The notes: generated from the sequence alone by a model not told the origin. Shown: positions 1 through 60,809, counted from the stretch's first letter. The stretch: DNA of 60,809 nt from Candidatus Bathyarchaeota archaeon (GCA_029882535.1 JAOUKM010000005.1:1-60809), one strand, 5' to 3'. Numbers and translations are program-made.

Positions 1-794
1 ATAAACCGCTCGTCCTTAGCGTTAACTAAGTATCCCCCTTCACCACGAGCTCCTCCAGTTATCAAGATTCCCGATGGAACCATTCCTGTGGGATGGAATT
101 GGATGAATTCCATGTCTTTTAGAGGTACGCCGGCTCGATAGGCCATGGTCATTCCGTCGCCAGTCGCCGTGTGGGAAAATGTTGTAAACTCGTACACGCG
201 TGCGTAGCCACCAGTTGCCATTATGATGGCTTTGCTGTGAAAAACTGCCAGTTCACCAGTCTTTAGTTCTATTGCAGTTAAACCTGCCGCAACTTTATCT
301 TCAACTATGAGGGAGGTAGCGAACCATTCGTCGTAGAATTTTATGTTTTCATACGTCTTGGCTTTTCCATCTAACGTATGCATCTCGTGAAAGCCTGTCA
401 TGTCGGCTGCGAAGCATGCTCGTGGGAAACTGTGGCCGCCGAAAGGGCGTTGGTTTATTTCTCCATCTTCGGTTCTGCTCCATGGGAGCCCCCAATGATC
501 TAAGGTGAATATTTCTTTTGGGGCTTGTTTAACGAAGAGTTCGACGACATCTTGGTCTGCGAGGAAATCTGATCCTTTAACGGTGTCCCAGGCGTGTAAA
601 TCGTAAGAGTCTCCCTCTCTTAGCATAGCGGCAGTTCCGCCTTGTGCACAAACAGAGTGCGAACGTACAGGGTAGACTTTGGAAATTACGGCAATGTCTA
701 TTTTGCTGTTAAACTCGGCGGCGGCGATTGCGGCTCTCAAGCCGGCCATGCCTGCGCCTACTATAACTATATCATGAGTTAAAGTTTCCAACAT
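1..794 (-). CDS. SdhA/FrdA-family flavoprotein subunit (3' end outside window)
   Basis: This is the N-terminal ~264 residues of a succinate dehydrogenase/fumarate reductase-type flavoprotein; the C-terminus lies beyond the left edge. Translation from the ATG at 792-794 shows an FAD dinucleotide fold ([12 protein letters not shown]), then [12 protein letters not shown], the family region whose His carries covalent FAD (the H here is in VRSHSV), and [13 protein letters not shown] with the active-site region. The protein would oxidise succinate or reduce fumarate. It lies 95 bp downstream of an HdrC-HdrB-type iron-sulfur protein on the same strand, which resembles thiol:fumarate reductase (TfrA with TfrB) as well as ordinary SdhAB. 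No SdhB or membrane anchor is visible, so the partner is uncertain. The direction of the reaction cannot be told from sequence. Confidence 0.9.
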
Positions 795-889
795 TTTCAC
801 CCATATTTGCCATTTAAAGAGTCATTTAATCTGCAGACTGGCGTTTATATTTTTCCAAAATTTCGATTGTAAGAAGGAAAAGAGATTGG

Positions 890-2065
890 TTATATGGCTC
901 TCGAAAGCAGCTCCGCTATGTCTAAGACTTGGATTTTACCTTCCAAACCTGTAGTTTTAACAGCGTCTTCAAAGGTTAAGAGACAGAAAGGACATGCAGT
1001 TGCCAATATTTCTGCTCCTGTTTCGATTGCGTCTTTGATGCGGGTTTCTGCAAGGCGTTCACCTGGAATGTCTATCCACATTCTTCCCCCGCCGCCTTCA
1101 CAGCAAAGACTTCGCTCCCTAGAACGGTCGAATTCTACAAGGTTTACGCCTGGAATACTTTCAATGACCTTTCTAGGCTCGTCGTATATGCCATTTTGTT
1201 TTCCAATGAAGCAAGGATCGTGATAAATGACTGTTTTGTTTAGTTCCCCCGAAAATGTGAGTTTGCCTTTGTTGATTAGGTCTGCAAGTAGTTGCGTGTA
1301 ATGCATGACCTCGAAGCTTGTTTGTCCATATCTGTTTTTAAAGGAGTGATACGCGTGTGGACAGTCTGTAACAACTTGCTTCACATCGTATTTGTTGAAG
1401 ATTTTTATGTTTTCTTCGACTAGAAATTCAAATAATCCTTTCTCGCCCATACCGTAGACTTCGTTGCCGCAGCAGTTCTCTTCGTTTCCCAATGTCCCGA
1501 AGTTAACTCCCGCTTTTTCGAAACACTTCACCAAGCTTTTAGCCACATCTTGAACTCGAGGATCATAGGCGGGTGTACAACCTACAAAATAGAGAAACTC
1601 GACGCCTTGCGACACGTGTTTAATGTTCAAGTCTTGCGCCCACTCCGATCTTTTGCTTCTTATTCTCACCCACGGATTACCGTTTTTGAAAATGCTTTCC
1701 AAAGCGTCTCGAAGAGTTGTGGCGATTTGCCCCTGTTCTACGGCGAGGCTTCGAATGTCAATTAGAAAATCGTAGGGGTTAATTTCCTTTGGGCAGCGAA
1801 CTCCACACGTAGCACAGGTTGTGCAGCTCCACAGCTCGTTTTGAGGATGTATTGTCAGCTTACCGCTTACAGCAATTTCCCGCATGTATTTTCTAACGTT
1901 CAAATTGGCTTTTCTAGCCACCGGACAACTTCCAGTACATATTCCGCAATGAATACATTCAAGCAACTTATGTTTCTGAACGAGTTCCTGGGCAGTCATT
2001 TTCGATATCTCGTTTCGATAAGATGAAGCATAAGCTTTTTTAAGCGTTTTCCTTGTATCAATCAA
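890..2065 (-). CDS. HdrC-HdrB fusion-type iron-sulfur oxidoreductase (CCG domains)
   Basis: The 391-residue protein has an N-terminal double [4Fe-4S] ferredoxin domain (CIHCGICTGSCP near residue 37, CTTCATCGVRCP near 81) followed by two CCG domains (ENCCGNE with a later DCPH; SLCCEGGGG with ACPFC). This is the HdrD/GlpC/TfrB architecture; CCG domains bind the unusual [4Fe-4S] clusters that reduce disulfides. It is likely soluble and acts as the thiol/disulfide site of the adjacent HdrA complex or as the iron-sulfur partner of the downstream SdhA-like protein. The N-terminal [2Fe-2S] domain of TfrB is absent. The listed start is a TTG only 15 bp from the divergent hdrA start; an internal ATG at 2000-2002 is an alternative. 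The physiological thiol is unknown. Confidence 0.85.
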   Translation of the reverse strand: MIDTRKTLKKAYASSYRNEISKMTAQELVQKHKLLECIHCGICTGSCPVARKANLNVRKYMREIAVSGKLTIHPQNELWSCTTCATCGVRCPKEINPYDFLIDIRSLAVEQGQIATTLRDALESIFKNGNPWVRIRSKRSEWAQDLNIKHVSQGVEFLYFVGCTPAYDPRVQDVAKSLVKCFEKAGVNFGTLGNEENCCGNEVYGMGEKGLFEFLVEENIKIFNKYDVKQVVTDCPHAYHSFKNRYGQTSFEVMHYTQLLADLINKGKLTFSGELNKTVIYHDPCFIGKQNGIYDEPRKVIESIPGVNLVEFDRSRERSLCCEGGGGRMWIDIPGERLAETRIKDAIETGAEILATACPFCLLTFEDAVKTTGLEGKIQVLDIAELLSRAI

Positions 2066-2080
2066 AATAACTCGAGGAAA

Positions 2081-4459
2081 ATGAGAGACGACAAAATGGA
2101 GAAAGAGCTGCCGAGAATCGGGATTTATGTTTGCGAGTGTGGTGGAAACATAGGCGACGTTGTGGACGTAAAGGCTGTTTTAAAAGCAGTTAAAGATTGG
2201 GAAGGCGTGGTTGATGCAAAATACCAAAAATACCTCTGTTCAAAGCCCTCCCAAGAAGTAATAGTTGAAGCCATAAAAAAGAAAAACTTAGACCGCGTCG
2301 TAATCGCCAGCTGCACTCCAAGAATGCACCTAGTCACCTTTCAAAGCGCCCTAGAGCGGGCTGGGTTAAACCCTTACATGCTTGAATTCGTAAACATCAG
2401 AGAACAAGCATCGTGGGTTCATGGTCCGAAGCCCTCTGAGGCAGCTACAAAAAAGGCTGTGAGTCTGATAAGGGGTGGCTACGAGAGAAGTTTAGAACTT
2501 GAACCTTTAGAGAGTATAAGCGAGAAAAGTTCAAGGGAGATCCTAATTGTAGGTGGAGGAATAGCCGGCATCACCGCGGCTTTGGAACTTGGCTATTTGG
2601 ATTATAAGGTTCATGTGTTGGAAAGGCAACCAACTATAGGTGGGAACATGGCGAAACTGACTAAGGTTTTCCCGACCTTGGACTGTGCTCAGTGTATACT
2701 CACGCCGAGAATGGCGGAGGTGGGGAGAAATCCAAATGTGCATTTGCTTACTTACGCCGAAGTTCAAGACATAAGCGGACGCCCAGGCAACTATGAAGTA
2801 AAAGTTTTCATGAAACCTCGAGGTGTAGACATCGAGAAATGTAAAAGCTGCGGCGTATGTGCTAAGGTTTGTCCAATTATGGTGTCAGACGAGTACAACG
2901 AAGGTTTGTCAGAGAGAAAAGCGGCGTACATAGACTTTCCGCAGGCAGTTCCCTCAGCCTACGTAATAGATTTTAACGCGTGCACAAAGTGTTTGAAATG
3001 TGAGCAGCTCTGTCCAGCCAAAGCCATAAACTTAGAAGACAAGGGAAAAACGATTGATCTGAAAGTGGGCGCCGTGATTATGGCTACTGGCTACGGGCTT
3101 TATGATGCAAGCATGCTTAAGAATTATGGATACGGCGTTTACAAAGACGTCATTACCATGATGGAGTTGGAAAGGCTAACTTCTGCCTCTGGACCGACAG
3201 GAGGCTACCTGAAAAGGGCGGATGGCGGCGACGTTAAAAAGATGGCGATCGTGCTTTGTGCAGGCTCTAGAGACAAGAATCACATCCTCTATTGCAGCCG
3301 AATATGTTGCATGTACGCCTTAAAACAAGCTTTCTTGCTTAAGAAAATGCTTGGAATCAACGTTTACATTTATTACATTGACATTAGAGCTACGGGCAAA
3401 GGATATGAAGAACTTTATTGGCGAGACGAAGAAGCTGGAGTTGTTTTTACCAAAGGTAGAGTGGCTGAAATCTGGAAGAACAAGAACGGAAAACTCGTTG
3501 TTTTGGCAGAAGACACTTTAATGGGCGAAGTTATGGAAGAAGAGTTCGATTTGGTTGCTTTAGCCACGCCCATTATTCCACCCGCCGGACTCGACGAATT
3601 AGCTGGCAAAATGAAACTTTCCTTGGGAGAAGAAGGCTTCATAATAGAGAAACACCCAAAGCTTGACCCCGTAGATTCTCTAAAGACTGGGATTTTCGCA
3701 TGTGGATGTGCTTTGAGCCCAAAAGATGTTCGTGACACGGTTTCCGACGCATTGGCGGCAGCCGCTAAGGCTTCTCTTTTCCTTAAAGGAGAACGTATAA
3801 TCACAAGCCCGGAAAAAGCCTTTGTAATTGAGGATCTGTGCGATGGTTGTGGTCTTTGTGTTCAAGTTTGCCCAGTCAACGCTATAACCAAAGAGGCTGA
3901 AAAAGCCAAGATAAACCCATTCCTTTGTACTGGTTGTGGAGCTTGCATTCCAATTTGTTCGAAGGAAGCTATAGACTTTAAGAACTCAACAAATAGGCAG
4001 ATCATGGCTAACCTAAGAGGAGTGCTAATGGACAAGGAGCCTAACGAAACTAGGATTATTGCCTTTGTGGACAATAATGTTGGATATACGGGCATTGACT
4101 TTTTGGGGCTTGACCGTGTCAACTATCCTGAGAACATTCGAATAGTAACTGTTCCTTCCACCGCTATCATAGGCCTAAAACATCTGCTTTACGCCTTCGC
4201 TTTTGGAGCAGACGGAATCTTAGTGATTGAGGGGCAGGAAGAAATCGATGAACACTTCACCAAAAAACGAATGGTTGAAATGACCCGTTCGCTTGCCGAA
4301 TATGAAATAAAAAGCATGCGTATTCGATACAGCTATGTGCCGTTGCCAGTATACAAGAAAGCCGCAGATTTGTTCACAAGATTCACAGAAAGAATTAAAA
4401 AATTCGGACCTCTTTCTATGGAAAAACGTAATAAGCTAAAAGAAAAGTTAGGCATCTAG
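2081..4459 (+). CDS. hdrA: Heterodisulfide reductase subunit A with C-terminal cysteine-free MvhD-like domain
   Basis: At 792 residues this is longer than a typical 650-residue HdrA. The order is: the HdrA N-terminal domain (GIYVCECGGNIG; KYLCSKPSQ; ASCTPRMHL), an FAD fold (GGGIAGITAALELG near 157) with the HdrA signature LDCAQCILTPRM, an inserted pair of [4Fe-4S] motifs (CKSCGVCAKVCP near 256, CTKCLKCEQLCP near 300), and C-terminal ferredoxin motifs (CDGCGLCVQVCP near 586, CTGCGACIPICS near 616). HdrA carries the bifurcating FAD in methanogen Hdr complexes. Residues ~650-770 align by eye with MvhD (NYPENIRIVTVP, GADGILVIEG) but contain no cysteine, so the [2Fe-2S] site of MvhD is lost. It is followed by etfB after 13 bp, so ETF may have replaced MvhD as the electron entry. 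That role is inference. Confidence 0.93.
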   Translation: MRDDKMEKELPRIGIYVCECGGNIGDVVDVKAVLKAVKDWEGVVDAKYQKYLCSKPSQEVIVEAIKKKNLDRVVIASCTPRMHLVTFQSALERAGLNPYMLEFVNIREQASWVHGPKPSEAATKKAVSLIRGGYERSLELEPLESISEKSSREILIVGGGIAGITAALELGYLDYKVHVLERQPTIGGNMAKLTKVFPTLDCAQCILTPRMAEVGRNPNVHLLTYAEVQDISGRPGNYEVKVFMKPRGVDIEKCKSCGVCAKVCPIMVSDEYNEGLSERKAAYIDFPQAVPSAYVIDFNACTKCLKCEQLCPAKAINLEDKGKTIDLKVGAVIMATGYGLYDASMLKNYGYGVYKDVITMMELERLTSASGPTGGYLKRADGGDVKKMAIVLCAGSRDKNHILYCSRICCMYALKQAFLLKKMLGINVYIYYIDIRATGKGYEELYWRDEEAGVVFTKGRVAEIWKNKNGKLVVLAEDTLMGEVMEEEFDLVALATPIIPPAGLDELAGKMKLSLGEEGFIIEKHPKLDPVDSLKTGIFACGCALSPKDVRDTVSDALAAAAKASLFLKGERIITSPEKAFVIEDLCDGCGLCVQVCPVNAITKEAEKAKINPFLCTGCGACIPICSKEAIDFKNSTNRQIMANLRGVLMDKEPNETRIIAFVDNNVGYTGIDFLGLDRVNYPENIRIVTVPSTAIIGLKHLLYAFAFGADGILVIEGQEEIDEHFTKKRMVEMTRSLAEYEIKSMRIRYSYVPLPVYKKAADLFTRFTERIKKFGPLSMEKRNKLKEKLGI

Positions 4460-4472
4460 GAGAAAAAACGCC

Positions 4473-5261
4473 ATGGACATAATTGTATGCGTAAAACACG
4501 TTCCAGAAACGGCGGAAGCAGATCTTAAAATTAACCCTGCAGGAAACGCTATAAAAAAGAGCGATTTAGTTTTCGACATCAATGAATGGGACGACTATGC
4601 CCTGGAGGAAGCAGTGCAAATAAAAGAAAAATTGGGAGGCACTGTCACAGCCATAACAGTAGGTTCTGAAGACGCTGACAGCACTTTAAGAAAATGTCTA
4701 GCCAGAGGAGCAGACAACGCCATAAGACTTACCGACCAAAAGTTTGAAGGCTCCGACAGCTACGCCATCGCCAAAATTCTCCATAAAGTCATTAAAAACA
4801 TGTCTTTCAACATCATATTGACGGGAGCCTTAGCAGGGGACGACGGCTACGCAGCAACAGGTCCAATACTCGCAGAACTTCTTGGAATCTCCCATGCCAC
4901 CATGGTTAAAAAAATCGAATTAAGCAGTGACGTCGCCAAAGTCAACCGTGAATTAGAAGGCGGCTTAGAAGAAGTTGTAGAATTAAAGTTACCCGCTGTG
5001 TTAACAATTCAAACGGGGATCAACGAACCCCGCTACGTTTCCATCATGGGAATAAGAAAGGCGATGCAAAAGGAGACAAAGGTTCTCGGCTTAGCCGAAG
5101 TTGGCTTAAACGAAAATGAAGTCGGTGAAGCAGGTTCGTGGATAAAAATAGAAAAGATGTATGTGCCACCCGTGGAGAAACAAGCAGAGTTCTTACAAGG
5201 AACTCCCGAAGAAATTGCTGCGAAAATCGCCGAAACTCTCAAGGCAAGGGGGTTAGTATAG
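4473..5261 (+). CDS. etfB: Electron transfer flavoprotein beta subunit
   Basis: The 262-residue protein is full length for EtfB. It begins MDIIVCVKHVPET and has the typical nucleotide-binding N-terminal fold, the ETF-beta region with RELEGGLEEVVEL and a following NEPRYVSIMGI segment. EtfB pairs with EtfA to form the soluble ETF heterodimer that carries electrons between flavoenzymes; bifurcating ETFs bind a second FAD in EtfB where others bind AMP. Which class this belongs to cannot be settled by eye. It sits 13 bp after hdrA and its stop abuts the etfA start, so the three genes are almost surely one operon. No FixC/FixX (ETF:quinone oxidoreductase) or acyl-CoA dehydrogenase gene is nearby, which argues that HdrA is the partner. 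Confidence 0.95.
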   Translation: MDIIVCVKHVPETAEADLKINPAGNAIKKSDLVFDINEWDDYALEEAVQIKEKLGGTVTAITVGSEDADSTLRKCLARGADNAIRLTDQKFEGSDSYAIAKILHKVIKNMSFNIILTGALAGDDGYAATGPILAELLGISHATMVKKIELSSDVAKVNRELEGGLEEVVELKLPAVLTIQTGINEPRYVSIMGIRKAMQKETKVLGLAEVGLNENEVGEAGSWIKIEKMYVPPVEKQAEFLQGTPEEIAAKIAETLKARGLV

Positions 5262-6239
5262 ATGCAGGAAATTTTCGTTCTGGCTGAGCATAGACAAGGT
5301 CAAATTAGAGACATAACTTTCGAAATGTTAACCAAAGGCAGAGAATTAGCCGAAAAAACAAACACAGAACTAACAGCGCTACTCTTCGGAAAAGACGTTA
5401 AAGAACATGCCAAAACTCTTTCACAATACGCAAAAAAGGTTTTAGTAGTTGAGGACGCTAAGCTGGAAAACTTCAACTCAGAAGCCTATCAAAAAGTGCT
5501 ATCCAACCTAATTAAGGAACACAAGCCACTACTAACCTCAATTGGGCACACTTCTTTCGGCGTGGACTTGGCTCCAAGCCTCGCTGCCTCATTAGATTCT
5601 CCCTTAGCAACGGACTGCATAGACCTAAAATTTGAAAACGAAACATTAACTGTGACTCGGCAAATATATGGCGGCAAAGTAAACGTTAATGCAACGCTTC
5701 GTAAAGCAGAAAGCTACATCGTAACTATTCGCCAAGCAGCTTTTCCAGCTGAAAAAAAAATCCCTATGAACGGAGAAATTGTTGAAGCGCCTTCGCCCCT
5801 TTCTGAAGAAATAACGGAAAAACGCTTTATCGAATATGTTTTGCCTCCTCCAGGCGGTGTTGACATAACGGCTGCAGACGTGCTCATAGGAATTGGACGC
5901 GGGATAAAAGACGAAAGCGAGATTCCCCCAGTGGAAGAGTTAGCAAAAACCCTCGGAGGAGTCCTAGCGTGTTCACGCCCAATCGTAGACAAAGGATGGC
6001 TTCCTAACGACCGCCAAGTAGGCAGCTCTGGAAAAACCGTTAAGCCAAAACTTTACATCGCTCTAGGAATAAGCGGCGCTTTCCAACATGTCCTCGGAAT
6101 GAAAAACTCAGACCTAATCATTGCAGTAAACAAGGATCGAAACGCACCAATTTTCGGCGTAGCCGATTATGGTATTGTAGAAGACCTCTTCAAAATAGTT
6201 CCGCCTTTGAAAGCTAAAGTGTACGAACTGAGAGGATAA
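5262..6239 (+). CDS. etfA: Electron transfer flavoprotein alpha subunit
   Basis: The 325-residue protein has the N-terminal ETF domain and the C-terminal FAD-binding domain with its signature VGSSGKTVKPKLYIALGISG followed by AFQHVLGMKNSD near residues 248-285. It starts immediately after the etfB stop, the usual arrangement for translational coupling. EtfA binds the electron-carrying FAD whose domain swings between donor and acceptor. Its place as the last gene of hdrA-etfB-etfA suggests a module in which ETF delivers electrons to, or takes them from, HdrA. It is complete with no missing motif. The electron donor is not encoded in the window. Confidence 0.95.
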   Translation: MQEIFVLAEHRQGQIRDITFEMLTKGRELAEKTNTELTALLFGKDVKEHAKTLSQYAKKVLVVEDAKLENFNSEAYQKVLSNLIKEHKPLLTSIGHTSFGVDLAPSLAASLDSPLATDCIDLKFENETLTVTRQIYGGKVNVNATLRKAESYIVTIRQAAFPAEKKIPMNGEIVEAPSPLSEEITEKRFIEYVLPPPGGVDITAADVLIGIGRGIKDESEIPPVEELAKTLGGVLACSRPIVDKGWLPNDRQVGSSGKTVKPKLYIALGISGAFQHVLGMKNSDLIIAVNKDRNAPIFGVADYGIVEDLFKIVPPLKAKVYELRG

Positions 6240-6404
6240 AAGTAACCCAACCTCTTTATTTTTTCTTCGATGGCAAATTCGACTTTTCTCGTATCTTTCA
6301 CTTTTTCAAAACGGCAAATAACGCTCTGCAAATATAATATTGCTTTTTACGTTGTACTCTTTACGTTATATGTTTCTGAGTCTGACTACGATTTAGCAAG
6401 ACGC

Positions 6405-6415
6405 AATATTTAATA
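6405..6415 (+). promoter_or_regulatory. TATA box of the type IV pilus operon
   Basis: AATATTTAATA lies about 47 bases before the chosen TTG start of the pilus ATPase, within an A/T-rich 210-base gap after etfA. The expected transcription start is near 6436, which leaves a Shine-Dalgarno (GGAGAG, 6441-6446) in the leader. It is the only clear promoter before this operon. Confidence 0.5.
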
Positions 6416-6451
6416 CGTAGTCTTGCACTTTAATTGTTTAGGAGAGCAACG

Positions 6452-8050
6452 TTGCAACACTTGAAAAAAATCCATTTACCCAAATTCCGTAAGCTACCTA
6501 AGCAAATGGTTGTCCCAAAAGCGCCGCCAAAACCTGTTCCCAGAGGCTTCAAGATTATTGAAAGATACCCATTGTATGAACCTTTTGCACATGTGGCTAT
6601 AGTACAGAACCCAAAAACTGGCGAGTATAAATATATACTAGACGAGTTGCAGTTAGACCCTTTAGAACAGAACATTTACAACCGTGTTTTAGATATTTTG
6701 TTGGCCGAGATCGAGTCTCCAAAAGAGGAAATCGAAGATCCCAGAAAGTTTTTTGCTACCGCAGCAAGACGAATCGTTGATAAATACCGCATCAGCTTAG
6801 GATGGTTGCCGGATGTTTCTTGGTATAAAATACTCTATCATGCGGAGCGAGATCTTGTTGGCTTCGGAAGAATTGATCCGCTGATGCGTGATCCTAACAT
6901 CGAAGACATATCATGCGATGGTATAAAAAAACCAGTTTACATATGGCATCGAAAATACGAAAGCATCGAAACCAACCTCATTTTCGAAGAAGACTCCGAA
7001 TTAGACAACACAGTGGTTAAGCTAGTTCACATGGCTGGAAAACATGTAAGCTCTGCATTTCCAATAGTTGATGCCTCACTTCCCGGAAAACATAGACTTG
7101 CCGTATGTTACCGACGCGAAATCACGCCTTTCGGCACAGCATTCACTATACGAAAATTCAGAGAAGACCCGTATTCTATCATTGACTTAATTGACCTTGG
7201 AACATTCTCAGAAGAAATTGCTGCATATTTTTGGCTCTGCTTAGAAAATAGAGCATCAGTCATGATTCTAGGCGGCACTGCGGCTGGGAAAACAACAGCG
7301 TTAAACGCTCTTGCCTGTCTCATCAAGCCAGGAAGCAAACTAATCACAATAGAAGAAACAGCTGAGCTGAACCTCTCTCATGAAAACTGGGTTTCGTTGA
7401 TTGCGAGAAGAAGTTATGGGCTTGGCGAAAATCAGACAGGTGAAGTAACACTTTTCGACCTTGTAAAAACTTCGATGAGACATAGACCAGACGTTCTTAT
7501 AGTAGGGGAGATTCGAGGAAACGAAGCCTATGTCCTGTTCCAAGCGATGGCAACAGGTCACGGTGGCATGAGCACGATGCATGCTGAAGACGTTGACTCA
7601 GCGGTTAAGCGTCTTACTCAGAAGCCTATGAACATTGCACCTGCATACATACCGCTGTTGAACATCGTTCTATCTGTTCAGAGAGTTCATGTTAAAGTAG
7701 AGGGTGAAACGAAAGCGTTTAGACGTGTGATGGAAATAAGTGAAGTTGCAAACTACGAAGATTATCGAAGAACTTTCAAATGGAAACCTGGGCAAGACGA
7801 GTACTTGTCTTCATTCAACGATAGCGTCATGTTCCCCTTCATATCTGAACGCACCGGGTTGAGCGAAAAAGATTTGCAAAGAGAGATTGAGCAGCGCAGA
7901 AAAGTGTTACATTGGATGAGAGAACAGAACATACGAAGCTACAAAGATGTTGCAGCAATTATTGCGGAATATTATGCTAGACCAGAAGAGTTCTATGAAA
8001 AAGTTTCAGCAGGAGAAATAGAAGCATTTGCCATTGCTAAACACTCTTGA
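6452..8050 (+). CDS. Type IV pilus/archaellum-type assembly ATPase (GspE/TadA/FlaI family)
   Basis: This is a secretion ATPase of about 532 residues. A hydrophilic N-terminal domain precedes the RecA-like ATPase core: Walker A GGTAAGKTTALNAL, the Asp box around ITIEETAELNL, Walker B VLIVGEIRGNEA and the His box MATGHGGMSTMHAED. It powers pilin polymerisation at the cytoplasmic face of the membrane. A TTG at 6434 could extend the frame, but GGAGAG at 6441-6446 lies five bases before the TTG at 6452 and the TATA box at 6405-6415 puts transcript initiation near 6436, so 6452 is preferred. The platform protein gene starts within its last 23 bases, a sign of coupled translation. The absence of archaellum genes (flaC-H) favours an adhesive or DNA-uptake pilus over an archaellum. 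Confidence 0.93.
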   Translation: MQHLKKIHLPKFRKLPKQMVVPKAPPKPVPRGFKIIERYPLYEPFAHVAIVQNPKTGEYKYILDELQLDPLEQNIYNRVLDILLAEIESPKEEIEDPRKFFATAARRIVDKYRISLGWLPDVSWYKILYHAERDLVGFGRIDPLMRDPNIEDISCDGIKKPVYIWHRKYESIETNLIFEEDSELDNTVVKLVHMAGKHVSSAFPIVDASLPGKHRLAVCYRREITPFGTAFTIRKFREDPYSIIDLIDLGTFSEEIAAYFWLCLENRASVMILGGTAAGKTTALNALACLIKPGSKLITIEETAELNLSHENWVSLIARRSYGLGENQTGEVTLFDLVKTSMRHRPDVLIVGEIRGNEAYVLFQAMATGHGGMSTMHAEDVDSAVKRLTQKPMNIAPAYIPLLNIVLSVQRVHVKVEGETKAFRRVMEISEVANYEDYRRTFKWKPGQDEYLSSFNDSVMFPFISERTGLSEKDLQREIEQRRKVLHWMREQNIRSYKDVAAIIAEYYARPEEFYEKVSAGEIEAFAIAKHS

Positions 8051-9740
8051 AGGGCTTTCATTCCGTTTTTTCGGAAGGTTAGCGCCAGCGTTCCTGAAGA
8101 ACATCTTCGAGTTCGAAGGTTATCTCCAACGAGCAAATATGAGAATATACCCTGAAACATACGTCTCTCTAATGTTTTTTGCAGCCTTTCTGACCCTTCC
8201 AGTCAGCATAGTTGGTATTGTGCTTCTCTATTTCTTGAAACTAATTCCTCTTATCTTCTTGGTGCCCACTCCACTATTCGTAATGATCGCCTTTATGCTC
8301 ACCCCCATGTCAAAAGCCAGCGAACGATCTCAACGGCTGGAAAGAGAAATGCCGTTTGCAGCAACCTACGTGGCTGTTATGGCATCAGGAGGAATCCCTC
8401 CATACACAAGCTTTAAGCGACTTAGTGAAGCAGAATTGTTGCCTGCTATGAGCCAAGAAGCAAGAAATCTAATTAGAGACGTAGAGATTTTCGGCGTAGA
8501 TCCTTTAACTGCTATGCAAAAATCTGCAAAGGGAAACCCACTAGATATTTATCGGGAATTCGTCGGAGGATATGCTTCCACAGTAATTATAGGCGGGGAT
8601 ATTACTAGTTTCCTTGAAACAAAGGCAGAAGAGCTCTTCAAAACAAGAGCTGCAAGAGTGCGCTCGGCTGCAGAGCGTCTTGGTATGCTTCTAGAGTCAT
8701 TTATTATCATCATGGTTCTCATGTCTCTATGCTTCTATATCCTATTCAGCGTGGAGTCAATTTATAGCACAGGAATGTCCTCGTACTCAGGAATAATCCT
8801 GTACACGTATGTTTTCACGCCGCTACTTTCGTTTGTGTTTATCTATCTTGCACATGGGATGCAGCCGAAATCTCCAATTACGGACTGGAGACCCTACAAG
8901 GCTTTTGGAATTTGTTCTGGGATAGCTGCGGTAGTTCTTATGCTTCTCACTAACTTCGTTGGCTTGATGTCGGTTCCATTTCTTGTGCCATTAGCGAATA
9001 TTGTTGACCTTCCGACAGCAGTTGCAATAGCTTTAGTGATTACATCTGGACCGCCTGCTATTATCCACATGAGGCTTTCCGGAGAAAAAGCAAGCACTGA
9101 AAAAGGAGTTACTCTCTTTCTTCAAGATCTTACAGAAACTAGAAAGACTGGTCTTGCGCCCGAAAAATGTATAGAAACTCTTTCCAATCGGGAATATGGC
9201 AGTTTTAGCAAGCATTTGAAGAAGATAACGGCTGAACTTTCTTGGGGAATCCCGATAAGGAAGGTTTTCATGGATTTTGTTAGCCGAACGAAGAGTTGGG
9301 CGACGCAGATTGTTATGTTTCTTTTGGTGGAGACAATTGATGTTGGCGGTGGCACCATTGCGATGATTGAGTCGCTTGCAAGGTTTAGCACTACGACGCA
9401 GGAGGTGGAAAGGGAGAAGAAGATGGCGGTTAAGCCTTACATAATGATGCCTTACTTTGCAGCTCTTATGTTGGTGGCTACAACTGTTATGATGCTTACT
9501 TTTACAACACAGACAGTTGGTCTTGCGGGTTCTGAGGCAACGACTACAGTTGACATAGATTCTCTACTAATCATCTTCTCCACATCAGTCATAATTCACA
9601 GCTATTTAATTGGGCTTGTAGGAGGGAAGATAAGCGAGGAATCCGTTGCGGCAGGCTTCAAACATTCGGCGTTACTGACAATAATTGCAATAGTAGCAGC
9701 GAAAGTGGCTCCATCTCTGATTAGCTTTACAGGAGGTTAA
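8028..9740 (+). CDS. Type IV pilus membrane platform protein (TadC/FlaJ/GspF family)
   Basis: The 570-residue multi-pass protein has two repeated GspF/T2SSF-like halves. Membrane segments cluster near residues 45-90, 230-275, 290-345 and 465-560, with cytoplasmic helical bundles between them (for example ATYVAVMASGGIPPYTSFK and LTETRKTGLAPEKCIETL). FlaJ-type proteins anchor the ATPase and the growing pilus in the membrane. The frame opens at a TTG overlapping the ATPase gene by 23 bases; a second TTG at 8034 is possible. Length matches archaeal FlaJ/TadC (500-600 residues). Five pilin-like genes follow on the same strand. Confidence 0.9.
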   Translation: MPLLNTLEGLSFRFFGRLAPAFLKNIFEFEGYLQRANMRIYPETYVSLMFFAAFLTLPVSIVGIVLLYFLKLIPLIFLVPTPLFVMIAFMLTPMSKASERSQRLEREMPFAATYVAVMASGGIPPYTSFKRLSEAELLPAMSQEARNLIRDVEIFGVDPLTAMQKSAKGNPLDIYREFVGGYASTVIIGGDITSFLETKAEELFKTRAARVRSAAERLGMLLESFIIIMVLMSLCFYILFSVESIYSTGMSSYSGIILYTYVFTPLLSFVFIYLAHGMQPKSPITDWRPYKAFGICSGIAAVVLMLLTNFVGLMSVPFLVPLANIVDLPTAVAIALVITSGPPAIIHMRLSGEKASTEKGVTLFLQDLTETRKTGLAPEKCIETLSNREYGSFSKHLKKITAELSWGIPIRKVFMDFVSRTKSWATQIVMFLLVETIDVGGGTIAMIESLARFSTTTQEVEREKKMAVKPYIMMPYFAALMLVATTVMMLTFTTQTVGLAGSEATTTVDIDSLLIIFSTSVIIHSYLIGLVGGKISEESVAAGFKHSALLTIIAIVAAKVAPSLISFTGG

Positions 9741-9748
9741 TCATTGAG

Positions 9749-10588
9749 ATGGTTTTGAAGGCAAGTAGAAGACGCCGAAGTAATAGGGCGATAAGCCCCG
9801 CTATTTCTGCAGTTATAATAACTGGAGTTATGGTTGCGTTAATTACTGTTGCGTTTGCCTTTGCCAGCAACTTTCTCTTAGTCAGAATGGCTGAAAGTGA
9901 ATTTAACTCTACGAAGCAGTTTATGCAGACTTTGGGACTTCAGATAGACGACGTTGCATGGGTAATTGGACGCACGGAAACTGCTCGCTATTCAAGCAGA
10001 TATGGCAGCATTGCTTTTGAGTCCGCGTTGAATTATACAATTTACATAAGCACTAACGGGTCGGAACCCATTGAGAAATTTTACACGAACACAGTAGGCA
10101 TCATCTGTTTCAACATGCCTGTAGCGCAGTACTCCGTTGGGAACGACTATTATGAGTTGATTTATCCTTCTTCTAACGATGGATTTTTGTTAAGTGGGGC
10201 TTCTGCGCCTGTTGCGAGGATTTTTGCGGTTGAAAAACTTCCAATGACAGATGGCAGTTTTGTAAGAGTTGTAGTTATGCCAACTATAAGGATGCTAAAT
10301 CTGAGGATAGGTAACATGAACTATACTCGACTGTATCTGCCTATTCTTTTAGAAGGAGAGGGTCCTAAACATTCTCAGTCTGTTACTCTAACTGGGCAAT
10401 CTTTTTCGAAGTTGGGAGAAACCGTAACTGGAATTAGAGTTGTGGTAAGTTTTCCTATGAAAGAAGATGGATTTAACGAGTTTTTCTTCAATTTTCCTGA
10501 AATTGAGGAATCAATATCGTTAGCTGGAGAAACTGTTCTTGAGCTTTACGTTGGTGAAGTGGATGTGGCATTTGGGGTGCATGCTTGA
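9749..10588 (+). CDS. Pilin-like protein with class III signal peptide
   Basis: The 279-residue protein begins with a strongly basic stretch (ASRRRRSNRA) followed by ISPAISAVIITG and a hydrophobic helix to about residue 45, the class III signal that prepilin peptidase cuts (probably after A, before ISP). The rest is a hydrophilic, probably beta-rich extracellular domain with several N-glycosylation sequons (NYT, NST). It resembles archaeal pilins and archaellins in its first 45 residues only. The gene follows the platform protein by 8 bp, with AGGAGG at 9731-9736. It may be the major or a minor pilin of this system. Confidence 0.8.
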   Translation: MVLKASRRRRSNRAISPAISAVIITGVMVALITVAFAFASNFLLVRMAESEFNSTKQFMQTLGLQIDDVAWVIGRTETARYSSRYGSIAFESALNYTIYISTNGSEPIEKFYTNTVGIICFNMPVAQYSVGNDYYELIYPSSNDGFLLSGASAPVARIFAVEKLPMTDGSFVRVVVMPTIRMLNLRIGNMNYTRLYLPILLEGEGPKHSQSVTLTGQSFSKLGETVTGIRVVVSFPMKEDGFNEFFFNFPEIEESISLAGETVLELYVGEVDVAFGVHA

Positions 10589-10607
10589 TATGTGGAGGGT
10601 GTTTTAG

Positions 10608-11072
10608 ATGCCGCATCAGAGTATGGAATACGCCATCATGGTTCCGATTCTTTTGATGCAGGTTATTTTGATACCTGTGACTGCTAGTTGGATGATGGAT
10701 GCTTGGGTTGTTCGGCGTAGGGAAACAGCGCTTCAAGACGTTGCAAGCCACATAGGAACCACTATTCAGCAGCTTTATTTCTCCTTGAACCGTGAAGAAA
10801 TAGCGGCTGGAACCACTACTCAAGCCGCAAACGTTCCGCCATTCATCGAATCTATTCCATACGTTATCACGGCGTCTAATAGAAGGGTTGAGAATAGCAC
10901 AATAATAGATTTGTATTTAACTATGATGGGAATAGGCACCACAGCAACCACTCGCGTTACGTTGGGTCCTAACGTGCTGTGGGGGCAATCAACTTTTGTG
11001 AGCAATTCTACGAGTGCTAGCATAAAGGTTGAAAAATTCTCTAATGGCACTCTCAACTTTTCGTTTGGATAG
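10608..11072 (+). CDS. Small pilin-like protein
   Basis: The 154-residue protein has a very short N-terminus (MPHQS) before a hydrophobic helix with Glu near its start (MEYAIMVPILLM), the arrangement of a processed type IV pilin or pseudopilin. The remainder is hydrophilic with NST and NGT sequons. No catalytic motif is visible. It lies 19 bp after the previous pilin-like gene and 16 bp before the next, so it is part of the pilus operon. The Glu is closer to the helix start than in bacterial pilins, so the exact cleavage site is uncertain. Most likely a minor pilin. Confidence 0.7.
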   Translation: MPHQSMEYAIMVPILLMQVILIPVTASWMMDAWVVRRRETALQDVASHIGTTIQQLYFSLNREEIAAGTTTQAANVPPFIESIPYVITASNRRVENSTIIDLYLTMMGIGTTATTRVTLGPNVLWGQSTFVSNSTSASIKVEKFSNGTLNFSFG

Positions 11073-11088
11073 TAGAGGAGAGTAAAAA

Positions 11089-12309
11089 ATGACAGGAGTA
11101 ACTATTGACCATTTGGTTGCAACTGTGGCTTTCATAGGGGCAATGCTATTGTTTATCGGTCTTTTTACTCAGACGTTGCAAACTGCGATTTTGTATCAGC
11201 AAAATAGACATGTATCGCTTAAAGCCAGCGATCTACTGGATAACATTTTGCTGAGTCCAGGCTATCCATACAAGTGGGGTGAGACAAATGCTACTTTGTC
11301 TTGTTTTGGGCTTCAAAAGCCAGGGACAAGCGGCTACGTGCTTAGCTCCTTCGCTCTCATGAGGTTGACTTCTCTTTCTGGAGAACCAGTAGAGTATCCC
11401 CGTGATTCAGGAAAATGGTACAACAATATTAGTTTGGGACCTAGTGGTTACCTGTTTATCCCAATTAGTGATTCTATAAACTATGAGACAGCTTCTAGAC
11501 TGTTAGGGGTAAATGGTACTTATGGATTTCAACTCAGCATTGCGCCAATAGTGAAAGTGTCTATATCTGAGTATCAATCTAATCCTTTGATTTTGAAAGT
11601 TGAGGTTGACGGTCCTGGTTTTCCTCTAAGTGGAGCTGCTTTGAGTTATTATTTTTACCGAAGCTACAAAACGGGAAACTATGCCTCTATAAAGATTTTT
11701 ACTGACACGGCGCAGACTGACTCGGCCGGTGTGGCGTATTTAAATTTCGCCTTTGATGGAGCAAGCGAAACATATACTATTGTCGTATATGCACGTCTGA
11801 GCGGCCTTTTTGGTTTAGGTCACTATTCTCATAGAACATTCACTCGAGGTGGCGGTGTTATGCCATTCGTTGTAGACTATGAAGCGGGGAAAGTTTACCT
11901 TGCCCACAGTTGGGATGTGCATGATCAAGGGTCGCCAGTGCCTGCTTATGCATTCAATGCTACGTTTTTTATCTTGACTGAAGATTTTGATTTTCAGGAG
12001 TGGCCTATAGCCAATTCTACTGGTATTCTTAATTATGGTGTTAAGAACTATGAACTGACGACGCTTCCTGTTGGATGTCCAGGGTTTTTGCTTGTTACCT
12101 ATCGCGTTAGCGCTATCGAATATGGGATATCTATTATGCCGTGGGGCATAGGCACTCTAGCTGTTTCTACGTTGTTCGGCGATAATCCCTATGGTAATGT
12201 TTGGACTGCTACCGATCTTCGCCAAGTAACTGTTGATCAACTGGCGTATCAAGCGAAGATTACATGTTGGAGCTTACAAGGTTATCAAATTTGGAATCCA
12301 ACGGGGTGA
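11089..12309 (+). CDS. Large pilin-like surface protein
   Basis: The 406-residue protein starts MTGVTIDHLVATVAFIGAML, a hydrophobic N-terminal helix with almost no leader, then a long extracellular region. Residues ~160-235 look like an Ig-like or carboxypeptidase-regulatory-type beta domain (PLILKVEVDGPGFPLSGAAL; TDSAGVAYLNF). It is preceded by GAGGAGAG in the 16-bp spacer. The position inside the pilus operon and the helix suggest a minor pilin with an added binding domain. I do not recognise a named family beyond this. Confidence 0.7.
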   Translation: MTGVTIDHLVATVAFIGAMLLFIGLFTQTLQTAILYQQNRHVSLKASDLLDNILLSPGYPYKWGETNATLSCFGLQKPGTSGYVLSSFALMRLTSLSGEPVEYPRDSGKWYNNISLGPSGYLFIPISDSINYETASRLLGVNGTYGFQLSIAPIVKVSISEYQSNPLILKVEVDGPGFPLSGAALSYYFYRSYKTGNYASIKIFTDTAQTDSAGVAYLNFAFDGASETYTIVVYARLSGLFGLGHYSHRTFTRGGGVMPFVVDYEAGKVYLAHSWDVHDQGSPVPAYAFNATFFILTEDFDFQEWPIANSTGILNYGVKNYELTTLPVGCPGFLLVTYRVSAIEYGISIMPWGIGTLAVSTLFGDNPYGNVWTATDLRQVTVDQLAYQAKITCWSLQGYQIWNPTG

Positions 12310-12318
12310 TCTTAGGAA

Positions 12319-13629
12319 ATGTTGCGAACTATCGAAATTTCGATGGTGATTCTTATCTTGGCGGTTGCATTCATTGCAGCAACGTTTTTCGCAGTTTTAC
12401 CGTCTCCCAAGCAAATTTCATCTCCAAACCTTCGACAACTTGCCCTAACAACACTTCAAGTCCTCGACGTGGATAAATCATTAACTGAAGCCATTTTTGA
12501 AAACCCCACAGACCCAGCTTGGACAGATTTGGAGATAGCTCTCTCTGCCAGCTTGCCACCTAACATAGTCTACAATCTAACCGTCTACGACATTACTAAG
12601 AGCAGTGGCGACGCTCTGACCTACAGGAAGTTTCACTCAATCACAAATTCTGAAAGCGGACTTGGAACCGACTCAGAAGCGTCCACATACCTCGTCATGT
12701 CAACAAACGTAACATTCGCAGTCACGCCGCAGAAAATCTCTGGAACGCTTTATATTCTCAACTGCAGCGACGCAAACGGATGGTGGATCACAGGCTACAC
12801 TAGCCAAAGCCTAGCTGAAGACCTTTACAACTTGCTTTCACCTTATTTCAACACAACCATAATGGTGCAAAACACAACAGACCTTGGGCATATTTTGGAC
12901 GGCACCGAGATTTCTAGTCTCCCCTACGAGAACGTTACAAACGCAGTGATAATAAACACCTGCGGAGAAGCGGTGCCAATTCCCTCAGCATATGCTGACT
13001 CATACCCTCGAGACTCTTACGCTGAATACTGTTACGAACTTGGCAAAAGAGTCAACCAGTACAACTGGACCTGGGTAAGCATCGTTGGATACCCGTTCTT
13101 CTATGTTAGTAACACCATAAAATTAGCAAGCAGTGACAACAGTTGGGGAATTTACGGAATGCGAATGGTAACTGCAGGTGGACTTAATTCCTTTCTTAGA
13201 GGCTTAGACGTAGAAAACTATCCATCTTACAGCTACGACGGCTCATGGATTACAGGAAGCCCCGGCGTTGTCTATTTTTCCACAGAAGCATATTACTATT
13301 CAAACTATTACGGCATTTATCCTTCGCCCTACCAAACCGCAACACGTGCATTGCCTTCTTGGATCCAAGGCACGTATCACACAACTGTAACGGCAAGCGT
13401 GTTCAATCCAGTGAGCGACCGATATGCTGCCGCAACTTTCAAACACACTGGCACAGGAGCTTTTACTGCAATTGGGTTAACGAGAACGCCTGATATAAGA
13501 ATAACCGCTCTTTCTCTACTCATGTATTACCACCCAATCATCTACAAATCTGAATTCACTTTAACTGCTGGCGAAAGACCCACACAAAGGCTTATAGTAC
13601 TACAGCTTAGCCAGCAAGGAGGAAGTTAA
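12319..13629 (+). CDS. Pilin-like surface protein, function unknown
   Basis: The 436-residue protein has a hydrophobic helix at residues 5-28 (IEISMVILILAVAFIAATFF) and a long Tyr/Ser/Thr-rich exterior with many sequons. Residues ~140-300 resemble an alpha/beta domain (TLYILNCSDANGWW, ENVTNAVIINTCGEAVP), which is more than a simple pilin globule. The start follows AGGAA by two bases and the gene sits 9 bp after its neighbour and 1 bp before the next. It is probably an accessory or minor pilin, perhaps at the pilus tip. No enzymatic motif could be assigned. Confidence 0.7.
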   Translation: MLRTIEISMVILILAVAFIAATFFAVLPSPKQISSPNLRQLALTTLQVLDVDKSLTEAIFENPTDPAWTDLEIALSASLPPNIVYNLTVYDITKSSGDALTYRKFHSITNSESGLGTDSEASTYLVMSTNVTFAVTPQKISGTLYILNCSDANGWWITGYTSQSLAEDLYNLLSPYFNTTIMVQNTTDLGHILDGTEISSLPYENVTNAVIINTCGEAVPIPSAYADSYPRDSYAEYCYELGKRVNQYNWTWVSIVGYPFFYVSNTIKLASSDNSWGIYGMRMVTAGGLNSFLRGLDVENYPSYSYDGSWITGSPGVVYFSTEAYYYSNYYGIYPSPYQTATRALPSWIQGTYHTTVTASVFNPVSDRYAAATFKHTGTGAFTAIGLTRTPDIRITALSLLMYYHPIIYKSEFTLTAGERPTQRLIVLQLSQQGGS

Positions 13630-13630
13630 C

Positions 13631-15562
13631 ATGAAAAAGCTACTTAACAAAAAAGGGCAGTTCTCTATAATCGCTGCGTTGCTAGTTGCCATCGTGCTTG
13701 TCACTGCCATTATCACAACATATTCTATAATACGCAACACTCCCATTCGGGGACGTCCTCAAATCTTAGGTGCTACTAATGAGATGAATCTGGCTATAAA
13801 TCGTGTTCTCGAATTTGTAGTTGGATACTATGGCTCAATTTTGCAGGTTACAGGTAACAGAACGTATGCCCAAAGTCTTGTTGCAGACTATTTGCGAAGC
13901 AGTTTAGAAAACATAGCTTATACACATCCTGACTGGAGTCCTTCTTTCCACATCAACTATTCGCATGTAGGCACTTCATGGTTTAACCGCACTAGTTCCA
14001 GCGAAGGCTCTATCAACGTAACTTATTCGTTGATAGGGATAGGCATTTATGGAATACGATTCGCCACTTCAGTCGGGCTTGATGTCACCGTTAACCCTTC
14101 CAATACAAGCTCCGTGCTTGTCAACGTAACTCGCGACAATGATGAACCATATCCTAAGCTAGGCCAAAACAACTTCTTCTTCTACAGCTACAACTACATC
14201 GAGTCCGTTTGGGAATTGAATAACAATGGGCTGGTCATTAACTCTATTATGTCCGCGGATTCCTTTTCAGTCTATAACATAACAACCCCAAGCGGCATTG
14301 ACCCGTCATCTTACATGCTTCAAGTGGTTGATTCTCGAGGGATTATGGTTTCAGCTTCAACTTTTTCGCATTACACTTATACTTTCAGCTGGAATCAAAT
14401 ACTGTACTCGTCACTTAGCCAAGATACAATGGTCGTAGAAGCCCTTCAAAATGGCACTCTAAGATGGCTAGGCCAAAACCTTCAACTAACAACAAGTGGC
14501 AAACCCATACCACCAATTCCAGTAAAAGCATTTCACACCAATCAAACTATTAACGGAGTAAGCCGTGAAGTGCCATTCCAAACTGAAGACTGGGGATCAA
14601 ACTACAAAGTGCCGCTGGGCTTAACAAGTAACGCAAGTGTCTTCAGCAATAGACATATTTTTGTTTTCCTCTGGAATCATGAGGTTGAAAAAGTCACGTT
14701 GTGGTGGGATGGAAGAGACATAGCGAACCAGACACCCTACGCTAGAATAAACAGGTACTTCACCGACGACGTTAGCAACCCTGACCACGGTATTCTCTCA
14801 AATGGAAAAATAGATCTCACCATACATAGAGAATGGGACGAATGGAGTGTAACCTCAACTCTCGGAGTTTCCTCGGCAAAGGCGGAGTTTTTACGGATAA
14901 ATGATGAAAAACCGGCCTATGGTGCAAGTCCTTCTTACGTGATTCACGATGGTATAGTGAGAGATATAGTGCAGCAAGAGGCTGAATGGTCAGGTGGGGT
15001 TAATGGCTGTCCTAACTTATATGCGCAGATTGTCGTAACCCTTCCAGCAAACGCCACCTATTACACATACGTCGCACGGATAATATTTGTAAATTCCACC
15101 CAAAGCAGAAACATTAATGATCTAAGCGCCATTCAACTTACTATAGGAAATGGTCAACCTCTAACAGAAAATGGAACTGCCACTTCTACCGCTAGCGGGC
15201 TATTCTACAATTTTACAGACTTTCCCACAGGATGGGCTCATCACTGGAGCGAATTTATCACGGGAACCACGGGTGCTGGGATCATGTTCACTGATGACGT
15301 AAATCGGCTACTTTACTTTTTTGATGATATTGCTGGTCAAAAGACTGGAGCGTTAAATGTAATCAGTTCTGGGCGGGTTATTGAGTTCAACCCCGTAGAG
15401 ATGGCTTCTGCTTCGTTCCAGTATGCATTGGATATAAGTTGGCACGGTGCTGTTGTTAACTTTGATGGAACTGACCCTATATACTCAAGCTCAGGCAGCG
15501 AAGAAGGACTATGGGTGATGGTGGAGTCTCCGCCTACTGTTGCTGTGAGTACTGCTGGCTGA
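13631..15562 (+). CDS. Large pilin-like surface protein with class III signal peptide
   Basis: At 643 residues this is the largest pilin-like product of the operon. It has a clear class III signal: MKKLLNKKG, then QFSIIAALLVAIVLVTAII, with cleavage expected between G and Q. The exterior is rich in Asn/Ser/Thr, with more than ten sequons, and in aromatic residues, and looks beta-rich. It is too large for a shaft subunit, so a tip adhesin or a priming subunit is more likely. It begins one base after the previous stop and its end converges on the prepilin peptidase gene with only two bases between. Family membership beyond the signal is not recognised. Confidence 0.75.
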   Translation: MKKLLNKKGQFSIIAALLVAIVLVTAIITTYSIIRNTPIRGRPQILGATNEMNLAINRVLEFVVGYYGSILQVTGNRTYAQSLVADYLRSSLENIAYTHPDWSPSFHINYSHVGTSWFNRTSSSEGSINVTYSLIGIGIYGIRFATSVGLDVTVNPSNTSSVLVNVTRDNDEPYPKLGQNNFFFYSYNYIESVWELNNNGLVINSIMSADSFSVYNITTPSGIDPSSYMLQVVDSRGIMVSASTFSHYTYTFSWNQILYSSLSQDTMVVEALQNGTLRWLGQNLQLTTSGKPIPPIPVKAFHTNQTINGVSREVPFQTEDWGSNYKVPLGLTSNASVFSNRHIFVFLWNHEVEKVTLWWDGRDIANQTPYARINRYFTDDVSNPDHGILSNGKIDLTIHREWDEWSVTSTLGVSSAKAEFLRINDEKPAYGASPSYVIHDGIVRDIVQQEAEWSGGVNGCPNLYAQIVVTLPANATYYTYVARIIFVNSTQSRNINDLSAIQLTIGNGQPLTENGTATSTASGLFYNFTDFPTGWAHHWSEFITGTTGAGIMFTDDVNRLLYFFDDIAGQKTGALNVISSGRVIEFNPVEMASASFQYALDISWHGAVVNFDGTDPIYSSSGSEEGLWVMVESPPTVAVSTAG

Positions 15563-15564
15563 TT

Positions 15565-16407
15565 TTATCTAAGAATTCTGCCTAGTACGATCCAAACAAT
15601 GTCGCCCATTGTAAGCGCTAAGATTAAACCTATTGTGATGAAGATTAACATTGGCAAACCAGGCGTAGCCCAAATCGTATTTTGTGTCTTTCCTTCACTT
15701 TTGGCTTTGATGATTCTTTGAACAATTTTTTCTCGGTTCTCATCATTTGGAAATAACAATAAGCGTCTCTTCATCTCTCCTTGTTGTGTCGTCTGGTAAT
15801 CTTCAAGAGGATACAGAAACGATCCCTCCAAGTCTGCAACTGAAACCTTGTAGCCACACAATAAAGCTAATGTTTTACGCCCAAACGATTCGTTTTCGTA
15901 TCCTTCAAAGAGTTTCTGACCAGTTCTTTGTCTCCACAAGAGGTTGCGGAGGAGAGCATAGAACACGCTTAAAGCAGCAATTATTACACCGTTGCTGAAG
16001 ACTGTGATGGGAAAAATGAAAGAGACAAACCCTGACAGTGGCTCAACAAAGTCTAGAGGCAGCGGCATTGCCAAAGCTATACAGATGAGTGCTTTTGCGT
16101 CTGCTCCGCCAAATGCTCCTACATAAAATAGAGCTATTGAAAAAATGGAGGTAATTGCGAAAGAGACACCATAATTAATCATTGACTGAAGCGTATCTAT
16201 AAAGGGTGGGAAAAACAAGAACTGCGCAAAAGTCAGCAGGAAAGCGACTGGTGCAAAAACAGTCCAAACATTATTGCTCACTTCACGTGTTTTAAAGTCG
16301 CTCCAAGAAGCGTAGGCTAAGAAGATTAAAGAAATGATGATGCGCGTCCAAGACAGTAGCTCTTCCATTGTTGAGTTCCACATTGTTCGGTTTTCGAATA
16401 GTCTCAT
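15565..16407 (-). CDS. Prepilin peptidase (A24 family, PibD/FlaK-like)
   Basis: The 280-residue multi-pass protein carries the two catalytic aspartates of A24 peptidases: D in SWSDFKTREVSN near residue 37 and D in the GxGD-type motif AFGGADAKAL near 102. Membrane helices flank both motifs, and a hydrophilic segment (~185-245) precedes a final helix. The enzyme cuts class III signal peptides of pilins on the cytoplasmic side. It is convergent with the pilus operon, whose five pilin-like products and the small pilin at 16473-16934 are its obvious substrates. It is somewhat longer than PibD/FlaK (about 230 residues). Confidence 0.88.
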   Translation of the reverse strand: MRLFENRTMWNSTMEELLSWTRIIISLIFLAYASWSDFKTREVSNNVWTVFAPVAFLLTFAQFLFFPPFIDTLQSMINYGVSFAITSIFSIALFYVGAFGGADAKALICIALAMPLPLDFVEPLSGFVSFIFPITVFSNGVIIAALSVFYALLRNLLWRQRTGQKLFEGYENESFGRKTLALLCGYKVSVADLEGSFLYPLEDYQTTQQGEMKRRLLLFPNDENREKIVQRIIKAKSEGKTQNTIWATPGLPMLIFITIGLILALTMGDIVWIVLGRILR

Positions 16408-16472
16408 TTAGAAAGAAAGAAGTAATAAAAGTTGGCGATTTTCGAATCGCGGTTTTATGGTAGATATACATT

Positions 16473-16934
16473 TTATGTGGGCGGCGCGGCATGAGTGAAC
16501 TCTTTGGGTGTTCCAGTTTCAGGCACGATTTTAAAGTAGTATGTTTTGCCGTTTGTCCAATAAGAATCTAAAGCGTTTGGCCAGTCGAGAACTACTGTGA
16601 TCTTTTGGTCGACTGCCAGAAGTTTTCCTGTTGTGCCGAGGTCTGTATAGATTGTGACTTCTAGGAGGTTTGAAGCCGTATTGCCTATGTAAAGGCTGAC
16701 GAGTTTTGCGTCGCTTGTTCCTTCGTTTTTAACATCTATGCTGGTTGTTTTAGCCGTGGAGTTCCAATACACGTTATCGATGCCTAAGATTGTTCCGCCT
16801 GCGGTTGTTTGTGCTCCCATGAAGGTCATTACCCAAGCGTATGTAACGACTATTGCTGCTACTGCGATTACAATTAGAAGCAGTGTAGCTAGGATTGGAG
16901 AAATACCTTTTCTTGATTTCAGCATTTTTAGCAA
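16473..16934 (-). CDS. Archaeal type IV pilin (class III signal, DUF1628-like N-terminus)
   Basis: The mature start is typical of archaeal pilins: a basic leader ending KSRKG, then ISPILATLLLIVIAVAAIVV, followed by a compact beta-rich domain of ~110 residues. An ATG at 16959-16961 would add nine residues, but that stretch contains a strong Shine-Dalgarno (GGAGAGGTG, 16944-16952) nine bases before the TTG at 16932-16934. A TATA box at 16972-16981 would start transcription near 16951. I therefore chose the TTG. Small size and simple structure make it a candidate major shaft pilin for the adjacent assembly operon. Prepilin peptidase is encoded just downstream. Confidence 0.85.
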   Translation of the reverse strand: MLKMLKSRKGISPILATLLLIVIAVAAIVVTYAWVMTFMGAQTTAGGTILGIDNVYWNSTAKTTSIDVKNEGTSDAKLVSLYIGNTASNLLEVTIYTDLGTTGKLLAVDQKITVVLDWPNALDSYWTNGKTYYFKIVPETGTPKEFTHAAPPT

Positions 16935-16971
16935 GTTCGTTTGCACCTCTCCTTTAACCATTCTGCGAATG

Positions 16972-16981
16972 CTTATTTAAC
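16972..16981 (-). promoter_or_regulatory. TATA box of the small pilin gene
   Basis: Read on the minus strand this is GTTAAATAAG, placed ~40 bases before the TTG start at 16934. The predicted transcript start near 16951 falls at the Shine-Dalgarno, which supports the TTG over the upstream ATG. Confidence 0.45.
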
Positions 16982-17266
16982 ACATATGAATCCAAAATCA
17001 ACATAACAAATCCCTATTTCCCATATTCTCCTTCCAACACTGCGCAAACCTCTTTACCCTTCCTAATGAAACCAAACGCAATTGAACCTCAGGGCAAGCG
17101 CTGCCATAGCTTAACATAGTGTGTGCACTAATATAAATATATTGTTTCTTAATATGGCATACACCCCGCAAAGCAACCCCTTTTGAACCTCGGGCTCGAT
17201 GCATCACGCGTCGCATCTAAAGTAGGAATAACAAAGAGGAAAATGAAAAAAAAGAATATGAGTTTT
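16982..17266. other. Intergenic region without a recognisable gene
   Basis: This gap lies upstream of the small pilin gene. It contains a second A/T-rich box (around 17129-17142) that could drive a longer pilin transcript and the short inverted repeat AGTGTGTGCACT near 17117-17128. Open frames here lack ribosome sites and family resemblance. Confidence 0.4.
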
Positions 17267-17797
17267 TTACTCATATTCCACTTGGATGTCGAAATCGTAC
17301 GTTCCACTTGCTCCTACAGTAGCAACTACTTCGAATGTCATTTGATAGTATTCGCCTGCCTGTAACGGGTCATTTCCAGTGTATGTTTCATAGGAATCAG
17401 AGGTTGTTATATCTAGTGTGTCAACAAACACCCATGATGTTGTTGAGTTTTCATAGATGTGCATTTTGCATTCAGTAAAATCGGTTGCTGATATTGTCGT
17501 AGTTACACTAATAGTCATGTTATGTGCTTCAGTGTCATTGTTCTTAAGAAAAACGCATTCAGTGAAATTTCGCGGAGTTCCAGGTTCCACATCAAAATCC
17601 ACAGTATACGTGCTGCCTGATATTGTTGCATCGCCAGGAGAATCTAGACCCTCTATCCATATGAATTTTGCAGCTCCTACTGTGACACTTCCGTCTATGT
17701 ACATGTATCTGAAAGTAGCTGCACTTGCTGTGGCTATGAGTAGCGTTGATATCAATAGTAGTATAAGTTTTGCTGATTTCTTGTAGTTTATGTTCAT
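17267..17797 (-). CDS. Secreted beta-sandwich protein, TasA/camelysin-like by appearance
   Basis: The 176-residue protein has a classical Sec signal peptide (basic NINYKKSAK, hydrophobic LILLLISTLLIA, cut near TASA/ATF), not a class III signal. The mature part is a predicted all-beta domain with a first strand region GSVTVGAAKFIWIEG, a central FDVEPGTPRNFTECVFLKNN and a closing LQAGEYYQMTFEVVATVGASGTYDFDIQ. That layout recalls TasA/camelysin proteins and the archaeal bundling pili that descend from them, but this is by eye only. Its start overlaps the stop of the upstream seven-helix protein by four bases (ATGA), so the two are co-translated. It may form a second, non-type-IV surface filament. 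Confidence 0.65.
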   Translation of the reverse strand: MNINYKKSAKLILLLISTLLIATASAATFRYMYIDGSVTVGAAKFIWIEGLDSPGDATISGSTYTVDFDVEPGTPRNFTECVFLKNNDTEAHNMTISVTTTISATDFTECKMHIYENSTTSWVFVDTLDITTSDSYETYTGNDPLQAGEYYQMTFEVVATVGASGTYDFDIQVEYE

Positions 17798-18498
17798 TTT
17801 GTTATTTCACCTCCCTTCTTTCTTTGTATATCCCGCCAAAACCTTAGGAGTACGTAGACACTTGCTCCTAAGACTCCAACACATGCAATTCCCAAAATTA
17901 TGTATACGTATATGGCGCCTACTATGAAGGCAGATTCACCCAATGTTGGCTTAATGGACACGAAGGCTGTTGCGCCTATTAGGAGAGCGGCTGAGGGGAT
18001 GGTTATTTGCCACCATTTTGGTTTTATGAGAGCGTAGATGCCTACGCTGACTACTATGGTGTCGAAGGCGAAGACGCTAATGAACATGAGGTCTAAGGGA
18101 AGTTGTGGGAGTGGAATTATTGCGTGTGGGGCTTCGACAGCGTAGTTGTATAGGAACATCGTTGATATGATGAAAGCAGGCGCTGTAGCGACGATTGAGA
18201 AAAGCTTTGCAATGGTCATCGTCTTTTTATAGAAGAATAGGTAGACGTTGAGGGCGGCAATGTTGGTTACTGCAATGATTAGGTAGATGAAGCTGTACCA
18301 GAAGCGCATGTAATCTGGGAAAGAGGCCATGAATTCGCGGGTGACGAGGAGTTGCCCAAAGCCTGCTAGAGCGACTAGTTGGTAGAGGTAGGCGAGTTTG
18401 TCTGGAAAGTATTTGTCAAATATGCACGTTAGTAGGCTTGTGGCTAAGAAGAAGTCAATGCCCAGTAGCATGAAGAACTCTGGCATCAGGGATTGCAT
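17794..18498 (-). CDS. Seven-helix membrane protein paired with the secreted beta protein
   Basis: The 234-residue protein has about seven hydrophobic helices (near residues 8-28, 35-55, 65-90, 98-120, 132-155, 162-182, 190-220) and a basic C-terminus (RFWRDIQRKKGG). It resembles no enzyme I can name. The ATGA overlap with the secreted protein at 17267 shows the two form an operon. An AGGAAAG ribosome site precedes the ATG. It could be an anchor, an export helper or a sensor for its partner; nothing in the sequence decides this. Confidence 0.7.
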   Translation of the reverse strand: MQSLMPEFFMLLGIDFFLATSLLTCIFDKYFPDKLAYLYQLVALAGFGQLLVTREFMASFPDYMRFWYSFIYLIIAVTNIAALNVYLFFYKKTMTIAKLFSIVATAPAFIISTMFLYNYAVEAPHAIIPLPQLPLDLMFISVFAFDTIVVSVGIYALIKPKWWQITIPSAALLIGATAFVSIKPTLGESAFIVGAIYVYIILGIACVGVLGASVYVLLRFWRDIQRKKGGEITK

Positions 18499-18663
18499 TT
18501 TTTTGTCTTTCCTGCAGGGATGGAAGAGACTTGTTTTGTGTACGATTTAAGAGGTATGAATTCTGAATCCGAATTAGAATATGACGTAAATGTGTTTACT
18601 TCGGATTAGAAATAGAATCATTTGTTTGCAATAAAATAGAATTGATCTCTATACAATACAACG

Positions 18664-19227
18664 CTAGGTAATGATTTCATAGACATAAGGCGGGTTCGTG
18701 GTGCGTGTTTCGAGAGCTATGCCAAGGAGAGCTTCAAGGTATCCACGTTGTACCTCATGGTTGTTGATGTAGGGAGCTTTGATCATTATATACTTGTCTC
18801 GTTGGAAAAAGTCGCCAAGACCTTGAACGCGAAGACGTTTGAAAACTTCTGACCATTTTTCTTTGTCTGTTGTGTTAAGATCTAGAGTGGCTTCCATACT
18901 GATTTTTGCGGCTTCACCCGCTTTTTTACCTACTTCGTGGTGTTGGTCTGGGGGAATGTATTGGAGTAGGGTGTGGATTAATTCTATGTTGATGAAGGCG
19001 ATGCGGCTGATGCCGGCATAGTATTCGCCGGGGTATTTCCAGTCGTAGATCATCATACTTCTGTAGACATCTAACATTTTGGAGACGAGTTGTTTTATAC
19101 CTGCTTCTTTTCCGTCTTGGATGAGTTTGTCTATGTACTTGCGTTCCTCTTCTTCAAGGATTATGGTGGTGCGTCGTACGTGTTCTTTTTCGTTTTTCGG
19201 TGGCGGCGTGTCTTTGGCTGGCTGCAT
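18664..19227 (-). CDS. Probable transcription regulator with ribbon-helix-helix-like N-terminus
   Basis: The 187-residue protein begins with a polar tail, then RRTTIILEEEERKYIDKLI...GIKQLVSKML (residues ~18-55), which looks like a strand followed by two helices of a ribbon-helix-helix DNA-binding fold. The C-terminal ~130 residues form an alpha/beta domain (for example HHEVGKKAGEAAKISMEATL) that could be a ligand or dimerisation domain; I do not recognise it. The gene appears leaderless: its TATA box is at 19251-19260, 24 or more bases before the ATG. A perfect 15-base palindrome sits directly upstream of that TATA box and may be its own operator. The neighbouring pilin genes are plausible targets. 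Confidence 0.6.
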   Translation of the reverse strand: MQPAKDTPPPKNEKEHVRRTTIILEEEERKYIDKLIQDGKEAGIKQLVSKMLDVYRSMMIYDWKYPGEYYAGISRIAFINIELIHTLLQYIPPDQHHEVGKKAGEAAKISMEATLDLNTTDKEKWSEVFKRLRVQGLGDFFQRDKYIMIKAPYINNHEVQRGYLEALLGIALETRTTNPPYVYEIIT

Positions 19228-19250
19228 ATTTGGTATATCCTTTTACATAC

Positions 19251-19278
19251 CTTATATGTTTTGCTGCTTAATAAGCAG
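19251..19278 (-). promoter_or_regulatory. Promoter with perfect 15-bp palindrome upstream of the regulator gene
   Basis: On the minus strand the palindrome CTGCTTATTAAGCAG (19264-19278) is followed by the TATA box AACATATAAG (19251-19260). The palindrome overlaps the position where TFB would bind. A dimeric regulator bound here would block initiation, so it is a candidate autoregulatory operator for the product of 18664-19227. Confidence 0.5.
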
Positions 19279-19428
19279 TTAAGCAATTGAGACAAAAAGC
19301 GAACGCGCTCGTGGCTTAGATTAGAGTCTTCGTATCCTCCAGATATAAATGGCCTTTCGGCTTAGGATTTCCTTTCTTATTTAGCTCTTACTCATTTTAA
19401 GCATGTAACAAATCAGCACATATGTTTT

Positions 19429-20706
19429 TTATCTCCACATTTGTAACGCTGTTTTCAGTTCTTTGTGTGTTTCTGCATATTTCTCTAGAACTATGCCTTG
19501 CATTTTTGCGTCAACCGCCTGCCTCATCGCTTTGGCGCCAGCGACGGTACCATCCCTGTGACCATGAATTCCTCCTCCCGCTTGAATAACAAAGTCTTTT
19601 CCGAAAATCTCAATTAAGGCTGGAACCAAGCTTGGGTGAAGACCTCCTGAAGCCACTGGTAAAACAGGCTTCAAACCGTCTATTTCAGCTTTTAGCGCGT
19701 CACAGTTTTCCAACACCTCTTCTCTCGTTTCAGACATTTTTCCAACAGCGGTACCCACGTGGAGCTGGTCCACTCCAATTATCCTAGATACTTTAGCAAT
19801 CACCCGCATAGCAACTCCATGCTCAGAGTCTTTCGTGAACGCCGCATGTCCCGCTCTGTGAGCATGGATTACTAGGTCGAAGTTTTGATTGCGTAATGTC
19901 TGCAAGGCAGCAAAACCACAAGTAAGAATGTCCACCATCATATATCGTCCACCATGTTCTTCCACGAACTGCGCCCGCTCTATCATATGACTCGTCTCTG
20001 AGGTCACGTTAACCATGTAAACCTTCTTTTCACCAGTCTCCTGTTCAGCTTTATCTCTACACTCCAAAGTTTTTATAACACGATCTTCGAAGGGATTAAA
20101 TTGTTGACTGCTCAAGTTTTCATCATCCTTCACAATATCACACCCGCCAACCCACGCATTAAAGGCAACTTCTGCGTGATCCTCGGTCTTCAAACCAAGT
20201 TTCGGCTTAATTATCGTGCCAACCAACGCTCTATCTTTAACCTCTAAAAGCTTTCGAACTCCATCAATGCCATATTTCGGGCCTTTGAAATTGTCAGCAA
20301 TCTTTGAAGGAAAATACACATCGTTAAGCCTAAGCTTCCGCAGAGCACCCAAACCGAACACGTTTCCAGCTATGCTGCTGAGAATGTTAGGCATATTAGC
20401 AAGTTCGAACAGCTCAACTGGGTAAGCTATGCGAACGTTGTTTCCGTTGATTTCGAAGACTGTGGCACGCAATTTTTCCACATAAGTTTTCACCGTTGTC
20501 AGTTCAGTCCATGTTCCTATGGAACTTTCAGCAGCAACTCCGCCTGCAGCCACTTTAATATCAATTCCTCTCGGCTCAACATAAAAATCACAGATTAAAT
20601 CGTCTTCTTTAGGGCTATATGAAAAGTCGACAAAGTCCACGTATTTCACATTCTTTCCTCCAACAACCCACAGTTTCTTTAAGAATATTTTTTGCTCTTG
20701 TGTCAC
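19429..20706 (-). CDS. rbcL: Ribulose bisphosphate carboxylase, form III (archaeal)
   Basis: The 425-residue protein is a complete archaeal RuBisCO. Catalytic elements are all present: GTIIKPKLGL (substrate Lys), GGCDIVKDDENLSSQ (carbamylated Lys and metal-binding Asp/Glu), HAHRAGHAA (active His), GTAVGKM (loop 6 Lys), VASGGLHP and QAGGGIHGH (phosphate binding). In form III-bearing archaea the enzyme carboxylates RuBP made from nucleoside monophosphates (AMP phosphorylase, ribose-1,5-bisphosphate isomerase), yielding 3-phosphoglycerate; those two partner genes are not in this window. The start is a GTG at 20704-20706 preceded by AGGA, with a TATA box at 20736-20744. It is divergent from a radical SAM gene. 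Assignment to a form III subgroup needs a tree. Confidence 0.96.
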   Translation of the reverse strand: MTQEQKIFLKKLWVVGGKNVKYVDFVDFSYSPKEDDLICDFYVEPRGIDIKVAAGGVAAESSIGTWTELTTVKTYVEKLRATVFEINGNNVRIAYPVELFELANMPNILSSIAGNVFGLGALRKLRLNDVYFPSKIADNFKGPKYGIDGVRKLLEVKDRALVGTIIKPKLGLKTEDHAEVAFNAWVGGCDIVKDDENLSSQQFNPFEDRVIKTLECRDKAEQETGEKKVYMVNVTSETSHMIERAQFVEEHGGRYMMVDILTCGFAALQTLRNQNFDLVIHAHRAGHAAFTKDSEHGVAMRVIAKVSRIIGVDQLHVGTAVGKMSETREEVLENCDALKAEIDGLKPVLPVASGGLHPSLVPALIEIFGKDFVIQAGGGIHGHRDGTVAGAKAMRQAVDAKMQGIVLEKYAETHKELKTALQMWR

Positions 20707-20735
20707 AAATATCCTGTTTTGCAGCTCTCAGCTTT

Positions 20736-20744
20736 TGATATAAG
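20736..20744 (-). promoter_or_regulatory. TATA box of the RuBisCO gene
   Basis: CTTATATCA on the minus strand lies about 30 bases before the GTG start, giving a very short leader containing AGGA. The divergent radical SAM promoter is ~190 bases away, so the two are separate. Confidence 0.45.
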
Positions 20745-20934
20745 ACGAGTATTATTAGCGTTTGTGTTTCGCAGAAAAGAACTATTGTTTCAGCCGTATA
20801 GAAAAATACGATGCTCCCACTCGCTTTTGCAGTTTTCGCTTCTCCAATAAAATAACCAATCTCTTTGAGGAATATAAGTTGCCATCTTCAAATTCCGCCG
20901 AAATACCACATTTTCTGATTTTTGATTCAATACA

Positions 20935-20945
20935 TTTATTAAATT
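20935..20945 (+). promoter_or_regulatory. TATA box of the first radical SAM gene
   Basis: TTTATTAAATT is centred ~26 bases before the ATG at 20967, which fits a leaderless transcript starting at that codon. This favours 20967 over the ATG nine bases earlier. Confidence 0.45.
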
Positions 20946-20966
20946 AGTCTTGCAAAAATGCGAACT

Positions 20967-22508
20967 ATGCCAAGGAAAAGGCTTGTTCACTCAGAGAGTG
21001 AAGGGGTTCTCATTGTTCTCACAGGCTCCGCTACCGATATGAGCGATTTCAATCTCAGTCCCTTCAGGGCATTCACGGGAGGGTTCCCAACAGGCATTAT
21101 TCCGAAAAGATTGCTGAAAAAGTATTGGTACCCGCCGGTGCCTAATAACAAAAATGGCATTGCTAGATATGCACCTTATGGAATGCGAAAAATCGAAGCC
21201 GTGTTGATTAAGGAATTTGGCGCCGAGAACGTTGCGGTTGTACATCCGAATAATCTGCAAAAGGTTGTGGGACCAAAAACAAAGGTTGTTGGAATCTCTT
21301 CTATGGAGCCAGCTGGAACAGGTTTTGTCAGCCGAACTTACACATCCTTTGTAGGCTTTGGTGGCGAACCCATAGCAGCTGCTGAATTCAGAGAACTAAT
21401 GAACAAGCCAATTCTTCGAAAGTGGGGTGCTAAAATAATTCTTGGAGGCACAGGTGCATGGCAAATTCATAAAGCGAAACTGCAAAAGAAATACGGCATA
21501 GACTGCATTGTTATGGGTGAGGGTGAAAAGACAGCTTTGAAAATTTTTCATATGGCTCTCAATGGCGAAGAGCTTCCTCTACTAGTTGAAACCGAATCGC
21601 CTGACCCAGAAGAAATCCCATGCATTATACAACCGTCAATTTTTGGCATCGTGGAAGTTATGCGTGGCTGCGGACGCGGTTGTAAATTCTGCTCACCAAC
21701 ATTGAGGAGACGTTACTCCTTTCCTCTAGACCATGTCTTGAAAGAGGTTGAATTGAATGCGAGTAAGGGCACAAAAATGATAATTTTGGCTAGCGAAGAC
21801 TTGTTTTTATACCAGTCTAAGGAGAAGTTTCTACCAGATCGTGAAGCGGTTGTAAAATTGATTAAATCAATTGCTGCTGTGCCTGGAGTCAAGTATATTC
21901 AACCTGCTCATGCGTCTTTGGCACCTGTTGTTTATGATCCTAAGATGATCGAAGAGATTAGTCCGATTCTTCTAGAGAAATCTCTGTGGGTTACGAAGGG
22001 CACTAGGCATAGCTCGGTTGAAATTGGCATAGAGACTGGAAGTATTCGACTTATGAATGAGCACATGAAAGGCAAAATGTTGCCGTACAAACCCAAGGAA
22101 TGGCATGACGTAGTAACGAAGGGAATTGAAGTTATGAACGAAAACAGTATTTGGCCATTAGCAACATTAATCATTGGTTTGCCCAGTGAAACCGAGAATG
22201 ATACGATCGCAACGCTTGAACTAGTAGACAAATTGAAACGCAGCAAACTATTCTATGTGCCCTTGCTGTTTACTTCGGAAGAAGACTGCATGCTCAAAGA
22301 GGCGCGACACATGGATTTAAAACATTTAACGCCGCTGCAATGGGAGCTTATAGCTACATGCTGGAAACGCAACATAGAGGTTTTCGTTTCGGAGGACCAG
22401 TATTGGAAGATAAGGTTTGGTGCATTGATTGCGTATGCGATTTATTATAGGTGGAAGCATGGAAGGAAGGTTTTGAAGCCGATAATGAGGTTTTCAGGAT
22501 GGACTTGA
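20967..22508 (+). CDS. B12-binding-domain radical SAM protein, substrate unknown
   Basis: The protein of ~513 residues has an N-terminal region of B12-binding type (residues ~90-200: VVGISSMEPAG, IILGGTGAW, IDCIVMGEGEKTAL) and a radical SAM core with the cluster motif CGRGCKFC (CxxxCxxC) near residue 235. The second half contains the usual SAM-fold segments (HSSVEIGIETGS, PLATLIIGLPSETENDT). Such proteins do methylations, ring rearrangements or C-C bond formation. No canonical B12 DxHxxG is seen, so cobalamin binding is doubtful. It stands alone between RuBisCO and tRNA-Glu, so context gives no substrate. Confidence 0.85.
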   Translation: MPRKRLVHSESEGVLIVLTGSATDMSDFNLSPFRAFTGGFPTGIIPKRLLKKYWYPPVPNNKNGIARYAPYGMRKIEAVLIKEFGAENVAVVHPNNLQKVVGPKTKVVGISSMEPAGTGFVSRTYTSFVGFGGEPIAAAEFRELMNKPILRKWGAKIILGGTGAWQIHKAKLQKKYGIDCIVMGEGEKTALKIFHMALNGEELPLLVETESPDPEEIPCIIQPSIFGIVEVMRGCGRGCKFCSPTLRRRYSFPLDHVLKEVELNASKGTKMIILASEDLFLYQSKEKFLPDREAVVKLIKSIAAVPGVKYIQPAHASLAPVVYDPKMIEEISPILLEKSLWVTKGTRHSSVEIGIETGSIRLMNEHMKGKMLPYKPKEWHDVVTKGIEVMNENSIWPLATLIIGLPSETENDTIATLELVDKLKRSKLFYVPLLFTSEEDCMLKEARHMDLKHLTPLQWELIATCWKRNIEVFVSEDQYWKIRFGALIAYAIYYRWKHGRKVLKPIMRFSGWT

Positions 22509-22569
22509 TAAATGTTAATTTCAGAGCTGAACACTTTAACATATTATAAACACTTCTAACTTGAAATAG

Positions 22570-22661
22570 TGCTCCGGCCGGGATTTGAACCCGGGTCGGT
22601 GGCTTTCCCTCTTAGAAAAGACGAGAGGCCACTATACTTAACCGGACTATACTACCGGAGC
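22570..22661 (-). tRNA. tRNA-Glu(CTC) with a 17-base intron
   Basis: Read on the minus strand, acceptor GCTCCGG pairs with CCGGAGC, discriminator A is at 22570 and CCA is not encoded. The T arm is CCGGG-TTCAAAT-CCCGG. The anticodon stem GTGGC/GCCAC closes a 24-base loop. Removing 17 bases (22605-22621) after position 37 leaves a seven-base loop CTCTCGA with anticodon CTC (22623-22625). The acceptor and T arm match archaeal tRNA-Glu. CCTCT within the loop can pair with AGAGG, as in a bulge-helix-bulge splice site at the usual 37/38 position. Confidence 0.9.
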
Positions 22662-22803
22662 TCGAATAATACTACTTTTTTCATTTGCGTTTGCGATATA
22701 TAGCAATACCGTCTCTCGCTTTAGCGTACATATTCGACCCCTGCTCCAATGAGTTTAGTTTCTTCTTCTCACGCACGCTGTAGGCGGTTAGGTCTTAAAT
22801 CCT

Positions 22804-23729
22804 TCAAAAGCCAACTACTTTCACAAGTAACAAATAACACAACATCACTACCACCGCAACAACCCCATACTTTGCCGCGGTTTCCTGTAGCTTAATGACG
22901 TTTCTTGTCGACGGTTCCTTTAACATATCAGCATAACGCCGACAATGGGTACGGAAAGGGGAAAGAATACCAAAAACAAGAATAAATGTCTGTAAGGCAG
23001 CAAACCAAAAACTGAATAGACTAAGGGCGAGAAACATGCTAATACAAACATAAATCCGGCGACAATGGCACCATTCTTTCTTCCGTATTGGACAACAAAA
23101 GTGTGAATTCCCATTTTACGGTCTACTTTATAGTCTCCAATGGCCTGAATAACGTGACCACTACAATGAATCAGCATTAGCGGCATGGCACCTAACAGAA
23201 TCAATGAAACATCAGAGTTTAGCTTGCCAGTTAACTCCAACCCCATTAAGAATGGCATGAAGCCAGCACCTACTCCTGAAACTATAAAGTCTGCGATTGG
23301 CACTGTTTTCAGTCTGAAGGGGGGAGCAGAATATGCAGTTCCGAACGTAAGATAGATGACAAACAAGGGTAGGAGATACGCATCAACCAAAATTACCAAA
23401 ACTAAACATAGAATAATTAGCGAAAGGGAAAAGATTAACGCTGTCCGAGGCGCTATTCTCTCAGAGGCAATGGGCATATTAGACTTGAACACGTTCTCTT
23501 GATCCTCCTTTCGGTCGAAGTATTGATTCAAGATGAAGATACTGGCTGTAGCAAGTGAGAAAGCAAACAAGACAACAAAGAAGCGCTCAGGAGTGGGTAA
23601 ACTCAGGACGATGCTTCCTAAGCCAAAACTAAAAAGCCACCCAAGCCAACTCCCAACTCTCGTAACCTTAAGGTATACCATAAGCGTCGAGAACCAGCGA
23701 GTTCCTGAAAAGCTTTTACCAACCTTCAC
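22804..23729 (-). CDS. UbiA-family prenyltransferase, frameshifted near the C-terminus
   Basis: The first frame (stop at 22920) encodes 269 residues of a UbiA prenyltransferase with both Asp-rich motifs: NQYFDRKEDQEN near residue 68 and GDYKVDRKMGIHT near 198, and 7-8 membrane helices. In the overlapping frame ending at 22804, RRYADMLKEPSTRNVIKLQE and a last hydrophobic helix look like the natural C-terminus. A one-base indel around 22930-22975 would join them into a protein near 300 residues. The family attaches prenyl chains to aromatic or glycerol phosphate acceptors (archaeal lipids, quinones, haem). The specific acceptor is unknown. The break may be an assembly error or a real late truncation that spares the active site. 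Confidence 0.8.
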
Positions 23730-24114
23730 AATTCCAACTCACACAGTAATTAGTGAATAATATTAAAATTGTTTTGTTTAGAAACTTTCAATAAGCTTTA
23801 TGTACGCGCCTCCTACCGGAGGTACCTCCATGTCATTTGGGATAAACTGACAGCGTGTGCGTATAAAGATATGATAGCCAAGTCAGAGAGTTCTTATCGG
23901 TAAACTTCTTGTTTAATAAAGCCCATTAACACTAGCTTCTACGAAGGGTAACACATAGAAAAAAGAGGGAGTAAATTGGGAAAAGCTAGATTCGGTAAGT
24001 GTCTACTTTCGGCTTCTTTCCTTTCTTCTCTACTTTCAATACTCCTTTTTTCTGGAACTTATAAAACCTTAATTAGTTATGTTCGACATTTTATTATTAG
24101 GAGAGGTTCAGATT
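23730..24114. other. Intergenic region with a short alternating hairpin element
   Basis: No gene is evident. At 23809-23829 the sequence CCTCCTACCGGAGGTACCTCC can form either CCTCC/GGAGG hairpin, because the central GGAGG pairs with copies on both sides. The region ends with the promoter of the small exported peptide gene. Confidence 0.4.
24057..24067 (+). promoter_or_regulatory. TATA box of the first exported-peptide gene
   Basis: ACTTATAAAAC lies 48 bases before the ATG. Transcription would begin near 24088, leaving AGGAGAGG (24099-24106) as a strong ribosome site eight bases before the start. The good promoter and ribosome site argue that this short gene is real. Confidence 0.5.
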
Positions 24115-24312
24115 ATGAAGAGAAAGTACTTAATCTTGATTTTAGTAGGAATCTGCGCCTTTGCTCTATTTGCTGTATTCGTAGCAAATATACAGGCTGA
24201 TCAGAATTTCAAAGCTGAGTATGGCACACTCCATCCACCAAGCTTAGGTGTGAAGCCGAGGGGTATGGGGGACATTCCTGTGAATGGAATACCATGTAGT
24301 CCTCACCCATGA
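24115..24312 (+). CDS. Small exported peptide precursor, copy 1 (65 aa)
   Basis: The product starts MKRKYLILILVGICAFALFA, a signal or anchor helix, with a plausible signal peptidase site NIQA/DQNF. The remaining ~37 residues are hydrophilic, Pro/Gly-rich and end DIPVNGIPCSPHP. The gene at 26807-27034 has the same plan: MKR start, SA/DLSF after the helix, and a C-terminus TIPKNGLPAPSR. The shared features are ADxxF at the mature N-terminus and IPxNGxPxxP at the C-terminus. No known family is recognised. A secreted signalling peptide, a bacteriocin-like peptide or a small membrane-anchored factor are all possible. A canonical TATA box and Shine-Dalgarno precede it. An upstream in-frame ATG at 24079 would disrupt the signal and is rejected. 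Confidence 0.65.
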   Translation: MKRKYLILILVGICAFALFAVFVANIQADQNFKAEYGTLHPPSLGVKPRGMGDIPVNGIPCSPHP

Positions 24313-24356
24313 GAGTTGTGTGCACAAAAAAAGAAGGGATAGAGGGGCGAAAATAT

Positions 24357-24635
24357 CTAGCCTATGATCTGGTGAAGGATTAGCGCTACGATTAGAGCGA
24401 TTATGGAAATCACCATGATTCGTGTTCCGTAAAGAAAATTTGTTTTCTGCCCTTGCCTGAGCCCTGAAAACCACAAGATTGCACCACACATGATTAGAAA
24501 AGCGGGAAAACCATACATCATCGTTTCGTCGTAAATAGAGCCAACTAGAGTTACGATGGCGACAATTATTATAGCAAATATATCTAGGATTGGAAATTTT
24601 GCAAAAGCCTTCTTGCGTGATTCTTCCCAAGTCAT
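24357..24635 (-). CDS. Small three-helix membrane protein
   Basis: The 92-residue protein has a polar N-terminus (MTWEESRKKAFAKFP) and three hydrophobic helices near residues 17-34, 42-58 and 70-91, with a basic loop (RQGQKTNFLYGTR) between the second and third. No enzyme motif is present. It converges on the first exported-peptide gene with 44 bp between stops, so it is not in an operon with it. Function unknown. Confidence 0.6.
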   Translation of the reverse strand: MTWEESRKKAFAKFPILDIFAIIIVAIVTLVGSIYDETMMYGFPAFLIMCGAILWFSGLRQGQKTNFLYGTRIMVISIIALIVALILHQIIG

Positions 24636-24725
24636 CTATGCGTTTCCACCGTTTCATGTCGAATTTCTTGTATCCTAAGTTTCTATTGATTTCCTATAAA
24701 AAAGATGGGTGTTTGCTAAAAGCTT

Positions 24726-24911
24726 CTAGCTTTTTGCAATCAATTCTACTAGAGCTGTAAACCGCAAGCATACAGCCTCGGAAACAAAGCTCTCAACAGA
24801 GTTGTGTGCTAACCAAGGCGATTTCTCCATAATAAACTGGAACATTTTCACGTCCACGTCAACGGTTACAGGCTTAGTTCTGCCATGTCGCTTTCTTCTC
24901 TGTCTCCACAC
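24726..24911 (-). CDS. Small basic DNA-binding-like protein overlapping its upstream neighbour
   Basis: The 61-residue product starts with a very basic segment (RQRRKRHGRTK) and continues VTVDVDVKMFQFIMEKSPWL...SVESFVSEAVCLRF, a strand followed by helices as in ribbon-helix-helix proteins. The first 46 bases overlap the end of the gene at 24866-25201 in another frame. The core resembles the upstream protein's VPVHVTLFQPFHDFLKEHLE, so the two may be diverged duplicates. An alternative is a frameshift joining both frames into one protein with two similar domains. The start codon is not certain. Confidence 0.5.
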   Translation of the reverse strand: MWRQRRKRHGRTKPVTVDVDVKMFQFIMEKSPWLAHNSVESFVSEAVCLRFTALVELIAKS

Positions 24912-25201
24912 AACTCCTTAGTTATCTCTATGTGGCTCCGCTTGCTGAACCAGTTTTGGCTATTCACATAAGAATCTTCATTGGGCGTTACCATGTCATG
25001 TAATTTGTGGGCTTCCTTGTAGATCATCTCCCTGCAAACGTCTGCTATGGTTTGTTTGCTGCCGAAAAACTCCAAGTGTTCTTTTAGAAAGTCGTGGAAC
25101 GGCTGAAACAGCGTTACGTGCACTGGAACCATGTCTCCACCTAACTCTTTCGCGAAAGCTTTCGCAAGAGCCTCTTTCTTTTCCGTTACTTGCTCACTCA
25201 A
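24866..25201 (-). CDS. Hypothetical protein, ribbon-helix-helix-like core
   Basis: The 111-residue protein has a helical N-terminus (TEKKEALAKAFAKELGG), then VPVHVTLFQPFHDFLKEHLEFFG and a helical TIADVCREMIYKEAHKLHDM. The strand-helix-helix order is compatible with a ribbon-helix-helix regulator, but no operator or named family is seen. It is upstream of, and overlaps, the small basic protein at 24726. Together they look like a two-gene regulator cassette. Confidence 0.55.
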   Translation of the reverse strand: MSEQVTEKKEALAKAFAKELGGDMVPVHVTLFQPFHDFLKEHLEFFGSKQTIADVCREMIYKEAHKLHDMVTPNEDSYVNSQNWFSKRSHIEITKELCGDREESDMAELSL

Positions 25202-25361
25202 ACCCTTTCACCTTTCTCTAAGCAAGTGTGAAACCTTTTGCCAACAAAAAATCTTGTTCAGATAATACGCATTCTCTAGCCTAGATTATTTGCTTAAGTT
25301 TTTCATTTTACGTTATTTTTATAGGTGAGTAGCTTCCCTTTTTTGAGTAAGGTGCATAAGA

Positions 25362-26063
25362 GTGAGCAGCCCTCACATCAACACACAATCATGGAGACGA
25401 CAATTTATGTTATACAAGCTTGCTGAGATAGGAGCTTACCATAGAACAGTGAAAGTCTCTACCCAATATCTAGCAGAAAAAACTGGTGTTTCTCAACAAA
25501 CAGCCTCTCGCAACCTTATAGAACTCGACAACCTAGGCTGGATTAAACGGTCAATTACGCCAGAGGGCTGCCTAATCACGTTGGCTGATGTTGGGAAAGC
25601 GCAGTTGAAGAATTTGTATTCAAAGTTAAAAGTCATAATAGAAGCGGCTCACCCAATTTCAGTAACACTTGAAGGCGTAGTGTTTAGCGGTCTAGGCGAA
25701 GGTGCCTACTACGTTAAGCAAGACGGCTACCGAAGACAGTTCATTGAAAAACTTGGATTCGACCCATATCCTGGAACTTTAAACATCAAGTTAACCTCCG
25801 ATTATGACATGAAAACCAAACAAGAGCTGGAAGGCTATCCAGCTATAGAAATCGAAGGCTTCAAAGATGAGTTGCGAACGTTTGGCGCAGTTAAATGCTA
25901 CCCGGCTTTCATAAACAACAAAGTGAAAGCTGTCTTAATGTTTGCTTTTCGAACTCATTACGATTCCTCTGTGTTAGAAATCATCGCGCCTCAATACTTA
26001 CGTAACCAGCTTAAAATTAAGGATGGACAGAAAGTGAAGCTTGAAATCTTCACAATGCCCTAA
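25362..26063 (+). CDS. ribK: CTP-dependent riboflavin kinase with N-terminal HTH (RbkR type)
   Basis: Residues ~10-85 form a winged helix (VSTQYLAEKTGVSQQTASRNL) and residues ~100-233 the archaeal riboflavin kinase domain: GVVFSGLGEGAYYV, GFDPYPGTLNIKL and a C-terminal IIAPQYLRNQLKIKDGQKV. The enzyme phosphorylates riboflavin to FMN using CTP. HTH-fused versions (RbkR) are known to repress riboflavin genes in archaea. The start is GTG at 25362 with AAGGTG seven bases upstream; an in-frame ATG at 25407 would remove part of the HTH. Its stop overlaps that of the convergent rhomboid gene by four bases. FAD synthetase, the next step in the pathway, is encoded at 34887-35363. Confidence 0.92.
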   Translation: MSSPHINTQSWRRQFMLYKLAEIGAYHRTVKVSTQYLAEKTGVSQQTASRNLIELDNLGWIKRSITPEGCLITLADVGKAQLKNLYSKLKVIIEAAHPISVTLEGVVFSGLGEGAYYVKQDGYRRQFIEKLGFDPYPGTLNIKLTSDYDMKTKQELEGYPAIEIEGFKDELRTFGAVKCYPAFINNKVKAVLMFAFRTHYDSSVLEIIAPQYLRNQLKIKDGQKVKLEIFTMP

Positions 26064-26644
26064 TAAACCATTAAGATCTTTCGATTTTTCGCCAACCAAT
26101 ATCCAATTCCTAATCCCGCGACAAGGCCGCCAAAATGAGCTAGTATGTTTGTACCTGCAGAAACGGTAATCAGGAGGAACATAAAAGCGAAAAGCAAAGC
26201 CCCCATCACAGAACGTCCCACCACCTTCCTCAAATACACTATGACGGCACCGAACAATCCGAAGATGGCGCCAGAAGCTCCAGCAGATACTGTTAATGGG
26301 GGTAAGAATAGGCTGAGAAGGTTACCTATTAGCCCTGAGGCTAAGTAGACAGTATAGTACTCGGTGTCGGTGAAGAGTTCTTCTGCTCTTAACCCGAATA
26401 TCAATAGGAAGAACGTATTACTGGCGAGGTGAACTATATCAACGTGAACGAACATGGATGTGATTAGCTGCCACCACCAACCATAATGAAAAACCGCGTA
26501 ACCATACTGGCCATATACCTCTAGGACACTGTCTGCAGTGAAAATGAAGTTGTGCCCTAAGAAAGACGTATAGATGTAAACCGCTAAGTTAATGACCACC
26601 AAGAAGAATGTCGGTGAAAACCCGTAGGTTCTACGTACGTGCAT
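26060..26644 (-). CDS. Rhomboid family intramembrane serine protease
   Basis: The 194-residue protein has six membrane helices and the rhomboid catalytic pattern: HLASNTFF (His/Asn of helix 2, near residues 72-76), GASGAIFG (nucleophile Ser, near 124) and AHFGGLVAG (catalytic His, near 169). Rhomboids cut substrate helices within the membrane and release their outer parts. A small exported peptide with an N-terminal helix is encoded divergently 162 bp away, a possible substrate, but no data support that beyond position and topology. It overlaps the riboflavin kinase stop by four bases. Confidence 0.92.
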   Translation of the reverse strand: MHVRRTYGFSPTFFLVVINLAVYIYTSFLGHNFIFTADSVLEVYGQYGYAVFHYGWWWQLITSMFVHVDIVHLASNTFFLLIFGLRAEELFTDTEYYTVYLASGLIGNLLSLFLPPLTVSAGASGAIFGLFGAVIVYLRKVVGRSVMGALLFAFMFLLITVSAGTNILAHFGGLVAGLGIGYWLAKNRKILMVY

Positions 26645-26713
26645 CTTCTAACCTCCGAAGATTTCATGGTGCTGTAAGTTACCAACTATTTTCTTAGCGC
26701 CTTTATAAAAAGA

Positions 26714-26752
26714 GCGTGCGCAAACAGCGTCTATGTCTTTTAGTTCGCACGC
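26714..26752. repeat. GC-rich inverted repeat upstream of the second exported-peptide gene
   Basis: GCGTGCG (26714-26720) and CGCACGC (26746-26752) are perfect inverted copies with a 25-base loop. A similar pair lies downstream of the same gene (27196-27257). Alternating purine-pyrimidine runs like these recur in several intergenic gaps of the window. Confidence 0.5.
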
Positions 26753-26806
26753 GCAAAATCTTATTAGTCAGGTTAGACTTTTTTTATGTTAAGAGAAGCT
26801 GAGGCT

Positions 26807-27034
26807 ATGAAGAGAGTATTGTTTTTAGCTCTGGGTCTGGTCGCAATCTTTATTCTTGGTTTTTTAATGTTGTACTCATCAAATACTTCAGCTGATTTAA
26901 GCTTCGGGCGTAAACGCACGCCTGGTGGGACATCTGATGATTATGTGCGTGAACATGGGTCATGTACAAATAGTGCTCCAGTTAGAGGACCAGCAACTAT
27001 TCCTAAAAACGGACTGCCAGCTCCCAGTCGGTAA
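26807..27034 (+). CDS. Small exported peptide precursor, copy 2 (75 aa)
   Basis: The product starts MKRVLFLALGLVAIFILGFL, a signal or anchor helix, with a probable cut NTSA/DLSF, leaving ~46 hydrophilic residues that contain one Cys (HGSCTN) and end GPATIPKNGLPAPSR. It matches copy 1 (24115-24312) in its MKR start, ADxxF after the helix and IPxNGxPxxP near the C-terminus, while the middle differs in sequence and length. That pattern, conserved ends with a free middle, is what one expects of a processed peptide family. An upstream ATG at 26786 adds seven polar residues; the ATG at 26807 gives a better signal peptide and the same MKR start as copy 1. Rhomboid protease is its divergent neighbour. 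Confidence 0.6.
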   Translation: MKRVLFLALGLVAIFILGFLMLYSSNTSADLSFGRKRTPGGTSDDYVREHGSCTNSAPVRGPATIPKNGLPAPSR

Positions 27035-27397
27035 ATATTAAAGCAGGTTACGAATGAATTAAAACACCGCGTTAACGAACGATCTTGACAAAACTTTACT
27101 TAATAGTTAAAGTATTCTGTTCGAGTTGAGTGTTAATAGTTCTGTGAAGATTGCAAACTTTTAGTATTCTCTTCTGCCAACGTGTTTGTGAGGGGGCGTG
27201 CGCACGTACTTTCTCCTATCTCTCGAATTTTAGCAATAGCGTGGAAAGAGCGCACGCAACCCAACCCCCACCCTTGAAAAACCCAGAAACACCAAAACCA
27301 TCCTACTCTTCAGGTGATCTGCGCTCAGACTTTACCTTTACTCTGAAAGTTGGGTTATGGGCTTTGTTGGGATTACGCGCACACAGTTAACATGTTG
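27035..27397. other. Intergenic region with a GC-rich hairpin
   Basis: No convincing gene. GCGTGCGC (27196-27203) and GCGCACGC (27250-27257) form a perfect 8-bp inverted repeat with 46 bases between, and the arms extend imperfectly through a G5 run on one side and C runs on the other. The open frames here have compositions unlike the neighbouring proteins. Confidence 0.45.
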
Positions 27398-28141
27398 TCA
27401 GCAATCCCATTCGGCACGAAAGTTTCCGGTGCACCTCACTACGTCGTATATATTGATTGTCCAATCATCATCATGCTTCAAGTCTGCGTACGGGTTCCAG
27501 TTACTGTCTCCTCTTTTAGACCAATAGATACCAGTGATCTTAACGATATCATATATGTCCACATCCCCGTCCCAGTCAACGTCTCCTTTTAACGAACTCA
27601 TCACAGGATGCTCGACTGGATTATAATCTATATTGTTTAAACTGATATTGTGTGGAGGTCCCCCTGTATAGTCGTGCCAATAATTTCCAAGGGTACTATA
27701 GTTCCAACTGTTTGATTAATCATCAGTCTTTATGTTTGACGTGTAAAAGTTGTTGTCGTAAATGATGTTGCTGTTTGATGATTCTAAGTGGATAGCTGTG
27801 GTATCGTATTCTTTGTATTGAATATTGTTATGAGTTATGTTGTTGTTGCAAAAGGATTGTAAATAGACCCCATATTCATTCTCTATGATGCCATTTTCAA
27901 CTAGGGTAGTGTTGTGAGACGATAATAAGTAGACACTGTACGCTGTGTTGCTTTTGACACTGCTGTGAATTATAGTATTGTTGCTTGACCAAAGCATACA
28001 GATTCCATGATAATTGTCTTAAAATCTCGTTGCCTCTATTACAGAGTTCGTTGTAATCACAAAAAGCAGACCTTGAGAGTTATTCGTCAAATTTAAGCCT
28101 TTCACAGTAACGGCCGTAGAGTTTATGATTGCAGTCGTCAT
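27398..28141 (-). pseudogene. Decayed beta-helix (NosD-like) and dockerin surface protein
   Basis: One minus-strand frame runs through this interval but is broken by TAA at 28019-28021 and TAA at 27716-27718. The pieces read as NosD-like beta-helix repeats (SSNNTIIHSSV, NNNITHNNIQY), then the family's closing NYWHDYTGGPP, and a C-terminal dockerin (GDVDWDGDVDIYDIVKITG). The second dockerin loop is degraded (DLKHDDDWTINIYD). The N-terminus, with signal peptide and cohesin as in the intact neighbour at 28224-30488, is missing. It is probably an inactivated paralogue of that gene, in opposite orientation. Because both interruptions are clean in-frame TAA codons without a frameshift, stop readthrough is formally possible but less likely. 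Confidence 0.7.
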
Positions 28142-28223
28142 TTTACTTGCGCGTGCGTAACTAGAACATTTCTGCATAAAGTATATTTTCCAATAGACTC
28201 GTTTAGTATTAGGAGAAAGAACG

Positions 28224-30488
28224 TTGATAAAAAAAGTATTCTCAGGAATAATGATAATTTTACTCATATTTGGCGCAAGTTTGGCTTGCAGAGAGGCAAC
28301 GTCAAATGTTCTTCAGCCTGAATCCACTGAAACTATTGTAAGATTTGAACCCCAATTTCTTAGAGTTTTTGTGAACGGAACATTTACAATAAAAGTGCTC
28401 GTCGAAAATGTTTCATCACTTTACGGCTTTGACATACAAATCACTTGGAACACAACATGCTTAAAATATCTAAATCACACCTCAACAGTCCCAGTAGAAA
28501 TATATACAGGCGGCTTACTCCATGAACCAATATTATGGATTAAGGATGAAGTAAATGAAACAGGCGTGCCTAATGCACAACCAGAGACACGATATCAAAT
28601 AATTATTTCCTCAATGGCTCCAGCACCAACTTTTAATGGAAGCGGCAGTGCTTTCACGATGAATTTTAAAGCCTTAAACCAGACAGGAATAACAACATTA
28701 AATTTCACAAGTATCAAAATAGGCGATCCTGTCGGCCAGCCTATTCTACATGCATCCTTTAATTCTGTTGTAGAAATAACAACACCCACGCAAACCATCA
28801 TTATTCCAGATGATTATTCGACTATCCAAGAAGCTATCAACCATGCAAATGAGGGCGACACGATCTATGCAAGAAATGGAACGTACTACGAAAATGTGGT
28901 TGTAAATAAGACAGTGGCCTTAATTGGAGAAGGAAAGAACAGCACAATCATCGACGGTGACGGAAAAGGCCACGTCATCGATGCAATGGCGAACAATGTG
29001 GTCATCAGAGATTTCACTATAACAAACAGCAAAGAGTGGGACAATGGCATTTATGTTTATACGTGGAACAACATAACTATTCAAAACAACAACATTGTGG
29101 ATAATTTTTTGGGTGTCGAGCTAAGGGAGTCGCTTAACAGTACGCTTAGTAATAACCGTATGATTGGCAACCAACTCAACTTTTTGGTTGGTGGAAGCAA
29201 CCTCTCACACTTCATTCATGATGTTGATTCGTCAAACCTTGTGGACGGTAGGCCAGTTTACTATTGGATTAACCGCAAAAATGAGCACGTCCCCGTTGAC
29301 GCTGGGTATTTGGCGCTCATAAACTGCACAAACATAATGGCTAAAGATCTATACATCAAAAATAACGGCGGCATACTACTGGTCAATACTAACAACTCGA
29401 CAATAACCCAAAACCACATAGAAAGAAACTGGTGTGGCATTATGGTGAGATGGTCTTCTAATAACACTATTTCTCTAAATAACATAACAAGAAACACATG
29501 GGACGGTGTCATTCTCAACCAGTCATTTCATAACACGATTTCTGACAACAACATAACAATAAACTACCAAAGAGGCGTAGTTCTAAGCTACTCATCTTAC
29601 AATATGGTTTATGGAAACAACGTAACAAAAAACCAGCGGGAGGGCTTCGATATTTCGGAATCCATGAACAATACGATTTCTGGTAACAACATATCAGCAA
29701 ACAACTATTATGGGATACTTTTTAGGAATTCATCGTACAATAAAGTTTTCCACAACAATTTCATCAACAACCCAAACGACCAAGTTTGTTCCGTCAACTC
29801 AGTGAACGTTTGGGACGATGGCTATCCTTCTGGTGGAAACTACTGGAGCGATTACGTAGGAATAGACTCCTATCATGGACCATATCAAAACGAGACAGGC
29901 GGTGACGGTATAGGCGATACATCATACCTTATAGACGAAAACAATACAGACACGTATCCGCTCATGAAACCTTACCCTTGGGACCCACACAACATAGGAG
30001 TAACAAGCCTCAAAACTTCAAAAACCATTGCTGGACAAGGATTCGCCGTTAACATAAGCATCACAGTTTTTAATTACGGCACCTCTGTCGAAACTTTTAA
30101 CGTGACCGCTTACGCCAACACCACAGCCATAGCGTCTCAAAACATCACTCTAACAAGCCTAAACTCTACTGCCGTCGCCCTCACTTGGAACACCACAGGT
30201 TGGTCTAAAGGCAACTACACCCTTAACACCTATGCCACCCCAGTCCCAGACGAAAAGGACATCTCTGACAATAACCTTACAAAAGGCTGGGTAGTTATAA
30301 CAATTCCAGGTGATGTTGACGGCGATTTTGACGTTGACATTTACGATGTCGTGAAGATTACTGGCGTTTACCGGTCTAAAATAGGCGATTCAGACTACAA
30401 GCCTAACTCAGACATGAACAGTGACGGCATAATCGACATCTACGACGTAGTCATCTGCACGAGCCACTACGGACAAAAAGACCCATAA
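28224..30488 (+). CDS. Secreted cohesin / beta-helix / CARDB / dockerin protein
   Basis: The 754-residue protein starts with a signal peptide (residues 1-27). A cohesin domain follows at ~38-190 (GTFTIKVLVENVSSLYGFDI; FNGSGSAFTMNFKA), then a right-handed beta-helix of NosD/pectate-lyase type at ~190-580 (YSTIQEAINHANEGDTIYA; many NNxI turns; GGNYWSDY), a CARDB/APHP-like beta domain at ~590-690, and a C-terminal dockerin with two calcium loops (DVDGDFDVDIYD, DMNSDGIIDIYD). Cohesins bind dockerins, so a protein holding both could self-assemble or crosslink its neighbours on the cell surface. The start is TTG at 28224 with AGGAG eight bases upstream. The beta-helix may bind or cut carbohydrate, but no catalytic residues can be assigned. 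Confidence 0.88.
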   Translation: MIKKVFSGIMIILLIFGASLACREATSNVLQPESTETIVRFEPQFLRVFVNGTFTIKVLVENVSSLYGFDIQITWNTTCLKYLNHTSTVPVEIYTGGLLHEPILWIKDEVNETGVPNAQPETRYQIIISSMAPAPTFNGSGSAFTMNFKALNQTGITTLNFTSIKIGDPVGQPILHASFNSVVEITTPTQTIIIPDDYSTIQEAINHANEGDTIYARNGTYYENVVVNKTVALIGEGKNSTIIDGDGKGHVIDAMANNVVIRDFTITNSKEWDNGIYVYTWNNITIQNNNIVDNFLGVELRESLNSTLSNNRMIGNQLNFLVGGSNLSHFIHDVDSSNLVDGRPVYYWINRKNEHVPVDAGYLALINCTNIMAKDLYIKNNGGILLVNTNNSTITQNHIERNWCGIMVRWSSNNTISLNNITRNTWDGVILNQSFHNTISDNNITINYQRGVVLSYSSYNMVYGNNVTKNQREGFDISESMNNTISGNNISANNYYGILFRNSSYNKVFHNNFINNPNDQVCSVNSVNVWDDGYPSGGNYWSDYVGIDSYHGPYQNETGGDGIGDTSYLIDENNTDTYPLMKPYPWDPHNIGVTSLKTSKTIAGQGFAVNISITVFNYGTSVETFNVTAYANTTAIASQNITLTSLNSTAVALTWNTTGWSKGNYTLNTYATPVPDEKDISDNNLTKGWVVITIPGDVDGDFDVDIYDVVKITGVYRSKIGDSDYKPNSDMNSDGIIDIYDVVICTSHYGQKDP

Positions 30489-30712
30489 ACTCCGTTTTTA
30501 TACTATTATCCCTATCCATTGACTTGATATGTGTGCGCGCAAAACGCATACGCTCCTGCACGCATATAGATCTGTGGCATCTGAACGAGGAAAGTTCTCT
30601 GGAGAAAAAAGACATAGGCTTAGCTTTAGGTGTATATATCTTTGCCAAAACTTATATACAATATTCCGCCAAAACTTAAATACGATTCTTCTTCTACAAT
30701 TAATGATGTGGA
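30489..30712 (+). promoter_or_regulatory. Intergenic hairpin and duplicated promoter before the cohesin gene
   Basis: A hairpin TATGTGTGC (30528-30536) / GCACGCATA (30558-30566) follows the dockerin gene by about 40 bases. GCCAAAACTTATATAC (30644-30659) and GCCAAAACTTAAATAC (30668-30683) are near-identical promoter boxes 24 bases apart, giving two predicted starts at about 30680 and 30705, just before the ATG at 30713. Confidence 0.55.
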
Positions 30713-31369
30713 ATGTCAAGGAAAATTTGCGTTATAGCAATTATTTCTTTGCTTTTGTTTGTGTCCTTTAGCCTAAGCATTAGTGTTGGATCCGAAAGCA
30801 ATCCGGAGCTACCTGACAACTATCCTACGATTTGTGTCCTTCCTGCCGAGATAACTGCTGAGGTTGGTGAAACTTTCACAATTAGCGTTGTCGTCTTGGA
30901 TCTTACCGATAACCTTTACGGATTCGACATCGAATTCGAGTGGGACGCCGCTATTATTGAATACATTAGCCACGTCGTCACGGCACCAGTAGAAAGCTAT
31001 GAAGAGGGAGTTCTAAACAGCCCTATTTTATCCGCAATAGATATAGTTGACCCAACTGCCGGAACCTACTTAGTTGCGTATGCTTCAATATCACCTGCTG
31101 AACCATTCAATGGAGACGGTGTTTTCTTTACTATGACCTTTGAAGTGCTCTCCTCATTTAATGAACAGCCATTTCAAATAGTCAGCGCGATGCTCTCCGA
31201 CGACAAAGGCCAGCCCATAATAGATTATTCACACCAAAATCAAGGGGCAACATTCGTGACGGGCGACGAAGTGTGGGAGTTTATACGCCAACGTGAGAAA
31301 GATCCGAAGGCAGAAGGCTGGCTGGAATGGTTTAGGACACAAATGCGGCGACATTGGGGTGTAGGCTAG
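30713..31369 (+). CDS. Secreted single-cohesin protein
   Basis: The 218-residue protein has a signal peptide (residues 1-25) and one cohesin domain at ~38-185 (AEVGETFTISVVVLDLTDNLYGFDIEFEWD; FNGDGVFFTMTFEV). After it comes a short charged, Trp-rich tail (WEFIRQREKDPKAEGWLEWF). It has no dockerin and no membrane anchor, unlike its neighbours, so it could cap or bridge dockerin proteins. Its cohesin resembles those of 28224-30488 and 31592-34792 in the same order of strands. Two duplicated TATA boxes precede it. The role of the tail is unknown. Confidence 0.85.
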   Translation: MSRKICVIAIISLLLFVSFSLSISVGSESNPELPDNYPTICVLPAEITAEVGETFTISVVVLDLTDNLYGFDIEFEWDAAIIEYISHVVTAPVESYEEGVLNSPILSAIDIVDPTAGTYLVAYASISPAEPFNGDGVFFTMTFEVLSSFNEQPFQIVSAMLSDDKGQPIIDYSHQNQGATFVTGDEVWEFIRQREKDPKAEGWLEWFRTQMRRHWGVG

Positions 31370-31591
31370 CACAAACCTCGTTACAACCCAGCGTCATTCC
31401 CCCCCTTTTTTTGTTAAACATTTTCGTTCGAATAATATTAAATTCAACCATGCACATTATTAACAGTGTTCTTTAAGGGAAAAACAACATACATGCGTGA
31501 AAAGTAGCAACGAAGCAGACAAACCATTAAGATAGAAGTTTATTCCATAAAAAATTATATAAAAATTATATCGTAGAAGGAGTTATAGTAG
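31370..31591 (+). promoter_or_regulatory. Intergenic region with tandem TATA boxes before the C25-like protease gene
   Basis: AAAAATTATA occurs twice in direct succession at 31551-31570, about 25-40 bases before the ATG at 31592. AAGGAG at 31577-31582 is the ribosome site. A C8 and T-run at 31398-31413 after the cohesin stop may act as a T-rich terminator. Confidence 0.4.
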
Positions 31592-34500
31592 GTGATGACC
31601 TTGTACAGAAACATACGTGCAACATTGGTTTTTTCGATCTGTTGTTTCATGATTATATCAACAATTTCAACAGGTGTCCTTAGGATCAAACATTTCCAGT
31701 TATCTGATCAAGAAAGTTTCAACTCAGCAACAAAAAGCAAAGATAAAAGCACAGAACGACTTGTGACGCTGACTAAGACTTACACTTTACACAACTCAAT
31801 CATAGTTGATTTGGCTTTTCCCTACCCAATTATGAATAGCCCCCCAAGCTATGATTCTGTTGAAATGCTAGATCTGTCTAAACATGGCGCTCCTGGTGAG
31901 CCAATTCTACCTTTCAAAACAGTCAAGCTTTTGATTCCGCAAGGCAAAGAATTACAGAGCATCAACATCACTCACAGTAATAGAAAAACTTTGGAAGGCA
32001 AGTTTAATCTAGAGTATGGAAAAACACCGCTACCTATTTCTTCTTCTACTCCATTTGTAGACCAACCAAATCAAGAAATCTATAGTTCCACAACACCGTT
32101 TCCTGGAGTATTGCTTTCGCAGGTATCAGAACAATACTTACGAGGTTACAAAATACTTCTACTTACACTTCATCCAGTTCAATATATTCCCAAAACAGGA
32201 GAACTGTTCTATTTCCAGAACGTGACAGTCACCATAAATCTGACGGAGACCAGTGAAATTTCGCTGATGTTCAGAAATTTGCCAAAAGATATTAAACTCG
32301 TTCTAAGCCTAGTGGATAATCCTGAAGCAGTAGAAACATACACTGATACAATAACATCCAGGCGACCGACGAGCATTGTGAATTCATCAGAGTCATACAA
32401 CTACGTAATCATAACAAATGCCGCCTTAAACTCTTCATTCCAACCTCTAGTAGAGGGGAAAGTCCTGAAGGGACTCAACGCAACTACTGTGTTGGTGGAG
32501 GACATTTTGAATGATCCAGACTATTTCTGTAACGGCTTGCATGGCGATGGTTGTGGAAGCCAATTTAATGGAACTGCAGCGCGTATTAGAAATTTCATAA
32601 AAGATGCATATCAAAATTGGGGCGCCGAATATGTTCTGTTAGGTGGAGATAGTGAGATCGTTCCTGTAAGAGGCGTCTACGCCTACGTTGACGATACCAT
32701 AGATCGCAACATTCCATGTGACATGTATTATGGAGCCCTTGATGGAAGTTGGGATAATGATAACGACACTATATTCGGAGAGGGTGTCTTCGATGAAGAG
32801 TCCCCAGAAAATGGAACCGCTGGAGAAGAAGCCGATTTCCTTGCTGAAGTATACATAGGAAGGGCAGCAGTTGAGACGGCGGAAGAGGCAACGAACTTTG
32901 TGAACAAAACTCTGGAGTATGAACAGAGCACTGACGAATCCTACCTCAAGAAGGCCTTGATGATTGGCGAAGAACTTGACGACGAAACCGAAGCCGGAAA
33001 CAGTAAAGACCTTGTCACAGACATAATCCCGCAGTACACGACAAAAAGATTGTACCACAGAGATGGAACATTTAGTGTAGCTGCAGTAATCAATGAACTG
33101 AACAGCGGTACACACATAGTGAACCATAACGGACATGCTAATTCTCAGTCTGTTATGGGAATTGGAACTTCAACTGTCGACAGTCTCACTAATGATAAGT
33201 ATTGCATGATTTACAGTCTGGGTTGTTATGCTGCAGCGTTCGACAAGGATGAGGCAATCGCAGAACATTTCATCTTCAACTCAGGCGGCGCCTTTGCTTT
33301 CATAGGTAATTCAAGGTACGGCTGGTACGTTCCAGGCATGACGATTGGACCTGGAGAAACCTTCGATAGATCATTCTTCTCCGTGTTAAATGGCGGTACA
33401 AGGAATTTAGGCAAAGCGTTGCAACTTTCAAAAGAAAATCAATACAGCCAAAGTGTTGAAAGATGGACTTACTTCAATCTCAATCTTTTGGGAGACCCAG
33501 AAACAGAAATAGTAACTGACCTTATGGCACCTACTGATCATTTTCAAACAGTAACGGACTTGCTTACTTCGCCTTCCCTCGAAGGAGTTGTAGATCTTAA
33601 AGGTACGGCGAAGAGAGGAACAGCTGTTGGAGCGACATTTGCAAACTTCACGATAAAATTTGGAGGAGGAAGATACCCCGCATCTTGGCAGTCTCAAGGA
33701 ATCCAGCTGACCAACAATGGCCAGGACGAGATCGAAGATGACGTGTTGGCTACGTGGAACACAAGTGTGGTCACCCCGGGAATCTATACGCTTAAGCTCA
33801 CAGTGACTGACGAGGAAGGCAGAGTTGGAGAAGACTGGTGGATTGTTCGCGTTATACTGCCGCCCGCTGTTTGTGTGAATCCTCCGACAACCGAAGTTCA
33901 GGCTGGTCAAACTTTCACAGTGAAGATTAATATCACGGAAATAGAAGAACTCTGGAAGTTGGATATTCAAATTAACTGGAACACCACGCTGTTGGACTAT
34001 GTAAGCCACGAAGTAAAAATTCCAGTAGAATACTATTTTGGAGGTGTTTTACACACGCCAGTGACAATTTACAAGAACAAAGTAAACCAAACGACGGGGA
34101 CATATCAAATAGCAGCCGAATCTGAAAGTGGATCTTATCCCTTTACCGGCAGTGGAACCATCTTTGAAATGACTTTCCAAACCAAAGCTAATGGCACAGA
34201 CGTTCTAAAACTATCCAGCACTCTTTTGAACCAATATTTGCAACCTCTCTCCCACGTGAATATAAATGGCATCATTGAAATTGCCCCTGGCATCCACGAC
34301 GTGGAAGTCACAAATATTTCACCTGCTAGGACGGTTACGGGTCAGGGAACTGATCTCAGAATCAACGTGACCGTTTCAAACTACGGTACTTTCGGAGAAA
34401 ACTTTAATGTGACTGCGTACGCAAACGGAACGGTCGTTGGCACAGCCCAAGACTTTGTAGTTAGCAGCAACTGGACAACGATTACCATTATATGGGACAC

Positions 34501-34792
34501 AATAGGTTGGACTAAGGGTAACTACACTATAAGTGGCGATGTAGCTATTGGCTCGGAAGAAGCAAATACAAGCGACAACTCATTGGTTGACGGATGGGTC
34601 TTCGTGACTATTTCAGGTGATGTTGATGGCGATTTTGACGTTGACATTTACGACGTCGTGAAGATTACTAGTGTTTACTGGTCTCAGGTAGGCGATCCGA
34701 AGTACAAGCCTAACTCTGACATAGACGGTAACGGTATAATCGATATTTACGACATAGTAAAATGCACAAACCACTACGGAGAAAACTGGTAA
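31592..34792 (+). CDS. Secreted gingipain-like (C25) peptidase with cohesin, CARDB and dockerin
   Basis: The 1066-residue protein has a signal peptide (~1-30), a propeptide-like region to ~250 and a C25 (gingipain/clan CD) peptidase domain at ~265-635: the catalytic dyad is visible as His in HIVNHNGHA (~residue 511) and Cys in YSLGCYAAAFD (~548). A cohesin (~755-890), a CARDB-like domain (~895-1000) and a C-terminal dockerin (DVDGDFDVDIYD, DIDGNGIIDIYD) follow. It is likely a surface-displayed cysteine protease tethered through cohesin-dockerin contacts. Its dockerin is nearly identical at DNA level to that of 28224-30488, which implies recent duplication or gene conversion. Confidence 0.9.
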   Translation: MMTLYRNIRATLVFSICCFMIISTISTGVLRIKHFQLSDQESFNSATKSKDKSTERLVTLTKTYTLHNSIIVDLAFPYPIMNSPPSYDSVEMLDLSKHGAPGEPILPFKTVKLLIPQGKELQSINITHSNRKTLEGKFNLEYGKTPLPISSSTPFVDQPNQEIYSSTTPFPGVLLSQVSEQYLRGYKILLLTLHPVQYIPKTGELFYFQNVTVTINLTETSEISLMFRNLPKDIKLVLSLVDNPEAVETYTDTITSRRPTSIVNSSESYNYVIITNAALNSSFQPLVEGKVLKGLNATTVLVEDILNDPDYFCNGLHGDGCGSQFNGTAARIRNFIKDAYQNWGAEYVLLGGDSEIVPVRGVYAYVDDTIDRNIPCDMYYGALDGSWDNDNDTIFGEGVFDEESPENGTAGEEADFLAEVYIGRAAVETAEEATNFVNKTLEYEQSTDESYLKKALMIGEELDDETEAGNSKDLVTDIIPQYTTKRLYHRDGTFSVAAVINELNSGTHIVNHNGHANSQSVMGIGTSTVDSLTNDKYCMIYSLGCYAAAFDKDEAIAEHFIFNSGGAFAFIGNSRYGWYVPGMTIGPGETFDRSFFSVLNGGTRNLGKALQLSKENQYSQSVERWTYFNLNLLGDPETEIVTDLMAPTDHFQTVTDLLTSPSLEGVVDLKGTAKRGTAVGATFANFTIKFGGGRYPASWQSQGIQLTNNGQDEIEDDVLATWNTSVVTPGIYTLKLTVTDEEGRVGEDWWIVRVILPPAVCVNPPTTEVQAGQTFTVKINITEIEELWKLDIQINWNTTLLDYVSHEVKIPVEYYFGGVLHTPVTIYKNKVNQTTGTYQIAAESESGSYPFTGSGTIFEMTFQTKANGTDVLKLSSTLLNQYLQPLSHVNINGIIEIAPGIHDVEVTNISPARTVTGQGTDLRINVTVSNYGTFGENFNVTAYANGTVVGTAQDFVVSSNWTTITIIWDTIGWTKGNYTISGDVAIGSEEANTSDNSLVDGWVFVTISGDVDGDFDVDIYDVVKITSVYWSQVGDPKYKPNSDIDGNGIIDIYDIVKCTNHYGENW

Positions 34793-34886
34793 CCATAACC
34801 TCTTTTTTTTATATACACTATCATTTTCATCTATTGACTAAATCTGATGTGGTAACATTATGTCTATAATCAAAAAAACCGTGCGT

Positions 34887-35363
34887 CTAGGCTTGACGTC
34901 TGTATAATTGAATTATTTTTTTCTTAATTTCAGAGCTGCTGTTAAGCTCGTCTTCAGTGAACTTTCCAATTCTTACGAGTTTTATCTTCAAGCCTTTATC
35001 TGCAATAGCATTTTTCACTAATTCTCCAATGCCTTTTTGGTCGTGTCCCACAGCGATAACATCTGGCTTTATCTTTTCAATTACTTCATCTATGTTAAAC
35101 TCCTCATATCCCAAAATTGCCTCGTCCACCACTTCTAAAGATTCCACCAATGCTCGACGTTGATTCTCTGACATTACTGGTTTCTCGCCTTTTCTTTTTT
35201 CAACAGTTTTGTCTCTTGCAACAATAACAATGAGCTCCGCATCCTCTCCACCTGCCTTCTTTACTTCTTCCAAAAACTTGACATGCCCTAGATGAAGTAG
35301 GTCGAATACTCCTGCAGCTAAAACTGTAGGGCGTTTTTTTTCTACTTGTTTATGGTTTGCCAT
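34887..35363 (-). CDS. ribL: FAD synthetase, archaeal RibL type
   Basis: The 158-residue nucleotidyltransferase has the HxGH motif (GVFDLLHLGHVKFLE near residue 25) and a conserved SEIKKKI near the C-terminus (SSSEIKKKIIQL), as in archaeal RibL, which adenylates FMN to FAD. Related glycerol-3-phosphate cytidylyltransferases share these motifs, but the neighbours (DUF357, dph5) match the usual archaeal setting of RibL. It overlaps the DUF357 gene upstream by 22 bases, so they are likely co-translated. Together with the riboflavin kinase at 25362 it completes riboflavin to FAD. Confidence 0.88.
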   Translation of the reverse strand: MANHKQVEKKRPTVLAAGVFDLLHLGHVKFLEEVKKAGGEDAELIVIVARDKTVEKRKGEKPVMSENQRRALVESLEVVDEAILGYEEFNIDEVIEKIKPDVIAVGHDQKGIGELVKNAIADKGLKIKLVRIGKFTEDELNSSSEIKKKIIQLYRRQA

Positions 35364-35605
35364 TGGAACTCTACCATTTCTAGCAGTTTTAACGCGTCAA
35401 GCAAGCCTTCGCAGTAAGCTACTGAGGCAAGAGCGGTTTCAAATCTTTTTTGGTCACGATAATATATGGCGTCCTCTAAGTATCTCTTTGCATGGTCCAA
35501 AACTTTTTCTCCTCTTCTCCTGTGCAGACCTTTGTCTTTTTGTATCTGTTGGAAGGCTTGCTGAGTGTTTTTTATGTATTTTTCAACAAGCTCTTTAATT
35601 GTCAT
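35342..35605 (-). CDS. DUF357 family protein
   Basis: The 87-residue all-helical protein (MTIKELVEKYIKNTQQAFQQ; YLEDAIYYRDQKRFETALASVAYCEGLLDAL) matches the archaeal DUF357 family, often found beside FAD synthetase and diphthine synthase genes. It overlaps both neighbours (4 bases with dph5, 22 bases with ribL), which marks a tight three-gene operon. Its helices could form a four-helix or coiled-coil dimer. Biochemical role unknown. Confidence 0.85.
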   Translation of the reverse strand: MTIKELVEKYIKNTQQAFQQIQKDKGLHRRRGEKVLDHAKRYLEDAIYYRDQKRFETALASVAYCEGLLDALKLLEMVEFQWQTINK

Positions 35606-36405
35606 TTAATCAGTTTCCTTATACTTTCAGGCGCGTTTGCCAGTTTGATGAGGGCTTCTACCTCCATGAAATGAAGTTTTCCTGGAAAGATGAGTGTGTG
35701 GGGCGGACTGCCAAAATCATAATTTCGTACCTCGTCTAGCAAGCCAGCTTTCACAGCAGGTTTTCTTGAGCCAGCTTTTGCTATACCCACAACTAGTATG
35801 TCTCGGATGATAATGGACTCTCGCTTCCTTTTCTCTGTTGCCAAAAGTGTTTCTAGCGCTTCTTTTATGGTCATATATCGCTTTTCCTCTGCTCTGATGT
35901 CTAAGAAACAAAGTGTATGAAATCCTGCTTTCAGATTTGTCTTAACTATGTTGTAGGGCGCTTCCGGAACATCGCCGCCGTTGATGAAGGGAATTGTTAC
36001 ACTTCTTCCAAACTTGTAGTTCTGCAAACCTGACAGCCCTATTGCCGCGGAGACTATGGAGGCGCCATGAACTATGCGCGTTTTGATTCCAGCTTTTTCG
36101 GCTCTTATCCGCAAATCTATATGTGTCGTGGCAATCAACGGGTCTCCAGGCACGAGAAAGACTGTTTTTCCTCTTAGCGCTGCAGCAAGAATTTGCCTTC
36201 CATCCTCCTCTTCAAGTATCCTTCTAGAAACTAAAACAATCTTCTTTCCAGTAAGATTTTCTAGTTTCTCAATCTTCAATCCTTCCATTAAGCTGGTGTA
36301 TAATTCTGCGAAGACAAAATCTGCGTTTTTTACTTCTTCTAGGCCGCGCAGCGAAATGTCATTTTCGTCATGGAGTCCCAAGCCGACAAAGACAAGCTCA
36401 CCCAT
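35602..36405 (-). CDS. dph5: Diphthine synthase
   Basis: The 267-residue protein is a full-length member of the tetrapyrrole-methylase fold: N-terminal GELVFVGLGLHDENDISLRG, central LVPGDPLIATTH and GASIVSAAIGLSGLQNYKFG, C-terminal LIFPGKLHFMEVEAL. It uses S-adenosylmethionine to methylate the modified histidine of elongation factor 2 during diphthamide synthesis. It is the first gene of the dph5-DUF357-ribL operon. All family motifs are present. Confidence 0.95.
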   Translation of the reverse strand: MGELVFVGLGLHDENDISLRGLEEVKNADFVFAELYTSLMEGLKIEKLENLTGKKIVLVSRRILEEEDGRQILAAALRGKTVFLVPGDPLIATTHIDLRIRAEKAGIKTRIVHGASIVSAAIGLSGLQNYKFGRSVTIPFINGGDVPEAPYNIVKTNLKAGFHTLCFLDIRAEEKRYMTIKEALETLLATEKRKRESIIIRDILVVGIAKAGSRKPAVKAGLLDEVRNYDFGSPPHTLIFPGKLHFMEVEALIKLANAPESIRKLIK

Positions 36406-36481
36406 TTAAGTCACTACTAGTTTATGTGCGGTAACGAAAAATATTAGGGTAGCTATGTTACAAAAGGATTGGCTGAGTTGT

Positions 36482-36559
36482 GGGCCCGTAGCTCAGCAAG
36501 GCTAGAGCGGCGGACTCTTAATCCGTAGGTCGCGGGTTCAATTCCCGTCGGGCCCGCCA
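36482..36559 (+). tRNA. tRNA-Lys(CTT) with encoded CCA
   Basis: Acceptor GGGCCCG pairs with CGGGCCC (36549-36555), discriminator G is at 36556 and CCA follows at 36557-36559. The anticodon stem GCGGA/TCCGT closes the loop CTCTTAA, anticodon CTT (Lys). There is no intron. A degenerate copy of its 3' end lies at 39387-39416, beyond the AOR genes, which suggests this tRNA was an integration site. Confidence 0.95.
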
Positions 36560-36850
36560 TCCACAGTGCGCATTTGACCTGCTGTCTTTTGACGTATGAG
36601 GTCCTCAGACTTTGCTTAGGGTTTTGAGCTGGATGTTCTCTTTCTGTTCGAATCCCGCGCGCGCAGAAACTTAATGCGCATGCATGCAGTAGTTTAACAA
36701 AGTGTGTATTCTAAAATGGGGGTTTGCTATGGATAACCCACGCATCTTGGAAAAAAATATTGGTAAGCGAGGGAAAAAATTGAAAGACGTATTGAATATA
36801 AGGAATGTCTGCATAACGAAAGCAAAGACGTTGAGGATGCTATATAAAGA

Positions 36851-37390
36851 TTGAAAACGAACCGAAACAACCAAATTTGGATTAAGCGAAACTATGAGAA
36901 TTGTAGCGGATGCAGAAGATGCGAAATTGCCTGTTCGCTTCATCATGAAGGAAGAATTTGGCCTGAAGCTTCAAGAATAAGGATTTTCATGCTTATTCCA
37001 GGAGTTGAGATTCCCCATTTATGCTTTCAATGCGAGGATTATCCATGTGTTGAAGCATGCCCCGCAAGAGCCTTATCTCTAAACAGTAAAATTGGAGCGA
37101 TAAACATAGATGCTTCAAAGTGCACTGCATGCGGTCTATGCATCGAGGCTTGCTCGGGAAATGTTCCGCATCTACATCCAGAAGGAAACTACATTGTTAT
37201 CTGCGACCTCTGTAATGGAAAGCCAAAATGTGTTAAAGCGTGCCAAGAAGGCCGATGGAACACTTTAATGCTTATTCCAAGAAAAAAAGAAGTCTCCTAT
37301 AAGACCTTGGCCAAAAAACCGCAAGAACTCACACATGAAGTTGCAGAACAAATTCTTGGAGAAGAAACTGCAAAGGAGGTTTTAGGATGA
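36851..37390 (+). CDS. Polyferredoxin subunit paired with AOR
   Basis: The 179-residue protein has four [4Fe-4S] binding sets: CSGCRRCEIAC (~18-28), CFQCEDYPCVEACP (~58-71), CTACGLCIEAC (~91-101) and CDLCNGKPKCVKAC (~117-130), the pattern of CooF/HycB-like electron-transfer subunits. It would pass electrons from the tungsten enzyme encoded next (overlap of four bases, ATGA) to a soluble ferredoxin or another partner. The start is TTG at 36851, which follows a TATATAAA box so closely that the box cannot serve this start; the real promoter may be further up. A 42-codon open frame at 36729-36857 overlaps the start. Confidence 0.88.
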   Translation: MKTNRNNQIWIKRNYENCSGCRRCEIACSLHHEGRIWPEASRIRIFMLIPGVEIPHLCFQCEDYPCVEACPARALSLNSKIGAINIDASKCTACGLCIEACSGNVPHLHPEGNYIVICDLCNGKPKCVKACQEGRWNTLMLIPRKKEVSYKTLAKKPQELTHEVAEQILGEETAKEVLG

Positions 37391-39261
37391 TGAGAGGCTA
37401 CGCTGGAAAATTCTTGGAAATAGACCTTTCCAGCAGAAACGTCAAAGACACGAAATTTTCAGACGAGGTACTAAGAGATTATATTGGCGGAAGAGGCTTA
37501 GCCACCAAGGTTTTATGGGATAGGCTTGGCAGGAAATGGGAAACAGTGGATCCGCTTGGCCCAGAGAATATTTTGCTTGTTCTTACAGGCCCATTTACGG
37601 GATACTTCCCCGGAACAAAAGTCTGTGTCTCCGGAAAGTCGCCTCAAAGTAATGGTGTAATAGGCTCAACGGTTGCAGGCGAGTTTGGAGTAGACTTGAA
37701 ATGCGGAGGCTATGATGGGTTAATAATAACTGGAAAAGCAGAAAAGCCATGTTATATATTCACGTGTGACAGCCAAGTCGAAATTAAAGACGCTTCACCC
37801 ATCTGGGGCAAAAAAGCAAGGGAAACCCTACGTTTTCTGGTTAGAAAATCAATCGAGGAAATTAAAGATGTTCGACCCAGCTACGGAGAAGTGAAGGAAC
37901 CCTCAGTTCTCTATATTGGGCCGGCCGGAGAAAATAAAACTAGGGTTGCAGCTGTCGTCGCCAAGTATGCACATGGAGCGGGCTACGGCGGATACGGCGG
38001 AGTAATGGGGGCCAAGAACTTGAAAGCAATAGTCGCAAAGGGATTTGGTCCAGTACCAGACGTGTATGACAAGGAGAAGGTGATAGATCTAGCCCAACGG
38101 TTTTCCGAATGGAATTTTGAGATGGAAAGATTCAGACGCTGGGGAACTGGAGGTGGAGGCTACTTCTTTGGGGCCGAAACAAGTTCTGAACCCGTCAGAA
38201 ACTGGCAGAATGAATGGCATGACAAGGAAAGTTACAAGAAAGAAGAATTCGACAAGTACTGGGTTAAGAAAAACTGGGGAGACTTTGGCTGTCCAACGAC
38301 GTGTCTAAAGCTTGCAGTGCTAAAAACTGGAAGGTTTAGGGGAGCAATATGCGACAATCCAGACTACGAGCTTGAAGCCTACTTAGGAACAAACCTCGGA
38401 ATATTCACCCCTGAAGAGAACATCTACTTATCCTACGTTAGTAACGAGCTGGGCTTGTGTGGAATTCAAGGCGGGGCAGTTCTAGGATTCGCAGCAGAAC
38501 TCTACGAAAAAGGAATACTAACAAAGAAAGATCTAGATGGAATAGAACCTAAATGGGCAAACGTCGAAGCCTTCACAGCCCTAGCTGAGAAAGTAGCCTT
38601 TAGGGAGGGAATTGGTGACATCTTAGCCGAGGGAGTCTATCGGGCAGCATTAAAGCTTGGAAAAATCAAAGGTGCCGATCTGCTAAAGTACGCTGTTCAC
38701 GAGAAAGGTGTAGCAATAGGAGCGCATGGGGTTAGAAGCGGAGAAGACTTCATTGCAAAAAATATTGCCTACGCGTGCTCAGTCCAAGGCGGAGATCACA
38801 CATCGGCGGCTTCTCTTCCGCTTGACCAAGGCGGCGAACTATCCTCAATAATGGCTGACTCAGCTGTCCTCTGCATCTTCGCTGCATTCGGAATCGAAGA
38901 CAACGAAAAAATCAACTTTTACGAGGGGCTTACAGGGTGGAAGCTAACAAGAAAAGAATGGTATAAGGAAAAAGCTCCAAGAATACTACACCTGCAAAGA
39001 GCTATGCTGCTATTAGGCGGGCCGGACGCCAAGTGGAGGCCAAAATTGGATGATGACAATCCGCTGAGGTTCTGGGAGCCACTGCCCTCAGGACCCTACA
39101 AAGGAAAAACATTAGATAGAAAGAAGTTTGATGAATCAAGACTTGAATACTTTGCAGCTGCTGGCTGGAACGAAAACGGAGTGCCAAAACCTGAAACGTT
39201 ACGAAAACTGGGCCTAGAAGACGTAGAAGCAAAACTTAAGGATGTAGCCCTGATAAAATAG
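37387..39261 (+). CDS. Aldehyde ferredoxin oxidoreductase family tungsten enzyme
   Basis: The 624-residue protein covers the whole AOR family. The N-terminal domain carries the pterin-binding GPFTGYFPGTKVCVSGKSP and AHGAGYGGYGGVMGAKNLKA motifs; the middle has the cluster region and PDYELEAYLGTNLG with the family's conserved Glu, and the C-terminal part has the fourth cluster Cys (~464, YACSVQGGDH). In the cluster motif the first Cys of CxxCxxxC is replaced by Asp (D299, with C302 and C306). AOR enzymes oxidise aldehydes to acids with ferredoxin as acceptor, or run in reverse. The subfamily and substrate are not clear. It forms an operon with the polyferredoxin and sits between a tRNA and a tRNA remnant. 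Confidence 0.92.
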   Translation: MMRGYAGKFLEIDLSSRNVKDTKFSDEVLRDYIGGRGLATKVLWDRLGRKWETVDPLGPENILLVLTGPFTGYFPGTKVCVSGKSPQSNGVIGSTVAGEFGVDLKCGGYDGLIITGKAEKPCYIFTCDSQVEIKDASPIWGKKARETLRFLVRKSIEEIKDVRPSYGEVKEPSVLYIGPAGENKTRVAAVVAKYAHGAGYGGYGGVMGAKNLKAIVAKGFGPVPDVYDKEKVIDLAQRFSEWNFEMERFRRWGTGGGGYFFGAETSSEPVRNWQNEWHDKESYKKEEFDKYWVKKNWGDFGCPTTCLKLAVLKTGRFRGAICDNPDYELEAYLGTNLGIFTPEENIYLSYVSNELGLCGIQGGAVLGFAAELYEKGILTKKDLDGIEPKWANVEAFTALAEKVAFREGIGDILAEGVYRAALKLGKIKGADLLKYAVHEKGVAIGAHGVRSGEDFIAKNIAYACSVQGGDHTSAASLPLDQGGELSSIMADSAVLCIFAAFGIEDNEKINFYEGLTGWKLTRKEWYKEKAPRILHLQRAMLLLGGPDAKWRPKLDDDNPLRFWEPLPSGPYKGKTLDRKKFDESRLEYFAAAGWNENGVPKPETLRKLGLEDVEAKLKDVALIK

Positions 39262-39473
39262 CTCAGCCCACACGTGCGGCAATGTTGGTTGGGTTCAAAT
39301 CCCAGCGATCCATTTTGATGACGATTACGTTTAAGACATAAAAAAAGTGGGAGATTGATGGGAGATTTGATTGGGCAAATTCACTCCACGGGAATCAATT
39401 CCTGTCGAGCCCGCCACATATCCTCTAGTTTTAAATACAAATTTCTCGAAATAACAAAGACAGGTGTAATAAA
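39262..39473. other. Gap holding two tRNA 3'-end remnants
   Basis: At 39387-39416 the sequence reads like the last 29 bases of tRNA-Lys(CTT) (T arm, acceptor 3' strand and CCA) with one inserted base and about four changes. At 39287-39313 GGTTGGGTTCAAATCCCAGC with a following GATCCA resembles the T arm and acceptor end of a different tRNA. Neither has a 5' half nearby. The promoter of the next gene (TTTTAAATAC near 39428-39437) lies at the end. Confidence 0.6.
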
Positions 39474-40265
39474 TTGAATGTGGAAAAACCTACGCATGAA
39501 TTGTCTATCGGTGAAATCCTTTCCCTAACGTTCAACCTTTACCTGTCCGAGTTTTTACAGTTTTTCTTGCCTTTTCTAGTCGCCGGGATAATAATGGGTC
39601 TTTCTACTTATGCGATAATTTCGTCCTTTCCTTTACCAACCGAACCAAGCCCGACGGCTCCTTATGAAGAAATATTCGCTTGGCTTGTCGATTTCTTTTC
39701 AACAGTCATTGTGATAGGTGTTCTGTCGGGTCTTGTTTCGTGGATAGTAGGCACCACGACGACTGGAGTGGTCATCAAATATGCTTCTGACAAAATAGAG
39801 AAAGGCGAGGCAAGTCTCGGGGTAAGTTTTAGCTTTGTGATTTCCCTGCTTCCATCGCTGCTAATAGCTCAACTTGTAGCTGGAATCTTGATTTTCATTG
39901 GGCTGTTGCTCTTCGTTATAGTAGGAATCATTCTCGCCATAATGTTTTTGCTGATCATCCCTACAATAGTTATTGAGCGGAAAGGTGCCTTTGACAGCCT
40001 AGGAAGAAGTAGAAGGCTTGTAAGCCATCGTTGGCTGAAAACTTTCGCTCTTCTGCTAATCGTAGGTATAATTGTTATGATAGTCAGCGGTGTTGCAAGC
40101 GTGTTAGTAGTGCCCTTCAACTCTATCCATCCAATTATCGGTCCACTTATCACGAACATAATATCTGCCTTTGTAGGCCCAATTTATCCGATTACAATAA
40201 TCTATCTTTATTATGCAATGGTTGCCCGAGAAATTCCACCGCCTCCGCCTCCTCCTACCCTCTAA
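39474..40265 (+). CDS. Multi-pass membrane protein, glycerophosphodiesterase-membrane-domain-like
   Basis: The 263-residue protein has about six long helices (residues ~25-50, 72-98, 118-145, 148-168, 187-215, 222-250) and a proline-rich end (REIPPPPPPPTL). The central RKGAFDSLGRSRRLVSHRW after a helix recalls the membrane domain of glycerophosphoryl diester phosphodiesterases and DUF-type YciC proteins. There is no catalytic domain. The start is TTG at 39474 with a TATA box ~40 bases upstream. It lies just outside the possible tRNA-flanked insert. Function unknown. Confidence 0.7.
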   Translation: MNVEKPTHELSIGEILSLTFNLYLSEFLQFFLPFLVAGIIMGLSTYAIISSFPLPTEPSPTAPYEEIFAWLVDFFSTVIVIGVLSGLVSWIVGTTTTGVVIKYASDKIEKGEASLGVSFSFVISLLPSLLIAQLVAGILIFIGLLLFVIVGIILAIMFLLIIPTIVIERKGAFDSLGRSRRLVSHRWLKTFALLLIVGIIVMIVSGVASVLVVPFNSIHPIIGPLITNIISAFVGPIYPITIIYLYYAMVAREIPPPPPPPTL

Positions 40266-40366
40266 TCAAACATCGCTTAAAGCCAGTCATAATAAGCTGT
40301 GATTTACGAAAGCTCCTAGTTAACAGTAGGATCCAATATAGAGACAAAGCTTTTTGGCTAAAAGAG

Positions 40367-40552
40367 CTATCTTTTTACTTCTACTTCTCTCTTTAGTCTC
40401 TCTACTTCTTGTCGCAAGTTTATGATTTCGAAAAACAAAAATAAAATGCCATGCTTTGCAAACTGTTCCACTTTTTCACTAGTTGACTGCTCGCCCACTT
40501 TGTCTCCAACTTTCTCAACAACTTCTTTTAAAAACAATTCTTTTTGACTCAT
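40367..40552 (-). CDS. Small coiled-coil protein, hypothetical
   Basis: The 61-residue product is highly charged (ELFLKEVVEKVGDKVGEQ) with a short hydrophobic patch (HGILFLFFEI) followed by a coiled coil (INLRQEVERLKREVEVKR). It is alone between two convergent or unrelated genes and resembles no named family. The regular heptads and charged composition make it more likely to be real than a chance frame, but this is uncertain. Confidence 0.45.
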   Translation of the reverse strand: MSQKELFLKEVVEKVGDKVGEQSTSEKVEQFAKHGILFLFFEIINLRQEVERLKREVEVKR

Positions 40553-40783
40553 TTCAAATCAGCCTAGAGGGCGCTTAGTTTTATGATAAAAGTTATGAAG
40601 TTTGAAATCTTATTTAAAATCTAGAATTTTTGTGTAAGAAAGGCGTGACTTCTGAAGGTCAGACTGGAAAGTTGTATTATGCGTTATTATAAATTTGGTG
40701 GCTATTCTAGCTTGCAGTGTTGCCAAGTTCGATTGATCAAAGCAATATAGCAAACAAGCGGTTGTGATGTTATGTCTCTGACG

Positions 40784-41215
40784 TTATGTAATGTCCTCAG
40801 CAGCAAACGTTATTTCGATTTTTTGTTGAGAATTTTTCAGCTTTGCCACGAAGCGCCTTGAAAAATCTCTAGCTGCCTTGTTTGCTTTTATTGCCAGCGT
40901 CCTGTCACAGATATAGCTGCTTTTGCGAACAACCAAATCTGCTGCGTGATTAAACGTGAGTTTCGGGTTTCCCCAAGCTTCCACTACTTCCCTTTCGTCA
41001 TCCACTTGAACAATGATTGTCAACTTAGCGTCTTTTTTGTTCAGAATTTTCTTGAATTCATCACTCAAGTCTTTGATGCTTTTATCTGCTGCCACAGCGA
41101 TTATACAGTCTCCTCGTTTAGTCAAATTAGCATCTTTTGTGATTTCAAACGTGTTCTTATTTCTTGCAAGAATGTTTTCATGACCATGTGCAGTGATAAC
41201 TTCAACTGTCTTCAT
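40784..41215 (-). CDS. DUF371 family protein
   Basis: The 143-residue protein matches archaeal DUF371: VITAHGHENILARNKNTFEITKD at the start, RGDCIIAVAADKSIKDLS in the middle and the RKSSYICDRTLAIKANKAA region toward the end. The family is conserved and of unknown function, probably a nucleic-acid or ligand binding beta-barrel. Its ATG overlaps the stop of the upstream acetyltransferase frame (ATGA), so the two are an operon. Confidence 0.85.
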   Translation of the reverse strand: MKTVEVITAHGHENILARNKNTFEITKDANLTKRGDCIIAVAADKSIKDLSDEFKKILNKKDAKLTIIVQVDDEREVVEAWGNPKLTFNHAADLVVRKSSYICDRTLAIKANKAARDFSRRFVAKLKNSQQKIEITFAAEDIT

Positions 41216-41679
41216 GTCTGTTCCATCTTTGACAAGATAAGTTCAAGCATTATAGCGTCATGTCCCATGCCGAAGAAATTGCGCCACACGCCGGGTATTC
41301 TAAATCCATGCTTATAATAGAAAGGAACGCCGAAGCACACTTGTAATGCACTTCCGCCACAACAATTTTCGATTTACTGTTTCTTAGCGCTCTAAGCTCG
41401 GTTTCTAAGAGCAATGTTCCTATTCCTTGATGTTGATGCGCTACATCTACTGCAATATCCTTCAATACACCGTTACCATTATGTACGTCGCCCATAACAT
41501 AACCTACAACTTTCTCTTTTTTTAACCGCCACAAGAGCTAACTCAGATTTGCATTCCATTTCTTCTTCAAGGTGTTTTCTGTATTTTGTCTTCTCGGCGA
41601 AGGGATTGGCTAACATCGCTAATTCGGAGACGACGTCTAAGTCGCTTTCCCTCATCTTCCTTATGGCAGTTTCTTTCAT
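41214..41679 (-). pseudogene. GNAT acetyltransferase with two frameshifts
   Basis: Three successive frames join into one GNAT protein. The first (from 41679) gives MKETAIRKMRESDLDVVSEL to LALVAVKK. An A7 run near 41517-41523, which would need to be A6, moves to the frame encoding EKVVGYVMGDVHN and the acetyl-CoA motif HQHQGIGTLLLETE. A second shift near 41325 leads to FYYKHGFRIPGVWRNFFGMG and a stop that overlaps the DUF371 start. The joined protein (~155 residues) resembles archaeal RimI-like N-acetyltransferases. Two shifts in one gene mean either true decay or homopolymer errors; the intact downstream coupling favours errors. Confidence 0.7.
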
Positions 41680-41694
41680 GCTTTTATTGCACCA

Positions 41695-42675
41695 TTATTC
41701 AAGCACTTCTATAGAGTCAACCTTTCCATCACCATCCAAATCAAAGCCCTGAATAACAGTAGCGAAATTGTCTTCACCCTGATAATTCTTTAAGGCTTGT
41801 TTCCAAAACTTCGTAAACGCCAAGACGCATGCCTTGGTGCCCACAGCCTTGTTACCCGCAAAAACTATAACTCTCTTTTCTTTATCCCACGGATTCATTA
41901 TCCTTGCGATTAACCCCATGGTATCTGCAGTGTAAACGTTTTTAGTCTTTTGAGAAATCAAACCACTGAAAATAAAACCATGCTTTGAAGGTGTCATATC
42001 AAACTTAATGGGCAGGTAGTCGTTAATCTCTTTTGTAAGAAGATTGGTCCCTGGACCACCTACTAGGATTAGATTATTTTTTTCTTCTTTTTCAGCTTTT
42101 ACGTCTACATCTAGCTTTATGGCAAACTCGTCTGGCAGCTCCGAGTACTGCCCTAGAAAGAATGTTAGGTAAGATGAGTAGTGACCGTCGCGAGCGCTTG
42201 TTTTGAAAGGACCGTGGGGGTCAGGGCTTCCTACCACGATTTTGCCATCGAAAAAACCGTCTTTCAGAATAGGGTCTAAGAACTGTTTGATTTTTTTGTC
42301 GATAAAGGAGGTTGAAGCCATTTTTCGCTTTTGACCGCCGAAAGGCAACTCTACTCCGAAAGCTGGAAAGTTTGCCTTGTAGTATTTCGCAATTGCTCCT
42401 TTTTTTTCCTCTTCTTTCACCTTCCTTATCGCGTTCGCTTTTGCCAGTTTTCTTATGTGGTAATAGATCTTTTGTTCGTGAATGTTAAGTTTCTTGGCAA
42501 TTTCCATAGGATACATTTCTTTTTCGCTGAGTAATAGGAGGATTTCCCATGTTAACTTGTTTAGCACCGGTTTCAGTTTTTCTGGATGCTCATAAATGGC
42601 AATTTCTTTGACTTCTCGCTGTTTTTTGTCTTTGCTGACTAGCAGTTTTTTTTCCAATGATCTTCTTTTGAGCAT
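41695..42675 (-). CDS. HTH regulator fused to an S-layer C-terminal-like domain, with EF-hand-like end
   Basis: The 326-residue protein has a basic N-terminus, an ArsR-type winged helix at ~38-95 (WEILLLLSEKEMYPMEIAKKLNIHEQKIYYHIRKL), and a C-terminal domain (~130-315) with NLILVGGPGTNLLTKEINDY and VIVFAGNKAVGTKACVLAF, which looks like the S_layer_C region of archaeal S-layer proteins. It ends in DLDGDGKVDSIEVLE, a canonical calcium-binding loop. It has no signal peptide or membrane segment. It could be a transcription regulator sensing a ligand through a domain borrowed from surface proteins. The roles are inferred; the HTH is confident. Confidence 0.75.
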   Translation of the reverse strand: MLKRRSLEKKLLVSKDKKQREVKEIAIYEHPEKLKPVLNKLTWEILLLLSEKEMYPMEIAKKLNIHEQKIYYHIRKLAKANAIRKVKEEEKKGAIAKYYKANFPAFGVELPFGGQKRKMASTSFIDKKIKQFLDPILKDGFFDGKIVVGSPDPHGPFKTSARDGHYSSYLTFFLGQYSELPDEFAIKLDVDVKAEKEEKNNLILVGGPGTNLLTKEINDYLPIKFDMTPSKHGFIFSGLISQKTKNVYTADTMGLIARIMNPWDKEKRVIVFAGNKAVGTKACVLAFTKFWKQALKNYQGEDNFATVIQGFDLDGDGKVDSIEVLE

Positions 42676-42817
42676 AAACCAGTTCCTTTATAAATATTTT
42701 TTTAATGCTTCAAAATAATAACCATCGCCCCCTAGGAACCCCAGAAAGGCGTTCACGAGTTTGGCAAGTTTGCCCACGACCTATTTCTAAAAAATTCATA
42801 TTATAGAAAGCCACAAA

Positions 42818-44272
42818 ATGGTTAAAGAGAGGGCTATAACTGTGAAGTTCTCGTTTATACAGCCAAAACTTTCTGAAGGCGCCTTAGACATGTGCTCTAA
42901 TGCATGGCCCCCCCTAGGCATATTATACTGCGCAACAGTTTTGGCAAACGAAGGCTTCGAGGTTTCTGTTCTAGATCAAGCGGCGAAGGGTTTCTCAACA
43001 ACTCAAGCTGTAAGCTGGGTGAAGAAGGAAGATCCTGACATCCTCGGGTTTTCAGTTTTAAGTAGCTCATCTAAAGAAGTGGGAAAAATTGCTAGCCTCG
43101 TAAAGAAGGAAAACCCGAACATCTACGTTGTCTTAGGCAACTATCACCCCACGTTTAACGCTGAGAGACTTCTCAAAAAATATCCTGACATCGACGTTAT
43201 TGTGAGAGGCGAAGGAGAATACACAAATCTTGAACTAACCAGATGTCTGCAGAGAGGCAAGAGTCTAAAGAAAGTTGACGGAATCACATATAGAGACAAT
43301 GACGGCAAAACCGCAACAACTCCAGAGAGACCTCTAATAAAAGATTTAGATTCTCTTCCTTTTCCAAATCGTCGTTTAGTAGACTGTGAATACGCTTCAA
43401 GAATCTTCGGAATAAAAACTGCTACAAAAAAATTCACCTCTCTTCTTTCTTCTCGAGGATGCCCGTTTCAATGCACCTTTTGTGCATGCAGGGAATTTGC
43501 TCGCGGAGTATGGAGACCTCGATCGGTTGAAAATATCGTTGAGGAACTCGAGTTTCTATATATTGAGGGATTCCGGGAGTTTCTTTTTGTTGACGATAAT
43601 TTCACACTTAACCCGAGGCGAGTGGTAAAATTTTGTAACATGTTGAAAAAGAGAAGAATAAAAATTGAGTGGTTTTGTGATTCAAGAGTGGACAACTGTG
43701 GTTTTGACACCTTTAGAGAGATGGTAAAAACTGGTTGTAGGATTCTATATTTTGGAATGGAAAGTGCCAATCAACGAATTCTAGACTACTACAAAAAACA
43801 CATAACCCCTGAACAATCAAAAATTGCTGCTCGCAACGCTAGAAAGGCAGGAATGGATATTATTGTTGGATCATTCATTGTTGGAGCGCCAGACGAGACT
43901 CGAAAGGAAATCCAGAACACTTTGCGATTCGCTCAAAAAATCGACATAGATGTTCCTTCGTTCAACATCCTCTGTATGCCTATTGGCTCCCCGTTATGGA
44001 ATGAGCTTGTTGCAAAGGGGTTTGTAGATGAAGACAAACATTGGGAAGAAGGCGTTTTCGTTCCAAACATTGTTCCTACGGCTGTTCCATTTGAGGAAGT
44101 AAGTTCGATGATTTATGAATATTTCAAAGCCTTTTATTTTGACCCAAAACGACTGTTTTCGGAGACTGTAAGAATGTTTACGAGTTCCTTCAGGTTAGGC
44201 TTACTTTTCAAAAATCTAACTCAGCTAGGTCAAACTATCAAAACTGTAAAGCGGGGAGTACAGTTTAAATAG
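42818..44272 (+). CDS. B12-binding-domain radical SAM protein (class B-like), substrate unknown
   Basis: The 484-residue protein has an N-terminal B12-binding fold (residues ~28-165: LGILYCATVLANEGFEVSVLD; IYVVLGNYHPTFNAE; DVIVRGEGEYT) and a radical SAM domain with CPFQCTFC (CxxxCxxC) near 215-222. Later SAM-fold segments are ILYFGMESANQRILD and DIIVGSFIVGAPDETRKEI. Related enzymes act in hopanoid, lipid, tetrapyrrole or antibiotic methylation and oxidation. No substrate can be inferred from its neighbours, an HTH/S-layer-like protein and glmS. Confidence 0.88.
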   Translation: MVKERAITVKFSFIQPKLSEGALDMCSNAWPPLGILYCATVLANEGFEVSVLDQAAKGFSTTQAVSWVKKEDPDILGFSVLSSSSKEVGKIASLVKKENPNIYVVLGNYHPTFNAERLLKKYPDIDVIVRGEGEYTNLELTRCLQRGKSLKKVDGITYRDNDGKTATTPERPLIKDLDSLPFPNRRLVDCEYASRIFGIKTATKKFTSLLSSRGCPFQCTFCACREFARGVWRPRSVENIVEELEFLYIEGFREFLFVDDNFTLNPRRVVKFCNMLKKRRIKIEWFCDSRVDNCGFDTFREMVKTGCRILYFGMESANQRILDYYKKHITPEQSKIAARNARKAGMDIIVGSFIVGAPDETRKEIQNTLRFAQKIDIDVPSFNILCMPIGSPLWNELVAKGFVDEDKHWEEGVFVPNIVPTAVPFEEVSSMIYEYFKAFYFDPKRLFSETVRMFTSSFRLGLLFKNLTQLGQTIKTVKRGVQFK

Positions 44273-44483
44273 CGATACTACGTTCTGGATAGTAATGCAG
44301 GAGAACCATTAAAAATAAATTTTTAAGTGCACATCCCAAGGAACCCCGCAAACATGGATGTCCATTAAAAAAATGCTTTTAAAACAAAGAGGTTTTTCCT
44401 AAAAATGCTTATAGAGCGCCCTTTCGTACAGTAAGTCTTGAATTTCAACGATTCACCAAAAATTTGAATGAGGCAATAAAGGA

Positions 44484-46340
44484 ATGTGTGGAATATTCGG
44501 TTGCATTCTAAAAAAAGGCAACGCCGCGCCCATAATTCACGCCGCGTTAAAACGACTTGAATACCGCGGCTACGATTCTGTGGGCGAAGCAACGATAAAA
44601 GATGGAAAACTGTTCGTGAAGAAAGACGCGGGAAAAATCGACGACGTCCACGCCATGCGAAACCTTGACGATTTGCCTGGGAGAATCGGCGTTGGGCATA
44701 CCCGTTGGGCTACTCATGGAGCTCCGTCTCAAGTTAACGCCCATCCCCACTTTGATTGCTCAGATCCGCCTAGAATAGTGGTTATTCATAATGGCATAAT
44801 CGAAAATTTCGCCGAACTCAAAAAAGAATTAGAAGACAGCGGACACGTTTTTAGATCGAAAACAGACACTGAGGTGATAGCTCATCTGATAGAAGAGAAT
44901 CTTAAGAAGAAAGCGTCTGCGTCAGGGATAATTGCCTCTTCAGACTTCGAGAATGCAGTAATGGAGACTGTGAAGCGACTCCAAGGTTCTTACGCATTCG
45001 CAGTCATTTCAACCCATGAGCCCAACAAAATAATCTGTGCCCGTAACGAAAGCCCTATTGTTCTAGGCATTGCTGATGACGCTTACTACTTTGCTTCCGA
45101 CGTTCCTGCGTTTCTACCTTTAACAAATAAAGTTGTTTTTGTAGAAAATGGAGAATTAGTAATTCTAAGCGATGAAGGCTTTGGGATAAAGAAGCTCATT
45201 GACGGCAGCACTGTGATTCGCGAGCCTAAGCTTGTTGACTGGACGGCTGAGATGGCTGAAAAACAAGGGTATCCGCATTTTATGTTAAAGGAAATCCATG
45301 AACAACCACGTTGCCTTCGCAACACATTGCGGTTGCAAGATAAATACTTGGAATTGTTGACGACCTTTCTAGATAGAGCTCGCGAAGTAGTTATGGTGGC
45401 TTGCGGCACCTCCTATCACGCTTGCCTAGCTGCATCCTACATGTTCTCAAAAATGTCATTTTTGGCTACCCACCCAGTAATAGCTTCGGAATTCACTGAG
45501 CAACATGGCAAGTCAGTTAACATCGACAGCACAATTCTTTCAGTCAGCCAGTCAGGAGAAACAGCCGATACTCTAGCTGCGGTGGAGAGTGCCAGGCAAA
45601 GAGCCGCCACAATTCTTGGGTTGACAAATGTCGTAGGTTCAACGTTAACACGTGTCTCTAGAGTTTACATTGGTCAACAATCTGGCCCGGAGATTGGCGT
45701 GGCAGCAACTAAAACGTTCACTTCTCAACTCTCGGTTCTTTCGCAGTTAGCAATTCGGTTAGCTAAAAAACGGGGCAAGGTTTCCCAAGAAGAAATCGAC
45801 CTTCTAGACGAGAAGATAGAGAACATTCCAGATGCCGTAGAAAAAATAGTTGAGACACAAGAAGAGAAAGTAAAGGCGTTAGCCCGAAAATACAAGGACA
45901 AGCAATGCTTCTTCTTTTTAGGCAGAGGGATAAGCTACGCCACTGCTCTAGAAGGACGTTTGAAACTTATGGAGATTGCCTATGTGCCATCCATTGCTTT
46001 TCCTGCCGGCGAAAGCAAACACGGGCCCATCAGTCTCATTGAGCAAGGGTTTCCAGTGATTTTTGTTTGTCCGCCTGATGACACACAGAAAACTTTGATA
46101 GGGAATATTATGGAGATGAAAGCGCGAGGAGCTTCCATCATTGCTATTTGCGAAGAGGGTGACGAAGAGATAATAAAGCTGGTTGACGATTACATTGAAA
46201 TTACAAGGGGGATTCCTGAAATTTTATCGCCCATACCCTACGCGGTGCCCCTTCAACTTTTTGCATACTACATGGCTATCGAACGAGGGTGTGACCCAGA
46301 CATGCCTCGTAACTTGGCGAAGTCAGTCACTGTAAAGTAA
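44484..46340 (+). CDS. glmS: Glutamine--fructose-6-phosphate aminotransferase (isomerizing)
   Basis: The 618-residue protein is complete. It starts MCGIFGCIL, with the catalytic Cys as residue 2, and has the class II glutamine amidotransferase domain (GVGHTRWATHG; HNGIIENFAELK) and two SIS sugar isomerase domains (MVACGTSYHACLA; SVSQSGETADTLAA; FFLGRGISYATALEGRLKL). It ends in the typical NLAKSVTVK. The enzyme makes glucosamine-6-phosphate, the entry to UDP-GlcNAc for surface glycans and N-glycans. The AAAGGA ribosome site is close to the ATG. Confidence 0.97.
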   Translation: MCGIFGCILKKGNAAPIIHAALKRLEYRGYDSVGEATIKDGKLFVKKDAGKIDDVHAMRNLDDLPGRIGVGHTRWATHGAPSQVNAHPHFDCSDPPRIVVIHNGIIENFAELKKELEDSGHVFRSKTDTEVIAHLIEENLKKKASASGIIASSDFENAVMETVKRLQGSYAFAVISTHEPNKIICARNESPIVLGIADDAYYFASDVPAFLPLTNKVVFVENGELVILSDEGFGIKKLIDGSTVIREPKLVDWTAEMAEKQGYPHFMLKEIHEQPRCLRNTLRLQDKYLELLTTFLDRAREVVMVACGTSYHACLAASYMFSKMSFLATHPVIASEFTEQHGKSVNIDSTILSVSQSGETADTLAAVESARQRAATILGLTNVVGSTLTRVSRVYIGQQSGPEIGVAATKTFTSQLSVLSQLAIRLAKKRGKVSQEEIDLLDEKIENIPDAVEKIVETQEEKVKALARKYKDKQCFFFLGRGISYATALEGRLKLMEIAYVPSIAFPAGESKHGPISLIEQGFPVIFVCPPDDTQKTLIGNIMEMKARGASIIAICEEGDEEIIKLVDDYIEITRGIPEILSPIPYAVPLQLFAYYMAIERGCDPDMPRNLAKSVTVK

Positions 46341-46422
46341 CGCTTCTTCTTTCTCCTCTTTTTCAATCGTAAGTTCTTAAGGAACCTTAGCAGTATTGTA
46401 GGATGAAAGGTTTTGGTTAAAA

Positions 46423-47106
46423 ATGAAGAGAGAAACAGAGACTTGGGAGCAACTGGTTGACAATCTCGTTAAAGAAAGAGCTCTTCATTCCCCAAGTGTC
46501 ATTCACGCGATGAAACAAGTGCTTCGCGTCCTCTTTTTACCTGAACGCTCAATAGAATACGCATCAATGGATGCACCGTTACCTATTGGCAAGGGACAGA
46601 CAGTTAGTGCGCCTCACATGGTTGCTATTATGAATGAAGCGTTGGAGTTGGAGGTAGGGCATAATGTTTTGGAAGTGGGTGCAGGATGCGGTTGGCACGC
46701 TGCAACTATTGGGGAGACTGTAGCGCCGAAGGATGCCCCAAGATCGGAGCGAGGACACGTTTATACAGTTGAGATTGTAGCTGAACTGGCACAGCTTGCT
46801 AGGGAGAATATTATGCGCCACGGGTTCGGTGACCGTGTAACTGTGATTCACGGAGACGGTTCTCTAGGCTATCCAGATCACAGTCCTTATGATCGTATTT
46901 TGGTAACTGCGGCTGCTCCGGAAGTCCCCCCTCCTCTTATAGAACAGTTGAAAATTGGAGGCGTTTTGATAATTCCTGTTGGCAGCGTTCACTTGTTTCA
47001 GTCTCTAATTCGCATACGTAAGGGCGCTGATGGCAATTTAGCCAGAGAAAATCTGGGCGGAGTGGCTTTTGTGCCTCTGACTGGACGCTTTGGTCATAGG
47101 GTTTAG
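46423..47106 (+). CDS. pcm: Protein-L-isoaspartate O-methyltransferase
   Basis: The 227-residue protein has the family's substrate motif (ASMDAPLPIGKGQTVSAPHM near residue 46) and the methyltransferase core (VLEVGAGCGWHAA near 80; VTVIHGDGSLGY; DRILVTAAAPEVPPPLIEQL; GGVLIIPVG). It repairs isoaspartyl damage in proteins using S-adenosylmethionine. It stands 82 bp after glmS and converges on fen1, so is probably a single gene. Confidence 0.95.
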   Translation: MKRETETWEQLVDNLVKERALHSPSVIHAMKQVLRVLFLPERSIEYASMDAPLPIGKGQTVSAPHMVAIMNEALELEVGHNVLEVGAGCGWHAATIGETVAPKDAPRSERGHVYTVEIVAELAQLARENIMRHGFGDRVTVIHGDGSLGYPDHSPYDRILVTAAAPEVPPPLIEQLKIGGVLIIPVGSVHLFQSLIRIRKGADGNLARENLGGVAFVPLTGRFGHRV

Positions 47107-47112
47107 GGCGTT

Positions 47113-48150
47113 TTATCCGAAGAATGCGTCAAGAGTGGTTTTAGCTTTCTCTTCCTTTATTCCCTTACTCATCTTTTCCAGAGCTTTTCTCACTCTGTTT
47201 TCTGTGAAGTCACGTTCTCGGCAGAGAAAATCCACGACGCCTTCTACATTAGGCTCATACCATTCCAGACTGTAGTTGTCTGTGACTTTTGGGTGGAGAA
47301 ATATGTCTTTAATTCGTTGAGGGTCGACCGGGAACTCTATGTCTTTTAAAGATGTTCGCAACAGTTCATCGAGACTCCCGTATTCTTTGACGAGTTTTAG
47401 GGCTGTCTTTGAACCGATGCCTTTTACTCCTTCTCGGTTGTAGTCCGTGCCGACGAGTATGCCTATGTCTATAAGCTGCTCAAACGTTATTTCCAGCTCT
47501 GTTAGAACTTTGTTGAGTTCAACGACTTCTGGAACGACATCTACGTATACTGGTTTTCTGGGAAGTTTACGTCTGCCACTTATTGTTATGTTGCGGATTA
47601 AGGTTGGAGCACCAAATAAGAGTGAATCGTAGTCTTGGCTTGCACAGAAATCCGTGACTTCCTTTTTGGTCATGTACGCCGCTTGGGCTTCTCCTTCGCT
47701 TGGTGCCTGAATCCACGGAATGCCCATAAGCGTTAAAAGTCGTTTACTATCTTGCTCCATATAATCTTTTAGACGAGAGGTGGCTTGAGCATAAGTGCGA
47801 GCCTCTTCAATTTTACCCTCTACCAAAGCCTTCTTATACTTGATAGTGGCTGCTTCCTTTGTCTTTATTCGTCGTTTAATCTCAACTTTTTTTAGAGTTG
47901 GCGGGATGCCGTCGAAGACGTAGGCTACTTTGATTCCCATTTCGACGAGGTTTGAGGTGCGGTAGAGCAAGCCGCTAAGGTGGCTGGTGACTTTGCCTGT
48001 TCTGTCTTTTAGCGGGGTGCCGTCAGGTTGACGAATAATGGCTAGGAACTGATAAAGGGCATTATAGGCGTCGATAGCTATGGATTTGCCTGCGAGGTTT
48101 TGTAGGTCGACTTTGGTTTTTGACACTAAATTCTTGAGGTTCACTCCCAA
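47113..48150 (-). CDS. fen1: Flap endonuclease 1
   Basis: The 345-residue protein is full length for archaeal FEN1. N- and I-domains are intact: metal-binding Asp/Glu in SIAIDAYNALYQF, YVFDGIPP, APSEGEAQAAYM, SQDYDSLLFG and VGTDYN, and the H3TH region GVKGIGSKTALKLV. The C-terminal TTLDAFF is a PCNA-interacting (PIP) box. It removes 5' flaps in lagging-strand synthesis and repair. The start is a TTG at 48148-48150 (TTG-GGA-GTG), giving the usual N-terminal GV. Confidence 0.96.
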   Translation of the reverse strand: MGVNLKNLVSKTKVDLQNLAGKSIAIDAYNALYQFLAIIRQPDGTPLKDRTGKVTSHLSGLLYRTSNLVEMGIKVAYVFDGIPPTLKKVEIKRRIKTKEAATIKYKKALVEGKIEEARTYAQATSRLKDYMEQDSKRLLTLMGIPWIQAPSEGEAQAAYMTKKEVTDFCASQDYDSLLFGAPTLIRNITISGRRKLPRKPVYVDVVPEVVELNKVLTELEITFEQLIDIGILVGTDYNREGVKGIGSKTALKLVKEYGSLDELLRTSLKDIEFPVDPQRIKDIFLHPKVTDNYSLEWYEPNVEGVVDFLCRERDFTENRVRKALEKMSKGIKEEKAKTTLDAFFG

Positions 48151-48350
48151 AACGTGGCACCATTTAATAGAAACGTTGAAAACACAAAATAAACCTTGCC
48201 GTGGACTCTCAAAATAGCTGTATGCTAAGGGTTAATCAGATGTGTCTCGGCTGAATGATGTGCTATTCAAGATTATACGAAAAGGTTTTTAGCGTAGTTG
48301 CTGATTCTTGTCAAGCAAACGAGTAATGTCTGCGTGAGGTGAAAATGTAG

Positions 48351-49073
48351 TTGTCAATATTTGCGGCACCAGGAGCATACGACCGAGCCATAACCGTGTT
48401 CTCTCCAGATGGCCGCTTATTTCAAGTAGAATACGCCCTCGAAACCGTAAACAGAGGAGCAACCATAATAGGAATAGTCTGTCCAGAAGGCGTAGTTTTG
48501 GGCGCAGAAGAAAAAATCGAATCAAAACTACAAGACTCAAACTTCACATGGAAAATTTTCGCAGTAGACAGCCACATCGGTGCGGCAGTTGTCGGGTTAG
48601 GCTCCGACGCACGTATACTAGTCGACCAAGCACGGGTATACTGTCAAAGCAACAGGCTCATGTACGACGAGCCCATTGACGTTGAAGTAATCTCTAAACG
48701 CATAGGCGACATAAAACAAATCTACACTCAACACGCCGGAGTGCGTCCCTTCGGAGTCTCCATAATCTTCGGCGGCGTCGACAAAACGGGAAATCGCCTT
48801 TTCTCCACAGACCCTAGTGGAACCTACAGAGCCTATAAAGCTATTGCAGTGGGCATTGGGAGAGAAACAGTTGAGGGCGTCCTAAAAGAAGAATACCGCG
48901 AAGACTTGAGCTTGGAAGAGACTGTGAAGCTCGTCGTTAAATGTCTCAAAAAGACTCTTCAAGAACGAGACGAACAGCTAAGAGTTAAAATAAGCACAAT
49001 ACCTGCAACCACAAAAACCTATAAGACAATACCTGATGAAGAAGTCGAGAATTACATGAAAGCTGTAGAATAG
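48351..49073 (+). CDS. psmA: Proteasome subunit alpha
   Basis: The 240-residue protein has the alpha-type N-terminus (APGAYDRAITVFSPDGRLFQVEYALE) with the gate YDR, followed by the conserved GVVLGAEEKIESKL and GVRPFGVSIIFGG. Alpha subunits form the outer rings and the gate of the archaeal 20S proteasome. The start is TTG at 48351, preceded by GAGGTGA. It leads the classic archaeal psmA-SBDS-rrp4-rrp41-rrp42-L37Ae cluster; the beta subunit is not in the window. CDC48 at 52614 is a likely partner ATPase. Confidence 0.97.
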   Translation: MSIFAAPGAYDRAITVFSPDGRLFQVEYALETVNRGATIIGIVCPEGVVLGAEEKIESKLQDSNFTWKIFAVDSHIGAAVVGLGSDARILVDQARVYCQSNRLMYDEPIDVEVISKRIGDIKQIYTQHAGVRPFGVSIIFGGVDKTGNRLFSTDPSGTYRAYKAIAVGIGRETVEGVLKEEYREDLSLEETVKLVVKCLKKTLQERDEQLRVKISTIPATTKTYKTIPDEEVENYMKAVE

Positions 49074-49087
49074 AGTGAAACACTAAA

Positions 49088-49774
49088 ATGAGTGAACGAT
49101 ACACCGTTGTGCGCATAACCCGCGACGGTGAACACTTCGAAATCCTAGTCAAACCACAACCCGCCCTAAACTATACAATGGGCAAAACCACGTCCATCTC
49201 TGAAGTTCTAGTCACCGATACAATATTTACCGACGCAAACAAGGGAACAAAAGCAGGTGAAGACAAACTCAAAACTGCCTTCCAAACAACAGATACCAGA
49301 AAAATTGCAGAAACAATCTTGAGAAAAGGAAAATTGCAGCTAACAACCGACCAGAAAAGACAATTAACCGCAGAAAAACGAAGACAGATAATATCTTTCA
49401 TAGCACGTCAAGCTGTCAACCCGAAAACAAACCTACCCCACCCACCCATCCGCATCGAACAAGCAATGGAACAAGTCCACTACTCCATAGACCCTTTCAA
49501 AGAAGTCGAAGAACAAGCAAAAGATATGATAAAACTTCTACGTCCAATTATTCCCCTCAAAATAGAGCAAATTCAAGTCCAAGTGCGAATTCCCCCGGAA
49601 TACGCCGCAAAAGCCTACGGCTCAGTCAAAGGTTATGGCACAATAAAACGTGAAGAGTGGCGCGCAGACGGCTCATGGTTCTCCATAATCGAAATGCCAG
49701 CAGGACTCTATGGTCCTTTCTTAGATAAACTTGGAGAACTAACAAAAGGAAACGCGGAAGCAAGAAAAGTGTAA
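49088..49774 (+). CDS. Ribosome assembly factor SBDS
   Basis: The 228-residue protein has the three SBDS domains: N-terminal FYSH-like (YTVVRITRDGEHFEILVKP), the helical middle (DQKRQLTAEKRRQIISFIARQAVNPKTNLPHPP split around residues 95-128) and the ferredoxin-like C-terminal domain. It releases the anti-association factor aIF6 from new 50S subunits. It follows psmA by 14 bp, as in most archaea. Confidence 0.96.
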   Translation: MSERYTVVRITRDGEHFEILVKPQPALNYTMGKTTSISEVLVTDTIFTDANKGTKAGEDKLKTAFQTTDTRKIAETILRKGKLQLTTDQKRQLTAEKRRQIISFIARQAVNPKTNLPHPPIRIEQAMEQVHYSIDPFKEVEEQAKDMIKLLRPIIPLKIEQIQVQVRIPPEYAAKAYGSVKGYGTIKREEWRADGSWFSIIEMPAGLYGPFLDKLGELTKGNAEARKV

Positions 49775-49812
49775 AAAAATTTTGGAAAAAAAGGAAAAGT
49801 GGTGAATAAAAA

Positions 49813-50523
49813 ATGCCCACATTTTATGAAAGAAGACAACTTGTAACTCCCGGCGACTTGGTAGCCGAAGGTAACTACATAGCCGGTGAGAACACATTCA
49901 AGGAAAATGAAAAACTGTACGCAACTCGTGTTGGACTAGTGGAATATGAAGAACGAAGAGTCAGCGTTGTCGCTTTAAAAGCATTCTACATTCCAACCAT
50001 TGGAGACACCATAATCGGCAAAGTGACAGACGTAACAATGGGCGGTTGGATCTTAGACATCAATGCACCTTATCTGGCGCTTCTACGAGCCTCAGACGTC
50101 ATGGAACGCTCTTACCGCCCTCAAAGAGACGAGTTATCATCAATCTTCGACGTGGGAGACTTGGTTATAGCTAAAATCGTATCTTATGACAGAACCCGCG
50201 ACCCTCTTCTGACAGTACGGGAACCCGGTCTTGGAAAAATCACGCGTGGTCAAATACTTGAAATTACTCCAACAAAAATTCCGCGAATAATTGGCAGGAA
50301 AGGCTCGATGATAGGCGTGATAAAACGTGAGACAGGGTGTCATATCCTCTTAGGTCAAAATGGATTGGTGCTTATAAGCGGTAAGAATCTGGAAGACGAA
50401 CAGCTTGCAGTCATGGCTATCCGCAAAATAGAAAATGAGTCTCACACGAGTGGTCTGACCGATCGCGTAACAGATATGTTGAAAAAAGAAAAAGAAAAGG
50501 AAGGTGAAACTAAAAATGCCTAA
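49813..50523 (+). CDS. rrp4: Exosome complex RNA-binding subunit Rrp4
   Basis: The 236-residue protein has an N-terminal domain ([19 protein letters not shown]), an S1 domain (~62-140) and a KH domain ([19 protein letters not shown] near residue 157). It forms part of the cap that guides RNA into the Rrp41/Rrp42 ring. The C-terminus is Lys/Glu-rich. Its last eight bases overlap the rrp41 start. Confidence 0.96.
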
Positions 50524-51253
50524 GATAGAAGAGAAACTGATTGATAAAGACGGTATTAGAATAGGTGGAAGGAAATTTAACGAGTTAAGACCCACAAAAA
50601 TACAAGTAGGTGTCCTTAACAATGCAAATGGCTCGGCATATATCGAGCAGGGAAAAAACAAGATCTTGGCCGCAGTTTATGGACCCCATGAAGTGCATCC
50701 AAAACACCTTGCTTTACCCGACCGTTCTCGGCTAAGATGCCGATACCATATGGCGCCTTTCTCCGTAGATGAGAGAAAGTCACCTGCCCCTTCAAGAAGA
50801 GAAGTAGAGCTTTCAAAAGTAATACGAGAATCCTTAGAACCATCAATCTTCTTAGAATACTATCCGCGAACATCCATAGACCTCTTCATAGAAGTCCTCC
50901 AAGCAAACGGAGGCACAAGATGCGCAGGCATAACAGTTGCCGCATTAGCTTTGGCAGATGCAGGCATTCCAATGCGAGACTTGACAGTGGCTTGTGCCGC
51001 AGGAAAAGTAGAAGGCCAACTTGTGCTCGACTTAAACGACACCGAAGACAAAAAAGGAGAAGCAGACGTCCCCCTAGCATATATGCCAAACCTAAACGCC
51101 ATAACATTGCTTCAAATGGATGGTCAATTAACGCTTGAAGAATTTGAAAAAGCCATTAACCTTTCTCTCGAAGGCTGCAAACAACTCTATAATATGCAAA
51201 AGGAAGCCCTAAAGGCAAAATATGTTGTTTTAAAGGAGGAAGTGAAAGAGTAA
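50516..51253 (+). CDS. rrp41: Exosome complex catalytic subunit Rrp41
   Basis: The RNase PH-fold protein (~245 residues) has the phosphate-binding and active-site region ([20 protein letters not shown] and the acidic [18 protein letters not shown]). It degrades RNA phosphorolytically from the 3' end. A GTG at 50504 could add four residues, but GGAAGGTG (50499-50506) is the ribosome site for the ATG at 50516, which I chose. It overlaps rrp4 by eight bases and its stop abuts the rrp42 start region. Confidence 0.96.
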
Positions 51254-52044
51254 TGTCAATGATTATCCGCGTAAAACAGAAACAAATCGCCCAACTAATG
51301 GCTAAAGGTAAAAGATTGGATGGAAGAGAGTTAAACGACTATCGTGAAATCAAAGTAGAAATGGGCGTTATTGAAAAAGCTGAAGGCTCAGCCCGTGTTC
51401 TTTTAGGTAAAACTGAAGTACTAGTCGGAGTAAAAATTGAAGTTGGCAAACCCTTCTCAGATACTCCAAATGAAGGAGTCTTAACAGTAAACGCTGAGCT
51501 TGTCCCTTTAGCATCACCAACATTTGAACCAGGGCCTCCAAACGAGAACGCTATTGAACTTGCAAGAGTAGTGGACAGAGGTATAAGAGAGTCAAAAGCC
51601 ATAAACCTTGAAAAACTCTGCCTCGAACCAGGAAAAAAAGTACTCGTAGTCTTCATTGATGTTTATGTGCTTAACCATGACGGTAACCTCATCGACGCTT
51701 CCGCTGTCGCAGCATTGGCGGCTTTGTTGAATACAAAGATGTTCAAATACGACGTCGAAGAAGGGGAAATCAAAGTAAAACCAGGCTATACTCCATTACC
51801 AGTGCAAAGCTACCCTATAGCTGTAACGTTTGCAAAGATAAATGACAAGCTTGCCATCGACCCTTGGCTGGAAGAAGAACAGGTGATGGACTCCAGATTA
51901 ACTATAACTATAGAAAAAGACGGAAAAATATGTGCTATTCAGAAAGGAGGAACCGGCTACTTTACCACAGGACAAATTTTGGAAGCAGCAAAGATAGCTA
52001 AAGAAAAAGCTTCGGAAATACGTAAGTTAGTGGTGAAAGGATGA
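51253..52044 (+). CDS. rrp42: Exosome complex non-catalytic subunit Rrp42
   Basis: The 263-residue RNase PH-fold protein (GKRLDGRELNDYREIKVEMG; ANEN-type PPNENAIELARVVDRGIRES) pairs with Rrp41 in the hexameric exosome ring. It lacks the Rrp41 acidic catalytic set, as expected. Its start overlaps the rrp41 stop by one base and its stop overlaps the L37Ae start by four. Confidence 0.96.
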   Translation: MSMIIRVKQKQIAQLMAKGKRLDGRELNDYREIKVEMGVIEKAEGSARVLLGKTEVLVGVKIEVGKPFSDTPNEGVLTVNAELVPLASPTFEPGPPNENAIELARVVDRGIRESKAINLEKLCLEPGKKVLVVFIDVYVLNHDGNLIDASAVAALAALLNTKMFKYDVEEGEIKVKPGYTPLPVQSYPIAVTFAKINDKLAIDPWLEEEQVMDSRLTITIEKDGKICAIQKGGTGYFTTGQILEAAKIAKEKASEIRKLVVKG

Positions 52045-52319
52045 TGGGAAGAACAAAAAAGATCGGACCAACAGGAGGCTTGGGGGTTCGATATGGTGCA
52101 ACAGTAAGGAAAAGATACATTGAAGTGGTAACAGAGACCAAAAAACGATATAGATGCCCCCAATGCAACGCACCTGCTGTTAAACGCCAAAGCATTGGAA
52201 TTTGGAAATGCAGAAAATGCGGCTTTACCTTCACTGGCGGGGCTTACACTCCTTCAACTAAACTAGGTGCTACGGCGAAACGAGCGGCAAGAGACTTCTC
52301 TAGAGAAGCCTCAAAATAA
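52041..52319 (+). CDS. rpl37ae: 50S ribosomal protein L37Ae
   Basis: The 92-residue basic protein has the four-Cys zinc ribbon CPQCNAPAVK...WKCRKCGF (residues ~39-60) and an N-terminal RTKKIGPTGGLGVRYGATVR typical of L37Ae (L43Ae). It is a component of the large ribosomal subunit and the last gene of the proteasome-exosome cluster (ATGA overlap with rrp42). The rpoP gene that often follows in archaea is absent here. Confidence 0.96.
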   Translation: MMGRTKKIGPTGGLGVRYGATVRKRYIEVVTETKKRYRCPQCNAPAVKRQSIGIWKCRKCGFTFTGGAYTPSTKLGATAKRAARDFSREASK

Positions 52320-52357
52320 AGGAAAGAAGGCATACGAAGACATAGTTTTTCCTTGGC

Positions 52358-52600
52358 TTAATGCTGTCTGCTCTTTTTTAACAATTCCACTCGTCGTTTG
52401 CCTCTTGTTAAAGCAGAAACGTGGATCTTGCCCTCAATTTCCAGTCGCATTAACTCCCTGTTTAAGGCATTAAATCCCAAGTCACCATAGATTTCTTTGA
52501 TCATATCGTAAAGTTCAGTGTCTGTTGCAGACCCTTTGCGTTGTAGTAATTCTACGATAACTGTAGGAAGAGGGTGGGGTCTCCATGTTTCGCTTGTCAT
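52358..52600 (-). CDS. Small winged-helix protein
   Basis: The 80-residue protein reads as a winged helix: TVIVELLQRKGSATDTELYDMIKEIYGDLGFNALNRELMRLEIEGKIHVSAL, then a basic tail (TRGKRRVELLKKSRQH). It is 13 bp downstream of cdc48 on the same strand and probably co-transcribed with it. Similar small wHTH proteins accompany cdc48 in related archaea by my memory, which I cannot verify. It may regulate this locus or bind nucleic acid in a complex. Confidence 0.7.
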   Translation of the reverse strand: MTSETWRPHPLPTVIVELLQRKGSATDTELYDMIKEIYGDLGFNALNRELMRLEIEGKIHVSALTRGKRRVELLKKSRQH

Positions 52601-52613
52601 TTAAACACCTCTT

Positions 52614-54785
52614 TTATGCCACAGGTGTCGTAGGCTTCCGCACCTGTCTCACCTGCTTAATAAATCCTTTATACCATGTTTCCATATCAGGTGAAATAGT
52701 TGGACCTATTTTGCTTGCAGCTTCCTTGAAGTCTGCTAGTGTTACTATTTTTGAAGTTATACTCTTTCTCAGCGCGTTTAACGCTGCCTCGCGACATAGT
52801 GCTTGAATATCTGCTCCGCTATAGCCTTTTGTAATTTTGGCTAGAGAGTTTATGTCAACATCTTCTTTCAAAGGCATGTCTTTGGTGTAAATCTTGAAAA
52901 TCTCTAATCTCGCCTTTTCGTCTGGCTCTGGCACATATATGAGTCTGTCGAAGCGTCCCGGCCGCAACACGGCGCGGTCTATGATGTCAGGTCGGTTTGT
53001 GGCTGCAAGGACAACTACGTCTTCCAATGTTAGTATGCCATCCATTTCTGTTAGAAGTTGGCTGATGACGCGTTCTGTAACGCCGCTGTCAGCGAATCCC
53101 ATGCCTCTTCTAGGTACGAGAGAGTCGAACTCGTCGAAGAAAATTACTGCTGGCGCGGCCATTCTTGCTTTGCGGAATACTTCTCTTATGGCTTTTTCTG
53201 ATTCTCCGACCCATTTGCTGAAGACTTCTGGGCCTTTTATTGTGATGAAGTTTGCTTCGCTTTCTGTTGCTACTGCTCTTGCTAGCATTGTCTTGCCACA
53301 GCCTGGTGGTCCGAATAGGAGAATCCCTTTAGGTGGTCTTATGCCCAATCGGCTGAAAACTTCGGGGTTTTTCAAAGGCCATTCAACTGCTTCTATTAGT
53401 TCATGTTTCACTTCTTCTAATCCACCTACGTCAGTCCAATTCACTGTGGGTGTTTCTATGTATACTTCTCGCATGGCAGTAGGGGTGATTTCTTTGTAGG
53501 CGTTGAGGAAGTCTTCCATGCGTACATCCATCTTCTCTAAAACGGTTGGGGGGATACGTTCTTCTTCTAAGTTAATTTCTGGCAGATATCGTCTCAAAGA
53601 TTTCATTGCTGTTTCTCTACCTAAGGCCGCCAAGTCTGCGCCTGTGTAGCCGTGGGTCGTTTCAGCTAACTTTTTCAAGTCAACGTTTTCTGCGAGGGGC
53701 ATGCCGCGGGTGTGAATTTGCAGGATTTCGTGGCGTGCCTTCTTGTCTGGGACACCTATTTCTATCTCTCGGTCGAAGCGTCCTGGTCTTCGAAGTGCGG
53801 GGTCAAGGGCTCCGGGTCTGTTGGTGGCTCCTATGACGATTACGTTTCCTCTTCCGCTCAAGCCGTCCATTAGAGCTAGTAGCTGAGCGACTACTCGTCT
53901 TTCAACTTCGCCTGTGACTTCTTCCCTTTTCGGTGCGATTGCATCCAACTCGTCGATGAATATGATGCTTGGAGAGTTTTGTTGTGCTTGCTGGAAGATT
54001 TCCCGCAGTCTTGCTTCTGATTCGCCGTAGAATTTGCTCATTATTTCTGGGCCGTTTATGGAGCAGAAGTTTGCTTCTGACTCGTTTGCCACTGCTCTTG
54101 CTAGCAAGGTTTTGCCGCAGCCTGGTGGTCCGTGGAGTAGGACGCCTTTTGGTGGTTCTATGCCTAGGCGTTGGAAAAGTTCTGGGTGTCGCAAGGGTAG
54201 CTCTACCATTTCTCGTACGCGTTGCATTTCTTCGTGGAGGCCACCTATGTCTTCGTAAGTGGTGCGGGGGACACCTTTTGTTTCTGGGGATGGTTCGTTG
54301 AGGATTTGGAAGTGTGTGTCTTTGGTGATGCGGACTATTCCGTGAGGGCGGCTTTTGGTGACAGTGAAAGGTATAGCGTGGCCAAGCATCATGACTAATG
54401 TCGTATCGCCTTCAACGAAGGTGCGTTCCATTAGGCGGTTTTTGACGAAGTTCATGAAGTCTTCATCTACGTTTAGGCGCATGTCGACAGGTGCCAGAAC
54501 TACGCTTGTAGCATTCTTCACAGTGGCTTGTTTAACTACGATGTATTCGTTTATGGCAACGCTTGCGTTTTTGCGTGTGAAGCCGTCTATGCGGATTATG
54601 CCTTGGTTTTGGTCTTCACTGTAGGCAGGCCATGCGATGGCGCTGGTTGTGCGTTTGCCGGTGATTTCTATTACGTCGCCAGCGCTTATGCCGAGTTTTT
54701 GCATGGTTTTTTGGTCTAGGCGGGCTATGCCGCGGCCTACGTCTCGTTGTTTTGCGTCTCCTACGCGGAGTTGTATTTCACTCAT
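52614..54785 (-). CDS. cdc48: CDC48/VAT-type AAA+ ATPase
   Basis: The 723-residue protein has the N-terminal double-psi barrel/substrate domain (residues 1-185, [20 protein letters not shown]) and two AAA domains. Each has Walker A ([11 protein letters not shown] near 221; [11 protein letters not shown] near 495), Walker B ([24 protein letters not shown]) and Arg fingers. It unfolds proteins for the proteasome. The C-terminus (KPTTPVA) has no HbYX motif, so docking to the proteasome would rely on other contacts. It is followed by a small wHTH gene. Confidence 0.97.
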
Positions 54786-54875
54786 TTTTGTGCCTTCTTT
54801 TTTGGGTAAGTGTGAAGTTTACACGAAGTCGAAAAGGGTTGTGTAACTTATAAATGTTACAAATCAACGATTGTG

Positions 54876-55151
54876 TCAGCGCGTTCTTCTTACCATGAGC
54901 GTCTGGATTTGGCTTACCGTTGGAATTTTTTCTATGTTTTGTTCTACCTTGTCTAGGATACCTGTTTCGTCCTCTGGAATTTGAATGTGGGCTATTAGAG
55001 CGTTTAGACCAAAAGCGACGGGTTCAGTTTGGTAGTTAGCATAAACTTTTGCTTGGTGTGGAAGGGCTCTCTCTATTTGTTTTTGCAGTTTCTCAAAGTC
55101 TACTTCTATCCCCGTTGGAAAGATTTTGAAACTGATTACTATGTTCGCCAT
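54876..55151 (-). CDS. ef1b: Translation elongation factor 1-beta
   Basis: The 91-residue protein from the ATG at 55149-55151 (MANIVISFKIFPTGIEVDF) has the compact alpha/beta exchange-factor fold (EPVAFGLNALIAHIQIPED; LDKVEQNIEKIPTVSQIQTL). It exchanges GDP on aEF1A. An upstream extension in the same frame runs into the zinc-ribbon gene and is unlikely. It starts two bases after that gene's stop, the usual archaeal pair. Confidence 0.93.
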   Translation of the reverse strand: MANIVISFKIFPTGIEVDFEKLQKQIERALPHQAKVYANYQTEPVAFGLNALIAHIQIPEDETGILDKVEQNIEKIPTVSQIQTLMVRRTR

Positions 55152-55153
55152 GT

Positions 55154-55351
55154 TCATGGCCCCATAAATCCGCATTTTGGGCATTTGTAATGGCGTCCGA
55201 ATTTGCGGCATTTTTGGCATCGCCAGATGGTTATTTCGCCGCAGTTTGGGCAGTTGAATTTTGTGACTTTTGTGCCTGGGGGTATAGTGCGGTTGCAGCT
55301 GGTGCAGATGGGTGTTTGTATCATGGTTGTGGTTTTGGTTGCGGTGCTCAT
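55154..55351 (-). CDS. Small zinc-ribbon protein linked to EF-1 beta
   Basis: The 65-residue protein has four CxxC pairs ([32 protein letters not shown]), enough for two zinc sites. It belongs to the short zinc finger family regularly found just upstream of aEF1B in archaea. I chose the ATG at 55349-55351, where conserved sequence begins; the longer frame upstream lacks it. The TATA box GCAAATATAAGC at about 55398-55409 precedes it. Role unknown, perhaps in translation. Confidence 0.88.
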
Positions 55352-55501
55352 GTTGGCTTTTTCCTTTCTGAATGTGGATTTGTATATTGAAGGGTTGCTT
55401 ATATTTGCTATGTTAAAGCGATGTGGATGATATAGAAAGATGAGGATAGAGAGTTGCCACAACTTTCTCCATTTCAACAATAGCAAGCGATCACACATAT
55501 T

Positions 55502-55840
55502 CTACTTATTTTTGTCTTCATATTTCCCACTCACATCAGGTATTACTTCGCCTTTCCGTGGCAAAGCCAAGATCCCACCTATGAGACTTAGTAGAAGCCA
55601 ATGTGAAGCTAAAAATGGGTAATAGTAAAACAGCGGTATCGGGACATAATACTTGTACATGATTATATGTAAGAGAAAGCTCAGAGGAAACGCAAGTGAC
55701 GAAATTATAATAATGTAACCACCGAACTTGTGCCCTCTAAACACTAATACGGCCCCGCAAATTGCTAAAAATGCAAGACCAACACCTAGAATATACCACG
55801 CAACTAAATATTCTAACGAGACACCAACTGAACCAGTCAA
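55502..55840 (-). CDS. Small membrane protein, possibly longer at the N-terminus
   Basis: The 112-residue product has three hydrophobic helices (~12-32, 40-62, 68-92) and a charged end. The start used is a TTG (55838-55840). The frame stays open upstream to CTG at 55937-55939, and that extra 33-residue stretch (NTNFTIIGVFLSVLGG...) is hydrophobic like a fourth helix. The TATA box at 55977-55990 would start the transcript near 55958, before the CTG, so a non-standard start or an altered codon is possible. Function unknown. Confidence 0.6.
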   Translation of the reverse strand: MTGSVGVSLEYLVAWYILGVGLAFLAICGAVLVFRGHKFGGYIIIISSLAFPLSFLLHIIMYKYYVPIPLFYYYPFLASHWLLLSLIGGILALPRKGEVIPDVSGKYEDKNK

Positions 55841-56065
55841 AATCTTAGCAAAAACGACAGTAAAATCAATAATAGAAAGTAAGCCGCCAAGAACTGACAG
55901 AAAAACACCAATGATCGTAAAATTCGTATTTATTATCAGTCAATCCAAACTATAATTGTCGCTTTTTTTCAAAATAGCTATTTATATTTTATTGTTTAAT
56001 AATTTTTTCGATTAGAGCTTTGGCGAATTAACAGTTTATAGGTGATTTAAGGTAAGAGTTGTTTA

Positions 56066-56613
56066 TCATATTATGCAAAAAAATTTAGCAGTTTTTCCTT
56101 TTTTATTTAGCAGCAATTTAAACATGGGCGAAAGTATGAAGAGGGTGCCTGCAAATAGCCAGAGGATTGCGCCTACTGATGCTGTTACGTGAATCGCTAG
56201 GATGGGAGCTGCAAGGTCCAATGAACTGGAAACTTCTGCCTCATGTAAAGCATCGTAATAAGAGGTATTCAACCATCGAAGCCACAAGATTCCCCAAAGA
56301 AAGAAAAAGGCGCCGAAAACCATTAGGGGAAGCCGCAATTCAAGAACTCCAGTTGGAGATTTTTCCTCTCTCAAGTATCCGATGATGCTAACCACGAAGC
56401 CTACTGCTGGAGGTAAAATCAAAAGAAGAAACGTACCCCGTATGTAACCCCAGTAGCATTTGGGTTCGCTTCGAGCATCATAACAAGACGCCAAGGTTCA
56501 TCTATGATTCTGCTAAAGAAGAAGGACATTTCGAACGCAAGCGATAAGATAAGTAATCCGATTTCAACGCTCACCCATCGAATCATTCCTCTCAACTTGC
56601 TGTTTTGTTTCAT
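56066..56613 (-). pseudogene. Four-helix membrane protein split by a frameshift
   Basis: Two overlapping frames (56419-56613 and 56066-56494) together give a plausible protein of ~180 residues. The first has MKQNSKLRGMIRWVSVEIGL with one helix and ends with PNATGVTYGVRFFF; the second continues GTFLLLILPPAVGFVVSII and two more helices, ending at ANSP-type AGTLFILSPMFKLLLNKKG. The shift lies near 56420-56430. Four membrane helices and a polar loop between helices 1 and 2 resemble the family of archaeal four-helix hypotheticals. Alternatively, these are two overlapping genes. No function can be given. Confidence 0.55.
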
Positions 56614-56676
56614 CCTACCTACATCCTTTCCAATAATGCATAAGACACCCAAGCATTCAGCAGAGAGTAGTGGGTT

Positions 56677-56820
56677 TTAAGCAAAAGTACGTATAGCAAC
56701 CAATAGAATCACTAAGAAACCAAATGAACAAATGAACGCGCTGATACAAATAATACTCTTTGTCCACGGCGACGCCTTAGTTCTCGGTTTCTCGCCACTT
56801 TCCTCAGAATCTATACTCAT
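56677..56820 (-). CDS. Small single-helix membrane protein (47 aa)
   Basis: A 47-codon frame starts MSIDSEESGEKPRTKASPWT and then has one hydrophobic helix (SIICISAFICSFGFLVILLV). GGAG lies seven bases before the ATG. The charged, acidic N-terminus followed by a single helix suits a small membrane protein. It is not in an obvious operon. The ribosome site and composition make it likely real. Confidence 0.45.
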   Translation of the reverse strand: MSIDSEESGEKPRTKASPWTKSIICISAFICSFGFLVILLVAIRTFA

Positions 56821-57107
56821 CCCAATTTCTCCCCTTCTCAGCCAACCCAACAAATACTAACATATCTTTCCGCTTTAAATTTTTCCACAAATTTCAACTA
56901 TTTTCATACGTTGAACCACTCATAACTGCATAAACCTCAAACATTACAGCCAAAAAATAACAATCCAAACAAAATTTTAACCACACACAAATACCAGACA
57001 ACACAGCTTCCCAAAAAAAGAGACTACAAACAAAACACAAACCTTCAAACACGTTATCTATTTGGCTCCTAATAGAATAGTCTCTCAATCACACCAAACA
57101 CACACTC

Positions 57108-57782
57108 CTACTTCGCTCCCTTCTTCTTAACACGCAACACAGGCAAAGCTGCCAACATCACAGCCCCGCTATCCACAGCAGGCTTTAACAAATTCTCACC
57201 ACAATACGGGCACAACCTAAACTCCGCCAAAACCTCCCGCCCACAAGCTGGACACAACTTATACTTCTTAACCTCCCTCTCCAAACGCTTCATCATCTTC
57301 TTCAAACTTCCAACATCACCTTTTAACGCTTCCACGCTTTTTTTCAAGGGTTCAAGACTCAAAACTTCACCACGCACATTAAAAACAATGTCTCGCAAGC
57401 CAGCCAACAACTTACTGTTATTCGCCAAAGTTTCACTCATCATCTCCAAAATACTCGTCCTAGCCTCCAACAGCTCCACGTCAGCTTGATTCTCTTTTTT
57501 TCCGTCTTCCAACACTTTCCCCAAAAAAGTTTCAATGGGATTTCGCAACGCCACCACCGTCGTTCCACCCCAAAGCAAGAATACTGCTACTAATGAACAG
57601 AATAAATATAGAGTTGGGTCGATGGCTCCTAACAATTCACTGAACGGATAAACCGTTAAAAGTAAAGATTCATTCTCGCTGCCTTTCAGCAATAAAAAAC
57701 CATCTAGAGCATGTAACCCAGCTAAAAAAGTCAAACACCCCAAGATCCAAACGGTAACACTTTTCCTAGCCACGATAGACAA
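57108..57782 (-). CDS. Membrane protein with coiled coil and C-terminal zinc ribbon
   Basis: The 224-residue protein has two membrane helices (~8-30 and 52-80), a long coiled coil (~95-175, EDGKKENQADVELLEARTSILEMM and LKKSVEALKGDVGSLKK), then a zinc ribbon CPACGREVLAEFRLCPYCGE (~178-198) and a hydrophobic stretch. The layout suggests a membrane-anchored scaffold with a cytoplasmic or external zinc ribbon. No enzyme motif is seen. It stands alone. Confidence 0.7.
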   Translation of the reverse strand: MSIVARKSVTVWILGCLTFLAGLHALDGFLLLKGSENESLLLTVYPFSELLGAIDPTLYLFCSLVAVFLLWGGTTVVALRNPIETFLGKVLEDGKKENQADVELLEARTSILEMMSETLANNSKLLAGLRDIVFNVRGEVLSLEPLKKSVEALKGDVGSLKKMMKRLEREVKKYKLCPACGREVLAEFRLCPYCGENLLKPAVDSGAVMLAALPVLRVKKKGAK

Positions 57783-57896
57783 ACCCTCTAGATAACAATT
57801 CTAGAAGAAAACTACACTTTTCACTAATTAAGCCAATGTTCTCACAGAAAACATATATCAAAAACCGATACATGTTAGCTTGGAGAGTTGGGTTAG

Positions 57897-57906
57897 TTTT
57901 AAATAC
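57897..57906 (+). promoter_or_regulatory. TATA box of the cupin gene
   Basis: TTTTAAATAC is ~31 bases before the ATG at 57938 and sits inside the longer open frame that begins at 57836, which argues that the short start is the real one. Confidence 0.45.
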
Positions 57907-57937
57907 GGCGCTCTTTTCTTGTGAATACGTGATTTAT

Positions 57938-58285
57938 ATGGGATTCAAGGCACTACATTATTCGGAAGTAAAAGTGGACGAGGTGAACGAATGCAGTGCC
58001 GAGGGAGCTAAAGTTCGTTGGCTAATAACTAAGAATGACGGCGCCGATCACTTTGCTATGCGTTGTTTCGAAATCGCTCCTGGAGGTCATTCTCCCCATC
58101 ACTCTCACAAGTGGGAGCATGAGGTTTTCATTTTGGACGGTGAATGTTTAGTTGTCTGTGGTGACCAACGAAAAAAAGTTGGCCCTAACTATGTAGTTTT
58201 TATTCCGCCGAACGAAATGCACCACTTTAGGAATGAAGGGACTGAAGTTCTAAGGTTTCTCTGTTTGGTCCCTCATCATGAATAA
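57938..58285 (+). CDS. Cupin-domain protein
   Basis: The 115-residue product is a single small cupin: metal-binding motif 1 is GGHSPHHSHKWEHEVFILDG and motif 2 is PPNEMHHFRNEG, giving the usual His/Glu set. Such stand-alone cupins serve as metal-dependent sensors, isomerases or dioxygenases. The listed ATG is downstream of a TATA box at 57897-57906 and starts with MGFKALHYSE. The larger frame upstream is not needed. The substrate is not known. Confidence 0.85.
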   Translation: MGFKALHYSEVKVDEVNECSAEGAKVRWLITKNDGADHFAMRCFEIAPGGHSPHHSHKWEHEVFILDGECLVVCGDQRKKVGPNYVVFIPPNEMHHFRNEGTEVLRFLCLVPHHE

Positions 58286-58622
58286 CTCGTTTATTCTTTT
58301 CCCTATTTCCTCGAAAATGGTAATTTCACAACTTGAAGCCTTTCCTCTCCAAAGCTTAGCTCCAACCAAACAAACTTTGCACACGCATTTATTATGAGTA
58401 CGTTGTGCCATTTTCTTCTGCGACTTGTGCCTTGCATTTTTGAATAAACATTCGTCTTTCCAACTCTGCTTCCTTTGTCTTCCATGTGACTACTTTCTGA
58501 ACAATTATTAAACATTAATTATGTGTCTGAATCGGACATAATAAGCGAATTTTGAATACGAATTTTGGAGTCGTAAGGTTAATGGCTTATTGCTTTGACT
58601 TTTTTAGTTGAGGTGTAATCGT
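58286..58622. other. Intergenic region without a recognisable gene
   Basis: No supported gene. The minus-strand open frame here (58303-58515) has a composition unlike a protein and no ribosome site. The short leader of the next gene (AGGTG at 58611-58615) is at the end. Confidence 0.4.
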
Positions 58623-58829
58623 TTGAACAGTGCTTTATTTCAGGCTTGTAAGGAGTTGATTGACGATGCTAAAGCGGGATGTGCTGACTTGGTGTTCAAG
58701 GAAGTTTGTTTGGAGATTTTAGCACGTGCAAAGCATGTTTTGGGTGATGAAGAGTTTAAGACTTTAGCAGAGTATGCATCTGAACGCATGCAGGAGAAGT
58801 CAATCATTTCTATAGATGCAGTAAGGTAA
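58623..58829 (+). CDS. Small helical hypothetical protein
   Basis: The 68-residue product from the TTG at 58623 (MNSALFQACKELIDDAKAG) is all helical and includes KEVCLEILARAKHVLGDEEF and SERMQEKSIISIDAV. GAGGTG ends seven bases before the TTG. A TTG 15 bases earlier would include the ribosome site in the coding sequence and is rejected. No family is recognised. Confidence 0.5.
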   Translation: MNSALFQACKELIDDAKAGCADLVFKEVCLEILARAKHVLGDEEFKTLAEYASERMQEKSIISIDAVR

Positions 58830-59013
58830 TGTCAACTTTTATTGCTATTTTATTCTTTTCTTGTTTTATGTAACAGTCGACTCCTTTCTTGTGGTACATT
58901 GTGCGATCTGGTTTTATTGTAAGCTGCTAATGTTCTTTTTCAGTGTCTTATATGAGTTGCTAAGTTGAAAAAGTTGTTACTAGTTTGCGGTTTGGTGACG
59001 TTGTGTAGATAGA

Positions 59014-59295
59014 TTGTTAGATGATAGTGAGGCGAAAGGGCGATTAGAGAATTGTTCCTTTGACATGTTGGTTTGTAGTGTGGTTTACGGGGTCATGTTT
59101 GGTATTGTGGCTTTGATTTGTTTGGTGGTTCTTGAGGTTGTCTATGTGGTTGTTTTTAGGAGTTTTAATAGTGAGATTTTTGCTTGTGTCACTTTTGTAA
59201 TAGGCACTATTTTGGGTAGTTTCTTTGTACAGAAGAAAGAGCAAAGCCTGATTAGTCCTATTAGGAAGATGAGTGCCCGGTTCCTGCCTTACTAG
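59014..59295 (+). CDS. Small two-helix membrane protein
   Basis: The 93-residue product has a polar start, two hydrophobic helices (~18-48 and 56-72, including VMFGIVALICLVVLEVVYVVVF) and a basic tail (VQKKEQSLISPIRKMSAR). The first codon is a TTG; there is no strong ribosome site. Codon use is like its neighbours. Function unknown, moderate support. Confidence 0.45.
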   Translation: MLDDSEAKGRLENCSFDMLVCSVVYGVMFGIVALICLVVLEVVYVVVFRSFNSEIFACVTFVIGTILGSFFVQKKEQSLISPIRKMSARFLPY

Positions 59296-59340
59296 AGTGA
59301 AGTTTTTCCAGAAGGGCGAGCGGTTAAGATGTTTTAATCA

Positions 59341-59643
59341 TTAAAGTACTTGTTCATATTTTTTCGTGGCGATCTTTTCTTTTTCTACGATAAAGCAGAA
59401 TTCTTTCCATAATATTTCTATTTCAGGGTCTGAACCTACAGATTTCTCAACGTTTTCATAATGCTCTGCATTTATGAATCTGTTGATTTCCAAGAACCAG
59501 CCATTATCACTCTTGAACACTTCATAGCCTATACAGCCGTGTTTGAGGTAGACTTTTTTAGCTCTTCTCTCTATGTCAAGATATTGATCAACCTTGTTTT
59601 TGGACACCTTATAAGTGTAAGTTACAATGAACATTTCTCTCAT
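59341..59643 (-). CDS. ABM-like dimeric alpha/beta barrel protein
   Basis: The 100-residue product (MREMFIVTYTYKVSKNKVDQYLDIERRAKKVYLKHG; WFLEINRFINAEHYENVEKSV) has the antibiotic biosynthesis monooxygenase-like ferredoxin fold with a conserved Trp/Leu strand and the final helix. Such proteins are small dimeric oxygenases, haem-degrading enzymes or polyketide-modifying factors. No catalytic residues can be assigned for this copy. It is a single gene. Confidence 0.7.
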   Translation of the reverse strand: MREMFIVTYTYKVSKNKVDQYLDIERRAKKVYLKHGCIGYEVFKSDNGWFLEINRFINAEHYENVEKSVGSDPEIEILWKEFCFIVEKEKIATKKYEQVL

Positions 59644-59767
59644 CGTTTATCAGTAAGATGTTTTAGAGCTTTAATAATTTCCTTGAAGTTTGTTCCACAA
59701 GCCATAAAAACTGAATCAGCAAACATGTAACACTGTTTATTTTCATTCTAATGGAGGTGATAAGATT

Positions 59768-60157
59768 ATGGAAGATGTGAAGATAAAGATTGCAGGGCTG
59801 TGGATATTTAAGGCCTTAGCTTCGTTGACCTTCACGATAATTATGTTTATGGAGGAAGGTGTATTAGAGGGGATAATGGCGGGAGAAGTTCTAGGCATGG
59901 AAATAGGACCTGAAATCTTGCTAGTTGGCGCAATCGAAGCGTGGGCACCATTGGTTATGATTGTGGTGTCCCTCACTTTGAAGTATAAAGCGAATCGTTG
60001 GGCAAACATCATTGCGGGAATAGTCTTTACTGCCCTCAGCCTCATGAGTATGGCTGACGCTCTGACCGCTCATGGCATACTACTGTGGGTTTCACAAGCT
60101 GTGGCTACCGCATTGATTGTCTGGCTTGCATGGAAGTGGCCTAAACAGGAAGATTAG
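59768..60157 (+). CDS. Four-helix membrane protein
   Basis: The 129-residue product has four hydrophobic helices (~8-30, 46-70, 78-100, 105-124) and a short charged end (WKWPKQED). The first half has MFMEEGVLEGIMAGEVLGMEIGPEILLVG, which looks like a loop between helices 1 and 2. It matches a common small four-helix family of bacteria and archaea (DUF-type). GGAGGTGA precedes the ATG at 59768. Function unknown. Confidence 0.7.
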   Translation: MEDVKIKIAGLWIFKALASLTFTIIMFMEEGVLEGIMAGEVLGMEIGPEILLVGAIEAWAPLVMIVVSLTLKYKANRWANIIAGIVFTALSLMSMADALTAHGILLWVSQAVATALIVWLAWKWPKQED

Positions 60158-60342
60158 CCCCAATAACATACTGTCATTGTTCGCAACTGTAATCCTTACT
60201 TTTCTGTTTTTTGTAACATTAAATATTCTCTTAAACAAACAAAAACCCGAAAGAAGCCGCGCAATCTCAAAAATGCGCGCGCTACAAGGTGGGACTGAAA
60301 AGTTTATTACCCTTGGGTGGAATTTTGCTTTTGGTGTTATTT

Positions 60343-60809
60343 TTGAAAGCGTTAATTGCATACGGCACACGCTATGGAGCAACAACTGGAACCTCAGAGG
60401 AAATAGCCAAGATATTAAGAGAGGAAGACTTTGATACCAAGATAATTAACCTGAAAGAAGAAAAAATCAAAGACATATCAGAATATGACTTAATCATTGT
60501 AGGCAGTGGCATGGGAAATTGCAGATGGGCAAGTGAGGCTGAGGATTTTCTGAAAAATTTCAGGAAGGAATTCAAAGGCAAAAAGCTGGCTTTGTTTGCC
60601 TCTACAATGAAAACGTTTTTTGAAAGAGAAGGCAAGACAGATGACGTTGCAAAAACACGAAAGATTGCCTTAGAGGACAAGCTCGCAAAGTACGGTCTCA
60701 AGCCAATAGCGTTAGGCTTTTTCGGCGGAGTTATCGACTATAACAAAATGGGCTTCATAGCACGTAAAGGTATGGAATTTTTCAAGCCACAACTTGAAAA
60801 AGACGGCTT
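60343..60809 (+). CDS. Flavodoxin-domain protein (protoporphyrinogen oxidase-like), cut by window edge
   Basis: The frame from TTG 60343 reads MKALIAYGTRYGATTGTSEEIAKIL and continues IIVGSGMGNCRWASEAEDFLKNF and FFGGVIDYNKMGFIARKG to the right edge, so the C-terminus is missing. The FMN phosphate loop (TRYGATTGT) and central GSGMG are of the flavodoxin / HemG-like family, which includes menaquinone-dependent protoporphyrinogen oxidase. A GTG at 60334 and a TTG at 60325 are alternative starts. FMN-binding use fits the flavin genes of this window. Specific role unknown. Confidence 0.85.
   Translation, partial: MKALIAYGTRYGATTGTSEEIAKILREEDFDTKIINLKEEKIKDISEYDLIIVGSGMGNCRWASEAEDFLKNFRKEFKGKKLALFASTMKTFFEREGKTDDVAKTRKIALEDKLAKYGLKPIALGFFGGVIDYNKMGFIARKGMEFFKPQLEKDG

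Follow-up and report, generated by a model that had tools for sequence, protein, structure and literature searches.

Two small genes, P1 and P2, from a genome of Candidatus Bathyarchaeota proved, on comparison of their promoters, leaders and open reading frames (ORFs), to be true diverged duplicates with common ancestry extending over all three, and they probably constitute a lineage-specific pair for small exported peptides that are switched on jointly from the duplicated promoters. The window, that is the whole stretch of 60,809 nucleotides that was analysed, is one contig (G000:C5) of a 1.73 Mb genome that is 97% complete. Among uncultured archaea, secreted small proteins form a large class that is still unread. 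The GMSC catalogue (PMC11364881) reports that smORFs and small proteins with secretion signals or transmembrane helices are proportionally abundant in archaea and that the majority lack annotation, and an orphan pair like P1 and P2 is therefore unsurprising in itself. In common with archaeal orphans of the GMSC type (PMC11364881), the two proteins are shorter than 100 amino acids, carry an N-terminal membrane helix, match no family and are lineage-restricted; unlike those orphans, they occur as two copies in one genome and have a promoter and a C-terminal motif in common.

P1 (24115..24312, plus strand) encodes a protein of 65 amino acids, MKRKYLILILVGICAFALFAVFVANIQADQNFKAEYGTLHPPSLGVKPRGMGDIPVNGIPCSPHP, and P2 (26807..27034, plus strand) one of 75 amino acids, MKRVLFLALGLVAIFILGFLMLYSSNTSADLSFGRKRTPGGTSDDYVREHGSCTNSAPVRGPATIPKNGLPAPSR, which starts 2,494 bp beyond the end of P1. 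In-frame start codons are also present upstream of both genes, at 24079 for P1 and 26786 for P2. An earlier note on this DNA had described two small ORFs with a common plan, and the translations place both where it had located them. The plan comprises MKR, a hydrophobic helix of about 20 residues, a putative cleavage site A/DxxF, a middle part that varies freely and, at the C-terminus, IPxNG[IL]P. The signal helix extends over residues 1-28 of P1 (24115..24198, plus strand) and 1-29 of P2 (26807..26893, plus strand), with predicted cuts at NIQA/DQNF and NTSA/DLSF, respectively. In an AlphaFold model P1 forms a single helix over residues 3-39, with a pLDDT of 85-95 for residues 1-30 and a low-confidence tail, which is presumably disordered beyond the helix. 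Each protein can be described as one hydrophobic N-terminal helix followed by a Pro/Gly-rich tail that is predicted to be disordered. The C-termini, GDIPVNGIPCSPHP for P1 and ATIPKNGLPAPSR for P2, end in IPVNGIP-CSPHP and IPKNGLP-APSR, and the motifs themselves, IPVNGIP (24274..24294, plus strand) and IPKNGLP (26999..27019, plus strand), are the only two occurrences of the degenerate DNA pattern for IPxNGxP in the 1.73 Mb genome. The longer pattern IPxNGxPxxP that had been quoted for both holds for P1 (IPVNGIPCSP) and fails in P2 (IPKNGLPAPS), which has S at the tenth position, such that the common core reduces to IPxNG[IL]P.

The strongest evidence for kinship lies in the DNA rather than in the protein. 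The promoter and leader of P1 (24063..24111, plus strand), with the 16-mer ATTAGTTATGTTCGAC at 24072-24087, is homologous to that of P2 (26755..26803, plus strand), with ATTAGTCAGGTTAGAC at 26763-26778. Over the stretch that begins at the TATA region and stops shortly ahead of the start codon, the two are about 74% identical and align with a score of 21; among 19,957 pairs of leaders drawn at random from the same genome the highest score was 19, and either leader scored at most 14.5 against the leaders of 568 other genes. Within 1.21 Mb of the genome, the 16-mer common to both precedes no further gene. P1 carries a TATA box, TTATAAAA (24059..24066, plus strand), 49-56 nt ahead of the start codon, and a Shine-Dalgarno sequence, GGAGAGGT (24100..24107, plus strand); in the genome as a whole TATA-like hexamers peak at about -45 and Shine-Dalgarno-like 4-mers at -15 to -11, and these typical positions hint at real expression. 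The signals of P2 are weaker, with no canonical TATA hexamer and a GAGG only 2 nt from the ATG. An RNA element in the leaders was considered and dropped, since they fold no better than shuffled sequences and the sole Rfam match was to a tRNA.

The proteins also align with one another. BLASTP of P1 against P2 gave E=1e-5, a value from a single comparison that partly reflects signal-helix bias, and the mature parts alone gave shuffle probabilities of p=0.0008 in global and p=0.007 in local alignment. Moreover, 14 of the 22 identical residues (Met excluded) are encoded by the same codon, about 7.5 being predicted at saturation. Leader homology, alignment of the mature parts and codon identity above saturation together argue for duplication and not convergence, and the relatedness that had been claimed for the pair is confirmed as that of genuine paralogues. 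Signal helices all look alike and short motifs recur, and on these grounds the likeness might be attributed to chance between two unrelated small ORFs, but the homology of promoters and leaders and the excess of identical codons render this extremely improbable.

The promoter is better conserved than the gene it precedes, with 74% identity against 49% of nucleotides and 36% of residues over the ORF. Differences between the two ORFs are distributed nearly evenly over the codon positions (30, 32 and 36), as expected with little constraint on most of the reading frame. These observations would suit an explanation in which only the promoter is functional or conserved and a duplicated gene has left the ORFs behind as decaying relics, as would the presence nearby of remnants of other secreted-protein genes (27398-28000, minus strand). 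Both frames have nevertheless stayed open, for which simulated neutral chances are about 0.12 and 0.08 (about 0.01 jointly), and within the tail conservation is highest at the last coded residues; we regard relic ORFs as quite unlikely. Over the C-terminal 16 codons the changes are mostly at third positions (one-sided Fisher p=0.06, from two paralogues only), and third-position identity is 0.31 at these codons versus 0.62 and 0.56. The comparison hints at protein-level constraint in P1 and P2 at the C-terminus only, where IPxNG[IL]P has changed less than the rest of the tail. A Ka/Ks-type check, which had been recommended for the pair, showed in these two sequences a third-position excess at the C-terminus that is no more than suggestive (p=0.06), and near-even changes over the whole ORF (30, 32, 36), with no sign of strong purifying selection on the frame as a whole. 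The description of conserved ends with a free middle derives from one comparison of two sequences.

Searches for further members were extended well beyond the host. Neither profile searches (E<=10) nor the degenerate motif revealed a third member in the same genome, and none turned up in the taxonomic family (13 genomes), the class (257 genomes) or the phylum (398 genomes), nor in viral contigs, phages (with P1 as query) or plasmids (with P2 as query). The genomes searched include no other of the same genus, and orthologues may therefore exist beyond the search. Neither protein matched Pfam, NCBIfam, PHROGs or PADLOC, and among PDB sequences there was no meaningful match, the best being a Nicastrin fragment at E=0.05. 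In the 257 genomes the C-terminal pattern with a nearby stop codon matched at 32 other places; the eight in-frame matches examined closely included no small ORF with a signal helix. Single-protein and profile matches from the family, class and phylum were rejected as chance, as the frames in which they fell were larger, unrelated or interrupted by stop codons. The best of them, in G138, is an ADPTFG following the signal helix of a 644-residue frame and resembles the pair only at the signal end. The earlier note had suggested that the two genes might belong to a family and had named a lack of further homologues with conserved ends as a result that would refute this; the searches returned no third member, which is that refuting result, and we treat P1 and P2 as a pair.

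P1 sits between a UbiA-type prenyltransferase gene and the convergent gene for a 92-amino acid membrane protein (24357..24635, minus strand), which is rare, occurring in one other genome of 257. Between P1 and P2 stands a conserved gene for an HTH and CTP-dependent riboflavin kinase, RbkR-like (25362..26063, plus strand; PF01982, E=3e-43; in 56 of 61 genomes), followed by a rhomboid protease gene (26060..26644, minus strand; PF01694, E=2e-26) that is divergent from P2, and a NosD/dockerin protein is also encoded among the neighbours. One of the neighbouring genes has its closest named relative in a Bathyarchaeota genome, and the host is most probably a Bathyarchaeia archaeon. The riboflavin kinase and rhomboid genes form a convergent pair which is kept in relatives that have no P1/P2-like peptides alongside, which makes either an improbable dedicated partner; in G009, where the whole region was read, other genes flank this core. 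For the same reason the rhomboid was rejected as a dedicated processing protease for P1 and P2. The neighbourhood of the two genes shows no evident gene for a receptor-like regulator, an importer, processing or immunity.

The duplicated, fast-diverging and exported nature of the peptides, and the equally patchy small membrane protein adjoining P1, recall an archaeocin-like two-peptide antimicrobial with the 92-amino acid protein as possible immunity protein. The sole other genome carrying the 92-amino acid protein, however, has no such peptide beside its copy, which led us to reject that protein as a linked partner. Double-glycine bacteriocins and microcins are distinguished by a GG leader and a nearby peptidase-ABC exporter; P1 and P2 have no GG leader, no ABC exporter was found among the neighbouring proteins scanned, PADLOC yielded no match and the peptides, judged by eye, show no clear amphipathic character. 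An antimicrobial role is accordingly unlikely.

Most likely, P1 and P2 are co-regulated orphan peptides, exported or membrane-anchored, with the C-terminal end as their constrained part. Sec would insert the precursor into the membrane, and cleavage of the helix at A/DxxF would free peptides of 37 and 46 residues; alternatively, the helix would be retained as an anchor and the tail displayed outside the cell. The hydrophobic stretch of about 20 residues is long for a cleaved signal, a point that counts against the explanation preferred here, and both cleavage between A and D and retention of the anchor are thus possible. The C-terminal dozen residues may be the working part and contact a partner, which may belong to the envelope, to a neighbouring cell or to a competitor, with the middle serving as a linker only. 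P1 and P2 most likely act as exported effectors or surface peptides that evolve fast.

The earlier note had suggested a possible peptide-signalling family. On such an explanation P1 and P2 would be secreted precursors, exported by Sec and cut, with the IPxNG[IL]P end read by a receptor that other cells of the population carry at their surface or inside. To our knowledge no case of archaeal peptide signalling has been described, and none was found in the titles and abstracts of the literature searched. The architecture of signal, free middle and conserved C-terminal end, and the co-regulation of the duplicates, are in keeping with such a role. Plant IDA-type hormones are likewise built from a signal peptide, a variable middle and a Pro-rich C-terminal motif; they belong to another kingdom, and any likeness would be convergence at most. 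RRNPP(A) propeptides are small Sec-exported precursors in which the message is carried by the C-terminal end, and P1 and P2 are likewise small precursors with an N-terminal export signal. From the RRNPP(A) communication propeptides of Gram-positive bacteria (PMC12700828) the two differ in their archaeal host, in belonging to no conserved family and in having no adjacent TPR receptor, no cognate cytosolic receptor of this type being present among their neighbours. With two sequences only, an end kept in no relative, no third member and neither a receptor nor an importer, processing or immunity gene evident alongside, the proposed signalling family is not upheld, and we consider signalling by P1 and P2 improbable. 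True paralogues can be recognised by a common plan, but an orphan present in two copies is too little to base a claim of signalling on.

The same genome offers a further argument in favour of signalling, since an unrelated family of exported peptides with a conserved C-terminus adjoins a regulator gene. It emerged when 1.21 Mb of the genome (about 70%) was surveyed for small ORFs encoding a signal helix, a survey that yielded 24 candidates and in which P1 was masked by a spurious antisense ORF. The peptide, P3 (G000:C4:13253-13453), resembles P1 and P2 in size, signal helix, free middle and a Gly/Pro-rich conserved C-terminus of the form ...G[IV]P-x; it differs in being conserved within the taxonomic family and in standing in line with an AsnC-type regulator, and no gene for a double-AsnC-type regulator is present near P1 and P2. 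Membership of P1 and P2 in the P3 family was rejected. They are absent from the P3-profile matches (hmmsearch, E<=10), hhalign joins them to P3 over no more than the first eight columns (probability 19.6), which also tells against signalling by the pair, and they lack the C-terminus GD-x-x-PG-x-G[IV]P-x. One local alignment of P1 with P3 gave p=0.008, before correction for the 24 candidates.

P3 occurs in seven of the 13 genomes of the taxonomic family (G000 and six others; alignment A2), and follows the plan that had been proposed for P1 and P2, in that a signal helix and a freely varying middle lead to an invariable C-terminal pattern, GD-x-x-PG-x-G[IV]P-[KT]. In all six readable flanks (G000, G001, G003, G005, G008 and G011) it lies directly upstream of, and in line with, a gene for a protein of about 380 amino acids, while in G009 the contig stops just past the peptide. 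The six products align lengthwise, and each of the three that were scanned contains two AsnC/winged helix-turn-helix stretches; a structure model of the regulator has a mean pLDDT of 53, which is of low confidence. A conserved exported peptide with an invariable C-terminal end, encoded in line with a transcription regulator, is what one would expect if peptide and regulator formed a pair, and P3 is a stronger candidate for archaeal peptide signalling than P1 and P2. It is rather improbable that several unrelated Sec-exported small peptides with conserved C-termini, namely P3 with its regulator together with P1 and P2, act as cell-to-cell signals in this archaeon; if true, this would be, as far as we know, the first archaeal peptide signalling.

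In six of the seven genomes (all but G011) P3 is divergent from a gene for a protein of about 117 amino acids, which is NitrOD5-related in the one case scanned. The divergent promoter of G000, G001, G008 and G009 contains an inverted repeat, TTTTCGT...ACGAAAA, that is a candidate operator. Over the last 24 codons of P3, comparison of G000 with G009 gave a dN of 0.08 and a dS of 0.54.

The promoters of the duplicated small exported-peptide genes P1 and P2 share a 16-mer, ATTAGTYAKGTTMGAC, located at positions 24072-24087 and 26763-26778 of the window, respectively, and no copy was found before any other gene in 1.21 Mb of the same genome when up to two mismatches were allowed. The shared sequence is possibly a binding site for a regulator.

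A separate family of small exported peptides, P3, is encoded on another contig of this genome (G000:C4; plus strand, positions 13253-13453 of stretch L074), with homologues at the matches in L155, L156, L157, L158, L159 and L160, and is present in 7 of the 13 genomes of the taxonomic family. Its members carry the conserved C-terminus GD-x-x-PG-x-G[IV]P-[KT]. A double-AsnC-type HTH gene lies directly downstream in every genome with a readable flank, and a gene for a NitrOD5-like protein is usually divergent from P3. Upstream of the peptide gene there is an inverted repeat, TTTTCGT...ACGAAAA (L074:13195-13228), which recurs at the equivalent site in L155, L156 and L157 and constitutes a candidate operator for the regulator adjoining P3.

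Between P1 and P2, the convergent HTH-riboflavin kinase and rhomboid genes (25362-26644) form a pair that several related genomes retain, but with different flanks. The minus-strand gene convergent with P1 (24357-24635) encodes a small membrane protein of 92 aa and of very patchy occurrence, with a single relative (52% identity) among 257 genomes of the class. At 27398-28000 the minus strand carries ORF fragments that resemble a dockerin and a NosD-like repeat and seem to be what is left of a gene for a secreted protein; beside them, at 28224-34792, dockerin and cohesin genes are intact.
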